A stretch of 64,000 bases of DNA, taken from assembly GCA_030648295.1 (NCBI GenBank), contig JAUSID010000163.1, positions 62,001 to 126,000 of the forward strand, given 5' to 3'. Source of the DNA: Opitutaceae bacterium. Lineage in GTDB: Bacteria > Verrucomicrobiota > Verrucomicrobiia > Opitutales > Opitutaceae. The position numbers and the translations under genes are program-made. Of the stretch, positions 1-64,000 are shown in pieces (position 1 is the first letter of the stretch; each line of letters begins with the position of its first letter). The notes beneath the pieces were generated by a model that made no database searches, was not told the DNA's origin, and saw only the letters and a program-made list of their open reading frames with translations.

Positions 1-1343
1 GGTCGAGCCAGAATGCGACCGCGATCGAGGCGCTCTCGAAGGCGAACCTCGCCACCGATGCGATTGCAGCTGTCGGGGTCACCAATCAGCGGGAGACGAC
101 GCTGGTGTGGGATCGCGAGACGGGGAAGCCGGTGTATAACGCGATCGTGTGGCAGGATCGGCGCACGTCCGACTACTGCGCGCGGTTGAAGCGCGAAGGC
201 GCAGAGCCCTCCGTCACGGAAAAGACCGGGCTGCGGATCGACCCGTATTTCTCCGGCACGAAAATTCGCTGGATCCTCGAGAACGTGAGCGGCGCCCGCG
301 CGCGCGCCGACGCCGGCAAACTCGCGTTCGGCACGGTTGACACCTGGCTGCTTTGGCAGCTCACGTCGGGGCGGAAGCACGTGACCGATGCGACGAACGC
401 ATCGCGCACGCTGCTGTACAACATCCGGAGCGGCGATTGGGACGCCGACATGCTGAAGCTGCTCGGCGTGCCGCGTTCGATGCTGCCGGACGTGCGCTCG
501 TCCTCCGAGGTATACGGCGAGGTTAGCGCGAATCTCTATCCCGCCGGCGCGCCGATTGCCGGCATCGCGGGCGACCAGCAGGCAGCGCTGTTCGGCCAGG
601 CCTGCTTCACGCCGGGCATGGCGAAGAACACGTATGGCACGGGTTGTTTCCTGTTAATGAACACGGGCGAGAAGGCCGTGCCCTCGCGCAACAATCTGCT
701 CACGACCATCGCGTGGCGCGTCGGTGGCAAGACCGAGTACGCCCTCGAGGGCTCGGTGTTCATCGCCGGTGCGGCGGTGCAATGGCTGCGGGACGAACTC
801 CAACTAGTGAAATCGGCACGCGAGCTCGACGAACTCGCAGCGTCGGTGCCCAACGCAGGCGGGCTGTTCCTCGTGCCGGCCTTCGCCGGACTCGGCGCGC
901 CGCACTGGGACCCCTACGCCCGCGGCACGGCGGTGGGGATCACCCGCGGCACCAACCGCGCGCACTTTTGCCGGGCGGTGATCGAGGCGATTGCATTCCA
1001 ATCGGCCGACCTGATCACGTGCATGGAAAAGGACAGCGGCATCGCGCTGAAGGAACTGCGAGTGGATGGTGGTGCGTCGCGCAGCCAGCCGCTGATGCAG
1101 TTTCAAGCGGATCTGCTCGGCACGCCGGTGGTGCGGCCGAAGAGTGTCGAGACAACCGCGCTCGGGGCGGCTTACCTGGCGGGCCTGGCCGTCGGGTATT
1201 GGGAAAGTCGTGACGACATCACGCGGAACTGGGCGGTCGACACGACATTCAAGCCCGCGCGACCCAAGGCCGAGATGCACGCGCTGCGCGCCGACTGGGA
1301 GCGGGCGCTCGAGCGAGCGAAAAGCTGGGAGAAGAGTGGGTGA
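1..1343 (+). CDS. glpK: Glycerol kinase, 5' end outside the window
   Basis: Phosphorylates glycerol to sn-glycerol 3-phosphate with ATP in the cytoplasm. The frame is open from base 3, so the visible 446 residues lack roughly the first 50 of a usual ~500-residue enzyme. FGGY-family marks are clear: [15 protein letters not shown] near the left edge, then IVWQDRRT, then the [11 protein letters not shown] and NTYGTGCF segments of the second domain, and the [19 protein letters not shown] nucleotide-binding segment near the C-terminus. An ATG at 105 exists but lies inside the conserved N-terminal domain, so it is not the start. No glpF or glpD is seen downstream. The following genes are on the other strand. 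The identity as glycerol kinase rather than another FGGY kinase rests on the near-canonical motifs. Confidence 0.95.
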
Positions 1344-1400
1344 GGGGGCGGAATTTCCCGTAAACGTCGCGCGTCGCCGTAGATTTTCCCGAGGATACGG

Positions 1401-1493
1401 AGTGTTTTCCCTGGGAGCGCGGGCGTCCCGCCCGCAATGAAAAAAGAGACTACAGTGGCGGACAGGATGCCCGCGCTCCCGGGGAAGACGCTC
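1401..1493. repeat. GC-rich inverted repeat (GGGAGCGCGGGC family)
   Basis: Left arm TTCCCTGGGAGCGCGGGC and right arm GCCCGCGCTCCCGGGGAA, about 27 bp each with a few mismatches, face each other around ~35 bp. It lies between two convergent genes (glpK and the Kelch gene), so its transcript could fold into a strong hairpin and act as a two-way terminator. Related half or full copies lie at 2593-2656, 4600-4640 and 9461-9502. Confidence 0.75.
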
Positions 1494-1542
1494 AAATCCA
1501 GAAGCGTCTTCCTCCTGCAGGCCCGCGCCAACACTTCCGCTG

Positions 1543-2544
1543 TCATTTTACCGGACGCGCGACTGGTGCAGGAGCTGTCGCACTCGCCAGCGCGAAGGCC
1601 TGAATCCGATCCGATTCGCTGTTGGGCAGATCGGTGTTGCCGCCGATGACGTAGATGACACCGCGGTGCACTGCCGCGGTGCTGTGGCGCAGGCCGGTGA
1701 AACCGGTCACCACGTTGATCGTTGCACGGGTTTTCAGGTCGTAAGCCGTCACCGTTCCCAAGTCGTCGTAATCCCCGAAGAGGAATAGATAACGGTCCAG
1801 GAACGCCAACGAGTGGGCGCTAATCCGGCGGCCCAGCGAAGGCAGCGTTTTCCAAACATTTTCCGCTGGCACAAACATCTCGACATCGGCCAGCCGCATC
1901 CGACCTCGATAGCCGGCGGGTACGATGATGAAGCCCGTCACGGTGGCGGCTGGTGCTTCGCGCGCGACCGCCATCTCCGCCGCCCTCGACCAGATACCCG
2001 TCTTCAGATCGTATACGTCCACGCGCCCGACATGAATGCGCTGTTCGTCTTTCGCCTGCCGTCCGCCGATCAAGTAGACCTTGGTGCCGAGCTTGGCGGC
2101 GCCGAGATTCGTCCGCGGCTCCGGCATCCGACCGGCAATCGCGACGGTATTCGTCGCGACGTCGTACATTTCGATCCTCGCCTCGTAGGGCTGGGTCGCC
2201 AGGCCAACACCCTGCCCGCCGAACAGGTAAATCCGCCCTTCGTACTCGACGGCGCAATGATAATGTCGCGGGAGAACCCTGTCGGACACACACTCGGATT
2301 TTCCGGTGCGCGGATCGAAACGCTCGATGTCGGCGACGAAGCCACCGCCGCCACCGCCACCGAAAATATAAATGTAATCGCCGCTCACCGCGCTGGCGGC
2401 GCCCTGCCGCGCCGTCAGCAAGGTGTAATCGCCAACCTTGCGGAGTAGAGTCCGCTCGGTCCGCAGCGGTTGCGGGGCCGCGGTCGTCACGACCGCGAAA
2501 AGAAATGTGAGCCCTGCCAGAATGCTGGTCCGCCTCACGTTCAT
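1543..2544 (-). CDS. Secreted Kelch-repeat beta-propeller protein
   Basis: A 333-residue exported protein of unknown substrate. I chose the ATG at 2544 because it opens a good signal peptide (MNVRRTSILAGLTFLFAVV..., cleavage near TTAA-P). The open frame extends far upstream but that part is low-quality sequence containing repeats. Kelch blades are visible as YIYIFGGGG (res ~57-65), RIYLFGGQG (~105), KVYLIGGRQ (~155), YLFLFGDYD and VIYVIGGNTD (~310), with the typical spacing of ~50 residues and aromatic/Gly-Gly marks. A run of seven glycines (res 62-68) sits in blade 1. Kelch propellers are binding platforms or, rarely, sialic acid mutarotases (NanM type); nothing here decides between these. 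No operon partner; the next gene on this strand is aldolase, 440 bp upstream. Confidence 0.8.
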   Translation of the reverse strand: MNVRRTSILAGLTFLFAVVTTAAPQPLRTERTLLRKVGDYTLLTARQGAASAVSGDYIYIFGGGGGGGFVADIERFDPRTGKSECVSDRVLPRHYHCAVEYEGRIYLFGGQGVGLATQPYEARIEMYDVATNTVAIAGRMPEPRTNLGAAKLGTKVYLIGGRQAKDEQRIHVGRVDVYDLKTGIWSRAAEMAVAREAPAATVTGFIIVPAGYRGRMRLADVEMFVPAENVWKTLPSLGRRISAHSLAFLDRYLFLFGDYDDLGTVTAYDLKTRATINVVTGFTGLRHSTAAVHRGVIYVIGGNTDLPNSESDRIQAFALASATAPAPVARPVK

Positions 2545-2592
2545 CGGCGAAACGCTGGCGACTTCGCCGGCCCGGGCCGAGAAGAATTCCGC

Positions 2593-2656
2593 ACTGGGAG
2601 CGCGGGTCTCCGGCCCGCTTTCGGGCGTTGCGGGCGAGACGCCCGCGCTCCCAGGG
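2593..2656. repeat. GC-rich inverted repeat (GGGAGCGCGGGC family)
   Basis: Second full copy of the element described at 1401-1493. CTGGGAGCGCGGG and GCCCGCGCTCCCAG face each other around ~35 bp. It lies in the 440-bp spacer between the Kelch gene and the aldolase gene. The same spacer holds a GCGGCAGGATGCCGC palindrome (~2796-2815) that recurs at 4523-4545, and a CT-rich hexamer run. Confidence 0.7.
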
Positions 2657-2850
2657 AACCGGCATGCGCGAAATTTGTGGCGATCAAAGTCCACGATCGG
2701 GACATCGTGTGAACTGCGGGTGGTTCCGAGTGGCATGGGGTCGCGCCACTTCGCAGGCGCGATGTGAGTGAACGACTGCAATCGAGCGAACCATCTGCGG
2801 CAGGATGCCGCAGCCACTTGCAAGCCGCGGACCTCGGCGACTGCGCCTGT

Positions 2851-2890
2851 ATCTTTCTCTTTCTCTTTCTCGTAATCGTTCTCTTTCTCC
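2851..2890. repeat. Simple repeat, CTTTCT-type hexamers
   Basis: About six imperfect copies of TTTCTC/CTTTCT in 40 bp, between the Kelch start and the aldolase terminator. No function is evident. Its complement style (GAAAG/GTGAAA) is echoed by the GTGAAA run at 52028-52088. Confidence 0.6.
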
Positions 2891-2917
2891 GCTGCGCCGG
2901 CGGGCAGGCGAGGACAG

Positions 2918-2949
2918 CTAAAACAAAACAGCCCCGCCTGAAGCGGGGC
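2918..2949 (-). terminator. Intrinsic terminator of the aldolase gene
   Basis: On the minus strand a GCCCCGC / GCGGGGC stem (7 bp, 5-nt loop; 2931-2949) is followed by TGTTTTGTTTTAG. It lies ~40 bp past the aldolase stop codon. Confidence 0.85.
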
Positions 2950-2986
2950 GGCGAAAATCGACCGGCGCGCGTGCGCTCGGCGGTTG

Positions 2987-3937
2987 TTACTTCGTGACCG
3001 TCTTGCGGAGATCGTCGAGTTGGCCGGCGCTGCCGAGGAGCTTGTTGCGGCTCGCGATGAACTTCGCGTATTCGTCCATGAAAATCTTGCCCGGCGGGCG
3101 GAAATCAAATTCGCCCGGCTTGTCGCGGAAGAATTCGCGGTGCACGCGCGTCCAGACGAGCCGGCCATCGGTGTCGATGTTCACTTTCGTCACGCCCAGC
3201 TTCGCGGCCGGCAGATATTCATTCGGATCGACGCCCATCGAGTCCTTGATCGTACCGCCGGCTTTGTTGATGCGATCGACTTCCTCTTTCGGGACGGACG
3301 ACGAGCCATGCATGACGAGCGGGAAACCGGGGAGGCGGGCCTTGATTTTCTCCATCACATCGAAATGGAGCGACTGGCGGCCCTTGAACTTGAAGGCGCC
3401 GTGGCTCGTGCCAATCGCGCACGCCAGCGAGTCGCAGCCGGTCTTCGTTACGAAGTCCTTGGCTTCATCCGGATCAGTGAGGCACGCATGGCCTTCCTCG
3501 ACCTTGATGTCTTCCTCGACGCCGCCGAGCATCCCGAGCTCAGCCTCGACCGAGATGCCCTTCTGGTGCGCGGCATCGGTGACGCGCTTGGTGATCTCGA
3601 CGTTCTTCTCGAACGGATCGTGCGACGCATCGATCATCACCGAGCTGTAGAAACCGGATTTGATGCAGTCGTAGCAGGTTTCCTCGTCGCCGTGATCCAG
3701 GTGAACGGCGAAAATCGCATCCGGGAAAATCTCCGCGGCCGAGCGGATGATCGCTTCGAGCATCCGCTTGTCGGTGTATTTCCGCGCGCCTTTGGAAATC
3801 TGGATGATGAACGGCGCCTTGGAGTCGATGCACCCGCGGAACAAACCCATGGCCTGCTCGGCGTTGTTGATGTTGTAGGCGCCGACGGCGTATTTCCCGT
3901 AGGCGTGTTTGAAGAGCTGCGCGGTGGTGACGATCAT
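2987..3937 (-). CDS. fba: Class II fructose-bisphosphate aldolase
   Basis: Cleaves fructose 1,6-bisphosphate to dihydroxyacetone phosphate and glyceraldehyde 3-phosphate; cytoplasmic, glycolysis/gluconeogenesis. The 316 residues show the class II zinc-dependent set: AVHLDHG (res 77-83; the His is a zinc ligand and the Asp the catalytic acid), a zinc-ligand Glu/His region through GMLGGVEED and AIGTSHGAFKF, VMHGSSSVP with the third zinc-ligand His, and VTKVNIDTDGR near the C-terminus for phosphate binding. Length fits the shorter class II proteins. It is monocistronic: a terminator follows, and the next gene upstream is ~870 bp away across a repeat-rich spacer. No Shine-Dalgarno motif precedes the ATG. 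Confidence 0.95.
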   Translation of the reverse strand: MIVTTAQLFKHAYGKYAVGAYNINNAEQAMGLFRGCIDSKAPFIIQISKGARKYTDKRMLEAIIRSAAEIFPDAIFAVHLDHGDEETCYDCIKSGFYSSVMIDASHDPFEKNVEITKRVTDAAHQKGISVEAELGMLGGVEEDIKVEEGHACLTDPDEAKDFVTKTGCDSLACAIGTSHGAFKFKGRQSLHFDVMEKIKARLPGFPLVMHGSSSVPKEEVDRINKAGGTIKDSMGVDPNEYLPAAKLGVTKVNIDTDGRLVWTRVHREFFRDKPGEFDFRPPGKIFMDEYAKFIASRNKLLGSAGQLDDLRKTVTK

Positions 3938-4102
3938 AGGCAGAGATATACGAGGTCAAAAGTTCCGGCTGCGTTGGCGATACCGCAACAGTTTTCTCTG
4001 TGCATTAATGGTCAACGGCTGCGCGCGATTTGCAGGCGGGGCCGTGGGCAGTCAGTTCGCGGGGCAGCGCGGGCTGAAGCACCGCGCGACGATTTGGCGC
4101 GC

Positions 4103-4280
4103 AGCCGGAACAATTCAGTTCAACCGCGAATGGACGCCAATTCACGCGAATGGAGAGTACGTCTTTCGGGAGCATCGAAACGATCAACCAAGAGGTGACC
4201 ATGGTTCCACTTGGGTAACCCTCTCCTTCTTCCTCTGGAATTTGCGTCCATTCGCGTTCATTCGCGGTTTCCCACTGAAT
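4103..4280. repeat. 178-bp dispersed repeat, copy 1
   Basis: Matches 18741-18918 over exactly the same length without gaps; by hand I count about 23 differences (87% identity). The ends carry facing copies of AACCGCGAATGRACGC and GCGTCCATTCGCGTT, so the element has inverted termini. The middle ~80 bp has no such repeats but is conserved between the two copies. The rest of the 868-bp spacer 3938-4805 holds further short repeats (GCGGCAGGATGCCGC palindrome, one half of the GGGAGCGCGGGC family) and no gene that I can support. Confidence 0.85.
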
Positions 4281-4805
4281 GGATACGGCTCAGTGCGGAG
4301 CTTCAGCCCGCACTCATATCGGCGGTCGCGAACCTTGCGGGCGTCCCGCCCGTGTTGCCGCCCGGAAGTGGCTGCGGCTTCCCCATTCGACAAGCCTCTC
4401 GACAAGATCGAGGCCTTTCAGACGAGGGACCTGATGGCCGTGAGCCCTGTCGAACCGGCTCAGGGCCCCGAGCCTGCCGAGGGGCAGCCGCAGATGGGAT
4501 CGAAAGTCCGCTCGAATGTCCCTGCGGCAGGATGCCGCAGCCACTCCGGACAAGTCGCTTTATCGTCCGGATTATCCAAGAAAGTGAGCCCGAAGAGTGA
4601 CATTGGGCGAGACGCCCGCGCTCCAGGACGAACTTTGCGCACGTGCATCAGACCCGGTTCGAGGAGCTGGTGCACGATCACCCTGTTTCCCGTCACCTGT
4701 CTCCGGTGTCCTGCTCCTTTCTCCCTGCTCCCTTCTCCGCGGCGCAGCTAACGGGCACACATTTGAAAAAGCTTTCCGCGCGCCGCATTATTTCCACGCG
4801 CCGGC

Positions 4806-6050
4806 TCATCCGCCCGGCCGGCGCTTCGGTTGATTCGGCGGCGGAGTCGTCGACGGCGCGGTCCCGCCTGAAGTCTTCGTGCTCCCGGAAGTTGAACCGC
4901 GCGCGGGCTGGTTCGTCGTCAACGTGTCGCGGACCAACTGCGTGAGTTGCTGCTGGGTCTGCTGCTGCTTTTGCATTTGCTGCAACGCGCTCAACTGCGG
5001 TTGCGACAGCACGGCTTGCGCCTGGCTGACGGCGGGCACCGTGATCGGAGCCGCCGCCACCCCGCGTCCGCCGTCGAGCACGCTTCCGATCACGCTGCCA
5101 CCGGGCCCGCCCGGTCCGCCGGGTCCGCCAAAAACTCCCATCAACATGCCCAAATCCGGCCCGCGGCCAAAATCTCCACCGCGGCCGCCGGGCTCACCGC
5201 CGCGGCCGCTCCAGCCGCTCGTGCCGGTTTGGCCGGGCTGCGTCGACGTCGAGGCCGTGTTCGGCGGCGGCGGACGCGGCGCGGGGGTATTCGCGGCCAG
5301 GATTTGCACGAGCTGTTCCGCCTGCGTCGCCGTGAGCGGCGTATTCGAATAACTGAGTCGCTGCTGGAGTTCGTTCACGACGCTGCGCTGCGGCATCGTT
5401 TGCTCGAAGTTCTGGAGCTGGGCAAAACCCGTGTCCCCAATTACGCCCTTGATCGAGCTGTCGATTTGCGCACGCGAATCGGCCATCAGCTTCCGGAGCG
5501 CTTCCGGATTCTGGCGCGGATCGATTCCCTGCGCGGCCGCCACCTCGAAGACGTCCTGGCGCGAGGTTTGCCGCTCGGCCAGCAGTGACTTCATCTGTTC
5601 CGCCTGCTCGGGCGAGAGATTGAGGTTCTTGAACAGAGCGGCGTAACGCGCCTCGATTCCGGCTTTCTGTTGCGTCGCGACCATCGCCTGCACCTCGGGC
5701 TTGTTCATCAGCTCGCGCAGCGCGGTGAATTGCGGCGGCGGTCCACCGCGACCGCGACCGTCGCCGCGGTTTCCGCGTCCGCGTTCTGACCCGCGTTCCT
5801 CTGTCACCTCGGCCAGCATGCTCTCAACATCGCCCGGATTGGCAGCGCGGAGCGCGGCCAGACGGTCCTGCAGGTCGCGATTCGCCTTCTCCAGATCCCA
5901 GATCTTTTTTTGGAAATCGGACCGCTCTTCCCGGTTCATGGCGATGGCGCGGAGCTCCACCAACTCCGCATACTGGCGCCACGCGAGCAGCGCTCCTCCC
6001 ACGATGGTAAGCGCGAGGAGGGCGAGCAGAAGATTCTTCGGGGATTTCAC
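4806..6050 (-). CDS. Membrane-anchored Gly/Pro/Gln-rich protein of unknown function
   Basis: I do not recognise a family. The 414 residues divide clearly. First comes an N-terminal membrane helix (res ~7-25, LLLALLALTIVGGALLAW) and a probable coiled coil rich in Glu, Arg and Leu (~30-70). An RG-rich linker follows (GRGNRGDGRGRGGPPP, ~90-105). Next is a helical Gln/Ala/Leu region (~110-255) whose 'LNLSPEQAEQMKSLL' resembles the heptads of periplasmic Spy/CpxP-like or Verrucomicrobia-type 'Spy-like' proteins. The C-terminal half is low complexity: APRPPPPN, GGRGGDFGRG, repeated GGPGGPGGPGG, a Gln-rich stretch and a Thr/Ser/Pro tail ending in KRRPGG. The likely topology is a single inner-membrane anchor with the remainder in the periplasm. 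It stands alone between aldolase and topoisomerase III. The coding call rests on strong GC3 bias and a clean start at an ATG with a membrane anchor. Confidence 0.75.
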   Translation of the reverse strand: MKSPKNLLLALLALTIVGGALLAWRQYAELVELRAIAMNREERSDFQKKIWDLEKANRDLQDRLAALRAANPGDVESMLAEVTEERGSERGRGNRGDGRGRGGPPPQFTALRELMNKPEVQAMVATQQKAGIEARYAALFKNLNLSPEQAEQMKSLLAERQTSRQDVFEVAAAQGIDPRQNPEALRKLMADSRAQIDSSIKGVIGDTGFAQLQNFEQTMPQRSVVNELQQRLSYSNTPLTATQAEQLVQILAANTPAPRPPPPNTASTSTQPGQTGTSGWSGRGGEPGGRGGDFGRGPDLGMLMGVFGGPGGPGGPGGSVIGSVLDGGRGVAAAPITVPAVSQAQAVLSQPQLSALQQMQKQQQTQQQLTQLVRDTLTTNQPARGSTSGSTKTSGGTAPSTTPPPNQPKRRPGG

Positions 6051-6201
6051 GTTGCACGGCTAGACGCAATCGTTTTGGCAAAGTTGCAGCCGGCCGCCTG
6101 GCGCTATGCTCGAGGTTCTGTGTACCCAAACCATCGGCGCGATACACATGTCTGACCCCGGCGGCCGGCTTAGGCTGCGCTGCGCGCAGGTTGCGATCCC
6201 G

Positions 6202-6222
6202 CAAAACCGCCCGGCGGTTTTG
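6202..6222. repeat. 21-bp perfect palindrome
   Basis: CAAAACCGCC and GGCGGTTTTG flank a single C. It lies ~95 bp past the end of the topoisomerase gene, in the spacer before the Gly/Pro-rich gene. It could act as a terminator because the arms carry short A/T runs, but no separate U-tract follows. Confidence 0.6.
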
Positions 6223-6316
6223 TCTTAGCCCGCATGTTCTCGAAACGTGCGACGGCCGAGGCAGTGCACAGTTACGGTGGCGGACGAGAGGGCAGAAAGC
6301 GGGTGGAAAGTGCGGG

Positions 6317-9109
6317 CTAACGCGGCGGGAACTCGAACTCGGCCTTGGCGCCGGTCTTGGACAGCACGAGGTACGCGCCGAAGGGGTGGCCGCGCTTCGA
6401 CATGAATCCCTGGATCAGGTTGGTGCGACCCTCCTCAAACAGGCTGCGGACTTCGTCCGCCGGAATTTCCTTCCCGCACAGCTGCTTCTTCAGCGTGAAC
6501 ACGATTCGGTTATCCTGGTCGGGCCGCCGCACATAATAAGCGTCCGGCGTATCGAGAATCTCGCCGCCCTTGTGCAGCTTGCTTTGCCCGATCACCTTCG
6601 CATTCGAGAGATCCGGCGGCGCTTTCGCTTTCCGCGGGATCGGATTGCCATCCTTGTCCACCTTCGGTTTGCGCGGCGGGAATTCCCACGAGATCCGCGC
6701 GTCGTCGCGTTTCAGGAAGGCGTCGAACGGCCGGCCTTTCTTCGAGGTGAATCCCTGGATCAGGTCCGTCTTCCCCTGCGTCACGAGCTGAATGGCGGCC
6801 TCGCGCGGGATCGGCTTCTGGCACATCAGCCGGCTCACGCGGAACGTCTGTTTCCAGCCCTCGCCCTCGCGCTCGCGCAGGATGTAGCTGTTGCCCGACT
6901 CGCACAACTCGGCGCCCGTCGCGGGATCCTTCCAGAACGGCTCGAGCGTTCCGATGTCCTGCGTGTCGCCGAAATCGTATTCGGCCCTCCATCCCTTTTC
7001 CGCATCCTTCACGAGCTTGAGCTTGGCGGCGAAACGCGCGCGGGTTTTGGCCGAGATGAACCCGTCGAGCGGGCCGATTTCGCCTTTCTCCACGAGCTCT
7101 TTCACCTCGGCCTCCTCCATCCGCCGGCCGCCGATGACCTTGTAGATCATGAATTCGCCGTCGTGCGATTTGTAGCCGCGCAGGGTCTCGCGCAGCGGTT
7201 TGCTGTCGGTCGGCGAAATGATGTCGGTTTCGCGGGCGATCGAATCGTCTTCCTCGAAACCCTTCACGCGCTCGATGATTCCCTTCGTCGTCGCGGCGAT
7301 CTCCGCCATGAATTTTTCGCGCGGGAACTTGTTGTGCTCCATCTGCCGGAGCTTGAATTCCCACTCGCCGGTGAGGTCGGGCTTCGTGAGTTCCTCCGCC
7401 TTCACCGCGCCGAGAAACTGGAGCAGTTGCTCCGCCTTCGCGGTCGGGATCAGTTCGCGCTGCGGCCGATCGATGTACTTCTGATTGATCAGCCCGTCGA
7501 TCGTGTCCGCGCGCGTCGCCGGCGTGCCCAGCCCGCGTTCCTTCATCGCCTCGGCGAGATCCTCGTCGTCGACCAGCTTGCCGGCGCCTTCCATCGCGGA
7601 AAGCAGCGTCGCCTCCGTGTACCGCGGCGGCGGCTTGGTCGTTTCGGAATGGAGAACAGGATCGACCGTCCGCGCCTGCGTCGGCGTGCCGTCCTCGGGT
7701 GAAAGCGCCGGCAGCGATTTCGCATCCGGCGAATCGTCCAGCGTGTTCTTCCCATAAACCGCGAGCCAGCCGGCAACCGTCATCACCTTGCCCTCGGTCT
7801 TGAAATCGTGCCCCGGCGCGACCGAACTAATCCGGGTAGTGACATCGAACTCGGCGGCCGGATAAAACGCGGCGACAAACCGGCGCGCGATCATGTCGAA
7901 CACCTTCGACTCCATTTCGTCGAGATGCTTGGCCTCGTGGGTCGTCGGGATGATGGCGAAGTGATCCGAGATTTGCTCGTTGTTGAAAATTCGCTTGTTC
8001 GGCCGCACCCAGCCTTCGTCGAGCACCTTCTGCGCATGCGCGCCAAGGCTGCCGTGCAGATTCGCCAGCGTCTCGCGCACCGTCGGGATGTAATCCTCCG
8101 GCAGCGCGCGGGCGTCGGTGCGGGGATACGTGATCATCTTGTGCCGCTCGTAGAGCGCTTGTGCGATCTGGAGCGTGCGGCGGGCGGGCAGGCCGTAACG
8201 GTTGTTCGCCTCGCGCTGAAGGGTGGTGAGATCGTACAGCCGCGGCGCGGTCTGCGAGCTCGCCTTCTTCTCCTCACTGACGCGCGCGAGCGGCTGGCCC
8301 TGGCCCGCGGCGACGACGGCCTCCGCCACCGCCCGATCCCAGACGCGATCGATCCGGTCGTGCTCGTCGTTCTCGGCGCGCTTGAAGTTCGGCCGCTGGT
8401 AAACGCCCTCGTAGCGGCCTTTCGCCACCTCGAAGGTCGCGGTCACCCGCCAGTAATCGCGCGGCTTGAAATTCCGAATCTCCTGCTCCCGCGCATAAAC
8501 GATCGCGAGGGTGGGGGTCTGTACGCGTCCCACGGACGCGACGTTGCCGGCCCGCGAGCCGAACATCCGCTTTGTCAGCGCGCGGGTGCCGTTGATGCCA
8601 ATGAGCCAGTCGCTCTCGCTGCGGCAGCGGGCCGCATCCTCGAGCCCGTGCATCTTCTCCCCGTCGCGGAGCGTCCGGAACGCCTCCTTGATGCCTTCGG
8701 TGGTCATCGTCTGCATCCAGGCGCGCTTCACCGGCAGCTTGCACTTGGTGAGCTGATACAGGTACGCGAAGATCAGCTCGCCCTCGCGACCGGCGTCACA
8801 GGCGTTGATGACTTGATCGATGTCTTTTCGCGCCAGCAGTTTTTTCAGCGCGTTGAACCGTTCCTTCGAGTCCTCGATCGGCTTCAGTCCAAATTTTTCC
8901 GGGATGATCGGCAGCGTTTCCAGCCGCCAGAAACCATATTTCTTCTTGTCGATGTCCTCGGGCATCTCGAGTTCCACCAGGTGACCGAGGGCATAGGAAA
9001 TGACGTATTCGTCGTTTTCGTAGTGGTCGCCTTTCTTGGGAACTTTGCCGAGCGCGCGCGCGAGGTCGGCCGCAACGGACGGCTTCTCCGCGATGACAAG
9101 TGACTTCAT
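6317..9109 (-). CDS. topB: DNA topoisomerase III with C-terminal Toprim_Crpt repeats
   Basis: Type IA topoisomerase: relaxes negative supercoils and decatenates DNA through a 5'-phosphotyrosine intermediate. 930 residues from the ATG at 9109; upstream codons in frame are low-quality. Toprim domain: VIAEKPSVAADLARAL (res 5-20) and the acidic DAGREGELIF (105-114). The ALTKRMFGSRAGNVASVGRVQTPTL region (~177-201) is typical. The active-site Tyr is Y328 in MITYPRTDARALP. After the catalytic core, instead of Cys4 zinc fingers there are three copies of a ~90-residue unit that ends in 'QGFxSKxGxPFxAxL...EFPPR': GFISAKTRARFAAKL (degenerate), LIQGFTSKKGRPFDAFL, LIQGFMSKRGHPFGAYL. These match the topoisomerase C-terminal repeat family. 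Longer than E. coli TopB (~650) because of these repeats. Single gene, no neighbours in the same direction close by. Confidence 0.93.
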   Translation of the reverse strand: MKSLVIAEKPSVAADLARALGKVPKKGDHYENDEYVISYALGHLVELEMPEDIDKKKYGFWRLETLPIIPEKFGLKPIEDSKERFNALKKLLARKDIDQVINACDAGREGELIFAYLYQLTKCKLPVKRAWMQTMTTEGIKEAFRTLRDGEKMHGLEDAARCRSESDWLIGINGTRALTKRMFGSRAGNVASVGRVQTPTLAIVYAREQEIRNFKPRDYWRVTATFEVAKGRYEGVYQRPNFKRAENDEHDRIDRVWDRAVAEAVVAAGQGQPLARVSEEKKASSQTAPRLYDLTTLQREANNRYGLPARRTLQIAQALYERHKMITYPRTDARALPEDYIPTVRETLANLHGSLGAHAQKVLDEGWVRPNKRIFNNEQISDHFAIIPTTHEAKHLDEMESKVFDMIARRFVAAFYPAAEFDVTTRISSVAPGHDFKTEGKVMTVAGWLAVYGKNTLDDSPDAKSLPALSPEDGTPTQARTVDPVLHSETTKPPPRYTEATLLSAMEGAGKLVDDEDLAEAMKERGLGTPATRADTIDGLINQKYIDRPQRELIPTAKAEQLLQFLGAVKAEELTKPDLTGEWEFKLRQMEHNKFPREKFMAEIAATTKGIIERVKGFEEDDSIARETDIISPTDSKPLRETLRGYKSHDGEFMIYKVIGGRRMEEAEVKELVEKGEIGPLDGFISAKTRARFAAKLKLVKDAEKGWRAEYDFGDTQDIGTLEPFWKDPATGAELCESGNSYILREREGEGWKQTFRVSRLMCQKPIPREAAIQLVTQGKTDLIQGFTSKKGRPFDAFLKRDDARISWEFPPRKPKVDKDGNPIPRKAKAPPDLSNAKVIGQSKLHKGGEILDTPDAYYVRRPDQDNRIVFTLKKQLCGKEIPADEVRSLFEEGRTNLIQGFMSKRGHPFGAYLVLSKTGAKAEFEFPPR

Positions 9110-9330
9110 GTAACGCGAGCCGTTACCCGCGGACCGACGAAGTGCAAGAAATTGTTTTACTCGAATCGCAGTATGCCGGCCCGTACCGCGTTCACGGGCA
9201 ACGATTTCGCGGGGCTGGCCGCAAGCGTGCCGGCGGCGCATCCGCAATCAGCATACGCCGCGATCGTGGTCTGCGTTTCACCTCGCCGGAAGCGGCGGAA
9301 TCCGACGGCGGCTCTTCGGAGGCCGGCCCA

Positions 9331-9502
9331 GTGGCTGCGGCGTCCAGCCGCAGATGCGGATAGCTGTAGAATAACCGGCAGGATGCCGGTGCCACTGCGG
9401 CGCCGGTTTCAGTCGTGCTTTCGTCGTGGCATGGGCGTCGTCTTGGATCCGTGGCGCTCGGCCAATGCGGGCGGGGACGCCCGCGCTCCCAAGGGAACGG
9501 AC
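9331..9502. repeat. Cluster of short GC-rich palindromes
   Basis: The 455-bp spacer 9110-9564 holds no gene that I can support. It contains GTGGCTGCGGCGTCCAGCC-type and CCGGCAGGATGCCGG palindromes (9331-9395), a copy of the GGGACGCCCGCGCTCCC family (9464-9490), and at 9525-9560 a run of ATCCGNAATCC repeats. A related ATCCGAAATCC run precedes rbfA at 38700. Confidence 0.6.
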
Positions 9503-9564
9503 TTCCGATTCCCCGGGATTTGCCTAATCCACAATCCGCAATCCGAAATCCGAAATCGAATGAC

Positions 9565-9942
9565 CTACTCCAACGCGTTCGCTGCCGCCGCATCGAGCAG
9601 CGTGATCTCGCGGGTGCCGTTGGGCTTCCTTACCACGAGCACCGGCCGATCGCGCAGCTGGCCCAACAGTTCTTCGTCGGAAATGATCTCGTATCCGCGG
9701 GTGACGGGCTGCGGTGCAGCGGGCAATTGCGTCGGGATTGCCTGTCGCGGTGATGACACCGCCATCCAGAGCGCCGCGACTGCGGCCGCCGAGGCTCCGG
9801 CGGCGAGCGTGCGACGGAGTTGGCGCCGCCGCCGCGCGATGGCCGCCGCCGCGCGGGCGTAATCCGCCGCCGGGCCCGCGCTCCAGTTGTCGTGAAACAA
9901 CTCCGCCAGCAGTTTCGCGTCGCGTTCTGGTTTTCTATTCAT
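9565..9942 (-). CDS. Small membrane protein, possible anti-sigma factor
   Basis: 125 residues. The N-terminal half is cytoplasmic-looking and basic (ARRRRQLRR). One hydrophobic segment follows at ~45-63 (TLAAGASAAAVAALWMAV), then a short C-terminal region (~65-125) predicted outside. The ATG at 9942 overlaps the last 8 bases of the sigma factor gene (stop TAG 9935-9937), indicating translational coupling. A TTG three codons earlier is an alternative. No zinc-finger HxxxCxxC motif of classical ZAS anti-sigma factors is present. Position directly after an ECF sigma gene, the single membrane span and the coupling suggest a membrane-bound regulator of that sigma factor; this is inference from context only. 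Confidence 0.65.
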   Translation of the reverse strand: MNRKPERDAKLLAELFHDNWSAGPAADYARAAAAIARRRRQLRRTLAAGASAAAVAALWMAVSSPRQAIPTQLPAAPQPVTRGYEIISDEELLGQLRDRPVLVVRKPNGTREITLLDAAAANALE

Positions 9943-10552
9943 GGCCGGCAAGGAGGGTGAGCAACCGGCGCCGAAGTTCGGCGCGGGCGCGGGTCAGTCG
10001 CGATTCGACGGCTTTCGGGGAGATGCCGAGTGTTTCCGCGATGGTTCGCACATCGAAACCGGAAAAATACTTGGCCTCGAGCAATGCCCTCTCGCCTGGA
10101 TCCAATGACACGAGCGCGGCGTCCAAGGCGGTCTGCAACCGCTGCTCGCCATCGTCGCCCGCAGAGTCGGCCTCACTGCATTCAGCGCGCCGGCGATTGA
10201 GAAGCTGCCAGAACGTCAGCCGGCGCCGGCGGCAGTCGCTCAGCGCGGTGCGGGCCACAACCCGAACCCAGCCCATGAACATCCCCTCGGAATCGCACGG
10301 GCGCGCATGTTTGGCGATGCGGAGATACGTTTGTTGGAGCGCCTCGCTGGCCAAGTCGTGATCACCACGCGTCGCGCCGAGCAGCTGGCGGAAGATCGCC
10401 GGCCCATAGTTCCGATGGAATTGCGCCCAGGCCGCATCGTCGCCGCGCGCGAGGCCCGCGGTCAGCGCGAGCAGCGGCGCAGCGGGGGAGGTTTGCTCCA
10501 TGCGCGCGGCGAGCAACCGGGCATTCAACGGGCTGACGGCGGAACGGGTCAC
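9935..10552 (-). CDS. ECF-type RNA polymerase sigma factor
   Basis: 205 residues with sigma region 2 (FHRNYGPAIFRQLLGATRGDHDLASEALQQTYLRIAKHA, ~res 45-83, and the WVRVVARTALSDCRRRR segment) and region 4 with its helix-turn-helix (DPGERALLEAKYFSGFDVRTIAETLGISPKAVESRLTRARAELRRRL, ~150-197). It lacks regions 1.1 and 3, as expected for the extracytoplasmic function group. Start: GTG at 10552 overlaps the stop of the upstream gene (GTGA), fitting a coupled operon. The ATG at 10501 gives a shorter protein that still holds region 2 and is a real alternative. Middle gene of a three-gene set (secretin-N-domain protein, sigma, membrane protein). Its target genes are unknown; such sets usually autoregulate. 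Confidence 0.9.
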   Translation of the reverse strand: MTRSAVSPLNARLLAARMEQTSPAAPLLALTAGLARGDDAAWAQFHRNYGPAIFRQLLGATRGDHDLASEALQQTYLRIAKHARPCDSEGMFMGWVRVVARTALSDCRRRRLTFWQLLNRRRAECSEADSAGDDGEQRLQTALDAALVSLDPGERALLEAKYFSGFDVRTIAETLGISPKAVESRLTRARAELRRRLLTLLAGHE

Positions 10553-11310
10553 TTTTTTTCAGCGGCGGGCGGCGGCGGTGCCGCATCTCGTGGTCGCGGT
10601 TTTCCGCCCGCTTTATCCATCCCTTTTTCGCGCTCCTGTCGACGTCTGACCACCTCGGCACTCACGGCTTGAAGGCGGTCGCGTTCGGCTTGCACGCGCT
10701 CGGTTTTTGTTTTCTCCGGCGGTCCGGACAGCGTCGAGATCACTTTGCTTGCCACCGCAATCGCACCGGGGGTGCCCGACACCAGCAGAAGGCTGGTCGC
10801 GGGATGAAACTTCAATTGCAGCGCCTCGGGTTTGTTTTGGGGCTGGAGTTCCCAAGCGGTGCGCACGGCGGACACGATGTCATCGACGGATTGTTTTTCC
10901 AAGTAAGGACCCAGTTGAAACGATTCGAAGGCGTTGGTGTCGCCGGAACGTTTCATGAGCACATACACCGGGATATCGGATGGATTGGGGCCGGATCGCT
11001 GTTGGGGAGCGCGAATGATGCTCAGACCGCGGCCGTTGAGCAGCAGGCCCAGCGCGTTGGCGACTGCTTCCGTATCGGCATTGCGAATCGAAAACGCGGG
11101 AAGCTCGGTTGCGAGATCCGCTGTTTCCCCGACCAGGTTGAAATGGGACTCGCTGGCGCCGGAAATCGATTTCACCAACTGGGCAAGGGTGCCGCCGGGA
11201 AAATCGATCGTGGTGAGATTTCGACCATCCTGTTGGGCGGCGCCGGCGGGTCCGGCAAAGCCGACGAGGGCAAGTGCAATCAAGGCAACGAGCGCGCGGG
11301 GAGTGTTCAT
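10549..11310 (-). CDS. Exported protein with secretin N0/N1-like domains
   Basis: 253 residues from ATG 11310 (an ATG at 11319 adds three residues). Signal peptide: ALVALIALALVGFAGPAGA-A. Residues ~28-95 resemble a secretin/TonB short N-terminal (N0, STN) domain: 'IDFPGGTLAQLVKSISGAS...FSIRNADTEAVANALGLLL'. Residues ~115-195 resemble an N1 ring-building domain: 'VDDIVSAVRTAWE...LKFHPATSLLLVSGTPGAIAVASKVISTL'. There is no secretin beta-barrel. The C-terminal ~60 residues are charged and Pro-rich (RQEREKGMDKAGGKPRPRD). First gene of an overlapping operon with an ECF sigma factor. In TonB systems an STN domain transmits a surface signal to an anti-sigma factor, so a signalling role is possible. 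The domain calls are by eye. Confidence 0.7.
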   Translation of the reverse strand: MNTPRALVALIALALVGFAGPAGAAQQDGRNLTTIDFPGGTLAQLVKSISGASESHFNLVGETADLATELPAFSIRNADTEAVANALGLLLNGRGLSIIRAPQQRSGPNPSDIPVYVLMKRSGDTNAFESFQLGPYLEKQSVDDIVSAVRTAWELQPQNKPEALQLKFHPATSLLLVSGTPGAIAVASKVISTLSGPPEKTKTERVQAERDRLQAVSAEVVRRRQEREKGMDKAGGKPRPRDAAPPPPAAEKK

Positions 11311-11429
11311 GGGTGGCATGAATAATACGCACGCCGACCCGAAATCCTTCGGGCACTTCATTCCGGGATGCTTTCGACAATTCGAACCTCCCGAACGATT
11401 TCAGCATCGCGGCGAGCGTCTCGGATCGA

Positions 11430-11546
11430 TCAGAAAGTACTCGAAGACGAAAACACGATGTTGACGATGTGCGCCATGAAAACTCCCGCAGCTATGACCA
11501 GCATCCACCTGAGCTCCGGGAAGTGACTTCTCGGAAATTTTCCCAT
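11430..11546 (-). CDS. Possible small membrane protein, 38 residues
   Basis: A short frame with one hydrophobic span (MLVIAAGVFMAHIVNIVF) after a charged start (MGKFPRSHFPELR). The start lies head-to-head with, and overlaps by 2 bases, the start of the 602-residue gene on the other strand. No ribosome-binding motif is visible and no family is recognised. It may be chance; kept because it fills the spacer and looks like a membrane miniprotein. Confidence 0.25.
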   Translation of the reverse strand: MGKFPRSHFPELRWMLVIAAGVFMAHIVNIVFSSSSTF

Positions 11547-13353
11547 GTCCATTTCAATGCACGAGCACCTTTTGAACCTCAACGCCGACGTGCAGAAGAC
11601 CTGGCTGCGCCAAGTCGGCGCGTGGGACAAGACGTTGACCCGCAAGGCACAGTTCGTGGCGGCCATCGAAGCCTACCTGCGCGACAACCTCGCGGGGTTC
11701 ATCGCCCGGTTGTCGGAACCGGAGAAACTTCTGCTGGCCGAATCCGCGCACCAAGGACGCCTGATCGGTGCCCGCGAGTTCGAAGGCAAATACGGCGGAC
11801 CGTGCCCGATGCCGAAAGGCTACTACGGCTACGGCGAGAAGATTCCGCTGCTGGCCGCGGTGATTTGCCGGCCGCGAAATGCCTACGAAGGCGAACCGGT
11901 GTTGGCGCGCGAACTGATTGAGCCGCTGCGGCGGTTGCTGCCCAGGCCGGCCGCCGTGCAACCGCGCACGCAACCGGCACTGCCGATGTTCTGGCCGTCC
12001 GAGCAGCACGAAAACGGCGACGAAAAGGTCCGCCCGGTCCAGGTCCACGAAGGCGAGCGGATCGCGCCGGTCGAACTGGTTCGTGTGTTGCGGCTGATCC
12101 AAGGGGGCAAGGTCCACGTCGCCGCTTCCAGCCGGCGGCCAACGGATGCGGCGACGCGGTTGATCGGCGAGGCGCTGTTGGTGCCGGATTTCGCGCTGGA
12201 CCCGCCGAAAACGGAAACCGACAAGTGGACCGAACTCGGCGGTCCGGTTCGCGCGCATGCCTGGGGCGTGCTGGTGCAGCAATGCGGCTGGGCCCGGCCA
12301 CACGGCGGCGCACTGAAGCTGACCGCGGCCGGCCAGGCCATGCTGCGGGGCTTTTCACCGGAGGCGTTTCGCGCGGGCGTGATGGAGTTCCTCGGCAACG
12401 GTGAGTTCGACGAGTTGCACCGCGTCACCCATATTCGCGGCCAGTCGGGCAAGGCGCGGCGATGGATTAGCGATCCCGGCGTGCGCAAAGCCGCTGTTGA
12501 GGAGGCGATGAGCGCGCTGCCCGTCGGCGATTGGCTGGCCTACGAGGAGGCGCGGCGAATCATCGAGGCATCCGGCGAGGAGTGGGACGTGCTGGAGGAA
12601 GACGCCGGCGTGCTCTACTTCGCCGAGCTGCGCTACGGGGTGATCAACGACATGGCCGGCCTCAACAGCCAGTTCTTGCGGGCGCTGTTCCTCGAATCGT
12701 TCGCCACGCTCGGCCTGCTGGATGTCGGTTATGTGTATCCACAATCCCTCTGGCCCGACCTCGGCGATGCGTGGGGGATCGAAGACATGAGTTTCTGCGG
12801 TCGCTACGACGGGCTGCTTTTCGTGCGGGTCAATCCGCTCGGCGCCTATGCACTCGGATACTCCGACGGCTATGAGCTCCGCGCCGATCCGGGGCCGAAA
12901 CTACTCCGCGTTCTGCCGGAGCTGGAAATCCATCTCGCGACCGACGTGCTTAATCCCGCCGATCGCGCCTGCCTGGAACTGATGGCCGTGTGTCGGTACG
13001 ACGGGGTCTGGGTCCTCGACGCGGAGCGCATTCTCTCGCATGTCGAAGCCGGCGGCGCGCTGGCCGAGTTGCAGCAGTTTCTGGAAGCGAACGCAGCGGA
13101 CGGCCTGCCGGAGAGCGTGTGCGATTTCCTGGCGTCGCTCGAGCGGCGCATCCGGGCTTTCCGGCGCGCGCGTGAAGCGGTGCTGCTGGAATGGGAAGAC
13201 GAAGGTCTCGCGCGTCACATTGCTGCCGATGCCACCACCAGCCCGCTTTGTTCCCACGCGGGTGGCAATCGGTTGGTCGTGTCGAAGGACCAGCTCAACG
13301 CATTTCGGCGCGCGTTGAAGCAACTCGGATTCGTCATGCCGGCGGGAAAGTAG
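11545..13353 (+). CDS. Protein resembling the C-terminal region of XPB-type helicases
   Basis: 602 residues, unknown function. The C-terminal third (~res 405-545) reads like the 'XPB/Ssl2-like helicase C-terminal' domain found in bacterial proteins. It has a hydrophobic core strand 'PELEIHLATDVLNPADRACLELMAVCRYDGVWVLDAERI', then 'VEAGGALAELQQFLEANAADGLPESVCDFLASLERRI' (the GLP...v..fL segment) and a final VSKDQLNAFRRALKQLGF. In the family this pattern is fused to, or encoded beside, an SF2 helicase or another DNA-repair module. Here I see no Walker A or helicase motifs and no helicase neighbour. The N-terminal half has winged-helix-like segments (PVELVRVLRLIQGGKVHVAASSRRPT). Cytoplasmic, no signal peptide. 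Flanked by unrelated genes on the opposite strand. Alternative start: the ATG four codons later (MHEHLLNLN). Confidence 0.75.
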   Translation: MSISMHEHLLNLNADVQKTWLRQVGAWDKTLTRKAQFVAAIEAYLRDNLAGFIARLSEPEKLLLAESAHQGRLIGAREFEGKYGGPCPMPKGYYGYGEKIPLLAAVICRPRNAYEGEPVLARELIEPLRRLLPRPAAVQPRTQPALPMFWPSEQHENGDEKVRPVQVHEGERIAPVELVRVLRLIQGGKVHVAASSRRPTDAATRLIGEALLVPDFALDPPKTETDKWTELGGPVRAHAWGVLVQQCGWARPHGGALKLTAAGQAMLRGFSPEAFRAGVMEFLGNGEFDELHRVTHIRGQSGKARRWISDPGVRKAAVEEAMSALPVGDWLAYEEARRIIEASGEEWDVLEEDAGVLYFAELRYGVINDMAGLNSQFLRALFLESFATLGLLDVGYVYPQSLWPDLGDAWGIEDMSFCGRYDGLLFVRVNPLGAYALGYSDGYELRADPGPKLLRVLPELEIHLATDVLNPADRACLELMAVCRYDGVWVLDAERILSHVEAGGALAELQQFLEANAADGLPESVCDFLASLERRIRAFRRAREAVLLEWEDEGLARHIAADATTSPLCSHAGGNRLVVSKDQLNAFRRALKQLGFVMPAGK

Positions 13354-13369
13354 GCGTCCTGGACGCCGC

Positions 13370-14458
13370 TCAACCCGCGACCTTCGGCGTTTCGGCCAGC
13401 GCGGAGTCGAACGACTTCAGCATCGCGGCAATCGTCGCGTCGGTCTCGTCACCCATGTTCGAGATCCGGAAGGTCTTTCCCTTCAGCTTGCCGTAGCCGC
13501 CGTCGATCACCAGCTGGTGCTTCGTTTTCAGCGTCTTGTTCAGCGCGGGGAGATCGATGTTCTGCGTGTTCGCAAAGCAGTTCAGCGTCACCGAGCCGTA
13601 GCCCTCCTTCGGGAAAAATTTGAAGCCCTTCGCGAACACGTGCTCGCGCACGGTCTGGTTCAGCCGCGCGTGACGCGCGTAACGATTCTCGATTCCCTCG
13701 GCCTTGATGTCCTCGAGCTTCGACTTCAGCGCGTAGATCAGCGGAATCACCGGCGTGCTCGGCGTCATGCCCGCCTCGTGGTTCTTCTGGAATTCGACGA
13801 AGTCGAAATAGTAGCCGCGGCCCTCGGTCTTCGCGGCGCGATCGAGCGCGCGTTTCGAAACCGACAGCAGCGAAAGCCCCGGCGGCAGCGCGAGCGCCTT
13901 TTGCGAACCGGTAATCAGAACGTCGATGCCGAGCTCGTCCTTCTTGATCGGCAGCGCGCTGAACGAGCTCACCGTGTCGACGATCGAAATCACGTCCGGA
14001 AACTCGCGGACCACCTTCATGATCGCCGCGAGATCGCTCATGCATCCGCATGACGTCTCGTTGTGAATCAGCGTCAGCGCGTCATAGCCGCCCCTGGCCA
14101 GTTCGCGGCGGACGGCGTCGGGATCGACCGGCTGGCCCCATTCGAATTTCAACGCCGTGGCCTGCTTCGCATCGCGCTGGGCGACATTGAACCATTTGTC
14201 CGAGAACGCACCGTTCATGCAGTTCAGCACTTTTTTCTGCACCACGTTCCGCAGCGTGCCCTCCATCGCGCCCCACGCGCTGCTGGTCGAGAGGTACACG
14301 GGGTCCTTCGTATACATGAGCTCCTGAAGCTGCGGCTGGATCGATTGGTAGAGCGCCACGAAGTCGGTGCTGCGGTGCCCGATCATCGGCTGCGCCATGG
14401 CGCGAAGCGTTTTTTCCGAGACGGCGATCGGGCCGGGGATGAAAAGTTTGTAGCTCAT
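13370..14458 (-). CDS. Class V aminotransferase (serine/alanine-glyoxylate type)
   Basis: PLP enzyme of 362 residues moving an amino group between Ser/Ala and a 2-oxo acid. Start: ATG at 14458, giving MSYKLFIPGP, typical of the family; the in-frame extension upstream is repeat sequence. The PLP lysine is K187 in ITGSQKALALPPG. D161 (SIVDTVSSFSALP) holds the pyridine nitrogen. H132-N-E-T-S and the N-terminal PGP motif bind the substrate carboxylate. Related enzymes serve as phosphoserine or serine-glyoxylate aminotransferases, and in some bacteria lacking SerC they take that role. The exact substrate cannot be read from sequence. The start codon is directly preceded by a palindrome of the family also found before lpxK and the M29 gene. 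Confidence 0.88.
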   Translation of the reverse strand: MSYKLFIPGPIAVSEKTLRAMAQPMIGHRSTDFVALYQSIQPQLQELMYTKDPVYLSTSSAWGAMEGTLRNVVQKKVLNCMNGAFSDKWFNVAQRDAKQATALKFEWGQPVDPDAVRRELARGGYDALTLIHNETSCGCMSDLAAIMKVVREFPDVISIVDTVSSFSALPIKKDELGIDVLITGSQKALALPPGLSLLSVSKRALDRAAKTEGRGYYFDFVEFQKNHEAGMTPSTPVIPLIYALKSKLEDIKAEGIENRYARHARLNQTVREHVFAKGFKFFPKEGYGSVTLNCFANTQNIDLPALNKTLKTKHQLVIDGGYGKLKGKTFRISNMGDETDATIAAMLKSFDSALAETPKVAG

Positions 14459-14479
14459 GGTTTTTGCTGCGCCAAAACC
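14459..14479. promoter_or_regulatory. Start-abutting palindrome 1 (GGTTTT...AAAACC family)
   Basis: On the minus strand GGTTTTGGC and GCAAAAACC flank a 3-nt centre, ending at the base before the aminotransferase ATG. It differs at one position from the element in front of lpxK over 21 bp. A hairpin here would place the start codon at the foot of the stem. Confidence 0.7.
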
Positions 14480-14483
14480 AAAT

Positions 14484-14506
14484 CGATTTTCCGCAGCGGA
14501 AAATCG
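14484..14506. repeat. 23-bp palindrome in the divergent promoter region
   Basis: Perfect 11-bp arms CGATTTTCCGC and GCGGAAAATCG around one A. Flanking sequence extends the symmetry imperfectly (CCAAAACCAAA on one side, TTTGGTGTTGG on the other), making ~50 bp of dyad structure between the divergent aminotransferase and lpxK genes. It could be an operator or a cruciform-forming repeat. Confidence 0.6.
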
Positions 14507-14608
14507 GTCGTTTGGTGTTGGCAGACTGATTGGAAGTTCACAAAGGAGGCGTGACGATGTGCACACGCGCCCCCGAAAACTGTTTACGTACTGATACCCG
14601 TCAACCTT

Positions 14609-14631
14609 AGGTTTTTGCGCAGCAAAAACCT
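14609..14631. promoter_or_regulatory. Start-abutting palindrome 2, before lpxK
   Basis: Perfect 10-bp arms AGGTTTTTGC and GCAAAAACCT around GCA. It ends one base before the lpxK ATG (14633), leaving no room for a Shine-Dalgarno motif outside the hairpin. Confidence 0.75.
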
Positions 14632-14632
14632 C

Positions 14633-15835
14633 ATGTGGCTGAAACGACGGCTCAACGCGCTAGAGCTCTTCACGATTGACGTGATCTACGGACGGCGTGC
14701 GGGCGCCGGGCCGATGCTTTACGGCGGGTTCCTGCAGGGACTGTCGTGGCTTTTCAGCGGCGTGGCGCAGGCGAGGCTCTGGCTTTACCGGCACCGGATT
14801 CTCCACGACCAGCCGCTCGGGTGCCTCGTCGTGGTGGTTGGCAACCTTACCGTCGGCGGCACCGGGAAAACCCCCGTGGTGGAAAAATTCGCGCGGGCGC
14901 TGCGCGATCGCGGCCGCCGCGTGGCTATTCTCAGCCGTGGTTACAAGAGCAAGGCGCCGCCGTTCTGGAAACGGCTGTGGTGGGAGCTGACGCATGCAGA
15001 ACTGCCGCCGCCGCGGATCGTGAGCGATGGCGAAAGGGTCCTGCTCGACAGCGAGCAGGCGGGCGATGAGCCGTTCATGCTGGCGCGAAACCTTCCCGGC
15101 GTGATCGTGCTCGTGGACAAGAACCGCGTGAACGCGGGCGCGTATGCGATCAAGAAATTCGGCTGCGATACCCTGGTGCTCGATGACGGGTTCCAATACC
15201 TGCCGCTGAAGGGCCGGTTGAACCTCCTGCTGGTGGACAAGACCAATCCGTTCGGCAATGGCCACCTGCTGCCCCGCGGAATCTTGCGCGAACCGATCAA
15301 GCACGTGCGCCGCGCGAGCTATGTTTTCCTCACGAAGTCAAACGGCGTGCGCGATCGCGAACTCGAGCAGCTGATCGACACGCATAATCCGGGCGTGGAT
15401 ATCATCGAGTGTGCGCACCGCCCGCAGTACCTCCAGCGGTTTGGGCTGCTGCTCAACGCGGCGGGTGCGCGCGAACCACTCGTGTTCCTCAAGGGGAAAC
15501 GCGTGTTTGCGTTCAGCGGCATCGCCACGCCCGAGAGCTTCGAGAAATTCCTGCGCGATCTCGGTGCGATGCTTGTCGGCCGCGAACGATTCCTCGATCA
15601 TTACCGTTATGAACCGGAGGACATCGAGGGATTGTTCGAACTCGCGCGGCGCGAAGGCGCGGAATGCCTGGTGACAACGGAAAAGGACGCGGTCCGAATC
15701 AGCGAGACGGCAGCGCTGCCGCTGCCTTTGTACTACCTGCGGCTGGAGATCGAAATCCTCCGCGGCGCCGCCGACTTCGACGAAGCCGTCGGTCGGATTT
15801 GTTTCCCACAGGTTTTCGCTCCGCGAAAACCTTAG
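14633..15835 (+). CDS. lpxK: Tetraacyldisaccharide 4'-kinase (lipid A biosynthesis)
   Basis: Phosphorylates the 4' position of the lipid A disaccharide precursor at the cytoplasmic face of the inner membrane; proof that this organism makes lipid A. 400 residues. Near the N-terminus is an amphipathic membrane-association segment ([19 protein letters not shown]). The P-loop [12 protein letters not shown] is at ~70-81, followed by [10 protein letters not shown] and the [10 protein letters not shown] motif (~184-193) with the conserved Asp-Asp-Gly-Phe-Gln. Then come [14 protein letters not shown] and the C-terminal [12 protein letters not shown]. All are LpxK hallmarks. ATG at 14633 preferred over an in-frame TTG at 14615, which lies inside the palindrome. 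The last seven codons (VFAPRKP-stop) are themselves a palindrome of the local family, so the C-terminus seems to have been rewritten by an inserted element. Confidence 0.95.
15810..15832. repeat. Palindrome 3, inside the end of lpxK
   Basis: Perfect 10-bp arms AGGTTTTCGC and GCGAAAACCT around TCC. It encodes the last residues of LpxK up to the base before its final stop codon. Same arms as the element at 15904-15926. Confidence 0.75.
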
Positions 15836-15903
15836 CGCAATCCAGTTGATCGCTCAGTTGACGAGAATTCGTTGGCTTTTTGCTTCGCTAAACCGACAAA
15901 GTT

Positions 15904-15926
15904 AGGTTTTCGCAGAGCGAAAACCT
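15904..15926. promoter_or_regulatory. Start-abutting palindrome 4, before the M29 gene
   Basis: Perfect 10-bp arms AGGTTTTCGC and GCGAAAACCT around AGA. The ATG at 15927 follows with no gap. A more decayed relative lies just upstream (~15873-15893, GGCTTTTTGC...GCTAAACC). Confidence 0.75.
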
Positions 15927-17057
15927 ATGATCATCGACCCCCGTTTCAACGAACTCGCCGCTGGCCTCACCGGGTTTTCGACCTCGCTGAAGAAAGGGGA
16001 GCGCGTCCTGATCGATGCTTTCGACGTGCCCGATGCGATGATCATTGCGCTCGTGCGTGCGGCGCGCGACCGCGGCGCCTATCCGTACGTGCAAATCCAC
16101 CGGGCGCGCGTCACCCGCGAGATGTCGCTGGGCGCGGAGGAGGCGCAGTTCGCGCCCCACGCCGACATCGAACTGGCGCGCATGCAAAAAATGGATGCGT
16201 ACATCGCCCTCCGCGGGTCGGAAAACATATTCGAGGCGTCCGACGTTCCGTCCGACCGCGTGCAACTTGTGTCGCGATTGATGAAACCGGTTCTCGATCA
16301 CCGCGTCGGCAAGACCAAGTGGGTCGTGCTGCGCTGGCCAAGCTCCGCCATGGCGCAGCAGGCCGGCATGAGCACCGAGGCATTCGAGGATTTCTACTTC
16401 CGCGTTTGCACGCTCGATTACGCGCGGATGACGCCGGGCATGAAGGCGCTCTCGGACCTGATGAAGAAAACCGACCGCGTCCACATCAAGGGACCCGGCA
16501 CCGATCTGCGTTTCTCGATCAAGGGCATCGGCGCGCAGCCATGCGGCGGGTTGCGCAACATTCCCGATGGCGAGGTCTTCTCGTGCCCGGTGAGGGATTC
16601 GGTCGAAGGCTACATCCAATACAACGCGCCCACGGTCTACCTCGGCGCGTCATTCGACAACATCCGGCTCGTGTTCAACAAGGGCCGGATCATCGAGGCC
16701 ACAGCCAACAACACCAGGCGGCTGAACGAGGTCCTGGACAGTGACGCGGGCGCGCGGTACATCGGCGAATTCGCGATCGGATTCAATCCGCACATCCTGG
16801 AGCCGATGCGGGACATTCTCTTCGACGAAAAAATCGCCGGGTCCTTCCATTTCACGCCGGGACAGGCCTACGAAGGCGTCGGCAACGGCAACAAGTCGCA
16901 GGTCCATTGGGACATGGTCTGTATCCAGCGGACCGAGTACGGTGGCGGCGAAATCTGGTTCGACGGAAAACTGATCCGCCAGGACGGCCAGTTCGTGCCG
17001 AAGTCGCTGCACAAGCTGAATCCGGATTATCTGCTGGGCCGCGGCAGCAACCGCTAA
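15927..17057 (+). CDS. M29-family metallo-aminopeptidase
   Basis: Cytoplasmic aminopeptidase (AmpS / aminopeptidase T type) removing N-terminal residues, 376 residues, close to the family length. Expected metal ligands of M29 are visible: the Glu in [12 protein letters not shown] (~res 213-224), the Glu in [13 protein letters not shown] (~275-287), the His in [12 protein letters not shown] (~318-329) preceded by a further His in [12 protein letters not shown], and the late '[12 protein letters not shown]' strand. The N-terminal domain with [13 protein letters not shown] and RGAYPYVQ is also typical. Start ATG directly follows a palindrome. Downstream is a 45-bp tandem repeat array. No operon partner beyond lpxK ~90 bp upstream. 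Confidence 0.9.
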
Positions 17058-17070
17058 TCCAGATTTGTTC

Positions 17071-17240
17071 AACCGCGAATTCACGCGAATGGACACGAAT
17101 TAAATCCAGGTGTGCAACCGCGAATTCACGCGAAGGAACGCGAATGAAATCCAGGTGTGCAACCGCGAATTCACGCGAAGGAACGCGAATTCAATCCAGA
17201 TGGTGAAACCGCGAATTCACGCGAATGGACGCGAATGGAG
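17071..17240. repeat. Tandem array of four ~45-bp repeats
   Basis: AACCGCGAATTCACGCGA starts at 17071, 17116, 17161 and 17207 (periods 45, 45, 46). Each unit carries a spacer like ATCCAGGTGTGC. The mirror-image arm GCGTCCATTCGCGTTCATTCGCGGTT lies at ~17520-17548, so the array and that arm enclose the 17241-17515 spacer as a larger inverted structure. Same core as the ends of the 178-bp repeats at 4103 and 18741. Confidence 0.85.
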
Positions 17241-17283
17241 TCCTAGCGAGGCGCAGCCTCCGACCCGACACATTTCCCCGTTT

Positions 17284-17369
17284 GTCATTCTGAGGCCTGG
17301 CGAAGAATCCAGCACGATGCTCGGAGCCGGACGCGCCATTGGATTCTTCGGCGGCCCTCAGAATGACAG
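17284..17369. repeat. Inverted repeat of the GTCATTCTGAGG type
   Basis: GTCATTCTGAGGCC...GCGAAGAATCCA faces TGGATTCTTCG...GGCCCTCAGAATGAC, ~28-bp arms around ~27 bp. Sequences of this type are widespread short palindromic repeats in several bacterial phyla. No gene in 17241-17584. Confidence 0.7.
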
Positions 17370-17584
17370 TTTAGGAATTTTCGAAAACCCTGGTCGCCTT
17401 CGGCGCCGCCAAAGGCGGGTAAGCTTGACCTCTTCACAACGAGTTTGGGAGTTCATGGAGTCCCAGCTGGTTCAACCGCGACGACCTTGAACCCAGCTTT
17501 CCCACGCCGATGTCTTTATTCGCGTCCATTCGCGTTCATTCGCGGTTTCACCCGCCCGGCATTCGCCTTGATTAGCGGTCTTTC

Positions 17585-18565
17585 ATGCGCGATTTCATCC
17601 AGGCGCTGCCGAAAACGGAAACGCATCTCCACGTCGAGGGTGCGCTGCCTTACGAGCTGCTGACCGACTGGGATCCGGAGCAGTGGCCGCCCGACCCGTT
17701 GTTTCGCAGCCGCAGTTATCGGTATGCGACGTTTCCGGATTTCGAGCGGATCCTGCTCGATCATGCGCTGCCGTGGTTCACGACCGCGGAGCGGTACCAC
17801 CAGGCGGCGAAGGTGATTTTCGCGAAGCACGTCGCGCAGAACGTGCGGTACGTCGAGACGAGTTTCCATCTGCCAATCGTGACGCTCACGAAGTTGACGG
17901 GGCCCGAGATCATCGCCGCGATCCGAGCCGCGGTTCCGGATGGACTCGAGGTGCGAATTCTCGCCGGGATGCTGCGCAGCGACATCGCGGGAGAGCTGCG
18001 CCCGATCATCGAGCAACTGCACGACTGGGACGGACTCGCGGGAGTAGACCTGCATGGCAACGAGCAGCTGCCCACGCACCCGGATACCGCGGCGCTCTGG
18101 GCGCGAATCCGCGCCGCGGGAAAGATGACGAAATGCCACGCCGGCGAGTTCGATGGGCCAGCGCGCGTGCGCGAGGCGATTGAAGTTCTCGGCGTTCGCC
18201 GGATTCAGCATGGCATCCGCGCAATCGAGGATCCCGCGGTGGTCCGGCTCGCCGTTGCTCACGGGGCGACGTTCGACGTTTGTCCGCTCAGCAACGTCGG
18301 CCTGAAAGTCGTGTCTGCGCTGAAGGAGCATCCGATCCGCCGTTTGATGACGGCCGGCGTGCGCTGCACGGTGAGCACGGATGATCCGCTCTGTTTCGCG
18401 AACACGCTGACCGAGGAGTACGAGTCGCTCGCGACGGAACTGACCTTCACGCGGAAAGAGCTGGCGCAAGTCGCGCGCAACGGCTGGGAGGTTGCCGACG
18501 TCGGCGCCGAGGTGCGCAACCGGATGACGGCCTCGATCGATCGGATCCTCGCCGCCGCCGGCTGA
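17585..18565 (+). CDS. Adenosine deaminase family hydrolase
   Basis: Zinc amidohydrolase of the adenosine/adenine deaminase family, 326 residues. Metal and catalytic marks: H14 and H16 in [11 protein letters not shown], the catalytic Glu and zinc His in KCHAGEFDG (~178-186), the second His in RRIQHGIRA (~204), and the Asp pair in [11 protein letters not shown] (~261). In purine salvage such enzymes turn adenosine into inosine. Relatives act on adenine or on aminodeoxyfutalosine in the futalosine menaquinone route, and the substrate cannot be decided here. Cytoplasmic, single gene. The start is a GTG-free ATG at 17585, right after repeat sequence, with no Shine-Dalgarno motif. Confidence 0.85.
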
Positions 18566-18651
18566 GCGTTTTCGTAGCAGCCGAGGTAACGAGGCTGGGT
18601 TTTACCGTTCAGTGGATTCGATCGCGCAGCGAGATCGCTTCGTGTTCTCTC

Positions 18652-18674
18652 AATGTCACGTATTACGTGACATT
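18652..18674. repeat. ACGTATTACGT palindrome, copy 1
   Basis: AATGTCACGTA and TACGTGACATT around one T, a 23-bp perfect odd palindrome ~85 bp past the deaminase stop. Centre shared with 18701-18721 and, at its core, with 31319-31337. Confidence 0.75.
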
Positions 18675-18700
18675 CTCCTCGTACTGCATGCCCGCAAAAC

Positions 18701-18721
18701 ACGTCACGTATTACGTGACGT
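18701..18721. repeat. ACGTATTACGT palindrome, copy 2
   Basis: ACGTCACGTA and TACGTGACGT around one T. Centre-to-centre distance to copy 1 is 48 bp. The pair could be an operator for the gene at 19019 or a mobile palindromic repeat. Confidence 0.75.
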
Positions 18722-18740
18722 TCAGGTGCCGGCCCGAGTA

Positions 18741-18918
18741 AGCCGGGACAATTCAGTTTAACCGCGAATAGACGCCAATTCACGCGAATGGAGAGGGCGT
18801 CTTTGTGGAGCATGGAAACAATCAACCAAACAGTGACCATGGTTTCACTTGGGCAATGTTCCCCCTCTTCCTCTGGAATTTGCGTCCATTCGCGTTTATT
18901 CGCGGTTGTCCTCTGAAT
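18741..18918. repeat. 178-bp dispersed repeat, copy 2
   Basis: Same length as 4103-4280 and ~87% identical by hand alignment. The spacer 18566-19018 holds this copy, the two ACGTATTACGT palindromes and no supported gene. Confidence 0.85.
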
Positions 18919-19018
18919 CGAGACGATCAAGCGCCAGCGCCGCCACACCGCAATTGCTTGCACGCGCACGGCGTCTCGGCGGAATCGTGCGGTCCGAATC
19001 GCCGCCCCAAACACTGAA

Positions 19019-19660
19019 ATGATGGCATCGAATTCATCCCATTGGCTCCGCTCGATCCTCGTCGCGGCCCTCATCCTCGCGGGCATCGCGCGCGTGTCAG
19101 GCGCCGGACCCGGTGAGATCGTGCTCGAACGCGCGTTCATGCCTGACGCAGCGCCGAGCAGTTTCGCCGTGACGTTTCCGAATGGCGTCAGCTTTTGCTA
19201 CGATCCGGTGCGCGGCGGCGTGAACTACGCGTGGCAGGGTGGATTCGACATCGCGCCGGCGCGACCCGGCCTCGGCAAGTTCATCAAGCCGGTGAAACTG
19301 TCGGGCGAAATTGCCTACCGCGAAACGGGTCCGGCACCCTTGCGTCGCGCCGGCGCGGCGCACGTTCCTGTTATCGTATTCAAAGGTTACCGACTTCAAG
19401 GCGACGCCGTGGAGTTCGTCTACACGACGGACGGCGTGCTCGTACACGAGGAGGTCCGCGCCCGGCCGGGTGGCGACGGACTGGTGCGGCGATTCCGGAT
19501 CGAGCCGGCCGGTGGCGACGCGCGCTGGTGGTATGTGCCGGGGCCGATGGAAGGCGCCGTGCTCACCACACCGAGCGGCCAGTTTGAAGGCAGCGGATTT
19601 CGGTTCGATGCGGTCGCCGCACGCGAATTCAGCCTCGAGATCGTCTTTCCCCGGAAGTGA
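19019..19660 (+). CDS. Exported protein of unknown function, partner of the propeller-cytochrome c gene
   Basis: 213 residues with a signal peptide (SILVAALILAGIARVSG-A, cleavage near 30). No family is recognised with certainty. The mature part is beta-rich with 'FAVTFPNGVSFCYDPVRGGVNYAWQGGFD', followed by repeated short strands and an aromatic 'ARWWYVPGP' near the C-terminus, suggesting a jelly-roll or carbohydrate-binding fold. Its stop codon overlaps the next gene's ATG (TGATG), so the two products are probably made in fixed ratio. In related bacteria a protein of this type often precedes propeller-cytochrome c genes. Periplasmic or surface location. Confidence 0.75.
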   Translation: MMASNSSHWLRSILVAALILAGIARVSGAGPGEIVLERAFMPDAAPSSFAVTFPNGVSFCYDPVRGGVNYAWQGGFDIAPARPGLGKFIKPVKLSGEIAYRETGPAPLRRAGAAHVPVIVFKGYRLQGDAVEFVYTTDGVLVHEEVRARPGGDGLVRRFRIEPAGGDARWWYVPGPMEGAVLTTPSGQFEGSGFRFDAVAAREFSLEIVFPRK

Positions 19661-21540
19661 TGAACCTCCTCAATTCGTTTTTCTCCCGGGCGCGCGGGCC
19701 GGCAGCTCCGCGGTTGAGTTTGTTGGGCGCGGTTCTCGGTTCCGTTTTTCTGGCTGTAACCGCGTCTGCCGCCTACCGGATCGAGAGCGTGCCCGTGCCG
19801 CCGGAGTTGCACGGTGGTATTTCGGCCGTGACCTTCACTCCGTCGGGTTCACTGGTCCTGACCACGCGTGCCGGTGAAGTCTGGATTCGTGCGGTCGACG
19901 GCAAGACGTGGCGCCGCTTCGCGTCGGGACTGCACGAGCCGATGGGCGTGATCGCCGACTCGGAGCGCGAAATTCACGTGGCGCACCGGCCGGAACTGCT
20001 GCGGCTCAGGGATACCGACGGCGATGGCCGCGCCGACACGTTCGATGCGCTCGGCGGCGGCTGGGGACTGACGAACAACTATCACGAGTTGTTCTTTGGA
20101 CTGGCGCGCGATCGCGCGGGCAACTTTTACGGCGCGGCCTCGCTCGATTCCGCGGCGGAGAAGACGCCGATGACGCACACGCGCGGCGAGTTGAATGCGC
20201 AGCCGGCGGCGGAGAAGGCCGGCCACGGCTCCGATGTCCCGTGGCGCGGCTGGGCGGTGCAAATCACGCCCGACGGTAAAACGGTGCCGTTCGCGTCCGG
20301 CTTCCGGCAGCCGAACGGAATCGGACTGAGCCCGGAGGGCGAGCTGTTCGTCACGGACAACCAGGGGGACTACAAACCGTCATGCGGGCTGCTGCACGTG
20401 GCGCGCGGCGATTTTCACGGTCACGCGGAAAGCCTGAAGTGGGAACCTGGATACCAGCCCGGCAGGTTGACGCCGGAGATTCTCTGGCGCCGCTACAAGG
20501 GCCCGGCCGTCGTGTTCCCGCACGGCGTCATGGGCGTGTCTTCCGGCGAACCCGTGTGGGACCTCACCCGCGGAAAATTCGGGCCGTATGCGGGACAGGT
20601 TTTCTGCGGCGACTATTCCAATATCGTCACGCGTTCCGGGCTGGAGAACGTCGCCGGTGCGTGGCAGGGCTTTGTGTTTCCCTTCCTCGGGCGGACGGAG
20701 ATTCCGCCCTATGCGACGGGCGAACGGCTCGGTGCCGGCGCCACGCGGGCCGCGTTTGGTCCGGACGGCGCGTTGTATCTGGCGGAGACCGCGGGGTGGG
20801 GCGCCGGCCAAGACGGTTTCCAGCGGGTGACGTGGGACGGCACGCTGCCCGCGGATGTCCATTCGATGCAGCTCACGGCGCGCGGTTTCGTGCTGACGTT
20901 CACGAAGCCGATGAATCCGGCGGAGCTGGCGAACCCGGCCAACTTCGAGTTCGACCGTTTCCGTTTCTATTACCACGTGAAATACGGTTCGCCGTGGATC
21001 GACGAGGCGAAGGTGCCGGTCACCGAAGTCCGGCCGTCGGCGGATGGCCGCCGCGTCGAGGTGACGCTGGCCGAGATGCAGGCTGGATTCGTGTACCAGA
21101 TTTCGGTCGGCAACCTGCACACCGCGGAAGGCGAGCCGCTGGCGAATCCGATTGGTTACTACACGGCGAACCGGCTGCTCGACGGCACGGTCGCGATCGG
21201 CGGCACAACGCGGCTCGCGCGCGAAGGCGAGGCATCGCTCGGCGCGAAGGAGTCGCCCGCGGATGCGGCGCAGACTGGGCCGGTGCTCGTCGCCGCGGGT
21301 GAGAAGGTCTACAAGCTTTTCTGCGTGGCGTGCCACCAGCCGGATGGGCGCGGGCTGCCGGGGGGCGCGGCGAATTTCGTCGAGGACAAGACCCGGCTCG
21401 CGAAAACGGACGTGCAGTTGATGGAGTCGCTCACGAAAGGCACCGAAAAGGGCATGCCGCCATTCGGCACCGTGCTGGGCAAGACGCAGCAGCGTGCGGT
21501 GCTCGCGTACGTGCGCGCGACATTCGGCGAGAAGCCTTGA
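19660..21540 (+). CDS. Exported beta-propeller protein with C-terminal cytochrome c domain
   Basis: 626 residues. Signal peptide up to ~res 38 (SLLGAVLGSVFLAVTASA-A). Residues ~40-400 form an NHL/sorbosone-dehydrogenase-like propeller: repeated strands such as GISAVTFTPSGSLVLTT, FRQPNGIGLSPEGELFVTDNQG and TRAAFGPDGALYLAE. Residues ~400-510 look like an Ig-like linker domain. The C-terminal ~85 residues are a mono-haem cytochrome c: C555-VAC-H559 haem attachment, DGRG after it, and M599 in KGMPPFG as the likely sixth ligand. Such proteins are thought to oxidise sugars or alcohols in the periplasm and pass electrons to a respiratory chain; substrate unknown. ATG at 19660 preferred over GTG 19657 because of the stop/start overlap with the upstream gene. 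Confidence 0.85.
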   Translation: MNLLNSFFSRARGPAAPRLSLLGAVLGSVFLAVTASAAYRIESVPVPPELHGGISAVTFTPSGSLVLTTRAGEVWIRAVDGKTWRRFASGLHEPMGVIADSEREIHVAHRPELLRLRDTDGDGRADTFDALGGGWGLTNNYHELFFGLARDRAGNFYGAASLDSAAEKTPMTHTRGELNAQPAAEKAGHGSDVPWRGWAVQITPDGKTVPFASGFRQPNGIGLSPEGELFVTDNQGDYKPSCGLLHVARGDFHGHAESLKWEPGYQPGRLTPEILWRRYKGPAVVFPHGVMGVSSGEPVWDLTRGKFGPYAGQVFCGDYSNIVTRSGLENVAGAWQGFVFPFLGRTEIPPYATGERLGAGATRAAFGPDGALYLAETAGWGAGQDGFQRVTWDGTLPADVHSMQLTARGFVLTFTKPMNPAELANPANFEFDRFRFYYHVKYGSPWIDEAKVPVTEVRPSADGRRVEVTLAEMQAGFVYQISVGNLHTAEGEPLANPIGYYTANRLLDGTVAIGGTTRLAREGEASLGAKESPADAAQTGPVLVAAGEKVYKLFCVACHQPDGRGLPGGAANFVEDKTRLAKTDVQLMESLTKGTEKGMPPFGTVLGKTQQRAVLAYVRATFGEKP

Positions 21541-21696
21541 GGCCGGCGCGTGGTAGCGATGGAAAGCAGGCGAACCACGCGAGCTTAGACCGAAGCGCGT
21601 CCGCGAGCCTCTGCACGTCCGCGACTACAACACTTATTGCTCGGCCCACATGGTCGGGCCGCGTTCACACCGGATCTTTGCGGCCGAGTGTGAAGT

Positions 21697-23082
21697 TCAG
21701 CCGCGGAGTCGCTGTTCGGGTGATTCGCCGACCGCTTGAGCCGTTTCGGTCGACGCGATCGGCAGTCGCAGGACGAACTCCGTCCAACCGGCTTCAGCGT
21801 CGACATGTTCGAGCTCGCCGCGATGGCTGCGCGCAATCTCGCGCGCCAGGGCGAGCCCAAGTCCGTGACCGCCGCGACTGCGGGCAGGATCGGCGCGAAA
21901 GAATCGCTGAAACAGACTCGCGCGCGCCGCCGCCGGAATTCCGGGCCCGGTGTTCCGCACGCGCAACGCGACCGATCGCGTGTCATAGCCTAGACGGCAC
22001 TCGACCCGACCGCCGCGTTCGTTGTGCCGGACGGCATTGTCGAGCAGGTTCAGCACGACGCGGCGCAACAGGATCTCGTCGCCGGTGACCCGCACGGTGC
22101 CTCTTGCCTCGCACGCGAGTGTCACGTCTTCCGTCGCCGCAATCAGTTCGGCGTCGTCGCACGCTTCGCGCACGACAGCGGTGAAGTCGACGCTGGTGTG
22201 CGGCGGCCGGACCTGACCGGCATCGAACCGCGCCAGCAGCAGGAGGTGCTCGGTAATGCGATCGAGCCGGCTGATTTCAACCTGAAGGCTGACCAGTTTT
22301 TCCTCCTGGGCGGTCGCGTCACCGGGGTTGCGCAGGAGTTGGTCGACATCGGTGCGCATGATCGTGAGGGGTGTGCGCAGTTCGTGCGATGCGTCCGCCG
22401 CGAACCGCTGCGTCTGTGTGAAGGCCTGCTCGAGCCGCGTCAGCATCCCGTTGAATGCATGCGCCAGTTTCTGCACTTCGTCGTTCACGGGTGGTTCGGG
22501 CACGCGCACGGCGAGCTGCGCCGGCCCGATGCTGCCGGCCGCATCGGCCAGCTGGCGCAATGGCCGTAGCGCATGACGAGCCACCCAGAGTCCGCCAAAC
22601 GTGGCGGCGAAGAGTACAAACGGCAACGAAACGGCATAGGAAAGCAACAGGTCCTGGAAAATCTCCTTCATCTCCGCGAGGTCGTAGCCGACGACCACCG
22701 TCCGGCCGTCCTCGGTGGCAAAGGCGGCCAGCCGCCACCTTCGCTCGTCCCGCCGGTGCGATTTGGGCGCGGGCGATGACAACGCTAGACGCGCCATCGC
22801 CCCATCCAGCTGCGGCGACGAATGCGCCAGCGTTCCGTCCCGCGTGAACATGGCATAGCCCATCCACGGATGAAAATCGATCCCGGCGGGCGGCAGCGGA
22901 CCCTCGGTGCCGGCGTGCCGTCTCACCAGAACCTTCGCCTCGGCCCCGATTTCCATATCGATGGCCTCGAGCTGCTCGTAGTACAGGTTGACGAGGGTTC
23001 CGCCCGCAAAAACGAGCACGGCCGCGGTCGTGGACACGGCGGACCAAAGCGCAAACTTCCAGCGGATGGGCAGCGGCTTCAC
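21697..23082 (-). CDS. Sensor histidine kinase
   Basis: 461 residues: membrane helix ~10-32, a periplasmic sensor region ~33-142, second helix ~147-168, HAMP ~169-220. The dimerisation domain carries the phospho-acceptor H233 in ADASHELRTPLTIMRTD, and the HATPase domain has the N box LNLLDNAVRHNERGG (~346-360), G1 RNTGPGIP (~378) and G2 GGHGLGLALAREI (~409). Layout as in CusS/QseC-type kinases that pair with OmpR regulators. GTG start (23082) overlaps the regulator's stop (GTGA), so the pair is translationally coupled. The stimulus is unknown. The operon points away from the LtaS-like gene, with the shared promoter region in between, so this system could control the neighbouring envelope genes. 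Confidence 0.92.
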   Translation of the reverse strand: MKPLPIRWKFALWSAVSTTAAVLVFAGGTLVNLYYEQLEAIDMEIGAEAKVLVRRHAGTEGPLPPAGIDFHPWMGYAMFTRDGTLAHSSPQLDGAMARLALSSPAPKSHRRDERRWRLAAFATEDGRTVVVGYDLAEMKEIFQDLLLSYAVSLPFVLFAATFGGLWVARHALRPLRQLADAAGSIGPAQLAVRVPEPPVNDEVQKLAHAFNGMLTRLEQAFTQTQRFAADASHELRTPLTIMRTDVDQLLRNPGDATAQEEKLVSLQVEISRLDRITEHLLLLARFDAGQVRPPHTSVDFTAVVREACDDAELIAATEDVTLACEARGTVRVTGDEILLRRVVLNLLDNAVRHNERGGRVECRLGYDTRSVALRVRNTGPGIPAAARASLFQRFFRADPARSRGGHGLGLALAREIARSHRGELEHVDAEAGWTEFVLRLPIASTETAQAVGESPEQRLRG

Positions 23083-23753
23083 GTGTCGGTCTGCAAGGCG
23101 TAGCCGATTCCGCGCACGGTCTGGATCAGCTTGCGGGGAAATGGATCATCGACCTTTCGCCGCAGGCGCTGAATCGCGACATCGACGAAATTGGTTCCGG
23201 CGTCGAACTGGTGCCCCCAGACGGTCTGGCTGATTTCGACACGGGTGACGACCTTGCCCGGCCGCCGCAGGAGGCACTCGAGGAGAGAGAATTCGCGCGG
23301 CGTCAGATCAATCTTCGTCTCGCCGCGGCGCACCTCGCGAGAGACGAGGTTGAGCGACAGGTCAGAGTAGCTTTGCATCGCCAACCCGCCGCCATTGTGC
23401 CGCCGCAACACCGCGTTGAGCCGGGCAATCAGCTCGGTCATGGAAAACGGCTTCGCCAGGTAGTCGTCGGCGCCGAGATTCAACCCCTCGACCCGCTCGT
23501 CGAGATCGCCGCGAGCGGTCAGAAGGACGACCGGAACCGTGTTACGGCCTTCACGCAGCTTGCGCACGATGCTCAGCCCGTCGCGGCCCGGCAGCATGAT
23601 GTCCATGACGATCCCATCGAACGCCTGCGTCGTCGCGATGGCAGCGGCGGTATTTCCATCGTGGCAGACTTCGACCGAGAAACCCTGCTCCTCGAGCCCG
23701 GCGCGCACGAAGGCCGCGACCTTCTTTTCGTCCTCCACCACCAGGATGTGCAT
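23079..23753 (-). CDS. OmpR-family response regulator
   Basis: 224 residues: receiver domain with the acidic pocket VVEDEKK (res 5-11), phospho-acceptor D51 in GIVMDIMLPGRDG, T79 in VLLTARG and K101 in DDYLAKPFS. It is followed by a winged-helix DNA-binding domain (DLTPREFSLLECLLRRPGKVVTR ... NFVDVAIQRLRRKVDDP ... IQTVRGIGYAL). First gene of the two-component operon. ATG at 23753 chosen because it begins the receiver domain exactly (MHILVVEDE); the open frame upstream is not conserved-looking. Confidence 0.94.
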   Translation of the reverse strand: MHILVVEDEKKVAAFVRAGLEEQGFSVEVCHDGNTAAAIATTQAFDGIVMDIMLPGRDGLSIVRKLREGRNTVPVVLLTARGDLDERVEGLNLGADDYLAKPFSMTELIARLNAVLRRHNGGGLAMQSYSDLSLNLVSREVRRGETKIDLTPREFSLLECLLRRPGKVVTRVEISQTVWGHQFDAGTNFVDVAIQRLRRKVDDPFPRKLIQTVRGIGYALQTDT

Positions 23754-23884
23754 GCGAAAAATGTAAGGCCGCGCCCGCCCGGCACGAGCGCGAACTGCCG
23801 CGGTGCATGACCGTTCGCTGACGGCCGGATGACGGCTCCGTAATCTTCCTAACATGCAACGGGGGGCGGGTTCTTACTCACGCC

Positions 23885-25939
23885 ATGTCCCAACCCACGA
23901 CCGCCACGGGCGATGATGCCATCGCCTCGCGTGCCATTGCCAACCCGTTACCCGCCGCCACCGGGGGTCGCCCCGACCAGCGCGCAGCAAGGTGGCCCGA
24001 CTGGGGTACGCGGCACGGCGGCGTGTGGCTGCTGTTGGCGATAGGTATGGGCATCGGGCTCGCGACCCGGATGATCCTGCTGCTCAAATCGGCGGGCGAC
24101 GTGTCGTGGAATTCTAGCCTGCTGGCGGCGTTTGCTTGGGGTGGGCTTTTCGATTTGGCGGTGGTCTTGTGGTGCTGCCTGCCACTCACGCTCATCCTGG
24201 CGGTATTGCCGGCACGGGCGTTTGAACGTCGCGCGGTGCGCAGTCTGATGCGGCTGGCGCTCTTCGCCGGCGGCTACCTGATGCTGTTCGTCGCGCTGGC
24301 GGAGTGGTTTTTCTGGGACGAGTTCGGCGTGCGGTTCAATTTCATCGCCGTCGACTACCTCGTCTACACGACGGAAGTGATCGGGAACATCCGCGAGTCG
24401 TACCCGCTCACGCCGTTGTTCACCGCCATCGGCATCATCGCGGTCGTGATTTCATTCGCGTTTCACCGCCTGGGCTGGAGCGACCAGTGGCTGGCGCATC
24501 GGGCCGCTGCCGCTTCGGCCCGCTGGCGCGCGGCGGCAAGTTGGACGGCCGCGACGCTCGCGCTCGGGCTCGCGTTGGATCAGCGGGTGGTACCGCATTT
24601 CGACAACGCCTACAACGCCGAGCTGGCCAAGAATGGCGTGTGGTCGTTTTTCGCCGCGTTCCGCGCGAACCAATTGGATTTCGAGCGGTTTTATCCGACG
24701 CTGCCGGAGGAGCTCGCGTTCGCCCGGATGCACGCGACTCTGGCCGCCGATGGCGGTGGCACGCCGGCCGCGGGGCAGCGCGATTTGTTGCGCCAGGTAT
24801 CGCATCCGGGGCCCGAACTTCACCTCAACGTCGTCCAGATCACGGTCGAGAGCCTGAGCGCGGAGTTTCTGACGCGTTATGGCGAAACGCGCGGGTTGAC
24901 GCCGAATCTCGATGCGCTCGTGCCGAAGGCGCTGGTATTTGATCGGATGTATGCGACGGGCAATCGGACCGATCGCGGCATGGAAGCGCTAACGCTCGGC
25001 GTGCCGCCAACGCCGGGTCGCTCGCTCGTAAAACGCCCCGAGAACGCCGGGCTCTTCACCCTCGGCTCGGTCTTTCGGGCGAAGGGTTATGCGACCACGT
25101 TCATGTACGGAGGGTATGGATACTTCGACAACATGAATGCGTTTTTCGGCGGCAACGGCTACCGCGTCGTCGATCGCACGCAGGTGCCGGCGGCCGACGT
25201 CACGTTCGCCAACATCTGGGGGGCGTGCGACGAGGATCTCTTTCGCTGGACGCTGCGGGAGGCCGATCGCGACTTTGCGGCCGGGCGGCCCTTCTTCCAA
25301 TTCGTGATGACCACCTCCAACCACCGGCCGTATACGTTTCCGGTCGGGCGGATTGATTTGCCGCCGAAGACGTCGGGCCGGGCCGGCGGCGTGAAGTACA
25401 CCGATTATGCGATTGGGGAATTCCTGCGGGCCGCGTCCACGCGCCCGTGGTTCAAGGAGACGGTGTTCGTGATTGTCGCCGATCATTGCGCCTCCAGTGC
25501 CGGCCGAACCGAGCTGCCGGTCCAGAACTATCATATTCCGCTGCTGATTTACGCCCCGGGCGGGCAGGTGCAGCCGGGCCCGGTCGCGACCCTGGGCAGT
25601 CAGGTGGATTTCGGACCGACGCTGCTCGGGCTGCTCGGCTGGTCGTATCCAAGCCGCTTCTACGGACATGATCTCACCGCGCTGCCGGCCGAAGCCGGCG
25701 GCCGCGCCTTGATCGGGAATTACCAGAAAGTAGCCCTGTATCGGGACGGAAAACTCGCCGTACTCCAGCCCGTGCGGCAAGGCGCCACATACTCCTACGA
25801 TGAACGCACGCACGAACTCAGGCCGCAGCCACGCGATGCGGGGCTCCTGGAGGAGGCGATTGCCTACTACCAGACCGCGAGCTGGCTGTTCAAACATCAC
25901 GTGCAACGTGACTCCATCGCGATCGCGGCGGCGCCTTGA
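23885..25939 (+). CDS. LtaS/OpgB-like membrane sulfatase-fold phosphoglycerol transferase
   Basis: 684 residues with about five membrane helices in the first ~215 residues (e.g. GVWLLLAIGMGIGLAT, LFDLAVVLWCCLPLTLILAVL, LALFAGGYLMLFVALAEWFF, LFTAIGIIAVVISFAF) and a large periplasmic catalytic domain. Alkaline-phosphatase-superfamily marks: metal Glu in ITVESLSAEF (~321), nucleophile T362 in ATGNRTDRGMEA, and metal Asp-His in FVIVADHCASS (~532). In monoderms this fold polymerises glycerol phosphate into lipoteichoic acid; in diderms relatives decorate periplasmic glucans or LPS. With LpxK present, the second is more likely, but the acceptor is unknown. Its last codons overlap the next gene, a PAP2-like protein, which fits joint work on membrane lipids. 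Confidence 0.88.
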   Translation: MSQPTTATGDDAIASRAIANPLPAATGGRPDQRAARWPDWGTRHGGVWLLLAIGMGIGLATRMILLLKSAGDVSWNSSLLAAFAWGGLFDLAVVLWCCLPLTLILAVLPARAFERRAVRSLMRLALFAGGYLMLFVALAEWFFWDEFGVRFNFIAVDYLVYTTEVIGNIRESYPLTPLFTAIGIIAVVISFAFHRLGWSDQWLAHRAAAASARWRAAASWTAATLALGLALDQRVVPHFDNAYNAELAKNGVWSFFAAFRANQLDFERFYPTLPEELAFARMHATLAADGGGTPAAGQRDLLRQVSHPGPELHLNVVQITVESLSAEFLTRYGETRGLTPNLDALVPKALVFDRMYATGNRTDRGMEALTLGVPPTPGRSLVKRPENAGLFTLGSVFRAKGYATTFMYGGYGYFDNMNAFFGGNGYRVVDRTQVPAADVTFANIWGACDEDLFRWTLREADRDFAAGRPFFQFVMTTSNHRPYTFPVGRIDLPPKTSGRAGGVKYTDYAIGEFLRAASTRPWFKETVFVIVADHCASSAGRTELPVQNYHIPLLIYAPGGQVQPGPVATLGSQVDFGPTLLGLLGWSYPSRFYGHDLTALPAEAGGRALIGNYQKVALYRDGKLAVLQPVRQGATYSYDERTHELRPQPRDAGLLEEAIAYYQTASWLFKHHVQRDSIAIAAAP

Positions 25940-26708
25940 CCGTTCGCTCATTCCGGTACTCGCGGCGCTCGCGCTGGTGCTGGTTGGGTTCGAAATATCG
26001 GACACCGATCTGTGGGTGCAGGATCGTCTTTTTGATTTCCCGCATGGCCGGTGGATCGTCGATGGCGCGGACCCGCTCTGGCGCGCGCTTTTTTATTCGG
26101 GACCGAAGTCGGCGCTGATTGCCCTGGGTTTGCTCGCGCTCGTGCGGCTGCTGGCACCGGCGCGTTGGGCGTGGATTCGGCGCGGATGGGGCGGCGCATC
26201 GCGCGCGGATGTCGGCGTGCTGGTGCTGACGCTCGCGACGACTCCGGTGCTAATCGGGTGGGGCAAGGCGGTGACAAACGTGTTTTGCCCGTCTGAGATC
26301 CGGCGCTACGGCGGCGACGTGACCTACGTCAAGGTGTTCAGCTCCTACCCGCCTGGAGATCGACCGGTCCGTGCCGGCCGGGGTTTTCCGGCCGGACACG
26401 CCAGCGGAGGATTCGCGCTGCTGGCCCTGGCCGGGCTCGCGCGTACTCGTCGCGGTCAGCTTGCCGGCATGGCCGTGGGGCTCGTCCTCGGCGGCACGAT
26501 GGGCGGCTACCAGATGATGAAGGGGGCGCACTACCTGAGCCATACTGTCGTCACCGCGCTGGTGGCGTGGCTGGTGTTTATCGCGTGGCGGCTGGTTTTT
26601 CGGCGCCGCGATCGCGACGATGGAAGCGCGCTTGCGGCATCGCGAACCGCCGCCGAGCCGGCCGAGGAGTCCACCGCGATGGAGTCGCGATCAGTCGCGC
26701 AACTCTGA
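25908..26708 (+). CDS. PAP2-like membrane phosphatase / phosphotransferase
   Basis: 266 residues if the GTG at 25908 is used (overlap of 32 bases with the upstream gene). The frame is open further back inside that gene but those codons are a shadow. Five to six hydrophobic helices. Motifs in PAP2 order: a weak first motif KAVTNVFCPSE, PAGHASGGFALLALA (the PSGH motif with Ala for Ser), and GAHYLSHTVVTALVAW (SRxxxxxH-type third motif, Tyr-Leu-Ser-His). Such enzymes remove phosphate from lipid phosphates or undecaprenyl diphosphate, or transfer it to lipid A. The active His pair (PAGH and LSH) is kept. Coupling to the LtaS-like gene suggests recycling of diacylglycerol or lipid-phosphate by-products. 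The start is uncertain. Confidence 0.8.
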   Translation: MTPSRSRRRLDRSLIPVLAALALVLVGFEISDTDLWVQDRLFDFPHGRWIVDGADPLWRALFYSGPKSALIALGLLALVRLLAPARWAWIRRGWGGASRADVGVLVLTLATTPVLIGWGKAVTNVFCPSEIRRYGGDVTYVKVFSSYPPGDRPVRAGRGFPAGHASGGFALLALAGLARTRRGQLAGMAVGLVLGGTMGGYQMMKGAHYLSHTVVTALVAWLVFIAWRLVFRRRDRDDGSALAASRTAAEPAEESTAMESRSVAQL

Positions 26709-26795
26709 CTGCGCCTCGTCGGGCGCGACGGGGAATCGACCTACTCGCTCACTTCACTCGCACGCTCCACTCGCTCACGCTCGTAGCTACGAAAC

Positions 26796-29621
26796 TCAGA
26801 ATGAAAACGTCGACGTGAGCAGCCACTCGCGCGGCGTCTGGAAGCGGTAATTCAGAATCGCACCGCTGGCCGCCGCGGTCTGCGGAATGATATCCGTGTT
26901 GTTCAGCGCATTGTTGACGTTGAGCTGAAGTGACCACGACACGTTCTGACCGAATGCGGTCACGCGGCGGCGGTAGCCGATGTTGGCATCGGTCAGCGTG
27001 TGCGAACCGGCGCGAACCGGCTGCCGCGTTGCCGGATCGGTCGACGTGTAGCCGAGCACCGTGCCTTGGCGCCAGCGGGCGCCGGCGCCAATCGAGAATC
27101 CCTTCAACGTCTCCTTGGTGAACGTGTAATTCGTTCGGATATTGCCACTCCATTTTGGACTGATTTGGAGCAGCGTGCCTTCGACGAGAATGAACCGCGG
27201 GCCAATGAAATTTTCCGTCTGGAGCAGCTGATCCGCAATCGTGGCGTCGCCGGACGTCACCCAGGCTTCCCGATGAGCAGCCACGTAGTCGCGGATCGCG
27301 GTGCCCACGCTCGTCCAGCTCGTCTTCGCGGTCGCGAGGTTCGCGGTGAGCCGCCACTGCGGCGTCGGGTTGGCGACGATTTCGCCTTCCACTCCCTGCG
27401 CGGTATTATCGTAGTTATAGGCGTTGCAACTCACGATCTCCTGATCGCGTTGCGCGTTGGTGATCAGCCCGAGCAAAGCCATCCGGTTCCAGATGTTGTT
27501 CACGTGATCCTGCACGTTGCCGGTGCCGACGGAAGTGCTGTTGTTCTTCACCGCGGTTTGATAATACACGACGCGGGCCGTGAGCCGGTTTTGCAGCAGG
27601 TGAAACTGGATGCCGTAATCCTCGGTTTCGCCGCGCGGCTGAGGCACCGGATTGTTCGGCAGCGTCTTCTGGTTGAGCGCGGGTAGCGCGAAGTTGTCGG
27701 AGCGATTTGCCATCAGCGACACCCAGTTGGTCACGTGGAAAACGACGCCCTGGCTGCGGGTCGAGCCCTCGACCTTGTTGGTGTTGGCCCGGCCCGGCAT
27801 CAGGAATCCCTGCGTGTATCCGCCAACCCGCTCCGCGCTGCGCACGCCGGTGCTGAGCTTGCTGTAGAGATAGTCGTGTCGCATGCCGACGGTGAAGACG
27901 ACGCGGTCGTTCCAGAACCGGCTCTGCGTCGCGAGCATCCAGGCGTTGAGATAGTAGCGGTTGTACGCCGGCGTGGCCTTCGGCACGAATCCGGTTCCCG
28001 GCAGGGGGTTCAGCCGGTAGTCGCGCAAGGAAATGTTTTCCACCGGGCCGCTCAGGTCCACGTACGTTCGTCGCAGAATGTAATTCGTGGAGTCCTCCGG
28101 TGCGGCCGGATTGATCGGATTGTCGATCCGCTGCTCGACGTACGTGGTGTTCCAGGATTTCTGCTCCCAGCGATCGCCCATGCCGGCGAGTTGGTGCCGG
28201 CCAAAAATTTTTCCGAGGTCGGCCTGGTACGCGAGGGTGAGCCGAAGCCCGTCGCGCCGATCCTCCTGGAGCCGCGACTGCATGTAGTTCTCCAGATACG
28301 GACGGCCGACGTTCGGATTTGGGATCGATGCGGGCCCGCCGGCGGGCAGGTTCCACAGGAACTCGTTGGGATCAAAAAACAGGAGCATGTCCGGGCCATT
28401 GATGTCGCGTTGGTCCGAGTGGTAAATCTGCCGCGTGGCCGCGAGCTCGGCGAAGAAAGTGCGCGTGATCTCCTGGCGCAGAATCGCGCTGTTGTTGCTG
28501 AACTTCGCGCTGTTGCCAGGACCGGGTCCGGCGAGCACGGCCCGCTTTGGCACGAGCGAAAAGTCCTGGATCATCGGCGTCCGGGTCGAGTCGTTCACCG
28601 GATTCGCGGTGCGGCCCATGTTGAAGAAATTCCGATATTGGGTGACGGGGTCGCCCTCGATGTAGACCCACCAGTTGGTGCTGCTCACGCGACGCAATCC
28701 CCGCGCGTCCGGCGTGCTGCTCGTAATCGGGACCGTGAGGGTGGGCCGGCCGGCATTGAGCCAGGCCGAAACGTGATTGGGTCCGAGATACGGCCGCGGC
28801 CGCCGAAAATCGTAGCGGGCGCCCTCCGATTGGATGTCGAGCGTCGTCTTCGGCCGGACCTGGAAACGAAGCGCGCCATAAACCCGCTTGTTGTTGCTGA
28901 ACTCCCAGGGCCGCCACCCGGTCTTGTGATCCGCCACGGCATCGATCCGTAGCGCGAGTTTCTCGCGGATGATGGGCTGGTTGTAATCGATGGTCGCGCG
29001 GAGCGCGTCGAATGACCCGGCGCGAATCGAGGCCGAGTGAATCGGCCGCCGCAGGTCCGCGTTCCGCGACTGGGTGTTGAAACTGCCGCCGGCCTGGCCG
29101 ATGCCGAAGAGAATCGCGTTCGGGCCGCGGGAGAACTCGACGCGCTCGATGTTGTAGGTGTCGATCTCGAAGTTGTAGCTGAAAAAATTCACCGTGCGGC
29201 CGCTGGCCGAGCCGCCGCCCGTCGGCAGCCCGCGGGCGGTGATGCCCGAGGTCGGATTCATCAGGCTGTTGCCGTTGGGTCCGCCGCTGATGAATCCCAC
29301 GTCGGTGTCAGTGTTTAGTGAATACTTCGCGATGTCCTCGACCGAGGTGGCGCCGATGTCCTGGAGAAACTCGGCCGTGAAGACCGAAATGGATGCCGGG
29401 GTATCCTTCAGCTGGGAGTTGAGCCGCGAACCCGATGCGGCGTCCAAACCCATGTAGCCGGTGTCGCGGTCGACGCGGACTTCGAACGGCGTCAGTTCGA
29501 CCGGCTTTTCCTCCTTCAGGACGGAGGGATTTGGCGCGGTGATGGTTTGGGCGGCCGCCAGAACGGCAGCGAGAAACGAGGCTGAACCGGCGCAAGCGCG
29601 CACGCGATTGGAACGGACCAT
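26796..29621 (-). CDS. TonB-dependent outer-membrane receptor
   Basis: 941 residues. ATG at 29621 opens a signal peptide (MVRSNRVRACAGSASFLAAVLAAAQT). The Opitutaceae-type leader motif VELTPFEVRVDRDTGY follows (~res 40-56), then a plug domain (SQLKDTPASISVFTAEFLQDIGATSVEDIAKYS ... VEFSRGPNAILFGIGQAGGSFNTQSRNA) and a 22-strand-type barrel ending in a terminal Phe (LTSTFSF). It imports a large ligand across the outer membrane using TonB. There is no STN domain, so it is not a transducer. Upstream (same strand) lie a broken sulfatase gene and an MFS transporter, and beyond that a sialidase relic. The context suggests sulfated or sialylated glycan fragments as past ligand, but this is inference. 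Confidence 0.93.
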   Translation of the reverse strand: MVRSNRVRACAGSASFLAAVLAAAQTITAPNPSVLKEEKPVELTPFEVRVDRDTGYMGLDAASGSRLNSQLKDTPASISVFTAEFLQDIGATSVEDIAKYSLNTDTDVGFISGGPNGNSLMNPTSGITARGLPTGGGSASGRTVNFFSYNFEIDTYNIERVEFSRGPNAILFGIGQAGGSFNTQSRNADLRRPIHSASIRAGSFDALRATIDYNQPIIREKLALRIDAVADHKTGWRPWEFSNNKRVYGALRFQVRPKTTLDIQSEGARYDFRRPRPYLGPNHVSAWLNAGRPTLTVPITSSTPDARGLRRVSSTNWWVYIEGDPVTQYRNFFNMGRTANPVNDSTRTPMIQDFSLVPKRAVLAGPGPGNSAKFSNNSAILRQEITRTFFAELAATRQIYHSDQRDINGPDMLLFFDPNEFLWNLPAGGPASIPNPNVGRPYLENYMQSRLQEDRRDGLRLTLAYQADLGKIFGRHQLAGMGDRWEQKSWNTTYVEQRIDNPINPAAPEDSTNYILRRTYVDLSGPVENISLRDYRLNPLPGTGFVPKATPAYNRYYLNAWMLATQSRFWNDRVVFTVGMRHDYLYSKLSTGVRSAERVGGYTQGFLMPGRANTNKVEGSTRSQGVVFHVTNWVSLMANRSDNFALPALNQKTLPNNPVPQPRGETEDYGIQFHLLQNRLTARVVYYQTAVKNNSTSVGTGNVQDHVNNIWNRMALLGLITNAQRDQEIVSCNAYNYDNTAQGVEGEIVANPTPQWRLTANLATAKTSWTSVGTAIRDYVAAHREAWVTSGDATIADQLLQTENFIGPRFILVEGTLLQISPKWSGNIRTNYTFTKETLKGFSIGAGARWRQGTVLGYTSTDPATRQPVRAGSHTLTDANIGYRRRVTAFGQNVSWSLQLNVNNALNNTDIIPQTAAASGAILNYRFQTPREWLLTSTFSF

Positions 29622-29807
29622 GGTGTGACGATGGAGGTTTGCTGGACGAACGGCCGGGCACGCGGCTTGACGCGTACAATGGCAATTCGATACGCGCCGG
29701 AATCGCGGGAGTCGAGTTTCGCGCGAACGAGCGGGAGTGAAGATGCGCTCGTCGCGCAACGGACGAATGAAGCACGTGGCGCAACAGCGCGCCACCTACA
29801 GTCAAAC

Positions 29808-31319
29808 TTATGGACGCAGATCACGGCGGGATGTCGCGCCCCATATCCGGACGTTTCGAAATTCGGCGGAGCCGCGGTGAACGAGGAATTCGATTCGCGA
29901 GCCGGCCCGGGAACGTGCCGGCCACGTCGTCGTCAACGCGGGTCGGCCGTCGACCGTCAGCACCAGCGATTCACCGACAAGTTCGAGCACCACGGCGTGC
30001 CACTGGTTGCCGGTAATCGGCGCCGGGACGGAATCCGGTCGGGACGCCACCGTCGCGGCAGGAGGTCCACCGGGCGCCAACGTGAGCCGGTCTCGTCCAG
30101 CCAGAGTCGAACGCGGGCATCGGATGCATCTGAAAGCTGGATACCGGCACGGGTTTGGCCGGAGAATCGCGTTTCAAAGTGGATGACGGCCCCAGCGAAC
30201 GGCGGCTCGCAGTGGAGCGTGGCGGCCGCGCCGCGGCCGGCGGAACCACGCGTGGCGCCAGCGCCCGACGTCCACTCTCCGGCGCGCCGTCGCCACGACG
30301 GTGCGAGCGGCAGCTCCGCGAGACTGTCGCTAAGAGAATCAATCCGCGCGTCGTGCACGACGTCGGCGGCCCGTCGATCATCGGTGCATCCGCGACCGTG
30401 AGCTGCTGCCGCATCCGCTGCACCGACTGGTCGAGTCGTTCCATTTCGATCTGGATGGCGGCGGGGTCCTCGGCGCCGCCGCCCTGGTCATGGGTGGCGC
30501 GCATCCACGCCTCGAGCGCGTGGCGCAGCCGCGCGAGTTCGGAAACGGCGGCCGGATTGCCGCGGAAATCCTCGCGACCATGGTCGGCGAAAAAAACACG
30601 GCCGTGTTGTCGCGCAGTCCGTCCTGCTCGAGTCGCCGGAGAACGACGCCAGCCTTGGCGTCCACGCGGCCGACTTCGTCGAGGTAAGCGGCCCAGTCGG
30701 CGCGGATCACCGGATCGTCGGCGAGGTAGCCAGGGAGGTCGACCGAGGCCGGGTCGACCGGATTGTCCTCAGCTTTTCGATACGGCCGGTGGGTCTGCTG
30801 GAAATTCAGCTGCGCGTAAAAGGGCTGCCGGCCCTTCAGGTCGGCCCATTTGTCGCCGTCGAACGCCCTGCCGTCGTCGTGAAAGTTCCAGTCGGTCTTG
30901 GCCGCGCCCGAGAAACCGAGTTCCGGCGGCAACGAGCGCAGGTTCACCGTGAAGTAGCCGGCTTCACGCATCCGCTCGGTGATGAGCCGGACATCCGCGG
31001 GCCGGTGGAACCCGTCTTGGCGGTGACTGCGATGATGATGCGCGCCAATGGCCGTTTGATCGCGGCCGGTCATGAACGCCGAGCGCGAAGGGGAGCAGAC
31101 CGAGGCGGTCGCGAACGCGCGCGTAAACCGGCGCGACTCGGTCGCGAACTGATCGATGTTCGGCGTGCGGACAGACTTGTTGCCGTAGCAGCCAAAGTCG
31201 GGGCACGCATCCTCGATGATCAGCCAGAGGATGTTCGGCCTGACCGGGAGCGTGGCGGCCTGAGCGGCGCCGATGCCGGCGCACCACACCACGAACGCGA
31301 GGAACCCGACGCGACGCAT
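29808..31319 (-). pseudogene. Arylsulfatase-type sulfatase with C-terminal lectin-like domain, broken by three frameshifts
   Basis: The N-terminal part (from ATG 31319) is a good sulfatase: signal peptide (GFLAFVVWCAGIGAAQA), metal site RPNILWLIIEDACPDFGCYG, and the formylglycine site C75-SPSR in ATASVCSPSRSAFMTGR. The frame breaks first at 30590-30596, a run of seven A (seven T on the coding strand): one more T would give VFFFADHGRED, the expected metal-site strand. A second break lies near 30360-30368 (one base short; TVVHDARIDSLSDSLAEL after repair) and a third near 30082 (one base short; SRLAPGGPPAATV after repair). Beyond, residues like NQWHAVVLELVGESLVLTVDG and FRNVRIWGATS form a concanavalin/DUF1080-like end domain. 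All three are single-base losses, so the gene is decayed unless the sequence is wrong. Confidence 0.85.
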
Positions 31320-31337
31320 TTAACGTAATACGTTAAA
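31319..31337. promoter_or_regulatory. ACGTATTACGT palindrome, copy 3, at a start codon
   Basis: TTTAACGTA and TACGTTAAA around one base; its last A is the first base of the sulfatase ATG (read on the minus strand). Same 11-bp core as 18652-18674 and 18701-18721. Confidence 0.7.
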
Positions 31338-31379
31338 AACTGGTCGGGCCCAGGGGGCGGAGCAAAGGCGGGGGCCGGA

Positions 31380-32813
31380 CTAATCCTCCGGCAGCGGCTG
31401 GCCCTTGGTCTCCGGGGCCCAGATCAGCGCCACGAGGCCCAGCAGGAAGATGAAGGAGAGAAACGTCGCCGCCTTGCGGAACGGATCGGCCACGCCGCCC
31501 TCGATCAGCTGCCGGTTGATGAGCATCAGCAGGGGCGGGAAGCCGGCGGCGAGATAGCGGACGGTGTTGTAGCAGAAGCCGACGCCCGTGCCGCGCAGCC
31601 GCGTCGGAAACAGCTCGGGGAAATAGATGGCGTATCCGCCGAACACCGACAGTTGGGCGAAGCCCATCAGCGGCAGCATCCAGTAGGCATCCGCGCCGGT
31701 CTTCAGGCTGTTGAACACGAAGATGGTCACGCCGAAGCAAAGGATGAATGCGATCAGGAATGCGGGTTTCCGGCCCCACCGGGTGGCGACGACCGTAAAT
31801 GCGACCATGCCGAGGAATGAGCCCACATCCTGCAACGCGAGGCCATAGCCGCGGACGGTGTCCACGACGTGCTGCGGCGAGCCCTTGAGGGCCGTCGAGA
31901 TCAGCTCGGGCGAGAAGAACCCGACGCCCCACAATCCCGCCATGCCCGCCAGCCCGAGGCCGATGCCGACGAGGACGTTCCGCCGCCGCACGGGATGGCC
32001 AAAGAATAGATCCCGAATCCTCCCCGCTTTCTCGCTTCCCGCTTTTGCGCGTCGCTTGGCGGCTTTCCACATCTCCGGCTCATGGAGCACGAACATGGTC
32101 GGAACGACGAGGAGCGCGGGCAGGATGCCGATGAAGAACAGAATCCGCCACCCGCTCATGCCGAACAGAAAATCCGCGCGGCCGGGTTGAACCTGCGTGC
32201 TGATGAGCGAGCCCATGATGTTGCCGATGGCGGACAGCGCCTGCAGCGAGCCGAGCGCGACCGCGCGAATCCGCGTCGGCACACTTTCCGCGACGAGCGT
32301 CGTGGCGGCCCCGAACATGCCACCCACGCCCAGCCCGACGAGGAACCGATAGGTCATGAACTCGGTGACGGTGTGAGCGAAACCCGACAAACCCGTGAAT
32401 CCGGAGTAAACGAGCAGCGTGACTGTCATCGTCTTCACCCGGCCCAGCTTGTCACTCATCGTCCCGAAGATGATTCCCCCGGTGGCCCATCCGATGAGCA
32501 TGATTCCGGTGGCATAGCCGACCAGTTCCTTCACCGCGGCATCCGGCGATCCGCTGAGCGTGATTCCCGTTATCCAAACGACGAAATTCCTCAACCAAGT
32601 TCCCACCATGCTATCCGTCGTTCCACTGGCCAGGATTTCGCGCATCGCCGGTTCGCGCGCCAGGGCGAACAGCCGTTGATCCATGCAGTCGAAAAGCCAT
32701 CCCGCCGACGCGATGATGACCACGAGCCAATGGTAAAACGTCACCGGCTCGTTGGCCGGGACTGGACCCGGCGGTGTCTTTTCCGGTTTGAGCGAATCCT
32801 GCGGGGAAATCAT
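31380..32813 (-). CDS. MFS transporter, sialate/metabolite:H+ symporter type
   Basis: 477 residues with twelve hydrophobic segments. Major-facilitator marks: GWLFDCMDQRLFALA in helix 1 (the acidic Asp typical of the metabolite:H+ symporter group), GTMSDKLGRVKTM between helices 2 and 3, RFLVGLGVGGMFGAATTLVAESVPTRIRA in helices 4-5, and the mirrored FPTRLRGTGVGFCYNTVRYLAA in the second half. Group members import sialic acid (NanT), sugar acids or aromatic acids. The sialidase relic just beyond its start favours sialate. ATG at 32813 is preceded by AAAGGAA at good distance, one of the few Shine-Dalgarno-like motifs in the window. Probably first gene of an operon with the broken sulfatase (60-bp gap). 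Confidence 0.85.
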   Translation of the reverse strand: MISPQDSLKPEKTPPGPVPANEPVTFYHWLVVIIASAGWLFDCMDQRLFALAREPAMREILASGTTDSMVGTWLRNFVVWITGITLSGSPDAAVKELVGYATGIMLIGWATGGIIFGTMSDKLGRVKTMTVTLLVYSGFTGLSGFAHTVTEFMTYRFLVGLGVGGMFGAATTLVAESVPTRIRAVALGSLQALSAIGNIMGSLISTQVQPGRADFLFGMSGWRILFFIGILPALLVVPTMFVLHEPEMWKAAKRRAKAGSEKAGRIRDLFFGHPVRRRNVLVGIGLGLAGMAGLWGVGFFSPELISTALKGSPQHVVDTVRGYGLALQDVGSFLGMVAFTVVATRWGRKPAFLIAFILCFGVTIFVFNSLKTGADAYWMLPLMGFAQLSVFGGYAIYFPELFPTRLRGTGVGFCYNTVRYLAAGFPPLLMLINRQLIEGGVADPFRKAATFLSFIFLLGLVALIWAPETKGQPLPED

Positions 32814-33134
32814 GAGAGCGTTCCTTTGATTAGGGGGAAGCGAGTTTGCTGTCGGGTCAGCGAATCGAAGTCAATCGATGCCGACTGCCATTTTAGGCCG
32901 AAGCAAACACCCCCAGCCGCAACAAGTGTCTTGCTCCACCTCGGGCGGAACTGCGGTTTCCTGCGAGTGCGGGCGTGGCCGACCATCTCGGCGGGTTGTG
33001 GTGGGAGCGGAACCATGAGCGTTTCTTCCCCTGCAAGTCCGGATGCCGGCCGGCTCACGCGTGCCGGGCGGATCGCAAGACCAAGAAACGTGAACGCGAT
33101 TAAGCCGGCCGGCGAAACGCGACCATCGAGAAAG

Positions 33135-33335
33135 GTGGCCGGCGATCGCACGCCGCTCGTCATCGCAACGGGCACCGGTCCAACCGGCGGTTGGAGACCG
33201 GCGGTGATCATAGAAGCGGACGGCGAGAGGAACGCCGGGTACTCTTATACCGCGATCCACTTCACGGCGGAGGCCGTGATGGTGGCGTATTGCGCGGGTG
33301 GTGAATCCGACGGCAACCGGCTCGCGCGACTGCCG
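33135..33335 (+). pseudogene. Relic of a sialidase (BNR-type) C-terminus
   Basis: In one frame the text reads DRTPLVIA, then GWRPAVIIEADGERNAG, YSYTAIHFTAEAVMVAYC and AGGESDGNRLARL. This is the order found near the C-terminus of exo-alpha-sialidase-like proteins of Planctomycetes and Verrucomicrobia (RTPL...A, then GYSYTAIHF..., then AYCAGG...NRLR). No start, no Asp-box repeats and a probable frame change just upstream (ATIEK lies in another frame at ~33123). The 633-bp spacer 32814-33446 otherwise holds no intact gene. Confidence 0.55.
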
Positions 33336-33353
33336 GCCAAACGTGCGCTTGTT

Positions 33354-33440
33354 TCAGGGGTCGTCGAACGTCAGGCTCGCGACGTGATACGCGCCGGGCA
33401 CGAAGTTCCAGCGGCCGCCCTTGCCGAGATTCAGGGACTG
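33354..33440 (-). pseudogene. Possible gene-end fragment on the minus strand
   Basis: 28 codons ending in TGA read LNLGKGGRWNFVPGAYHVAS then LTFDDP, with G/C in almost every third position (26 of 28), better than the plus-strand frames here. It looks like the C-terminus of a real protein whose upstream part is gone, since DUF2851 begins immediately next to it. Family not recognised. Confidence 0.35.
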
Positions 33441-33446
33441 TATGGC

Positions 33447-34601
33447 GTGTTTTCGTTTCCGGAAAAATTGCTGCAAAAAATCTGGGTGCGCGGCGATTTC
33501 AACCGTGCGGCGGCCAGCACCACCACGGGCCGGCGTATCCGGATTGTTCATCCCGGGAAATGGAACCTGCTCGGCGGGCCGGACTTTCTCAACGCCCGGC
33601 TCCGCTTCGACGACGGCGGGGAAATCATCGGCGACGTCGAGGCCCATTTGCGGGCCAGTGACTGGGACAGTCACGGGCACGCGCTTGATCCGGCCTACGA
33701 CCGGGTGCGGCTGCACGTGGTGCTTTTTCCGCCCGAGCCGGGGAGAATCACGCGGGGCGGGGGCGGGCGGGAGATTCCCATCCTCGTGCTGCTGCCGCTG
33801 CTCCACCACGATCTCGAGGAATTCGCCGCGGACGAAGCGGTGGAGACGCTGGCGAATCGCGCCGCGTCGCGGATCCCCGAGGAACTTGGCTTGTTGCCGG
33901 CACCGGAGTTGGGCGTGCTGCTGCGGCGGCACTCGTTGGATCGCTGGCGGCAGAAGGTGCATTTTGCCCGGCTAAGAATCCAGCGGCTCGGCTGGGAGGC
34001 GGCGTGCCATCATGCGGCGCTGGAAATTCTCGGCTATCGGTTCAACCGGCCGCCGATGCTGCGGATCGCGGCGGAACATCCCCTCGCCGAGTGGGGCGGC
34101 GGTGAAGTTCAGCCGGATGAGCTCTATCAGGCGGAAACGGGCGGCTGGAGCCTGCAAGGTGTGCGGCCGGCAAATCATCCGCGCACGCGACTGCGCCAGT
34201 ATGCGAACTGGACGCGACAGCGCCCGGGCTGGCCCGCCGAACTGGACGCGCTGGCGGCGGCGTTGCCGGTGGCGTCGGCCGAGGTGCCGACGCGCGAAGC
34301 ACGGCACCGGAACAAGTTTCCCGATCTCCGCGAACGGCTTGCACGCGAGGTTGGTGGCGACTCCGTCGGCGGCACGCGGCTCGACAACCTGATCTGCGAT
34401 GGCGTGTTGCCGCTGGTCGCGGCGCGCACGGGGTTCGACGCGCACGGAATCTGGTTTCACTGGTTCGTCGGCGATCTGCCGCCGGTACTCATGACCGGCT
34501 TGCGGGCGCTCGGCGTGTGCGACGGACGCGCGCAACCCGCGTGCCACGGCGTTGCGCAAGGCTTGCTGGGCTGGCTGCTTCAGCGAGAAGCGAAAACGTG
34601 A
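33447..34601 (+). CDS. DUF2851 family protein
   Basis: 384 residues, function unknown; cytoplasmic, no signal peptide. Recognised by LLQKIWVRGDF at the start, RIVHPGKWNLLGGPDFLNARL (the 'HPGkwN..gGPDF..A' signature), GDVEAHLRASDWDSHGHALDPAYDRVRLHVVL (signature 'GdVE.H...DW..HgH..dpaYd.VvLHVV') and WHFARLRIQRLGW-like helices in the second half. Start: the frame is open for 1.3 kb upstream, but the conserved domain begins at the GTG 33447 (MFSFPEKLLQKIW), with CAGGGA ~12 bases before it. Upstream codons (possible starts 33279 and 33384) cover relic sequence with poor codon bias. Lies just before the nusA block but is separated from it by a strong terminator. Confidence 0.85.
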   Translation: MFSFPEKLLQKIWVRGDFNRAAASTTTGRRIRIVHPGKWNLLGGPDFLNARLRFDDGGEIIGDVEAHLRASDWDSHGHALDPAYDRVRLHVVLFPPEPGRITRGGGGREIPILVLLPLLHHDLEEFAADEAVETLANRAASRIPEELGLLPAPELGVLLRRHSLDRWRQKVHFARLRIQRLGWEAACHHAALEILGYRFNRPPMLRIAAEHPLAEWGGGEVQPDELYQAETGGWSLQGVRPANHPRTRLRQYANWTRQRPGWPAELDALAAALPVASAEVPTREARHRNKFPDLRERLAREVGGDSVGGTRLDNLICDGVLPLVAARTGFDAHGIWFHWFVGDLPPVLMTGLRALGVCDGRAQPACHGVAQGLLGWLLQREAKT

Positions 34602-34624
34602 GCGGCCCGAGCGGGGCGGGATGC

Positions 34625-34654
34625 TTGACAAAATTTTCGCCCGGCGGATACGTT
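34625..34654 (+). promoter_or_regulatory. Probable promoter of the nusA operon
   Basis: TTGACA at 34625-34630, then TACGTT at 34649-34654 (18-bp spacer) as a weak -10. Placement fits a short leader that contains the terminator structure at 34673-34712. Confidence 0.45.
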
Positions 34655-34672
34655 TACCGACTCAATCACACT

Positions 34673-34712
34673 CACTTTTCAAAAAGTGGGCCCTGCGGCC
34701 CGCTTTTTTTTT
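34673..34712 (+). terminator. Terminator / possible attenuator in the nusA leader
   Basis: Stem AGTGGGCC / GGCCCGCT (8 bp, one G-U pair, loop CTGC; 34685-34704) followed by nine T. Overlapping its 5' arm is an alternative hairpin CACTTTT / AAAAGTG (34673-34688). The two share AGTG (34685-34688) and cannot form together. Either it simply ends DUF2851 transcription, or, if the promoter at 34625 is used, it sits inside the leader and could attenuate the operon. Confidence 0.8.
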
Positions 34713-34729
34713 CCCATTAATCCACCCTC

Positions 34730-35959
34730 ATGAGCAGCGAAATTCTTTCCGTCCTCGAATACATGGAGAAGGAGAAGGGCATTCCTCGTGCCGATATGAT
34801 TGCCACGATTGCGAATGCCCTGAAGACGGCGGCGCAGAAAGGCGTGAATTCGGGACAGGAACTGAAGATCGACATCAACCCGAAGAACGGGCAGCTGCAC
34901 GCGTGGGCGGTGATGAAGGTGGTGGACTCGGTCAGCAACCCGAAGACGGAGATTCACATCGAAAAGGCGCAGGCGCTGAAGCCCGGCACGCAAATCGGCG
35001 AGATGCTGGAAAAGGAAATCGATCCGTCGACCCTCGGCCGGATTGCGGCGCAAACGGCGCGCCAGGCCGTGATGCAGCGGCTGCGGCAGTTCGAGAAGGA
35101 TAGGATTTACGACGACTTCAAGGATCAGGTGGGCAACATCGTCACCGGCACCGTGCGCCGCCGGGAGCGCAACGATCTCTTTGTTGATCTCGGCAAGGCC
35201 GAGGCGGTGATGCCGGCCAAAGAGCAGGTGCCCGGTGAGGAATACCAGCCAGGCGAGCGGATCCGCTGCCTGCTGATGGAGATCCAGAGTTCGCCGCGCG
35301 GGCCCGAGATCATCCTGAGCCGCGCCAGCCCGAAATTCGTGCGCCGGCTGTTTGAACTGGAAGTCACGGAAGTTGCTGACGGCACCGTGCGCATCGATGC
35401 CTTTGCGCGCGAGCCCGGATACCGGACCAAGATCGCCGTGACCAGCACCGATCCGAAGGTGGATCCGGTGGGTGCGTGCGTTGGCGCCCGGGGCGCGCGG
35501 GTGAAGACGATCGTGCGCGAACTTGGCGGCGAAAAGATCGACATCATCAAGTACTACGCGGATCCGCGTGAGATGATCATCGAGGCGTTGAAGCCGGCCG
35601 TGCCGCGCGAAATCATTCTCGATGAGAAGACCCACCGGATTCTGCTGAAGGTGGCGACGGACGATCTCGCGGTGGCGATCGGCCGCAAAGGCCAGAATGC
35701 GCGGCTCACGTCGCGGCTAATCGGCTGGCGGCTTGACATCGAGGAGTTCAAGGCCGTCGGTGCGGACCCCGAGGGCGATGCCAAGCGCAAGCTCGTCGCG
35801 ACGCTCGGCATTCCCGAAGACACGGCGTTAAGGCTGGTCAAGGCCGGGTTCGTTTCGCTCGAGCTGTTCGAAGGCGTCGAGGCGAACGATCTCGAAGGAG
35901 CCGGCTTTTCACCCGAGGAAGCGGCTGACATCATCAGCCGCGCCGCCGCCAAGAAATAA
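34730..35959 (+). CDS. nusA: Transcription termination/antitermination factor NusA
   Basis: Binds RNA polymerase and nascent RNA to modulate pausing, termination and antitermination. 409 residues: N-terminal RNAP-binding domain ([23 protein letters not shown]...), S1 domain ~135-200 ([28 protein letters not shown]), KH1/KH2 ~215-345 ([52 protein letters not shown]) and a short C-terminal helix-hairpin region ([24 protein letters not shown]). Opens the conserved nusA-infB-rbfA-nrnA-truB-ribF block. rimP, usually just upstream, is missing. No Shine-Dalgarno before the ATG. Confidence 0.97.
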
Positions 35960-35989
35960 CCATTTAGCATTCGTTTCGATTACCGCTGC

Positions 35990-38638
35990 ATGAGCATCCG
36001 CATCCACAAGCTTGCCGAGGAACTCGGCATGGAAAACAAGCAACTGATGGTCCTCCTCAAGGAGCGGAAAATCATTGCCCAGGATGTGAAGTCGGTCTCG
36101 AGCACGGTGGACAATATCAACGCCTCCGCGCTGCGGGAGGAGTTTGCGAAGCCGGCCGCCGCCGCCGCTCCCCACGCGACGGAATCCGCCGCGGCGTCGG
36201 GCTCGAGCGAAAGTGGCCACCCGAGCACTTCGGCCACCGCAACGATGGCAGCCGAGACGCCGACGGCCGCCCCCAAGATGGTGCTGCCGCCCGGCGTGTT
36301 CGTTAAATCGAAGCAGGACATCGACCGCGAAAAGGAAGCCAGGGAAGCCGCCGCCAAAGCAGCGGCCGCCGCCAAGGCTCCACCCCCGACCGCGCCATTC
36401 GCCGCGGCCGCTCCGCGTTCCGCCGCGCCGGCCACGCCGCGCTACGTCTCCACGCCCCCTCCGATTGTGCGGATGCCGGCGCCGCCGCCGAGCGCCCCGC
36501 GGCCATCCTCTCCGCCGCACGTCCAGACTCCCGCGGCCGCGCCGCGTCCGCCCGCCGCCACGCTGTTGACACCACCGCCGGTTCACTCGGCGGCGCCGGC
36601 GCTAACTGCGCCGCCGGCTCATCCGCCGGTGGCGCCGCCATCGCGCCCAGCTCCCACTCCGCCTGTTTCCGCGCCCGCGCCCACGCCGATGGGCAAAGCC
36701 CCGACGCCGCCGCCGCCGATGCCCTCACGCACCCCCGCTCCGGTCATGGCGCCGAAGCCGCCTCCGCTGCCCGGTGCGTCGAATCCGCCCATGGCGACGG
36801 GAACGCCCGCCGCGGCCGATACGCCGAAGGGCGAGGTCAAGATTCTCCACCTCAAGCCGCCGATCGTGGTGCGCGATTTCGCCGCCGCGCTCGGGCTGAA
36901 ACCGTTCAAACTCATCTCGGAACTCAACCAGCTGGTGGGGTTCGCGGCGATGGATTCCAACATCGACGAGGTGGTGGCGCAGAAGGTGGCCGAGAAATAC
37001 GGCTTCCTCCTCGACATCAAGCACCGCGGCGATGCGGCGGTGCAGCAGGCGGCGAAAGAGGCCAAGAAGGAAAAGAAGCCGGACGAGGACGAGTCGCAGC
37101 ACCTCCTGCCGCGGCCGCCGGTCGTGTGCATCCTTGGCCACGTCGATCACGGCAAGACGACGCTGCTCGACTCCATCCGCAAGGCGAACGTCGCCGCGGG
37201 CGAGGCCGGCGGCATCACGCAGCACATTGGCGCGTATCAGATCGAATTCAAGGATCGGAAAATCACTTTCCTGGATACGCCCGGTCATGCGGCGTTCACC
37301 AAGATGCGCGCGCGCGGCGCGAGCGTGACCGACATCGCGATCCTCGTTGTCGCCGCGGATGACGGCTTCATGCCGCAAACCGACGAGGCGCTCAAAATCG
37401 CGCTGGCGGAAAAGGAGCTTCATCCCGAGCGGTTCGCCCTCATCGTGGCGGTCAACAAGATCGACGTGAAGGGCGCCAACCTCGATCAGGTGAAAAACCA
37501 GATGCAGCAGCGCGGCATCGCCCCCGAAGACTGGGGCGGCGAGACGATCACCGTCCCCGTGTCCGCGCTGAAGCACCAGGGCATCGAGACCCTCCTCGAA
37601 ATGATACTGCTCCAGGCGGACGTGCTCGAGCTGAAGGCGAACCCGAAGGCCGAGGCGAACGGCATCGTGATCGAATCCGAAATCGATTTCGGCCGCGGTC
37701 CGCTGGCCACGGCCATCGTGCAGCGGGGCACGCTGCGCGTCGGCGACGCGATCGTGTGCGGTCCGAATTACGCGCGGGTGCGCGCCATGTTCGACGACCA
37801 GGGCAAGAACTTGAAGGAAGCGCCGCCGGGCATGCCGGTCCGCGTCATCGGCTGGAGCGGCACGCCGGACAGCGGCGCGTCGTTCAAGGTGGTGAAGAAT
37901 GCCCGCGAGGCCGAGAAGATCGCCGAAGAGGAGCAGTTGCGGATCAAGAAGGTCGCGACCACCGCGGCCGCCGTGCCCAAGGAGGTTTCCGTCGAGCAGC
38001 TCTTCGCCAACATCGCCGCCACCCAGGCCAAGGTGCTCAAGGTCATCGTCAAGACCGACGTCTTCGGCTCATCCGAGGCGGTGCGCGTCGTGCTGGAATC
38101 GATCAAGAGCACCAAGGTGCAGCTGGAGATCGTCTCGATCGACGTCGGGCTCGTCACCAAGAACGACGTGCTCATGGCGGGCGCCGCCGGCTCCGTCATC
38201 ATCGGTTTCCATACCAAGCTCGAAACCGGCGTAACGCCGCTCGCGAAGCACCACGGCGTGCGGATCGAGACGTACGACATCATTTACGAGATGGGCGACA
38301 AGGTCCGCGAGATGCTCGCCGATCTGCTCGAGCCCGACATCAAGGAAACGAAGACCGGCGCGGCGGAAGTCCGCCAGGTGTTCCCGCTCGCGAAGGGCTT
38401 CGTGGCCGGCTGTCTCGTCACCGAGGGCAAAATCAACCGCAACGCGGCCGCCCGGCTCCGTCGGGGCCGGGAAATCATGCACGAAGGAAAGGTCGGCACG
38501 CTCAAGCGCTTCAAGGACGACGCGAACGAGGTGCGCGCCGGACTGGAGTGCGGCATCAAGCTCGATGACTTCAACGGCTACCAGGCCGGCGACGTCATCG
38601 AGTGCTACGAAATCCAGAAGGTCAGGGCGTCACTCTGA
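35990..38638 (+). CDS. infB: Translation initiation factor IF-2
   Basis: GTPase that brings fMet-tRNA to the 30S subunit and joins subunits. 882 residues: IF2N domain (MSIRIHKLAEELGMENKQLMVLLKERKI), a ~200-residue Ala/Pro-rich linker (~60-285) with long Pro runs, a second IF2N-like domain, then the G domain with G1 GHVDHGKTTLLD (~383-394), G3 DTPGHAAF, G4 NKID, followed by domains II-IV ending in ECGIKLDDFNGYQAGDVIECYE. Second gene of the block, 30 bp after nusA. The linker is very GC-rich and may vary between strains. Confidence 0.97.
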   Translation: MSIRIHKLAEELGMENKQLMVLLKERKIIAQDVKSVSSTVDNINASALREEFAKPAAAAAPHATESAAASGSSESGHPSTSATATMAAETPTAAPKMVLPPGVFVKSKQDIDREKEAREAAAKAAAAAKAPPPTAPFAAAAPRSAAPATPRYVSTPPPIVRMPAPPPSAPRPSSPPHVQTPAAAPRPPAATLLTPPPVHSAAPALTAPPAHPPVAPPSRPAPTPPVSAPAPTPMGKAPTPPPPMPSRTPAPVMAPKPPPLPGASNPPMATGTPAAADTPKGEVKILHLKPPIVVRDFAAALGLKPFKLISELNQLVGFAAMDSNIDEVVAQKVAEKYGFLLDIKHRGDAAVQQAAKEAKKEKKPDEDESQHLLPRPPVVCILGHVDHGKTTLLDSIRKANVAAGEAGGITQHIGAYQIEFKDRKITFLDTPGHAAFTKMRARGASVTDIAILVVAADDGFMPQTDEALKIALAEKELHPERFALIVAVNKIDVKGANLDQVKNQMQQRGIAPEDWGGETITVPVSALKHQGIETLLEMILLQADVLELKANPKAEANGIVIESEIDFGRGPLATAIVQRGTLRVGDAIVCGPNYARVRAMFDDQGKNLKEAPPGMPVRVIGWSGTPDSGASFKVVKNAREAEKIAEEEQLRIKKVATTAAAVPKEVSVEQLFANIAATQAKVLKVIVKTDVFGSSEAVRVVLESIKSTKVQLEIVSIDVGLVTKNDVLMAGAAGSVIIGFHTKLETGVTPLAKHHGVRIETYDIIYEMGDKVREMLADLLEPDIKETKTGAAEVRQVFPLAKGFVAGCLVTEGKINRNAAARLRRGREIMHEGKVGTLKRFKDDANEVRAGLECGIKLDDFNGYQAGDVIECYEIQKVRASL

Positions 38639-38652
38639 CATCGCGGATTGCG

Positions 38653-38691
38653 GATACCGGAAACCGGATAGATTGGCTGGTTTCCGGTATC
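38653..38691. repeat. 13-bp inverted repeat between infB and rbfA
   Basis: GATACCGGAAACC and GGTTTCCGGTATC, perfect arms, 13-nt loop. No U-tract, so more likely an RNA-processing or stability hairpin inside the operon. ATCCGAAATCC repeats follow up to the rbfA start. Confidence 0.7.
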
Positions 38692-38713
38692 TGGTTTCCG
38701 AAATCCGAAATCC

Positions 38714-39076
38714 GTGAGCAACCGCACCCTCCGCGTCAACGAGCTGGTCCAGCGGGAAATCAGCGACATCCTGCGCCAGCGGTACCAATCGGAATCGGTG
38801 GCGATGACGATCACCGAGGTGCGCGTGGCGCCCGATTTGCGCGACGCGCGCGTGTTCGTGTCCATCATTGGCGACGAGGAGATGGCCCAGAAAAAACTCG
38901 CGTGGCTGCGCGGCATTTCGGGGGAAATTCGCGCGGAGGTCGGCCGCCGGATCATCCTGAAGTACCTGCCGAAATTCGAATACATCCTCGACACGTCCGC
39001 GGTTCGCGGCTCGCGGATCCTGCAGGTGCTCGACGAAATCGGGCACCCGCGCGACGACAAACCACACGACGAATGA
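38714..39076 (+). CDS. rbfA: Ribosome-binding factor A
   Basis: Assists 16S rRNA 5'-end maturation and 30S assembly. 120 residues, the usual size; single KH-like domain: RTLRVNELVQREISDIL, then MTITEVRVAPDLRDARVFVSI and the LKYLPKFEYILDTSAVRGSRI segment typical of RbfA. Start GTG at 38714. Third gene in the block after a 75-bp spacer with a hairpin. Confidence 0.93.
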   Translation: MSNRTLRVNELVQREISDILRQRYQSESVAMTITEVRVAPDLRDARVFVSIIGDEEMAQKKLAWLRGISGEIRAEVGRRIILKYLPKFEYILDTSAVRGSRILQVLDEIGHPRDDKPHDE

Positions 39077-39105
39077 TCCGGCGCGCCCCCGACGCCAATT
39101 GATTT

Positions 39106-40119
39106 GTGGATAAATTTTATCCGAACCTTTCCGCTGAGTTCGAGCGCCTGCTGCGGCTGCTCGAGGACAAGAAGGTCGCGGTGATCGGTCATGCGCGGCC
39201 CGACGGCGACTGCATTGGCGCGCAGGTGGCGCTTGCGCGGGTGCTCGCGGGGCGCGGGCTCGATGTCATTTGCGTCAACCCCGATCCCGTGCCACGGCGG
39301 CTGCTTTTCCTCGTCGGCGGCATGACGTTTTACCGCACCGACGACGTGCTGAAAAACACCGAGGAGCGCGCGGCGATCTTTGTCGACTGCGCGGATCACG
39401 CGCGGGGTGGCGAACGATTGAAGGGCCGCTATCCGGCGCCGGTCGCCGTGATCGACCATCATCTTTCGAATGTCGGATATGCCGACGTCAACATGGTGGA
39501 CAGCGGCTCGGCGGCGACCTGCGAGATCCTCGCGGGCGTTTTTCTGGACAACAATCTTCCCGTGGACGCGCCGGCGGCGCAGGCGCTTTTCACCGGCATC
39601 CTGACTGACACGGGGCAGTTTCGGTTCAACTCGACGTCGCGCCGTTGCTTCATGCTGGCGGGCGAACTGGTCGCGCGGGGCGCGAAGCCAGCGGAGGCCG
39701 GGTACGAATTGTACGAGCGGGAGACCGAGGGAAAACTGCGGCTGCTCCAGCATTTCCTGGCGTCCTTGAAACTCGAATGCGGTGGTCGCGCGTGCATTGG
39801 CACTCTCCCGTCCGGAATTTACGAGCGGACGGGCGCCAACGGGGAGGACACCGAGGGGCTCGTGGATTACGCGCGCAGCATCGAGGGCGTCGAAGTCGGC
39901 GCGCTGGTCGAGCACCGTGCCGATGGCACGGTGAAGGCGAGCCTGCGGGCGAAGGAGCCGGCGTTGCGCGTCGATCTGATTGCAGCCAGGTTCAACGGCG
40001 GCGGCCATGCGTGCGCGGCCGGGCTCAATCTCAAGACCGGCACGGAAAATTTCTATGCCCGGCTCGTGGATGCCATCGCCGAGCGGATTGCAATCGCGGA
40101 CGCGGAGAAGAAACGTTGA
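39106..40119 (+). CDS. nrnA: DHH/DHHA1 phosphoesterase, NrnA type
   Basis: Degrades nano-RNAs (2-5 nt) and removes the 3' phosphate of pAp; Mn2+-dependent. 337 residues: HARPDGDCIGAQVAL (~25-39), the DCADH metal motif (~88-92), DHH motif VIDHHLSN (~115), GILTDTGQFRFNST, and the C-terminal DHHA1 domain with RFNGGGHACAAGL (the GGGH nucleotide-binding motif). Start GTG 39106. Placement between rbfA and truB is the same in many genomes. Confidence 0.93.
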   Translation: MDKFYPNLSAEFERLLRLLEDKKVAVIGHARPDGDCIGAQVALARVLAGRGLDVICVNPDPVPRRLLFLVGGMTFYRTDDVLKNTEERAAIFVDCADHARGGERLKGRYPAPVAVIDHHLSNVGYADVNMVDSGSAATCEILAGVFLDNNLPVDAPAAQALFTGILTDTGQFRFNSTSRRCFMLAGELVARGAKPAEAGYELYERETEGKLRLLQHFLASLKLECGGRACIGTLPSGIYERTGANGEDTEGLVDYARSIEGVEVGALVEHRADGTVKASLRAKEPALRVDLIAARFNGGGHACAAGLNLKTGTENFYARLVDAIAERIAIADAEKKR

Positions 40120-40122
40120 GCC

Positions 40123-40848
40123 ATGCTTGGACCCGTCAAGGAGCTGGATGGCATTCTACTGGTCGACAAACCGCGCGATCACACATCGCATGACGTGGTG
40201 GCGCGGCTGCGCGGGAAATTGAAGATGAAGCGGGTGGGGCACGCCGGCACGCTCGATCCGATGGCGACCGGCCTGTTGATCATCCTCGTCGGCAAGGCCA
40301 CGCGGGTATCGCAATACCTCATCAGCCTGGACAAGGAATACGAGGGGACGATCGAACTCGGCAAGGTGACGGACACACAGGACGCCGACGGCGAGGTGAT
40401 GGAGACCCGGCCCGTGCCGCCGCTGACGCAGCCGCAGGTGGAGGCCGCGATCAAAACTTTTCTCGGCGATCAATACCAGATGCCGCCGATGTATTCGGCG
40501 ATCAAGATTGACGGTGTGCCGCTGTACAAGAGTGCGCGCAAGGGCGAGGACGTGGAGCGCGAGCCGCGCTTCATCCGCGTGATGAGCTGGGAGGTGACGC
40601 GGTTTGAGCCGCCGCACATCGACTTCCGGCTCCAGTGCACGAAGGGAACGTACGTGCGAACCCTGGCGCATGATCTCGGCCAGAAGCTTGACTGCGGCGC
40701 CCATCTCGCGGCCCTGCGGCGCACCGCGACGTCGAAGTTCCACGTATCGCAGGCGCTCACGCTCGACCAAATCCAGGCCTTGTCCCTCCCCGAGATTGAA
40801 AAGCGGCTGATCGCGGCGCGCGACGCCGTGCCCAGTTTCGTCCTGTGA
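40123..40848 (+). CDS. truB: tRNA pseudouridine(55) synthase
   Basis: Makes pseudouridine 55 in the T loop of tRNAs. 241 residues with the catalytic D45 in [32 protein letters not shown], the [18 protein letters not shown] segment and [15 protein letters not shown]. The C-terminal PUA domain is short or absent, as in shorter family members. Starts 3 bp after nrnA, so translational coupling is likely. Confidence 0.95.
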
Positions 40849-40870
40849 CGTTGCGGCGGGTGCGAAACCG

Positions 40871-41812
40871 ATGATCCCGCCGGTGCAATTATCCTCGCTC
40901 GATCAGGCGTCGGACCTGCCCGCCCGGCCGCTGCATCTCGCGATCGGGATGTTCGACGGTGTTCATCTCGGCCATCGCGCGGTGATCGAGTCCGCCGTGC
41001 ACCCGGCCCGGGCGAGTGCGGGACTGGCCGGCGTATTGACTTTCTGGCCACACCCGAGCGCATTGTTTCGCCCGGAGAATCCGACGCGGTTGATGCAGGA
41101 CGCGGCCACGAAGTCGCGGATGCTCATTGCGCTCGGGGTTGACGTGGTCATCACGCAGGCATTCACGGCGGAACTCGCGGTCATCGAGGCGGAGGAATTC
41201 CTGCCATGGCTGAGGCAGAAACTGGCTCATTTGGCGGCGGTTTATGTCGGCGAAAATTTCCGGTTCGGGCATGGGCGCCGGGGCGATGTGAGCCTGCTGA
41301 TCGCGAACGGACGGAAGTATGGCGTACACGTGTTCAGCGTGCCCCGCGTGAATCTCGACGGTGACCCGATCAGCAGCACGCGCATCCGGGCCCAGCTGGA
41401 GGCGGGAGACATCGAGGCGGCCAATTCGCTGCTGGGCTATGACTACTTCGCCGAGGGCATGGTGGTGGCGGGAAAGAAACTCGGCCGCACCCTCGGATTT
41501 CCGACGTTGAACATTGCCTGGTCGCCGGATTTGCGGCCGCGATTCGGCGTCTATGCGGTCCGCGTGTCCGGGGGAGCGAAGCGCGGATTGCCGGCCGTGG
41601 CCAACTACGGTTTGCGTCCGACGGTCGAACAAACGACGGCGCCGCGGCTCGAGGCGCATGTGCTCGGCGAGTGCCCGGTCGGCGAAGGCGACACCATCAC
41701 GGTCGAATGGCTGAGATTTCTCCGGCCGGAGGTGAAGTTCGCCAGGGTCGAGGAGCTGCGGGCGCAGATCGCGCGCGACCGCGAAACCGCCGCAAAGTTT
41801 TTCGCCACGTGA
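40871..41812 (+). CDS. ribF: Bifunctional riboflavin kinase / FMN adenylyltransferase
   Basis: Converts riboflavin to FMN and FMN to FAD. 313 residues: adenylyltransferase domain with GMFDGVHLGH (res 26-35) and the YVGENFRFGHGRRGD and ISSTRIRAQLEAGDIEAAN motifs; kinase domain from ~185 with GRTLGFPTLNIAW and VANYGLRPTVE. Last gene of the block. The region to the tRNA (41813-42010) shows nothing but short GC-rich sequence. Confidence 0.95.
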   Translation: MIPPVQLSSLDQASDLPARPLHLAIGMFDGVHLGHRAVIESAVHPARASAGLAGVLTFWPHPSALFRPENPTRLMQDAATKSRMLIALGVDVVITQAFTAELAVIEAEEFLPWLRQKLAHLAAVYVGENFRFGHGRRGDVSLLIANGRKYGVHVFSVPRVNLDGDPISSTRIRAQLEAGDIEAANSLLGYDYFAEGMVVAGKKLGRTLGFPTLNIAWSPDLRPRFGVYAVRVSGGAKRGLPAVANYGLRPTVEQTTAPRLEAHVLGECPVGEGDTITVEWLRFLRPEVKFARVEELRAQIARDRETAAKFFAT

Positions 41813-42010
41813 AGTGGGCACCCGTCGGTGCCGCGATTCACATGGCCGGGCGCGAGGTTGATGCGCGTTCGCAAGTTCATCGCCCCCGGCTCCGGCACGA
41901 CAAGACCGAAGGTGCGAGGCTTGGAAATCGGGTTCGCTGGGTTGGCAGCGAACCCTTTTTGACTTGCGCGAGCAGGGTCACACGCTGCTTATTTCCCCTT
42001 CCAATTTTCC

Positions 42011-42087
42011 GGACCCTTAGCTCAGTTGGTTAGAGCGCTTCCTTGACATGGAAGAGGTCGTGAGTTCGAGTCTCTCAGGGTCCACCA
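42011..42087 (+). tRNA. tRNA-Val, anticodon GAC
   Basis: 77 nt with acceptor stem GGACCCT / AGGGTCC, discriminator A and encoded CCA. D arm AGCTCAGTTGGTTAGAGCG, anticodon stem CTTCC/GGAAG with loop TTGACAT (anticodon GAC, reading GUC), T arm with GTTCGAGTC. Everything pairs in cloverleaf form. Confidence 0.95.
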
Positions 42088-42093
42088 GATTCA

Positions 42094-42128
42094 AAGCCGC
42101 TGCTCCGCAAGGAGTAGCGGCTTCTTGT
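42094..42128 (+). terminator. Terminator after tRNA-Val
   Basis: AAGCCGCT-CTCC pairs with GGAG-AGCGGCTT (loop GCAA), followed by CTTGTTGG. The T-run is poor but the stem is strong and lies 7 bp past the tRNA. Confidence 0.7.
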
Positions 42129-42248
42129 TGGCGGAAGGCGCGTTGGCGGGGAGGAGCGGAGGCATGGCTCATCCGGCGCCCGGCAGAACCCCCGGATTAG
42201 GAAGAAGCAGCTTTGACACGATGCGGCGGGACTTCATCCGTAGCGCAC

Positions 42249-43952
42249 ATGCTCCAATCGCTGCGCATCCGCAACCTGGCTTTGCTCGAGGAAGTCGCGC
42301 TCGAATTCGAGGCCGGCTTCACGGCCGTGACCGGCGAGACCGGCGCGGGCAAGAGCATCCTGCTCGGGGCATTGAGCCTTTTGGCCGGCGAGCGTGCCGA
42401 CAAGACCATCATCCGGCAGGGCGCGCCGGCCACCGACGTCGAGGCGAGCCTCTTTTTTGCGAACGCGAAAAAAATCGATGCCGTGCTGATCGCGCTCGAT
42501 TTGCCTCCCTCGGAAGATGGATTGGTGATCCTGAAGCGCAGCCTGCCCCGCGAAAAGGCACCGCGGATTTCCGTCAATGGCAGCCTCGCCACCCTTGCGG
42601 CGCTGCAGCGGCTGGGCGAGCACTGGATCGATTTCCACGGACCGAGCGAACCGCGGCGGTTGCTCAAGGAAAGTTGCCAGCTCGATTTGCTCGATTTGTT
42701 TGGCCGCACTCGCGGGCCGCTCGAAGGTTATCAACGCGCGTTTCAGGCCTGGCGTAATCTCGCCGCGGAGCACAAGAGGATCGCCGAGGAGACGAAGCTT
42801 TCGCCGGATCAGATCGATTTCCTGCAGGGTCAGCTGGCCAGGATCGACGCACTGGAATTGAGCGAAGAGGCGATCGAAAACCTCGAGCGCGATTTTCAGC
42901 GGATGAGCCGGTCGCAGGAATTGATCGAACTCGCGTCGCTGCTCGCCGCCGGCTTGGGCGACGAGGACGGCGTGCAAGCGCGACTGGCGGCGCTGCTGCG
43001 CGAGGCGCGTCACCTCGAGGCCATCGATGCCGCGAGCAAGCCGCTGGCCGACCGGTTGTCCTCGGTGTCGGTTGAAATCGCGGATCTCGCCGCCGAGTTT
43101 TCGGCGCTCAGCCAGGAACTGCAGTTCGATCCCGAGCAGGCGGAGGAGATCGCCGGCCGGATGAACACCTGGCTCGAGGTGAAGCGCAAACACGGCGGTG
43201 ACCTGCGCGCGGTGCAGGAGACGCGTGAAGACATGCGGCGACGGCTCGAGGTGCAGGGCGATCTCGAGGGCACGCTCGCGCGATTGGAAAAGGAGATCGC
43301 GAATGCTGCCCGGAGGGCGAAGCAGGAGGCGCAAGCCCTGCGGGTGTTGCGCGAAAAGGCGGCCACGGAACTCGCGCGGGCGGCGGCGCGAAGCATCGCG
43401 CAGCTCGGATTCAAGAAAGCGGATTTCCAGATCCGGCTCGAGTCACTCCCGGAACTCGCGCCGATGGGTGATTGCCGCGCCGAATTTCTCTTTTCGCCGA
43501 ATGTCGGCGAAGCACCGCTGCCGTTGAGCCGGATCGCGTCGAGCGGTGAACTCGCCCGCGTGATGCTCGGCTTGAAAGCGGTTCTGGCCGACCTCGACGA
43601 CATTCCGCTGCTCGTCTTCGACGAAGTCGATGCGAACGTGGGGGGAGAAATCGGACGCGTCGTCGGCGAGAAGATGGCGGGCATTGCGCAAAAACACCAG
43701 GTGCTTTGCGTCACGCATCTGCCGCAGGTCGCCGCGCAGGCCACGTGCCACCTCGTGGTGACGAAGGATCAATCGCGCGATCGCGCGGTCGTGTGCATCG
43801 ATTCGATTCAGGCGAGCCGGAAGGCAAGGGTGAGCGAACTGGCGCGGATGCTCGGCGATCGCTCGGCGAAAAGCGCGCTCGCGCACGCGGACGAATTGCT
43901 GGCCGCCGGTCGCGGCGAGGAATCATCGATTCGAACGACCGGAAGAAAGTGA
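42249..43952 (+). CDS. recN: DNA repair ATPase RecN
   Basis: SMC-like ATPase acting at double-strand breaks. 567 residues: MLQSLRIRNLALLEEVALEF at the start, Walker A GETGAGKS (29-36), a central coiled-coil region (~155-385) rich in Glu/Arg/Leu, the signature LSRIASSGELARVMLGLKAVLA (~435-457), and Walker B PLLVFDEVDANVGG (~463-476) followed by CVTHLPQVAAQA. Start ATG 42249 fits the family; twelve in-frame codons upstream are not conserved-looking. Single gene, convergent with ccsA. Confidence 0.95.
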   Translation: MLQSLRIRNLALLEEVALEFEAGFTAVTGETGAGKSILLGALSLLAGERADKTIIRQGAPATDVEASLFFANAKKIDAVLIALDLPPSEDGLVILKRSLPREKAPRISVNGSLATLAALQRLGEHWIDFHGPSEPRRLLKESCQLDLLDLFGRTRGPLEGYQRAFQAWRNLAAEHKRIAEETKLSPDQIDFLQGQLARIDALELSEEAIENLERDFQRMSRSQELIELASLLAAGLGDEDGVQARLAALLREARHLEAIDAASKPLADRLSSVSVEIADLAAEFSALSQELQFDPEQAEEIAGRMNTWLEVKRKHGGDLRAVQETREDMRRRLEVQGDLEGTLARLEKEIANAARRAKQEAQALRVLREKAATELARAAARSIAQLGFKKADFQIRLESLPELAPMGDCRAEFLFSPNVGEAPLPLSRIASSGELARVMLGLKAVLADLDDIPLLVFDEVDANVGGEIGRVVGEKMAGIAQKHQVLCVTHLPQVAAQATCHLVVTKDQSRDRAVVCIDSIQASRKARVSELARMLGDRSAKSALAHADELLAAGRGEESSIRTTGRK

Positions 43953-44014
43953 TTCGGCCGGGCGGGCGGATAACGCGTGGCGGCGCGGGACATCTGCTCG
44001 CCCGCGATGGCTTG

Positions 44015-44076
44015 CCGGGAGCGCGACCGCCTCCGGTCGCAATCGCCGAAGCGACCGAGGGCGGTCGCGGTCCCAG
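44015..44076. repeat. GC-rich inverted repeat between convergent genes
   Basis: GGGAGCGCGACCGCC...GGTCGC faces GCGACC...GGGCGGTCGCGGTCCC. Sits between the 3' ends of recN and ccsA and may end both transcripts. Confidence 0.6.
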
Positions 44077-44088
44077 CCCAGCTTGCGT

Positions 44089-46050
44089 CTACAAAGCCGA
44101 CGGGCTGCTCGCGATTTCCTGAGGCGGCGGCGCGACGTGAACGGGCCGGCGAAAACTGCGCCAGCGGGCGAGCGGCACCTGGGCGATCGCGATGATGACA
44201 ACCTGGCTGAGCACAAACGCCGACAGCGACCAGAACGCCGCATCGGTGAAACCATAGCTGTGCAGGCCGACGCCGAGCATGTTCGTGCCGAACCAGCTCC
44301 AGCTCGTGACCACGTTGCCAAAAACCGCCATGGACATCAGCCCGCGTTGTCCGACCATTCCGCCCCAGCGGGCGTGCAGGATGAGCGCATTCCACATCAC
44401 GATCAGCAGCGCGCCGTTCTCCTTCGGGTCCCAGCCCCAGAAACGGCCCCAGGATTGATCCGCCCAAATGCCACCGAGAACGGTGCCGACAAAACTCGCG
44501 AGGGTCGCGAAGCAGATGATGCCATAGGTCATCCGCGTGAGCGAATCGGCCGTCACCTTGTCGAGCGAGCGAGTGAACACGCCGCGGAAAATATAGATGA
44601 GGGCCAGGAATCCCGCGAGGAAGGTGGCGGAGTAACCCGCGGTCACCACGACAACATGGGTCGCGAGCCAGAAGTTCGAATCGAGGACGGCGCGCATCAT
44701 CTCCAGCGTGTCGCCGCTGAGCGACAGATGGTGCGCGATCTGGAGCGTGGCAAAGCCCACCACGCCCGCCGCCACCGAAGGCACGCCGTTCTTGTAGATC
44801 ACCTCGAGCACAAGGCAGAGCCCGACGGCGAGCCAGCCGACGAAGAGCGCGGAGGAATAAAGATTCGTCACCGGGGGACGACCCTCGAGCCACATTCGGG
44901 TGGCGATCCCCGCCGTCGCTATGACCCACGCGACGGCGACCAGCCAGAAGGCGGAACGGCCGAGTACGTCCGGCCATTTCAACCACGAGAAGATGCCGAA
45001 GAAAAATGCCACGGCATAGATCGACATGCTCGTATAGAACGGCTGCGCGGCGTTGAACCGCGCCTCGGCATCGCTCTTCTTCAGCTCCTTCGCGAATCGC
45101 TTGGCGAGGTCGGCGCGAAATAGTTCGACGACCTTGTTGAATTGTTGCGGCTGCTGGTTGCGCCACGCATGCGCGAGGCCGGAGTAGGCGAGGGCGGAGG
45201 AATCGACCTGGCCGGTGCGAAACGTTTCGAGCAAGGCCGCACCGGCGGTCCGCCACGCCGTCGGATCCGTGCTGCTCCGCTCCGGCGGAATCACGAGGTA
45301 GTTCGTCCGCTCGCTCATCACGACGAAGTTTTCGCCCATCGCGGTCATCGCGTTCACGGCCGCCTCGTCGTTTGGCTGGCCCGCCTGACGCGCGCGCACG
45401 GCGGCGACACCTTCGGTCAGCTTCTCCTGGAACTTCAGCAGATCGCCCAAAAAGTCCGGGCGGCCCGGCATCACGAGCGCGTGGCGCAGCCGCTCGTATT
45501 GGATCAGGTTCGAGTAGAGCTGCAGCACCGCGCGTTGAAACACGCTGCGCGTGGCGGCTTCCGCCTGGTTGGCCAGCCGCGCCTGATCCTGAATCGCCTG
45601 GAGATGCGGCTTCAGCTCGGTGAACGAGAAGCGGCGATGGCTGCCGGGCAGGAAGCCGACGACCGCGAGCGTCTTTTTCGCCGTGCTGGTGTAGTTGATT
45701 TTGAGGCTTTCCTCGGTCTTGCCGATCAGCGCGAGCAGTTCCGGGCTGTCGATCGTGAAGGTTGGATACGTGTCGGCCTTTTCCGACCGGAAGGTCACAT
45801 CGAGCAGCCATTCTGTCGGCGAACTGACGTGCTGTCCCTCGTTGGGCGAACTCACCCGCTGACGCGCCTGCAGCTGCAGCAGCGAGCTGCGCGCCACGGT
45901 GTCCAGCGGCTTGATACGGCCGTTGGCGAGAACCGGCAGCCGGCCAAATCCGGCGATGTCGAAAGCCCCCGGGTTTGATGGCGGCAGCAGCGTCCTGGCG
46001 ACGTAGAGCAGCGCGGCGACGAGGACGACAATCGGCAGGATTTTCTTCAT
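44089..46050 (-). CDS. ccsA: Cytochrome c biogenesis protein CcsA with N-terminal periplasmic domain
   Basis: Haem-handling membrane protein of system II cytochrome c maturation. 653 residues from ATG 46050 (membrane helix ~3-20). Residues ~30-330 form an extra-membrane region beginning FGRLPVLANGRIKPLDTVAR, like the segment that joins CcsB and CcsA in fused proteins of Bacteroidetes and Verrucomicrobia. From ~345 on there are about eight helices with the haem-binding tryptophan motif WGRFWGWDPKENGALLIVM (~533-551) and flanking His residues (LQIAHHLSLSG; ATHVVVVTAGY; LILHARWGG). Consistent with the cytochrome c domain encoded at 21.3-21.5 kb. No CcsB/ResB partner in the window, since the neighbour upstream is unrelated. 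Confidence 0.9.
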   Translation of the reverse strand: MKKILPIVVLVAALLYVARTLLPPSNPGAFDIAGFGRLPVLANGRIKPLDTVARSSLLQLQARQRVSSPNEGQHVSSPTEWLLDVTFRSEKADTYPTFTIDSPELLALIGKTEESLKINYTSTAKKTLAVVGFLPGSHRRFSFTELKPHLQAIQDQARLANQAEAATRSVFQRAVLQLYSNLIQYERLRHALVMPGRPDFLGDLLKFQEKLTEGVAAVRARQAGQPNDEAAVNAMTAMGENFVVMSERTNYLVIPPERSSTDPTAWRTAGAALLETFRTGQVDSSALAYSGLAHAWRNQQPQQFNKVVELFRADLAKRFAKELKKSDAEARFNAAQPFYTSMSIYAVAFFFGIFSWLKWPDVLGRSAFWLVAVAWVIATAGIATRMWLEGRPPVTNLYSSALFVGWLAVGLCLVLEVIYKNGVPSVAAGVVGFATLQIAHHLSLSGDTLEMMRAVLDSNFWLATHVVVVTAGYSATFLAGFLALIYIFRGVFTRSLDKVTADSLTRMTYGIICFATLASFVGTVLGGIWADQSWGRFWGWDPKENGALLIVMWNALILHARWGGMVGQRGLMSMAVFGNVVTSWSWFGTNMLGVGLHSYGFTDAAFWSLSAFVLSQVVIIAIAQVPLARWRSFRRPVHVAPPPQEIASSPSAL

Positions 46051-46199
46051 GCGTGGGTGGGAACGATGGCGGCGTTCGCCAGCGTAGCGGAACGGCGGGA
46101 ACGGATAAAAAGAGTGCCAAGCGTTACGCGGCGCAAGCCGCGATCGCGGATACCGGCCCGTCGCCGCATCATGATCCGATCTGCGACTGGAGGCGGCAG

Positions 46200-46310
46200 T
46201 GGCGGCGGCTTCCCGCCGCAGTAGCCTGAAAGAACTCGGAACAGCGGAGAGACGGTCTCCCGTTCGAAAAACGGAACCATCTGCGGGCTGGAAGCCGCAG
46301 CGACTCGGAA
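46200..46310. repeat. Short GC-rich palindromes before the CHRD gene
   Basis: CGGCGGCTTCCCGCCGC and CTGCGGGCTGGAAGCCGCAG, relatives of the GCGGCAGGATGCCGC palindromes at ~2800, 4530 and 9330. The rest of spacer 46051-46457 shows no gene. Confidence 0.5.
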
Positions 46311-46457
46311 GCCCGGGACGACCGTGCCACGCCCAAGCAACCCACACCGCTCTGCGCAATGAACCTGCTCACCTCGACTTTCGCGCCAATGTTTCCAACC
46401 TGTTACGTTTTACGGCGTGCCGAACCCCCGGCCCTGGCTTCTCTTTCCGTTCCCACC

Positions 46458-47741
46458 ATGAAATCCACTACCCCCGTTCGTGGCTTGTTGTTCGTCGGCG
46501 CCTTGTGCGCCTCGGCTGTCAGTTCCTGGTCCCAGGTGATTGAACTTCGCGCGACGCTCAATGCGGCGCAGGAAGCGCCTCCCAACACTTCGCCGGCCAC
46601 GGGCTCGGCGATCCTGTTCTACGATGTGGCGGCGAACAAATTCGATCTTGTCGTCTCGATTAGCAACATGACCAACCTCGCGACCAACTCGCACATTCAC
46701 GAGGCGGCGCCGGGCGTTGCCGGGGGTGTCGTGACGGGCCTCGGCGGCGAGTCGGTCTACACGCGCAACGGCAGCAATCTCACCGCGACGTTCCGCGACA
46801 TCACGCATGGCGGCGATAAGCTGAAGCTCATCCAGGGCGGCGCGTACCTCAACATCCACTCGGCGCAGTATCCCGGCGGCGAAATTCGCGGGCAGCTGAT
46901 CGCGCGCCCAGTGCGGCTCGTCGCCAACATGGATGTGGCGCAGAAACAGGCCGCGTTTCCGAATGCGACCGGTCTGGCCGCGCTGAACGATTTCGGCGGC
47001 GCCGTGATGCTGTACGATCCCGCGGCGCACACGATGCGGCTGCGGATGTCGCTCTTCAATTTCAACAACACGTTCAGCAACTCGCATTTTCACGTCGGCG
47101 CGCCGGGCGTGAGCGGTGGCACCACCGTCAGTCTCGGCAATAACGCCAATGCCGGTGGCTACAACAACACGAACGGATACATCGCCGGGACGTTCGACAT
47201 CCCCATGGGCACGACTGATCCGATTACTCTGCTCACGGGCGGAATGTACCTGAATTTCCATAGCGCCGGCACGTTCAGCAGTGGCGAGCTGCGGGGCCAG
47301 GTTCGGGTTTCGGCGGAAGTTCCCAGCACGCGCGTGGCCAACACCTCCGTGCGCGGTTTGGTTGGCACCGGCGACCAGGTGCTGATCCACGGGTTCCACA
47401 TCACCGGCGCCGAGCCGGTTCGCGTGTTGATTTCAGCGAAGGGACCGTCGCTCACGAGTTTCGGCGTGACCGGTGTGCTGGCCAATCCCGTCCTCACTCT
47501 GTACGACTCGCGCGGCCGGCCGATCGCGAGCAATGACAATTTCGGCACCGTGCCAACGGGATCCGAACTCGTGGGTGTCCCGGGATTGCCGACCAACGCG
47601 AACGAGGCCGCCCTCGTCGTCGTGCTGCCCCCCGGCAGTTATACGGCCTCGGTTTCGGCGGCTGCCGGCACGGGCGTCGCGCTGCTGGAAATCACCGACC
47701 TGCGGCTTCTCGGGCCCGCGTTCACCGCCACGGCGGATTAG
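46458..47741 (+). CDS. Secreted protein with two CHRD domains and a verrucomicrobial C-terminal domain
   Basis: 427 residues; ATG 46458 chosen because it opens the signal peptide (RGLLFVGALCASAVSSWSQ). Two CHRD domains: ~28-155 (ELRATLNAAQEAPP ... SHIHEAAPGVAGGVV ... AYLNIHSAQYPGGEIRGQL) and ~160-290 (VAQKQAAFPN ... SHFHVGAPGVSGGTT ... MYLNFHSAGTFSSGELRGQV). The C-terminal ~130 residues, with RGLVGTGDQVLIHGFHITG, VLISAKGPSLTSFGV and LTLYDSRGRPIASND, are the repeat domain typical of secreted verrucomicrobial proteins. CHRD domains bind extracellular partners, with no enzyme activity known. Followed by a strong terminator. Single gene. Confidence 0.88.
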   Translation: MKSTTPVRGLLFVGALCASAVSSWSQVIELRATLNAAQEAPPNTSPATGSAILFYDVAANKFDLVVSISNMTNLATNSHIHEAAPGVAGGVVTGLGGESVYTRNGSNLTATFRDITHGGDKLKLIQGGAYLNIHSAQYPGGEIRGQLIARPVRLVANMDVAQKQAAFPNATGLAALNDFGGAVMLYDPAAHTMRLRMSLFNFNNTFSNSHFHVGAPGVSGGTTVSLGNNANAGGYNNTNGYIAGTFDIPMGTTDPITLLTGGMYLNFHSAGTFSSGELRGQVRVSAEVPSTRVANTSVRGLVGTGDQVLIHGFHITGAEPVRVLISAKGPSLTSFGVTGVLANPVLTLYDSRGRPIASNDNFGTVPTGSELVGVPGLPTNANEAALVVVLPPGSYTASVSAAAGTGVALLEITDLRLLGPAFTATAD

Positions 47742-47803
47742 TCAGCCGCGCCGCGACCCGCCGGGCGAGCCCGGCGCTCCCACGCAACGCGTCCACGTCG
47801 TTT

Positions 47804-47832
47804 TCCCGCGTACCCATGCATTGGGTACGCGG
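47804..47832. repeat. 12-bp inverted repeat after the CHRD gene
   Basis: CCCGCGTACCCA and TGGGTACGCGGG around TGCAT, perfect. Lies upstream of the terminator at 47846 and may be part of the transcript's 3' structure. Confidence 0.65.
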
Positions 47833-47845
47833 GTCCTTGGTGGTG

Positions 47846-47877
47846 CGCCCGGCGTCGCCCGTCGACGCCGGGCTTTT
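47846..47877 (+). terminator. Intrinsic terminator of the CHRD gene
   Basis: Perfect 11-bp stem GCCCGGCGTCG / CGACGCCGGGC, loop CCCGT, then TTTTT. About 105 bp past the stop codon and 40 bp before the pxp operon start. Confidence 0.9.
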
Positions 47878-47916
47878 TCCTTTGCCGCCAAGCATGGTGC
47901 GTTCGATAAACGCAGG

Positions 47917-49581
47917 ATGACGCTTCTCCCGCTGGGCGATTCCGCCGTCAGTGTCGGGCTCGGCGCACTGATCGATGAAGGCATGGCCGCGCGCGTGCGG
48001 GCGCTGGCGGCGGAAATCGCGCGTCATCCCCCGCGCGGATTGGTCGATCTCGTGCCCGCGTTCGCGTCGGTCGCCGTCTTCTACGACATCAACCGGATCT
48101 CCGGTTTCGAGCGGCTGTGCGCCGATCTCGAGGCACTCGTCACGCGCTCCGAGGACGCGGTCGTTTCAACCACGGGCCGCCGGATTGAAATCCCGGTGAC
48201 GTATGGCGGCGAATTCGGGCCCGATTTGGAGGCGGTTGCCGCGCAGACAGGATTGCGCGCCAGCGAAGTCATCGCGTCGCATGCCAGCGCCGACTACCTC
48301 GTCCACGCGATTGGATTCATGCCGGGCTTTCCTTACCTCGGAGGCTTGCCGGCGCGGCTCAGTGTGCCGCGGCAGGTCACCCCCCGGCCGAATGTTGCCG
48401 CCGGATCCGTGGGCATCGGCGGCGCGCAGACGGGCATCTATCCTGTGAGTACGCCGGGCGGCTGGAACATCATTGGTCGAACTCCACGGCGGCTGTTCGA
48501 TCCGGCGCGCGCCGAGCCGGCGCTGCTGCGGCCCGGCGACAACGTGAAGTTTCGCGCCATCGATGCGTTGGAATTCGAGCGCACGTTCGTGGCCGAACAG
48601 ACGCTGCTTCACGGACCGGCCGAAGCGGCCGCGCGGGCGGAGGGGGCCGACATTTCCCCCGGTATCCAGGTTTTGCGGGCGGGCATGTTCACCACGGTGC
48701 AGGATCTGGGGCGGACAGGACATCGGGCGGGCGGCATCGCCGTCGGTGGCGCTGCCGATGCCTTCGCGCTGCGGGTCGCGAATCTCCTGGTCGGCAACGC
48801 GGAGACCGCCGCCGGCCTGGAATTCACTCTCGTCGGGCCCGAAGTCGTGTTTCTCCATGACACCGTCGTTGCCGTGGGTGGCGCCGAGTTTGGCGGCGTG
48901 CCGCGGTGGCAGCCATATGCAATCACGGCCGGCACGAGAGTGAATTTCGGCGCGGCCCGCAGCGGCTGCCGCGGTTACCTCGCCATCGCCGGCGGGATCG
49001 CGGTACCGCCGGTGCTCGGCAGCCGCAGCACGCACGTTCGGGCCGGGTTCGGCGGGTTGCAGGGCCGGCCGATTCGCGAGGGCGACCTTATTCCGGTGCC
49101 GGACGCGGTGCCGCGGGTCATGGGCCACTGGCGAATTGATGAACGCATCCTGCCGCGCTATTCGAACGCCCCCGAAGTGCGCGTGGTCGCAGGGGCGGAA
49201 CGCCGCGATTTCGGGCCGGAGCTGTGCGGGCCGGGTTTCAAGGCCAGTCCCCAGTCGGATCGAATGGGCCTGCGACTTTCCGGCCCGATGCTCGCGCGAC
49301 AAACGCGACGGGAATTGCTGTCGTCCGCGGTGGCGCCGGGGACCATTCAAATCCCGCCCGACGGGCAGCCCATCGTATTGCTCGCGGATGCCCAGACGAT
49401 CGGCGGGTATCCACAAGCTGCGCACGTCATTTCCGTAGACCTGCCGGTGGTCGCGCAGTTGCGCCCCGGCGACACGGTGCGGTTTCGCGAGGTGGCGCTC
49501 GCCGAGGCGCACGAGCTCGCGCTGGCGCGGGAACACGCGCTGGCGATGTTGCGCGAGGGGCTGGCGCAAAAGCTGGGTTGA
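47917..49581 (+). CDS. pxpBC: Fused 5-oxoprolinase subunits B and C
   Basis: ATP-dependent 5-oxoproline (pyroglutamate) hydrolysis to glutamate, together with PxpA. 554 residues. The N-terminal ~225 residues are PxpB/KipI-like: [14 protein letters not shown], the [16 protein letters not shown] motif and [32 protein letters not shown]. The second part (~245-554) is PxpC/KipA-like: [55 protein letters not shown], then DRMGLRLSG and [25 protein letters not shown]. The two are separate genes in E. coli and Bacillus; here one frame. ATG 47917 with CGCAGG nearby. First gene of the pyroglutamate operon. Confidence 0.93.
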   Translation: [554 protein letters not shown]

Positions 49582-49630
49582 CAAAATAATTTGTGATACG
49601 GCCGACCTGGTATTCTGTCGGGAAGACCAC

Positions 49631-50377
49631 GTGCAGCCCGCGCATTCCATCGATTTGAACTGCGATCTCGGCGAAAGCGCCGGGCATGACACCGACCTGA
49701 TGCCGCTGATTAGCTCGGCCAACATCGCGTGCGGCGCGCATGCGGGAAATCTCGAGACCATGATCGAGGCGGTCGAGCTGGCGGCCCGCCACGGGGTCGC
49801 GATCGGTGCGCACCCGGGCTATTTCGACCTGGAGAATTTCGGTCGCCAGAAACGCCCGGTCGAGCCGGACGAGGCGGCGCGGCTGGTGCTCCTTCAGCTC
49901 GAGCAAATCTACGAGGTCGCGGGCCGCCGGCTGCGACACGTGAAGCTGCATGGTGCGTTGTACAACCAGGTGTGCCGTGAACCGCTGCTGGCCGACGGCG
50001 TGGCCTCCGAACTCGGCCGGTTGTGGCCGCACCTCGTCGTTTACGCGCTCGCGGGCAGCGCGTTTGCCCGGGCGTTGCGTTCGCGCGAGATGCGGCTGGC
50101 CGAGGAGGTGTTCGCCGACCGAACGTATCAGCGCGATGGATCGCTCACGTGGCGCTCGCAGCCCGATGCGATGATCACGGATGAGAACCGGGCCGTCGCC
50201 CAGGTGCTCCGGATTCTGCGCGAGGAGATGGTGACTTCGGTCGATGGAGTCGACCTGCCGATCCACGCCGACTCCGTGTGCGTGCACGGCGACGGGCCGA
50301 ACGCGGTGGCGCTCGCGCGACGGCTGCGGGAGGAACTCGCGGTTGCGGGTATCGCGGTCAAGCCGCCGCCGGTATGA
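49631..50377 (+). CDS. pxpA: 5-oxoprolinase subunit A (LamB/YcsF family)
   Basis: Catalytic partner of PxpBC. 248 residues: IDLNCDLGESAGHDTDLMPLISSANIACGAHAG at the start (DLNxDxGE and CGxHAG family signatures), then HPGYFDLENFGR, LRHVKLHGALYNQV, EVFADRTYQRDGSL and SVCVHGDGPNAVALA. Start GTG 49631, 49 bp after pxpBC. Confidence 0.93.
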   Translation: MQPAHSIDLNCDLGESAGHDTDLMPLISSANIACGAHAGNLETMIEAVELAARHGVAIGAHPGYFDLENFGRQKRPVEPDEAARLVLLQLEQIYEVAGRRLRHVKLHGALYNQVCREPLLADGVASELGRLWPHLVVYALAGSAFARALRSREMRLAEEVFADRTYQRDGSLTWRSQPDAMITDENRAVAQVLRILREEMVTSVDGVDLPIHADSVCVHGDGPNAVALARRLREELAVAGIAVKPPPV

Positions 50378-51054
50378 TCAAGCTGATCGGCATCCTCGTC
50401 GTCGCGGTCGGGTTTGCCTTTCGCTTCAACACCCTGCTGGTGGTTCTTGCCGCGGGCGTTGTGACCGGACTCGTCGCGGGCCTGTCGTTCCACGAGATCA
50501 TGACCCTCTTTGGAAAATATTTCGTGGAAAACCGGTACATGACGATGCCGGTCGTTCTGATGGTGCCGGTGATCGGGCTGCTCGAGCGCCATGGCTTGCA
50601 GGAGCGCGCCGAGATGCTCATCCGCCGCGCTGCCGCGGTGACCGCCGGCCGCGTGCTCGTGCTCTATTGTGCGGTGCGGCAGATCTCGATTGCGTTGGGG
50701 GTGAACATCGGTGGTCACGCCGGCGCGGTCCGGCCGCTGGTCGCACCGATGGCCGAGGGCGCGGCGCGGGCGCAACACGGCGCACTGCCCGAAGCCACGG
50801 TCGAACGGATCCGGGCGCACGCGGCCGCAGCCGAGAACATCGGCAACTTCTTCGGTGAGGACATCTTCATCGCCGTAGGCGCAATCCTCCTGATGAAAGG
50901 ATTCTTCGACGCCCAGAAGATCGAGGTTGGCGTATGGTCAATGGCATTGTGGGGCATCCCGACTGCGGTGGCGGCGTTTGCCGCGATGTGGTGGCGCGCG
51001 CGGGTGCTCGATCGCGAGATTGCACAGACTGCTGTCGAGCGGGGATTGTCGTGA
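50374..51054 (+). CDS. DUF969 membrane protein, probable transporter half
   Basis: 226 residues with about five membrane helices (LIGILVVAVGFAFRFNTLLVVLAAGVVTGLVAG; MTMPVVLMVPVIGLLE; LVLYCAVRQISIALG; VWSMALWGIPTAVAAFAAMWW). Belongs to DUF969, which is always paired with DUF979 and often linked to pxp genes. A role in uptake of 5-oxoproline or a related acid is inferred from this linkage. ATG 50374 overlaps the pxpA stop (ATGA). Confidence 0.85.
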   Translation: MIKLIGILVVAVGFAFRFNTLLVVLAAGVVTGLVAGLSFHEIMTLFGKYFVENRYMTMPVVLMVPVIGLLERHGLQERAEMLIRRAAAVTAGRVLVLYCAVRQISIALGVNIGGHAGAVRPLVAPMAEGAARAQHGALPEATVERIRAHAAAAENIGNFFGEDIFIAVGAILLMKGFFDAQKIEVGVWSMALWGIPTAVAAFAAMWWRARVLDREIAQTAVERGLS

Positions 51055-52013
51055 AGATTCTGTCCGTCGAAGTATTCTATGTGATCGCCGGCGTGTTCCT
51101 CGCGCTCGTCGCCGCGCGCACCGCGTGGGATCGCGCGCATCCGAAACGCTGGGGCACGGCATCGTTCTGGGCGTTGCTCGCCGTGATTTTCGTCTTTGGA
51201 AAAATTCTGCCGCCGGCGATTGTCGGTTATCTGGTGCTGGCGATGGTGGTGCTGGCGGCGGCGAAGCAGGTGGCGCGTTCCAGCGAAACATCGTCGACGC
51301 GCGCGGAGCGGACCGCGGAGGCCGGGCGGTTGCAGAACCGGCTGTTCTGGCCGGCGCTGCTGATTCCGGCGACCGCCATCGCCGGCTCACTTGTGCTCGA
51401 TCGAATCCATGTCGGAGACGTGTGGCTGATGGAGCCGAGGCACGCCTCGCTGATTTCGCTCGGGCTGGGTGCGCTGGTCGCGGTCGCTTTCGCGCGGCGG
51501 ACAACCGGTGCGCGCGTTTCCGAGCCGGTGCAGGAAGGCGGGCGTTTGCTGCAGACGATTGGCTGGGCGCTGATCCTGCCGCAAATGCTCGCGGCGCTCG
51601 GCGGAATCTTCGCGCAGGCGGGAGTTGGCGTGGTCGTGGCCGATCTTGTGGGCCGCGCGCTGCCGACCCAGTTTCCGTTCGTTGCGGTCGCGGCCTATTG
51701 CCTGGGCATGGCTCTCTTCACGATCTGCATGGGCAACGCGTTCGCGGCCTTCGCGGTGATCACCGGCGGAATCGGATTGCCGCTCATCGTGGTTCGGCAT
51801 GGCGGCAATCCGGCCATCATGGCGGCGGTTGGCATGCTCTCAGGTTATTGTGGCACCCTGCTCACGCCAATGGCGGCTAATTTCAACCTTGTGCCGGCAA
51901 TGTTGCTCGAGCTCCGCGACCGGAATGCCGTCATCAAAGCGCAGGCGCCAATGGCGGTGGCGATCTGGATCTTCAACGTGGCGCTGATGTACGTTTGCGT
52001 GTATCGATTTTAA
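51051..52013 (+). CDS. DUF979 membrane protein, probable transporter half
   Basis: 320 residues, about nine hydrophobic helices, including VFYVIAGVFLALVAARTAW, IGWALILPQMLAALGGIFAQAGVG and a conserved NAFAAFAVITGGIGLPLIV ... SGYCGTLLTPMAANFN segment that resembles ion-transporter discontinuous helices. Partner of DUF969; the GTG start at 51051 overlaps the DUF969 stop (GTGA). Together they likely form one permease for the pathway. Confidence 0.85.
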   Translation: MKILSVEVFYVIAGVFLALVAARTAWDRAHPKRWGTASFWALLAVIFVFGKILPPAIVGYLVLAMVVLAAAKQVARSSETSSTRAERTAEAGRLQNRLFWPALLIPATAIAGSLVLDRIHVGDVWLMEPRHASLISLGLGALVAVAFARRTTGARVSEPVQEGGRLLQTIGWALILPQMLAALGGIFAQAGVGVVVADLVGRALPTQFPFVAVAAYCLGMALFTICMGNAFAAFAVITGGIGLPLIVVRHGGNPAIMAAVGMLSGYCGTLLTPMAANFNLVPAMLLELRDRNAVIKAQAPMAVAIWIFNVALMYVCVYRF

Positions 52014-52027
52014 CCGGCCTCGGGTGT

Positions 52028-52088
52028 AAGTGAAGGTGGAGTGAAAGTGAGAGTGAAAGTGAAAGTGAACACGAAGTGAGAGTGAGCG
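52028..52088. repeat. GTGAAA-type simple repeat
   Basis: About nine imperfect GTGAAA/GTGAGA units just after the DUF979 stop, next to the 9-bp array. Confidence 0.7.
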
Positions 52089-52101
52089 TTGACCCGTAAT
52101 C

Positions 52102-52218
52102 GTCTTTCAAGTCTTCCCTGTCTTCCGTGTCTTCCACGTCTCCCCCGTCTTCCCTGTCTTCCCTGTCTCCCCCGTCTTCCGTGTCTTCCGCGTCTTCCGC
52201 GTCTTACATGTCTTCCGA
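52102..52218. repeat. 13 tandem copies of a 9-bp repeat ending at the pcp start codon
   Basis: Units GTCTTCCNN (variants GTCTCCCCC, GTCTTTCAA, GTCTTACAT) fill 117 bp exactly, and the last base touches the ATG at 52219. The unit length keeps the pcp frame. No Shine-Dalgarno is possible in it except by chance. Confidence 0.9.
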
Positions 52219-52857
52219 ATGAAAACCGTACTGGTCACCGGCTTCGAACCGTTTGGGGGTGAGCGTCGCAACCCGTCGCAGGAAATCGCCGCGGCGCTGC
52301 ATGGCCGCAAGATTTGCGGTCGAACGATCGTGGGTGCGGTGCTCCCGTGCGTTTTCGGCCAGTCGATCGCCGAACTGCGTCGGCATATCCGGCGCCACCA
52401 GCCGGAACTGGTGATCGCGCTCGGGCAGGCGGGCGGCCGGCCGGACATCACGCCCGAGCGGATCGCGATTAATGTCGATGACGCGCGGATCGCGGACAAC
52501 ACGGGCAGGCAGCCGATCGATCGGCGAATCGTCCGCCGCGGACCCGCAGCATTTTTATCCACACTGCCGATCAAGGCGATCGTCGCCGCGCTGCACGAGC
52601 GTGGTATGGCGGCCAGCATCTCGAATTCCGCGGGAACGTTCGTGTGCAATCACGTCTTCTACGGACTGATGTCCACGCTACGCGGCCGACCAGGCGTGCG
52701 CGGCGGGTTCGTCCACGTGCCTTTCCTCCCGGAGCAGGTGAAGCGCAGCGAACCGAGCCTGCCGCTGCGGTCGATGATTGCCGCGATCGAAATTGCGATT
52801 GAAGTGAGTGTGACGACGCGACGCGATCACCGCGTGACGGGGGGAAAGACGCAGTGA
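52219..52857 (+). CDS. pcp: Pyroglutamyl-peptidase I
   Basis: Cysteine peptidase (C15) that frees N-terminal pyroglutamate from peptides. 212 residues: VLVTGFEPFGGERRNPS (res 4-20), catalytic E80 in DITPERIAIN, catalytic C143 in SNSAGTFVCNHVFYG and H166 in GGFVHVPFLPEQ, matching the usual 81/144/168 triad. Its product, pyroglutamate, is the substrate of the Pxp enzymes encoded just upstream, so the operon forms a complete route from peptide to glutamate. Start follows a 9-bp repeat array directly. Convergent with the apiosidase gene, 11 bp apart. Confidence 0.95.
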   Translation: MKTVLVTGFEPFGGERRNPSQEIAAALHGRKICGRTIVGAVLPCVFGQSIAELRRHIRRHQPELVIALGQAGGRPDITPERIAINVDDARIADNTGRQPIDRRIVRRGPAAFLSTLPIKAIVAALHERGMAASISNSAGTFVCNHVFYGLMSTLRGRPGVRGGFVHVPFLPEQVKRSEPSLPLRSMIAAIEIAIEVSVTTRRDHRVTGGKTQ

Positions 52858-52868
52858 ATGGCGGTTCG

Positions 52869-54545
52869 CTACCGGCTCGCCGGTCCGATCGCAAACACCC
52901 AGTCGTGCTCGTCCGGCGCCGTGAGGCGGATTCCCCCCGATTGAGAATTGGCGGCCGCAACCGATGACTGACCGGATCGCGGATCGAATCGTCGGATCGT
53001 CACGCCCGTCACGCCGGTGGTTTGCAGGATCACCGGTTCCTTGGTGCCACGGACGTAGACGAGATAGGTGCGTCCCGGATCCGCGAGACACCAATAGGTC
53101 GTCTCGGGGGCGCGCAGGGTCGCGGCTCCCTTGCCGGTGGCATCAGAGCGGCCCTTGCGCTCGGCGCCGCGCGGAACCGCGCACCTGAGCAATTCATCGT
53201 GCGGGGCGAGCTTCCAGTATTCGAACTGCTCGAAAAACGTCCTCACCCGGCCGAGCTGCTCCGCCCAGATCGCGTTTTTCGGATCGTCGGCCAGGAACGG
53301 CGTCGGGTGCCGGTGGCCGCCCATGTAGGTCGAACCGAATCCAGTGACCAGATACGCGCCGGCCATGACGATGTCCCATGAGGCGTGCCGGATGTCGTCG
53401 ACGGTGTAGCTGTGGTTCTTGTCGACGACGCCGTCGCCGTTTTGATCGCGCAGGTAGTACCCGTATTCCGAATTCACGACCGGCTTCGCGACGGTACGAG
53501 AGGCCAGCGCGCGCTCGTGGAGTTCGCTGTAATTCTGCTGATAGTCCGCGAAGTCCATCCACCGGGCCGCGTCGTTGAATTCGCGGGTGCTGCCGTGCGC
53601 CGTCATTGGATGGATGCCAATCATCCGCCGGTGCGGATCGGCCGCCTGCAGCGCATCGCCGATCTGGACGAACTCGCGCCGCACGTCCGCTGCCTCCGCC
53701 GGGCGGGAACGGACCTCGCCATGCCACTCGCCGGAAACGATGAAGTACACGTCGTACGCTCCATAACGGGCGGCGATGTAGCGTGCGTAGCGCAGCCGGG
53801 CCGGCAGGTTCGGGATGCGTCCCCACGACCACGGCTCCTTGCGACTCTTGTTGCCCCAAGCCAGGGTGACACCGAGCACGAATCCCTGCTGGTTGGCAAA
53901 CGCCACCCGCGCGTCGACCTCCTGGAAGTACGCGGGGTTGAGCTTTTCGCCGCCGATGTCCGTCCACGGCGGACCGCCGTTGTTCGGCCAGCCCGCTTCG
54001 TTGAGCATCATGAAATGGACGACGTTGAACCCCTGCGCCGCGCGATTGCGCAGGAAGCGTTCGATGGCGGCCCGGTCGTGCTTTTCCTCGCGGTTGTCGG
54101 TGACGAGCGACCACTGCGTGTCGCCGAGAAACCAGACCGGCCGGCCGTTCTGGTACTCGAAATGCCGCGGCGCGCCTCGCATCCGTTGCAGGCTCCCGTG
54201 CCGGTCGGAGGTCACGCAGTTGAAACTTCCCGTGCGGCCGTCCAGTCCGCGATCGGCGCTGCGCACGGACCATTTCCATACGCCCGGCTGGTCGGGCGAG
54301 AAGCGGAGCACCCATTTGCGGCCGCCGTCCCAAAAGAGCGGCAGCGCGCGCGTCGTGCGGCCGTCCGGCTCGGTCAGAGTCGCATCCGCGGCGCACTCGA
54401 CATAGGGATTGCCGTAATTGCCGGCGGCTTCGAATGCCACCTCGTGCGGTGCGAATTGGGGGACCGCGGCCGGCGATGCGGCGAAACATACCAGGGTGGT
54501 GGCACTCAACCCGGCGAAGAGGAAGGCGCGTTGCGGGGATGTCAT
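52869..54545 (-). CDS. Apiosidase-type glycoside hydrolase (DUF4038, GH140-like), exported
   Basis: 558 residues with a signal peptide (RAFLFAGLSATTLVCFAASPA). The N-terminal Ig-like DUF5060 domain is at ~25-115 (VAFEAAGNYGNPYVECAADATLTEPDG...). A TIM-barrel domain covers ~125-450, with FLGDTQWSLV, GFNVVHFMMLNEAGWPN, YFIVSGEWHGEV and VVNSEYGYYLRDQNGDGVVD; the Glu residues of SGEWHG and NSEYGY are candidates for catalysis. A short C-terminal beta domain follows (WCLADPGRTYLVYVRG...). The family includes the apiosidase that trims apiose from rhamnogalacturonan II, but specificity varies. Preceded by a LacI-type operator (54614-54627) 69 bp before the ATG at 54545, and located just downstream of lacI on the same strand. 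ATG 54545 chosen for the signal peptide. Confidence 0.85.
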   Translation of the reverse strand: MTSPQRAFLFAGLSATTLVCFAASPAAVPQFAPHEVAFEAAGNYGNPYVECAADATLTEPDGRTTRALPLFWDGGRKWVLRFSPDQPGVWKWSVRSADRGLDGRTGSFNCVTSDRHGSLQRMRGAPRHFEYQNGRPVWFLGDTQWSLVTDNREEKHDRAAIERFLRNRAAQGFNVVHFMMLNEAGWPNNGGPPWTDIGGEKLNPAYFQEVDARVAFANQQGFVLGVTLAWGNKSRKEPWSWGRIPNLPARLRYARYIAARYGAYDVYFIVSGEWHGEVRSRPAEAADVRREFVQIGDALQAADPHRRMIGIHPMTAHGSTREFNDAARWMDFADYQQNYSELHERALASRTVAKPVVNSEYGYYLRDQNGDGVVDKNHSYTVDDIRHASWDIVMAGAYLVTGFGSTYMGGHRHPTPFLADDPKNAIWAEQLGRVRTFFEQFEYWKLAPHDELLRCAVPRGAERKGRSDATGKGAATLRAPETTYWCLADPGRTYLVYVRGTKEPVILQTTGVTGVTIRRFDPRSGQSSVAAANSQSGGIRLTAPDEHDWVFAIGPASR

Positions 54546-54613
54546 GGGGGGAGGAAATCTCGAGGCCGTCGGGGTTGATACCGGGTTACGGCGTGCCGGC
54601 AAGGCAGGGGCAG

Positions 54614-54627
54614 TTCAATTGATTGAA
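54614..54627. promoter_or_regulatory. LacI-type operator, copy 1
   Basis: TTCAAT-TG-ATTGAA, perfect 6-bp dyad, in the spacer upstream of the apiosidase gene. Same arms as 55660-55673. Confidence 0.75.
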
Positions 54628-54661
54628 TGATCGCACTGCGGGGCCGCGAGGTGCGGCCGCT

Positions 54662-55657
54662 TCATTCGCCAGACCGGCGCAGCGACGGCTCCACCAGCAC
54701 GGTCTGCCGCATGGCGGGGATGCCACGCTCGTTGCGCAGCACGAGACTGACCATGAGGTCCGCGGCGTGAGAGCCGATCCCGCGGTTGTTCTCGTGCACG
54801 CCGGTGTAGTCGTGCGCAGCCGACAGCGCGAACCCGAGCGTCGCCACGCCGGTGCTGCGCCAGGCTGCCGGATCGTCCGCCAGCACGATGTCAGGCCGCT
54901 GTTGCTGCAGCCAGCCGGTGGCCTCCGCGATCGGCGTAGCGGTCGACGCAATGTAGATCGGCAGCCGCTCGGCGGACACGAGGTGCTGGTTTTGTTCATA
55001 CAGATATGCCCCGATCCAGCGTTCGCGGCGCATGGCATTGTGCTGCCGCACGAGGGCGAGCCCGATTCTCCGGTGGCCGTTCGCCAGGCAGGATTCGAAT
55101 GCGAGCTTCATCCCCAGATGATGATCCTCGGTCACGCGATGCACGGCGGGCGCCGTCAGGCCGTACCCGATGGTGACGAGGGAAAAGCGGTCCCAGTCGA
55201 GCCCGCGCAGTTCGTGATGTTCGAGCGCCGGACCGATGATCAGCGCCTGCACGTTGCGGGTCACGAGCACCTGGTTCAGCCGCGGGAGATTGCGCGCGTA
55301 GTCGGTGACGCGAAATTGCGTGAGCGAAAAGCCGTACCGCTCGGCGCGCTCGCACGCCCCTTCGAAAATGCTCCGGAAATGATGGTCGGCCTGCCACTGG
55401 AAGGCGCGGGGATGGCAGGTGAGGTAGGCCGCGGCGACGCGTTTTGCCACGGGCCGGCTCGCCCGCCGGGCGCTCACCCAGGCGGAAATCAGCGGATGGA
55501 CGCGATAACCCAGCTCCGCCGCCGCCGACTGCACGCGCTCCCGCGTTTTGGCCGGAATCCGCGGATCGCCCCGCAGCGCGAGCGAAACCGTGCTGGCGTG
55601 ACAGCCGGCACGGCGGCCGACGTCGTCCATGGTGGGCGCTTTGCCGGGCGGGGCCAT
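54662..55657 (-). CDS. LacI-family transcriptional regulator
   Basis: 331 residues: helix-turn-helix at ~9-28 (TMDDVGRRAGCHASTVSLAL), hinge helix around RVQSAAAELGYRVHPLI, then a periplasmic-binding-protein-like effector domain (~65-320). Binds DNA as a dimer and responds to a sugar. An operator (TTCAATCTATTGAA) ends 2 bp before its ATG, so it very likely represses itself, and a second copy precedes the apiosidase gene. Divergent from the TonB receptor at 55822, so the same operator could also control that operon. Confidence 0.9.
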   Translation of the reverse strand: MAPPGKAPTMDDVGRRAGCHASTVSLALRGDPRIPAKTRERVQSAAAELGYRVHPLISAWVSARRASRPVAKRVAAAYLTCHPRAFQWQADHHFRSIFEGACERAERYGFSLTQFRVTDYARNLPRLNQVLVTRNVQALIIGPALEHHELRGLDWDRFSLVTIGYGLTAPAVHRVTEDHHLGMKLAFESCLANGHRRIGLALVRQHNAMRRERWIGAYLYEQNQHLVSAERLPIYIASTATPIAEATGWLQQQRPDIVLADDPAAWRSTGVATLGFALSAAHDYTGVHENNRGIGSHAADLMVSLVLRNERGIPAMRQTVLVEPSLRRSGE

Positions 55658-55659
55658 TG

Positions 55660-55673
55660 TTCAATCTATTGAA
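55660..55673. promoter_or_regulatory. LacI-type operator, copy 2
   Basis: TTCAAT-CT-ATTGAA, perfect 6-bp dyad two bases from the lacI start codon and ~150 bp upstream of the divergent TonB receptor gene. Confidence 0.8.
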
Positions 55674-55821
55674 TGCGCGGCCGGTTGCGGGGCGTCAATC
55701 GCGCGCCGTAAGAGTTCAGCGCCAGAACGGCCATGTACGCCAGCGGCTTCACCTCCGCGACTCCCAGCCTTGCCGCTGACGCATGCCCCCGCACCCCCAG
55801 TTTTCAACCCGCCCCACCAAA

Positions 55822-58299
55822 ATGAGAACGCGCCCGATCGTCTGCGCCTGCGCCCTGGTTGTCATGCTTGCCGAAGCCGGCTTAGCCCAGGTCGCGCCCA
55901 CCGGGGCGCCTCCCGCGCCTCCCGTCACGCGCGCCGTGGCCGCGGCGGCGGGGGCGCTTGGCGCGTCGAGTGCCACCACGAACTCGTCGAATCCCTCCAC
56001 GGCCGGCAGTGACGAGGCGATCCAGCTCTCACCTTTCGAGGTCGCCGAGGATTCCGGCAGCGGCTACGCGACGAGCTCCTCCATGACCGTGTCGCGCATC
56101 GCGACCAAGATCACCGAAATCCCCGTGTCCGCGCTCATCATCAATGAAAAGATGATCGAGGATCTGGTCGCGGTTGGCATCGAGGAAACGTTCAACCTCA
56201 TCAGCGGGCTCCACCACGGCAATGCCGGCAACGGCAACCAGGAGGCGAACGACTTCTCGCTGCGCGGCTACACCAACAGCTCGGCCCAGCGCGATGGCGT
56301 GGACGACTCGATGTTCACCAGCGCCGGCGGGTTCGACTACTCCTTCGTCGAGCGGATCGAAGTCGTGAAGGGGCCGAACGGCATCCTTTACGGCACCCAT
56401 TCGCCCGGCGGGGTCGTCAACATCGTGAGCAAGCGGCCCCGCGCGCGGCCGATGACGAAAATCTCGGCGATGGTGGGTTCGTGGAATTTCTGGCGCGCGG
56501 AAGTGGACACCTCGCAATTCATCGACAAAAGCCGCCGGTTTTCCTATCGAATCTCCGGCGCCGTCTCCAACACCGATGGCCCGGTCGGCTGGCCCGGCGA
56601 TCCGAAACTTGGATACCGCGGAATCAATCCGAGCGTGCTGTACCGCGCGAAGAACGGGCTCGAGGTGTGGCTCTGGACCGCCTTCGTGCGCGACTCGTCC
56701 AGTCGCGCGAAACACGTGACGCCCGGCTTCGCCACGAGCGCACCGATCAACAACAGCACGCCCGGGCCAACCGGCATCCCGCTCCTCGACCGGCATGTCA
56801 TCGCGGACGGCGCCGGCCAGAACCTGATTCACGCCTACAGCAACGTTTTTACCGACACCTACGAGCTTGGCACGAGCAAGACACTCAAGTTTGGCCCCGT
56901 GACGATGGACGCCCGGCTCATCGGTCGCTACCGCAAGCAGCTCAGCGACCAGAGTCGCGTCCGCGCGACCAACGACAACCAGTATCTCGATGCCAGCGGC
57001 GTGCTGCTCAACACGGGCCAGGACAACCGGTTCACCGACATCTCGCGCGTGCAGGGTCGGATTGAGTCGATTTACCGTCAGCGCGTGCAATACGACGAGC
57101 GGCCCGTCTGGCGGGGCGATCACACCTACAGCCTGGACCTCAACTTCACGTTCAACACGTGGGGTGTCCGCCATCAGACGCTGCTCACCGCGAGCTACAC
57201 CACGGGCCACAACCAAAACACCAACTCCACCCACATTGTGCAGGGCGTCCCGCTGCTCTCGGCCCTGGGCTATCCGGTCGTCGGCAACGCCGCGCGCGTG
57301 TTCACGTATCCGTCGTCACTCGTGCATTACGATCTCGGTCGCGAGGAGGTAATGGCAAAGGCCAACACCACCACGCTCCGACGGACCTTCACCGACAATG
57401 AAACCCTCGGCATCGGGTTCATGGAGCGGATGTCGCTGTGGCAGAACCGCGTCATCCTGATTGGCGGCGGCCGGCTGACGCGCGTTGAATCAACGACGGC
57501 CACCTGGAACCTGAACACCGGTGCGGTGCCTACGCCCACGCAGCAGGAAAAGACCAGCCGCAAGCCGGGCGTCTCCGGCCTGGTCAAACTCCACCAGACC
57601 GAACGAGGCGAGATCATGGCCTTCGTGAATCTCAACCAGACCTACACGCCCGTGTTCGCCATCGACCGCCGTCTCGCGACCTACGGCGAGAAGTTCCCGG
57701 ACCGCACCGCGCAGGCGCGGGAGGCCGGGGTCAAGCTCGACCTCAAGCGCAGCCACGTCGTCATGACGGCATCGGTATTCAACAACGAGGAGACCAATTT
57801 CCTGCGCTCACTGATCGATTCCGACGGCTCGGTCACCGGCATTGCCGATCAAAGTTACCAGGCGCCGATCGGCACCCGCCGCAGCCGCGGCGTCGACTTC
57901 GACCTGAATTTCAAACTCTTCGGAGGACTTGAAGCGGTGGTGAGCTATGGGGCGGTCGACACCACGCTCGACGACGGGAAGCACGCCGAGGCCGTCCCCT
58001 ACGACACCGCCGGCGCGCTGGTCATGTATCGCTGGCGCACGGGCTGGCTGAAGGGTTTTTCCGCCGCTTACAACTACAGCCATTGGGGCAGGAGCCGGCT
58101 GGGACCCCGCACCTACTGGGAACTCGATGGCGGCAACCGCAGCAATGTCATCCTCGGGTATCGGTGGCGCCGCTCGGACCTCCGGCTGCGGGTGGAAAAT
58201 GTCCTTGATGTGCGCGACCCGCAGCCGGGCACCTTTGACCAGAGTATCGGAATAACCAACCCGCGAAATTACCGCCTCGGATACACCATCGTCTTTTGA
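55822..58299 (+). CDS. TonB-dependent outer-membrane receptor
   Basis: 825 residues from ATG 55822 (signal peptide RPIVCACALVVMLAEAGLAQ). Leader motif AIQLSPFEVAEDSGSGYATS (~res 65-84), plug domain (TKITEIPVSALIINEKMIEDL ... FSLRGYTNSSAQRDGVDDS ... VERIEVVKGPNGILYGTHSPGGVVNIVSKRP) and a barrel ending LGYTIVF with terminal Phe. FhuA/siderophore-like plug spelling, but the context is carbohydrate. First gene of the rightward run toward transketolase (28-bp gap to the next). Confidence 0.93.
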   Translation: MRTRPIVCACALVVMLAEAGLAQVAPTGAPPAPPVTRAVAAAAGALGASSATTNSSNPSTAGSDEAIQLSPFEVAEDSGSGYATSSSMTVSRIATKITEIPVSALIINEKMIEDLVAVGIEETFNLISGLHHGNAGNGNQEANDFSLRGYTNSSAQRDGVDDSMFTSAGGFDYSFVERIEVVKGPNGILYGTHSPGGVVNIVSKRPRARPMTKISAMVGSWNFWRAEVDTSQFIDKSRRFSYRISGAVSNTDGPVGWPGDPKLGYRGINPSVLYRAKNGLEVWLWTAFVRDSSSRAKHVTPGFATSAPINNSTPGPTGIPLLDRHVIADGAGQNLIHAYSNVFTDTYELGTSKTLKFGPVTMDARLIGRYRKQLSDQSRVRATNDNQYLDASGVLLNTGQDNRFTDISRVQGRIESIYRQRVQYDERPVWRGDHTYSLDLNFTFNTWGVRHQTLLTASYTTGHNQNTNSTHIVQGVPLLSALGYPVVGNAARVFTYPSSLVHYDLGREEVMAKANTTTLRRTFTDNETLGIGFMERMSLWQNRVILIGGGRLTRVESTTATWNLNTGAVPTPTQQEKTSRKPGVSGLVKLHQTERGEIMAFVNLNQTYTPVFAIDRRLATYGEKFPDRTAQAREAGVKLDLKRSHVVMTASVFNNEETNFLRSLIDSDGSVTGIADQSYQAPIGTRRSRGVDFDLNFKLFGGLEAVVSYGAVDTTLDDGKHAEAVPYDTAGALVMYRWRTGWLKGFSAAYNYSHWGRSRLGPRTYWELDGGNRSNVILGYRWRRSDLRLRVENVLDVRDPQPGTFDQSIGITNPRNYRLGYTIVF

Positions 58300-58327
58300 G
58301 TCCACGCCGGGTCCGCATCCGCATCGC

Positions 58328-59326
58328 ATGAAAAATCCGACTCCCGATCAGATCCGCGCCCTCGACGACCGGGCCTTCGCGATTCGCCGGCTCTGCCTGG
58401 AGTTCATCACGAACGCGGGGTGGGGCCACGTGGGCGGCTCGTTCTCCGAAGCGGAGCTGCTCGCCTGCCTCTACGGCGGGATCATGAACGTGGAGCCCAA
58501 ACAGGCCGACGATCCGCGGCGCGACCGGTTCATCCTGTCAAAGGCGCACGCCTCTCCGGCGCTCTACGCGGCGCTCGCGTTGCGCGGCTTCTTTCCGGTC
58601 GAGAGGCTCCAGACGTACTGCCGGCTCGACGGGCTCGACGGCCATACGCAGCGCGGCCAGTGCCCGGGCATCGAGTATTCCGGCGGCTCGCTCGGCACGG
58701 GGCTCTCGTATGCGAACGGCGTCGCCCTCGGGTTCCGGCTCGGCGACAACTTTGCCTCCCGCGTGTATTGCCTAATCGGAGACGGTGAGTGCAACGAGGG
58801 TCAGATCTGGGAGGCGGCGATGTCCGCCGCGCATTACCGGCTGGACAACCTGATCGCGATCGTGGACGCCAACAAGGTCATGGCGAAGGGCAAGGTGTCG
58901 GAGCTGATGGCGGTCGCGCCGCTGGCCGACAAGTTCGCCGCGTTTGGCTGGACGCCGATTGAAGTCGATGGCCACGACGTGCGCGAAATCTGTGCGGCGT
59001 TCCACCGGGCGAAATTCCTCGAGATGGATGGCCGGCCAGTGGTCGTCATCGCGCACACCGTGAAGGGCCGCGGGGTTCCCGAGGCGGAGTTCAACTACCA
59101 CTGGCATACGCACGCGCCCTCGCCGCCGCAGGCGGAGGCGTTTTTGCGCGCGCTCAACCAGACGTACGGCCGCAACGAAACGTTTTCGCGTCCGCTGTCC
59201 GCGCCCAGCGACGGCGGACTCGAGGCGGTGGTCACCGCCGATCTGGGCTGGGGCATGATCCCTTCCGTGGATGCCGCGTATTCCGTGGGCCACACCCCGG
59301 GCGGTTCGGTGGGCAACTCCCTTTGA
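58328..59326 (+). CDS. Split transketolase, N-terminal (TPP-binding) subunit
   Basis: 332 residues: substrate loop GWGHVGGSFSEAELL (31-45), ILSKAHASPALYAAL (69-83), SGGSLGTGLSYANGVALG (118-135) and the TPP signature GDGECNEGQIWEA (151-163) with DANKVMAKGK (180-189). Transfers a two-carbon ketol unit with the other half encoded next. Separate subunits are found in archaea and in specialised pathways such as apulose-4-phosphate cleavage. The last ~55 residues form an unusual tail. Its stop overlaps the next ATG (TGATG). Confidence 0.92.
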   Translation: MKNPTPDQIRALDDRAFAIRRLCLEFITNAGWGHVGGSFSEAELLACLYGGIMNVEPKQADDPRRDRFILSKAHASPALYAALALRGFFPVERLQTYCRLDGLDGHTQRGQCPGIEYSGGSLGTGLSYANGVALGFRLGDNFASRVYCLIGDGECNEGQIWEAAMSAAHYRLDNLIAIVDANKVMAKGKVSELMAVAPLADKFAAFGWTPIEVDGHDVREICAAFHRAKFLEMDGRPVVVIAHTVKGRGVPEAEFNYHWHTHAPSPPQAEAFLRALNQTYGRNETFSRPLSAPSDGGLEAVVTADLGWGMIPSVDAAYSVGHTPGGSVGNSL

Positions 59327-60357
59327 TGAAACTCACGTATTCGAAAAAGCCGCTTCGCGAGGTGTTCGGCGAGACGCTCGTCGAGCTCGGCGGGCTCCAC
59401 TCGCGGTTGCTCGTGCTCGACGCGGACCTCAACACCTCATCGCGAACAATCCTGTTCAAGGAGCGGTTTCCCGATCGCTTCATCCAATGCGGCATCGCCG
59501 AGGCGAACCTCTTCGGCATCGCCGCGGGACTGGCGGCGCAGGGTTATGTCACCTTCCCCTCGACCTTCGCCGCCTTCGCCGCGCGCAAGGCGCTCGATCA
59601 GGTGTACGTGAACATCGCGTACCCGTGCCTCGATGTGAAGATCGCGGGCTCGTACTGCGGGATGACGGCGACGGAATGCGGCCCCTCCCACAACTGCGCC
59701 GAGGACCTCGCGGTCATGCGCGCGCTGCCGCACGTCAAGGTGCTCGATCCCGGCGACAACCGCGAACTGCGCTCGATGATGCATGTCATGATGGCAACGC
59801 CGGGGCCGGTGTATTTTCGCGTATCCAAGGTCAACGCACCGGAGCTCTTCCCGGACGGCCACGAGTTCGCCTTCGGCCGCGGTCACCTGCTGCGCCAGGG
59901 CCGCGATATCGCCTTGATCGGCACCGGATTCATGACCGCGGTCGCGCTTGGCGCCGCCGAGTTGCTCGACCGCGAGGGCATTTCGGCGGCGGTGGCGCAC
60001 ATGCCTTCGCTCAAACCCATCGACGAGGATTTGCTCGGCCGGCTCGCCCGGGACACCGGGGCACTGGTCACGATCGAGAATCATCGAATCTATGGCGGAC
60101 TCGGCGGCGCGGTCGCCGAGGTCACCGCCCGCGAGTATCCGGTGCATGTGGACGCGATGGGGCTGGGGGACACGGTCTTCGAGGCGGCCCCGCTGCAGGA
60201 TCTGCTGCGCCACTATCAACTGACGCCGCGGGCGCTCGCGGCCCGCGCCCGCGCGCTCGTGGAGCGCAAACGGAAGGGTGTGGCGGCGGGTTCAAGACGC
60301 CGCGTTGCCCGAACCGTGATTACCGCGACGACGGCGGCGCTGCCGCGTACCCCATGA
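59326..60357 (+). CDS. Split transketolase, C-terminal subunit
   Basis: 343 residues: DADLNTSSRTILFKERFPDRFIQCGIAEANLFGIAAGLA with the catalytic Glu of the pyrimidine domain in GIAEAN (~res 63), FPSTFAAFAARKALDQV, then the C-terminal domain with IALIGTGFMTAVALGAA. Partner of the preceding gene. The last ~25 residues are Arg-rich (RKRKG...RRRVART), an odd tail that may be an artefact of overlap with the next gene's start. Confidence 0.92.
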   Translation: MKLTYSKKPLREVFGETLVELGGLHSRLLVLDADLNTSSRTILFKERFPDRFIQCGIAEANLFGIAAGLAAQGYVTFPSTFAAFAARKALDQVYVNIAYPCLDVKIAGSYCGMTATECGPSHNCAEDLAVMRALPHVKVLDPGDNRELRSMMHVMMATPGPVYFRVSKVNAPELFPDGHEFAFGRGHLLRQGRDIALIGTGFMTAVALGAAELLDREGISAAVAHMPSLKPIDEDLLGRLARDTGALVTIENHRIYGGLGGAVAEVTAREYPVHVDAMGLGDTVFEAAPLQDLLRHYQLTPRALAARARALVERKRKGVAAGSRRRVARTVITATTAALPRTP

Positions 60358-61184
60358 GTTTCACCAAGCTCGTACCGCGCCGACCGCGCATTGCCGATCC
60401 CGTGCGGCTGTTCGCGGACTACATGCGGCTGACCGGCACGCCCTCGCTGGCACCCGAAACGGGTGACCCGCAATTGAGCGGGAAAACGCTGGGACTCGTC
60501 AACGGATCCAGCTGGGTGAGCCTCTGGGGGACCTGGTTTGGCCGGAAGATTTTGCCAGGCGTGAAACTCGTCCAGGCCGGGGGCGATCACGTGCAACTGG
60601 GGTTCATGGCGGCGCACGCCGCCGGGAAGCCATGCCCGCCGCGCGAGAACATCCGGAGCTTCGTGCGTACGGCGAAGGAAATGGTCACGTTTCAACGCGT
60701 CGACGCGGTGCTGATCACGTGCTCGACGATGAATCGCGCCGCCGGGGCCGTGCGGCGGGCGCTGGCGCCCAGCGGCATTCCTGTCGTGCAGATTGACGAG
60801 GCCATGATGGAGATGGCAGTCGCGCGTGGCGGCCGGATCCTCGTGGTTGCGACCCATGGTCCTACGGTCGCGAGCACGCAGGCGCTGCTCCAGGAGACCG
60901 CCGCGAAGCTCAAACGCGACGTGTCGTTCGTTGGGGCGACGGTCGAGCAGGCATTCGAGGATCTCGGTCGCGGTGACATTTTGCGTCACAACCGGGTGAT
61001 CGCGCGGGCCATCCGCGCCGCGCAAAGGCGCGGCCGCATCGACACGGTCGTTCTTGCGCAGCTCTCGATGAGCGTCTTCGCGCTCGAACACCCACGCGCT
61101 GCGCGCGAATTCGGCGTGCCCGTGCTCACGAGCGGCGAGTGTGGATTCAAGCGTGTGCGGGAGTTGCTGCGTGGACCCGTCTGA
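60354..61184 (+). CDS. Asp/Glu racemase-superfamily protein
   Basis: 276 residues with the two-cysteine pattern of the superfamily: DAVLITCSTMNRAAG (first Cys, ~res 123) and VLTSGECGFKR (second Cys, ~263), plus GRILVVATHGPTVASTQALL. Superfamily members are racemases, decarboxylases or isomerases of small acids. ATGA overlap with transketolase C subunit puts it in the same operon; the substrate is unknown. Confidence 0.8.
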   Translation: MSFTKLVPRRPRIADPVRLFADYMRLTGTPSLAPETGDPQLSGKTLGLVNGSSWVSLWGTWFGRKILPGVKLVQAGGDHVQLGFMAAHAAGKPCPPRENIRSFVRTAKEMVTFQRVDAVLITCSTMNRAAGAVRRALAPSGIPVVQIDEAMMEMAVARGGRILVVATHGPTVASTQALLQETAAKLKRDVSFVGATVEQAFEDLGRGDILRHNRVIARAIRAAQRRGRIDTVVLAQLSMSVFALEHPRAAREFGVPVLTSGECGFKRVRELLRGPV

Positions 61185-61197
61185 CGCCCTGCGCACG

Positions 61198-62448
61198 ATG
61201 CCGGCCGATCCTCCCTTCTTTGCGCGAAACTGGCGCTGGTTCGTCCTGGCGACGCTGTTTTTCGCCACCTTCCTCAATTACCTCGATCGGCAGACGCTCA
61301 GCAACGCGGCGGATCCCATATGTACGGAGTTCGGCCTCGACAACGTCCAGCGCGGTGAACTGCTGGCGAAGTTCGTCTATTACTATGCGGCGGCACATTT
61401 GCTCATCGGACCGCTGGTCGACCGGGTGCGCAATTTCCGTTGGGTGTTTCCGGCGTTCGTGCTCGGTTGGTCCGCCTGCAATCTCCTGGTGGCGTTTGCG
61501 CGCGACCATAACACGCTGCTCTGGCTGCGGGCCGCGCTCGGCGTGTTTGAAGCGGGCAACTTCCCGATTTGCCTGCTCCTGATTACCCGCATCTTTCCGC
61601 CGCGCGAACGCGTGCTCGCCAACGGCATTTTCTACAGTGGAGGCGTTATCGCGACGCTGGTCGCCCCCAAAATGGTCATCTATTTCGCGACCCAGCACCA
61701 CTGGCGGTGGGCGTTCCTGATCACGGGCGGCCTTGGCCTGGTCTGGCTGATCCCATGGCTCGCGATTTTTCGACGGCCGGACGAGCGCGCGCCGGGATGG
61801 AACGAGGCCGCGGCCAGCACCGCCAGCGGAGAGGAGGGCATTTTTACGATTTTCCGGCAGCCCGCGTTCTGGGCCGTGATGTTCGTGGGAATGGGAATTA
61901 TTCCCGGGCTCTATTTCATGACGCAATGGCTGCCCAGCTATCTCACGCAAGCCTGGCACGCACCGTACAACCAGGCGCTGGGAAACCGACTGATGGTCAT
62001 CTCGTTTTGCCAGGATCTGGGCATGTGGCTCGGCGGCGGTGCCGTGTTGACACTCGCGCACCGGGGCATGCCGTTGCTCGCTGCACGTCGGCTGGTGATC
62101 GTCGTAGCGTACGCGTGCATGATGGCAATGCTCTGGCTGGCCCATGCGCCAAGCATCAATGCGGCGGTTGCCGTCCTCTGCCTTTACGTGTTTGGACTCG
62201 GTGCGTGGCTCGCGAACCAGCAGGCGTTCAAGCAGGACGTGACCCGCGGCCGCGTGGCGACGGTGGTCGGGTTTGTCGGCTTTGCTGAAACCATGCTCAG
62301 CGCGATGTTGGTCGAGCACGTCGGTCAGATTACGCAGCGCACCGGCGCGTTCGGCGCGGTGTTCGCCGTACTGGCCGCGCTCTTCACGTTTTCGGTTGTC
62401 GTGGTGCTCGTCTTCATGCGCGAGCGGTGGTTGCCGGCGCGCACTTGA
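61198..62448 (+). CDS. MFS transporter, hexuronate/ACS-family-like
   Basis: 416 residues, twelve hydrophobic segments. NYLDRQTLSNA after helix 1 is typical of the anion:cation symporter group (hexuronates, sugar acids). Others: LIGPLVDRVRNFRWVFP, RAALGVFEAGNFPICLLLITRIFPPRERVLANGIF. Start: ATG 61198, 13 bp after the preceding stop; GTG 61171 would overlap it by 14 bp and is possible. Likely imports the sugar or sugar acid handled by this operon. Confidence 0.85.
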   Translation: MPADPPFFARNWRWFVLATLFFATFLNYLDRQTLSNAADPICTEFGLDNVQRGELLAKFVYYYAAAHLLIGPLVDRVRNFRWVFPAFVLGWSACNLLVAFARDHNTLLWLRAALGVFEAGNFPICLLLITRIFPPRERVLANGIFYSGGVIATLVAPKMVIYFATQHHWRWAFLITGGLGLVWLIPWLAIFRRPDERAPGWNEAAASTASGEEGIFTIFRQPAFWAVMFVGMGIIPGLYFMTQWLPSYLTQAWHAPYNQALGNRLMVISFCQDLGMWLGGGAVLTLAHRGMPLLAARRLVIVVAYACMMAMLWLAHAPSINAAVAVLCLYVFGLGAWLANQQAFKQDVTRGRVATVVGFVGFAETMLSAMLVEHVGQITQRTGAFGAVFAVLAALFTFSVVVVLVFMRERWLPART

Positions 62449-62492
62449 AAAGTGCTCCCGGCCCCGTCTGCCGATCGGCCGGCCCGGCCGCT

Positions 62493-63923
62493 CTACGGAT
62501 CGACGGAGATAATCACGCGCCGGTAGCTTGTGAGCGGTGGCTGGCCGCGGTCGGTCGCGGCCAGGATCACGTGAACGGTCTTCCGCCCGTCAACCACCGG
62601 GGCAACCAGACCCGCCCGCGGCGAATCCGCATTTTGGATGCGCACCGCTTCGCCGTACGTTCCCGCTTCAACGTACTGCCACCAGCGATAGTCGATGGCG
62701 TGACCATCGGGATCCTGCGTTCCCGCCGCATCGAGTTCCACCCGCTGGCCTGCCACCACGGTTCGATGGAGCACCCGGCGACCCGCGTCGCCGTCGACCC
62801 GCACCACGGGGTGATGATTCGCTTCGCCATATCCGCGCACGCACCAGTCCATCCGCGCCGCCAGATCGTTGCTCGTCGCCTCATGCCAGCGGCCGACCGT
62901 CCATTGATTTTCCCGGACCTCTTCGGTCGCATTCGGGTGCCGGTCGCGGGCGTCCACGTAATACCGCTGTTCCGGGTGAAGCCGGCGGAACCGGCCGCCC
63001 CAGCCGCCCCAGTCGGGCTGCTCGGGCTCGCCGAGGCCGGCCGCAAGCAGGTGCAGGAACGACGGCGTGTCGCCCTCCTTGATCCCGTCGGTGTTGCCGG
63101 CCTTCGGGTATTCCGCCCCCAGCGCGCCGTGGCCGCGGCGGACGTTTTCATTGACCCAGGCCTCGTTGCGCATGGCCGGCCGGCCTTCGGCATACATTCC
63201 GCGCATGGCGTTGGAACACTGGATCCGAAAAAGGTCGGGGAACTCGTTCCAAATCCAGACGGCTCCCGTGTCCTGCCAGCTGACCTGGTAGACCCGGAGC
63301 TTGCCGACAAAGCGGGCCGCCGCTTCCGCGGGGCGTTCGCCACGGATCTTCCACAGCGCCTGCGCCAAATCGATGGCGCCACCCCACACCACGACCCAGA
63401 CGGGACGCGGGTCATCCCGGTCGACGACGCGGATAATGTGCTCCGATGCCGCGGTATCCCTGCCGTTCCCAATCCATTGCTCCGCCGGGTCGCACGACCG
63501 CGAGTCACGTGCACCCGGCGGATAGGGCACGGGGAAGCCTTTCTTTGTGCCAACCAGCGTTCGGATGATCGGCGCGCCAGCCTTCACCCTCTGCTTGAGC
63601 GACTCCGCCGGCGGATAGACATATCCTGGCCGCTCGTGCCGCCGCAGGTTCTCCAGCACGGCGCCATAGGCGTCAATGAGCTGCACGATCAGTTCCGGGC
63701 GGACGGAGCCATCCCCATAGGCCAGCGAGGTCGCCAGGAGTCCCTCGACTTCGAATTCGTTGGCGCAGGTCAGGAATCGGATCATCGACTGCTTGTCATC
63801 CGGATCCTTGAAAAAGTCGGTGAGGACGATCACCCGCGGCCGTTCATCCAGCGACGCCGCCGTCGCGAGCGGCGCGAGGAACAAAAAAGCGAGATATATG
63901 ATCTGGCGCATGGCGCTCGTCAT
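62493..63923 (-). CDS. Exported DUF1593 protein (nucleoside-hydrolase-like, Sde182 type)
   Basis: 476 residues with signal peptide (IIYLAFLFLAPLATA-A). RPRVIVLTDFFKDPDDKQSM opens a nucleoside-hydrolase-like domain (DxxxDPDD), EVEGLLATSLAYGDG follows, and a C-terminal Ig-like domain (~375-476) ends the protein. Related proteins bind or degrade plant polysaccharides in Saccharophagus-type bacteria. Convergent with the MFS gene. Start ATG 63923 overlaps the stop of an upstream gene; ATG 63911 is the alternative and begins the signal peptide directly. Confidence 0.85.
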   Translation of the reverse strand: MTSAMRQIIYLAFLFLAPLATAASLDERPRVIVLTDFFKDPDDKQSMIRFLTCANEFEVEGLLATSLAYGDGSVRPELIVQLIDAYGAVLENLRRHERPGYVYPPAESLKQRVKAGAPIIRTLVGTKKGFPVPYPPGARDSRSCDPAEQWIGNGRDTAASEHIIRVVDRDDPRPVWVVVWGGAIDLAQALWKIRGERPAEAAARFVGKLRVYQVSWQDTGAVWIWNEFPDLFRIQCSNAMRGMYAEGRPAMRNEAWVNENVRRGHGALGAEYPKAGNTDGIKEGDTPSFLHLLAAGLGEPEQPDWGGWGGRFRRLHPEQRYYVDARDRHPNATEEVRENQWTVGRWHEATSNDLAARMDWCVRGYGEANHHPVVRVDGDAGRRVLHRTVVAGQRVELDAAGTQDPDGHAIDYRWWQYVEAGTYGEAVRIQNADSPRAGLVAPVVDGRKTVHVILAATDRGQPPLTSYRRVIISVDP

Positions 63924-64000
63924 TGGGCCCTCGTTTGCGCTGAGGCCTCATGAGTTCCCAGGATATTCTCCTCGATCAAATGGGGAATGCCGCGGGTGGC
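63920..64000 (-). CDS. C-terminal end of an unidentified gene, cut by the window edge
   Basis: 26 codons and a TGA that overlaps the DUF1593 ATG (ATGA). Protein text: RGIPHLIEENILGTH, then EASAQTRAQ. Too short to identify. The overlap suggests one operon with DUF1593. A plus-strand frame (MSSQDILLDQ from 63951) is the competing reading. Confidence 0.45.
   Translation of the reverse strand, partial: ATRGIPHLIEENILGTHEASAQTRAQ

Follow-up and report, generated by a model that had tools for sequence, protein, structure and literature searches.

A dispersed REP-like palindrome family at stop codons, start codons and RNA genes in an Opitutaceae genus

Palindromes can become part of coding sequence, as the Rickettsia palindromic elements (RPE) do. 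Other described repeats set a context for the family analysed here, and are given as they appear in excerpts of the sources cited. GTAG and CGTC REPs lie near the 3' ends of ORFs, the GTAG termini supply TAG stops, and Opitutus terrae, a member of the Verrucomicrobia, is highly enriched in GTAG repeats (PMC3733652). In E. coli, REPs situated no more than 15 nt from a stop codon are reported to regulate translation (Liang 2015, as described in PMC12306157). The TAACTGA repeats of Beggiatoaceae are abundant and intergenic, with a proposed role in post-transcriptional control (PMC4679880), and yeast mitochondria have both tRNA punctuation and mobile double-hairpin elements (PMC4618339).

Here we present a family of short palindromes recognised in a window of 64,000 nt from Opitutaceae bacterium (GenBank assembly GCA_030648295.1, contig JAUSID010000163.1, positions 62,001 to 126,000), where copies stand before start codons and had been taken for either a mobile palindrome that targets start codons or a shared translation signal. 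We consider it probable, on balance, that they form a lineage-specific, old REP-like family whose copies lie flush with functional units, and for which acting as a start signal is not the role. The interest of the family is that a repeat is placed to the base at stops, starts and RNA genes alike, in bacteria without a Shine-Dalgarno signal.

The window locus and the extent of the family

All four palindromes of the form GGTTTT-N-GC…GC-N-AAAACC that had been predicted around the aminotransferase, lpxK and M29 peptidase genes were confirmed by sequence and scan (Table 1). Three stand 0-2 bases 5' of ATGs, and the copies at 14459 and 14610, oriented to their genes, indeed differ at one of 21 positions. 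The further statement that the window holds no other copy stands for copies fitting the pattern, of which the scan gave no more, but not for the decayed copy between lpxK and the peptidase gene. Predicted RNA energies of the four copies range from -6.6 to -12.6 kcal/mol, and a search of window positions 13000-18000 with the Rfam 15 covariance models gave 0 matches up to E=1. The lpxK product (400 residues) is aligned by full-length matches from the genus only as far as residue 393-398, and its N-terminus in the window's own assembly (G000; 9.1 Mb, 294 contigs) is 3 codons shorter than in, e.g., genome G018.

Table 1. Features of the aminotransferase-lpxK-M29 peptidase locus in window coordinates; gene names are those of the original prediction, with no family search.
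Feature	Position	Strand	21-nt core	Core to start codon (nt)	Remarks
Aminotransferase gene	13370..14458	-
Palindrome copy 1	14459..14479	-	14459-14479	0	flush with the aminotransferase start codon, CAT 14456-14458; one mispair in stem
Sister-type hairpin, arms GATTTTCCGC / GCGGAAAATC	14482..14508	.			beside copy 1, in the aminotransferase-lpxK spacer
Palindrome copy 2, 23-mer AGGTTTTTGC GCA GCAAAAACCT	14609..14631	+	14610-14630	2	ends 1 nt 5' of the lpxK ATG at 14633
lpxK gene	14633..15835	+
Palindrome copy 3	15810..15832	+	15811-15831		encodes lpxK tail VFAPRKP and runs into the TAG ending 15835
Decayed family copy GGCTTTTTGCTTCGCTAAACC	15874..15894	.			spacer between lpxK and M29 peptidase
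Palindrome copy 4, 23-mer AGGTTTTCGC AGA GCGAAAACCT	15904..15926	+	15905-15925	1	immediately 5' of the M29 peptidase ATG at 15927
M29 peptidase gene	15927..17057	+

Other motifs were also seen in the window. A block GAAAAC-GTTTACG ... CGTCAACCTT (TTGACG-like, minus strand) lies at about 14570-14608 in the aminotransferase-lpxK spacer and recurs at many lpxK loci; kept with or without palindromes, it is a possible promoter. A second palindrome type, with the core ACGTATTACGT / ACGTAATACGT, is found at 18652-18674, 18701-18721 and 31319-31337, the first two at least 86 nt from called genes, and also 3' of lpxK in G003. By eye, a GCGAATTCACGCGAATGGACGCGAA-like unit forms direct repeats at 17080-17240 and about 17515-17550, in the spacer after the M29 gene.

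Allowing up to 2 mismatches, GGTTTTYGCNNNGCRAAAACC occurs at 75 places in G000 against 1 for the reversed control, which excludes chance; the bare core TTTTYGCNNNGCRAAAA occurs at 49 places against 1. At up to 1 mismatch, carriers were found among 10 of 38 genomes searched (G000 included), all from one Opitutaceae genus, so that the predicted dispersed palindrome family is borne out; there was no match at this threshold in 15 other genomes of the genus or in 13 from other families of the order. When 387 genomes, drawn evenly across the phylum, were searched with the 23-mer and up to 1 mismatch was allowed, 3 matched: G000 and two others (G142, 5 copies; G053, 1 copy), of which the one with 5 copies belongs to another genus of the same family and the one with a single copy to another class. 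G022, with 6 places of the shorter pattern in the search of 38 genomes, had no match to the 23-mer in this one. According to the named records of lpxK orthologs, the genus is placed in Opitutaceae, Verrucomicrobiota, and nearly all of it is metagenome-assembled.

The family unit is 23 bp long, consisting of AGGTTTTYGC, a free 3-base loop and GCRAAAACCT, which gives ten pairs. Its limits were fixed by covariation: the outermost pair (+1) covaries, while pairs +2 to +4 are not paired above shuffled. Repeated through one genome and mainly extragenic, with 7 of 167 copies well inside called genes, a palindrome of this length falls within the broad sense of REP (a short palindrome of 20-40 bp). When 37 other hairpins of G000 were examined, most of those lying flush proved to be sister types carrying TTTT/AAAA arms or a variant with a 4-base loop. 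Copies of a 24-bp variant, with GCTGCTGC or GCAGCAGC in the middle, were seen at L034 2761-2784, L054 2166-2189, L067 2269-2292 (flush with a stop codon) and L070 1300-1323 and 2749-2772.

Contact with stop codons, start codons and RNA genes

Copies were collected with the regular expression TTTT[CTG]GCNNNGC[GAC]AAAA from fetched stretches of eight genomes, representing part of their copies, and any closer than about 200 nt to the end of its stretch was left out. This gave 167 distinct copies (G000, 54; G017, 30; G004, 25; G003, 22; G011, 14; G002, 10; G005, 7; G022, 5). Genes were called with a home-made, simple codon-usage scorer trained on the window. Removal of the 7 copies inside genes, 3 of them far from gene ends, and of 5 without a called gene on one side left 155. 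Expected counts are those of uniform placement in the same spacers, and the pooled counts include some orthologous sites more than once.

Stop codons were the commonest contact. A gap of -2 to 0 was found in 63 of 154 stop-facing flanks against 21.5 expected, a count reached in 0 of 5000 simulations, and in 14 further stop-facing flanks the gap was below -2 and the copy codes for the tail. At gap -1, the stop codon was TAG in 35 of 37 copies, and the 24 stop codons at gap 0 were TGA (15), TAG (6) and TAA (3); therefore, the unit shares the stop codon. Counted by eye, 16 of 22 element-free orthologs shown have a TGA stop. Start-facing flanks had a gap of 0-3 in 28 of 156 cases against 10.7 expected (0 of 5000 simulations). 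When only spacers of at least 60 nt were taken, contact was found at 27 of 92 stops (0.5 expected) and 21 of 124 starts (2.4 expected), and leaving out the window and the lpxK loci gave 20 of 140 for starts (10.2 expected) and 63 of 152 for stops (21.4 expected), with 0 of 5000 simulations reaching either count.

The two contacts are unevenly distributed among genomes. In G000 alone, 20 of 44 stops (7.2 expected) and 9 of 56 starts (4.4 expected; 40 of 5000 simulations) were touched, three of the nine start contacts being the window's own. The original prediction had made its case depend on enrichment of copies next to start codons genome-wide; over the eight genomes such enrichment is found, but in G000, once the window copies are set aside, starts show no significant excess (6 of 50 against 4.2 expected, 764 of 5000 simulations), while stop contact persists (20 of 42 against 7.1; 0 of 5000). 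Start contact is clear in G002, G004 and G011, with part of the excess coming from lpxK-locus copies, and does not stand out in G003, G005, G017 or G022; stop contact is clear in G000, G003, G004, G011 and G017, and not in G002, G005 or G022. Copies lie between divergent and convergent genes in 35 and 34 of the 155 cases, respectively, and among element-free gene pairs of G000, 27 of 165 are divergent and 31 convergent. Eight convergent pairs have a single copy in contact with both of their stops, to within 2 nt. One copy, at L047 2814-2834 (contig C209 of G000), has a Cas4-like stop on one side (gap -1) and a Cas1-like start on the other (gap 5), the genes being named by eye.

RNA genes are touched as well. 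ARAGORN was applied to 45 loci, chosen chiefly because they hold copies that lie clear of called gene edges. It placed the 5' end of the tmRNA of G000 (L014) 1 nt from a copy core, ran the 3' end of a tRNA-Ser (L056) into a copy and set a tRNA-Arg of G011 (L217) 4 nt after one; at four other scanned loci, tRNAs lay farther from copies. The L056 copy (2513-2533) includes the encoded 3' end of the tRNA-Ser, with its complement on the far side. The tmRNA and tRNA contacts argue against a translation-start signal. That copies lie directly before start codons is thus true of the window but makes up the lesser share of the pattern, stops being touched more often, and a mobile palindrome that targets start codons is too narrow a description when stop contacts outnumber start contacts and a tmRNA and two tRNAs are included.

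The original prediction had also seen a puzzle in a hairpin that leaves no room for ribosome binding. A Shine-Dalgarno signal was not seen in G000: among its ATG genes with at least 40 nt upstream free of a copy, an SD-like 4-mer was present between -20 and about -4 in 3 of 94 upstream regions against 5.8 in shuffled ones. The last five bases before the ATG of these 94 genes are C-rich. Two Verrucomicrobia are named among SD-scarce organisms in an excerpt of PMC10783764. Without such a signal in the genome, the problem of ribosome-binding room disappears; a hairpin at the ATG is still unexpected for SD-less initiation.

Native edges, inheritance and decay

As far as sequence comparison goes, the gene edges touched by copies are real, native edges. 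In orthologs from the element-free genomes G008 and G018 and from G022, which has few copies, the start codon is in the same place for 8 of 8 genes with start contact, and the stop codon is in the same place or no more than one codon away for 8 of 9 genes with stop contact; one of the eight agreeing stop genes (L057) was seen in one genome only, and in the ninth (L042) another hairpin forms the tail.

The same gene edge holds copies in different species, in a sample selected for intact copies. The aminotransferase start has palindrome copies also in G003, G004 and G011, and the lpxK start in G002, G003, G004 and G011, with a decayed one in G005. Using a threshold of at least 14 of 23 letters, which one shuffle per flank never approached beyond 13, we recognised a copy in 28 of 62 orthologous flanks from G002, G003, G004 and G011, 25 of these lying no more than 6 nt from the edge; in this count, two sites enter from both sides, at least 2 weaker matches may be chance, and the L066 copy, the same in G004, was missed by the alignment window. 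At a DAHP synthase-like start (named by eye), the locus-specific variant AAGCTTTTTGC is shared by G002, G003 and G011, while G000 has a form close to it and G004 a decayed one, a pattern that speaks for inheritance. Many copies decay, including copies at orthologous starts.

Stem cells at orthologous sites were unchanged in 200 cases, compensated in 31, restored in 5 and broken in 44, counts that derive from reference copies chosen for intact stems and in which the compensated positions are largely those variable in the family. The arms of orthologous copies are identical at 443 of 560 letters and the loop at 40 of 84. Some orthologous copies may have been replaced by another family copy.

The history of the lpxK locus was followed in a tree of 80 proteins, made up of 79 named loci and the window after one cut locus was dropped. 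Intact start copies (5 rows) and remnants (11 rows, by eye) each need at least 3 changes on this tree, the support of which is weak around the window. In the closest pair of states, L381 against L385, L386 and L394 (about 90% nucleotide identity in lpxK), one state has copies or remnants at both starts and the other lacks them, and the entire intergenic block differs (about 70 against 144 nt), so that the difference may as well stem from block exchange as from insertion. The tree suggests independent precise gains at lpxK, but this block-wise difference weakens that reading, and no recent insertion was caught in this closest with/without-element pair. The four genomes have 1 or 2 pattern matches each.

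Origin of the placement and relation to known systems

Under the reading that we favour, copies would have spread long ago, probably by way of a trans-acting mobiliser, and survive in spacer DNA, often flush with the functional unit that follows. The sequences show that, at 3' ends, a copy commonly shares the stop codon (T+AG, TG+A or TA+A) or supplies a short tail and a stop, so that the protein is hardly changed; at 5' ends, a unit directly before the ATG takes away no ribosome-binding site, as no Shine-Dalgarno signal is seen in the genome. Such tolerance may be the reason for the placement, and exact contact is not what random insertion into spacers would produce on its own. Many copies are inherited at the same gene edge across species and others decay, and stems are kept by compensatory changes beyond what drift should allow, either through selection on the hairpin or through hairpin-templated correction. 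Start placement would be one face of a general gene-edge placement rather than a translation signal. The family is thus a warning against reading every palindrome before an ATG as a translation signal, and it makes the long-standing question of the role of REP-like palindromes at gene ends testable where start-side contact is tolerated.

Two routes to the exact contact were considered and rejected. A stop-like insertion target (TNA or TAG left of copies) is not shared, beyond a paired A/T, by copies that stand clear of gene edges on both sides. Growth of the palindrome into the neighbouring gene by templated extension is not a general cause, with pairs +2 to +4 not above shuffled, although the tRNA-Ser copy of L056 does pair into the tRNA end. 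Also, the sequence does not suit an intrinsic terminator, since its arms run from T to A, which is not the base order that a U tract requires. By eye, no repeated flank of the kind that a MITE of a DDE transposon would leave as a target-site duplication stood out among the flanks listed.

The hairpins might instead act on mRNA, stabilising the 3' end or slowing the terminating ribosome after a stop (actions reported for the stop-proximal E. coli REPs) and modulating initiation before an ATG, with selection keeping stem and position. We regard this as possible but not likely. The predominance of stop codons among contacts, the compensation that keeps stems at orthologous sites and a mean predicted RNA energy of -11.3 kcal/mol are what it would lead one to expect, but copies are as common between divergent genes, where there is no 3' end, as between convergent ones, which argues against a pure 3'-end role; furthermore, element-free relatives manage without copies, many copies decay, and tmRNA and tRNA edges are touched too.

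We think it unlikely that old copies became flush by erosion, that is, by deletion of the DNA between element and gene while the element stayed. Copies are old and inherited, and one-sided copies keep a long spacer on the far side, as erosion would allow; however, the peak at stop flanks is sharp, with 61 at gap -1 or 0 against 15 at gap 1-25, and the element itself would have to be protected.

It is doubtful that the family represents diverged members of the GTAG REP superfamily, mobilised by RAYT transposases. The size class, palindromic form, intergenic position near ORF 3' ends and TAG-giving ends are the same as in the excerpted account of GTAG REPs, the reported richness of O. terrae in such REPs (PMC3733652) is in line with it, and Y1_Tnp (PF01797) matches occur in 23 of 27 genomes of the genus. 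The tags are absent, however: GTAG occurs no more than 8 nt from an end in 18 of 155 copies, in none of them at both ends, and a CGTC tag at one end was found in 3 of 155, and membership of either REP class was rejected on this ground; in flanks away from genes, the letters preferred before GG are C, T/C, any, A, and not GTAG. Nor was a link to RAYT upheld, as 0 of 32 Y1_Tnp loci (31 distinct genes) had a family copy in a stretch of up to 1.5 kb, several of these being cut by contig ends and the set covering 9 of the 11 G000 matches and a minority of Y1 matches in the genus. By eye, Y1 counts do not track carrier status.

More speculative, and highly improbable in our estimate, is that the hairpins are RNA punctuation marks, by analogy with the tRNAs that punctuate mitochondrial transcripts: a nuclease would cut at the base of the 10-pair stem, freeing AUG-first messages, stop-ended messages and the ends of tmRNA and tRNAs, and leaderless AUG-first messages would fit a genome without Shine-Dalgarno. 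Finally, a shared translation signal at start codons, the original alternative, is scarcely credible, for although a copy stands no more than 6 nt from the start in 13 genes of G000, among them the three of the window, and the DAHP synthase-like start keeps its copy across genomes, starts are few per genome, copies at the same starts decay, element-free orthologs start at the same codon, and stops, tmRNA and tRNAs are touched as well.

Set beside described systems, the family shares with RPE that palindromes enter coding sequence, here as short C-terminal tails, e.g. VFAPRKP, but differs in how rarely copies lie inside called genes (7 of 167) and far from their ends (3). Like the Beggiatoaceae TAACTGA repeats, as excerpted, it is an abundant intergenic repeat; those, however, are direct heptamers and not palindromes. 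With the yeast mitochondrial elements, in the excerpt cited, it has in common structured RNA at gene borders and mobile hairpins, RNA processing being only hypothetical for the family. The excerpted E. coli stop-proximal REPs likewise place a hairpin within 15 nt of a stop codon, whereas here the gap is in most cases 0 or -1 nt and contact extends to start codons. The family did not turn up in literature searches, among them those on Opitutaceae palindromic repeats and O. terrae REPs. The GTAG REPs of the excerpted account are also 20-40 bp palindromes in many copies, intergenic, near ORF 3' ends and with TAG-supplying ends; the present family differs in its symmetric ends without the GTAG tag, in showing no RAYT linkage, in being as common between divergent as convergent genes, and in touching starts, tmRNA and tRNAs. 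Because it has no tag and no RAYT neighbour and touches starts and RNA genes, we file it as REP-like, a new variant and not a GTAG REP, set apart from the O. terrae families solely by the GTAG tag through which they were compared.
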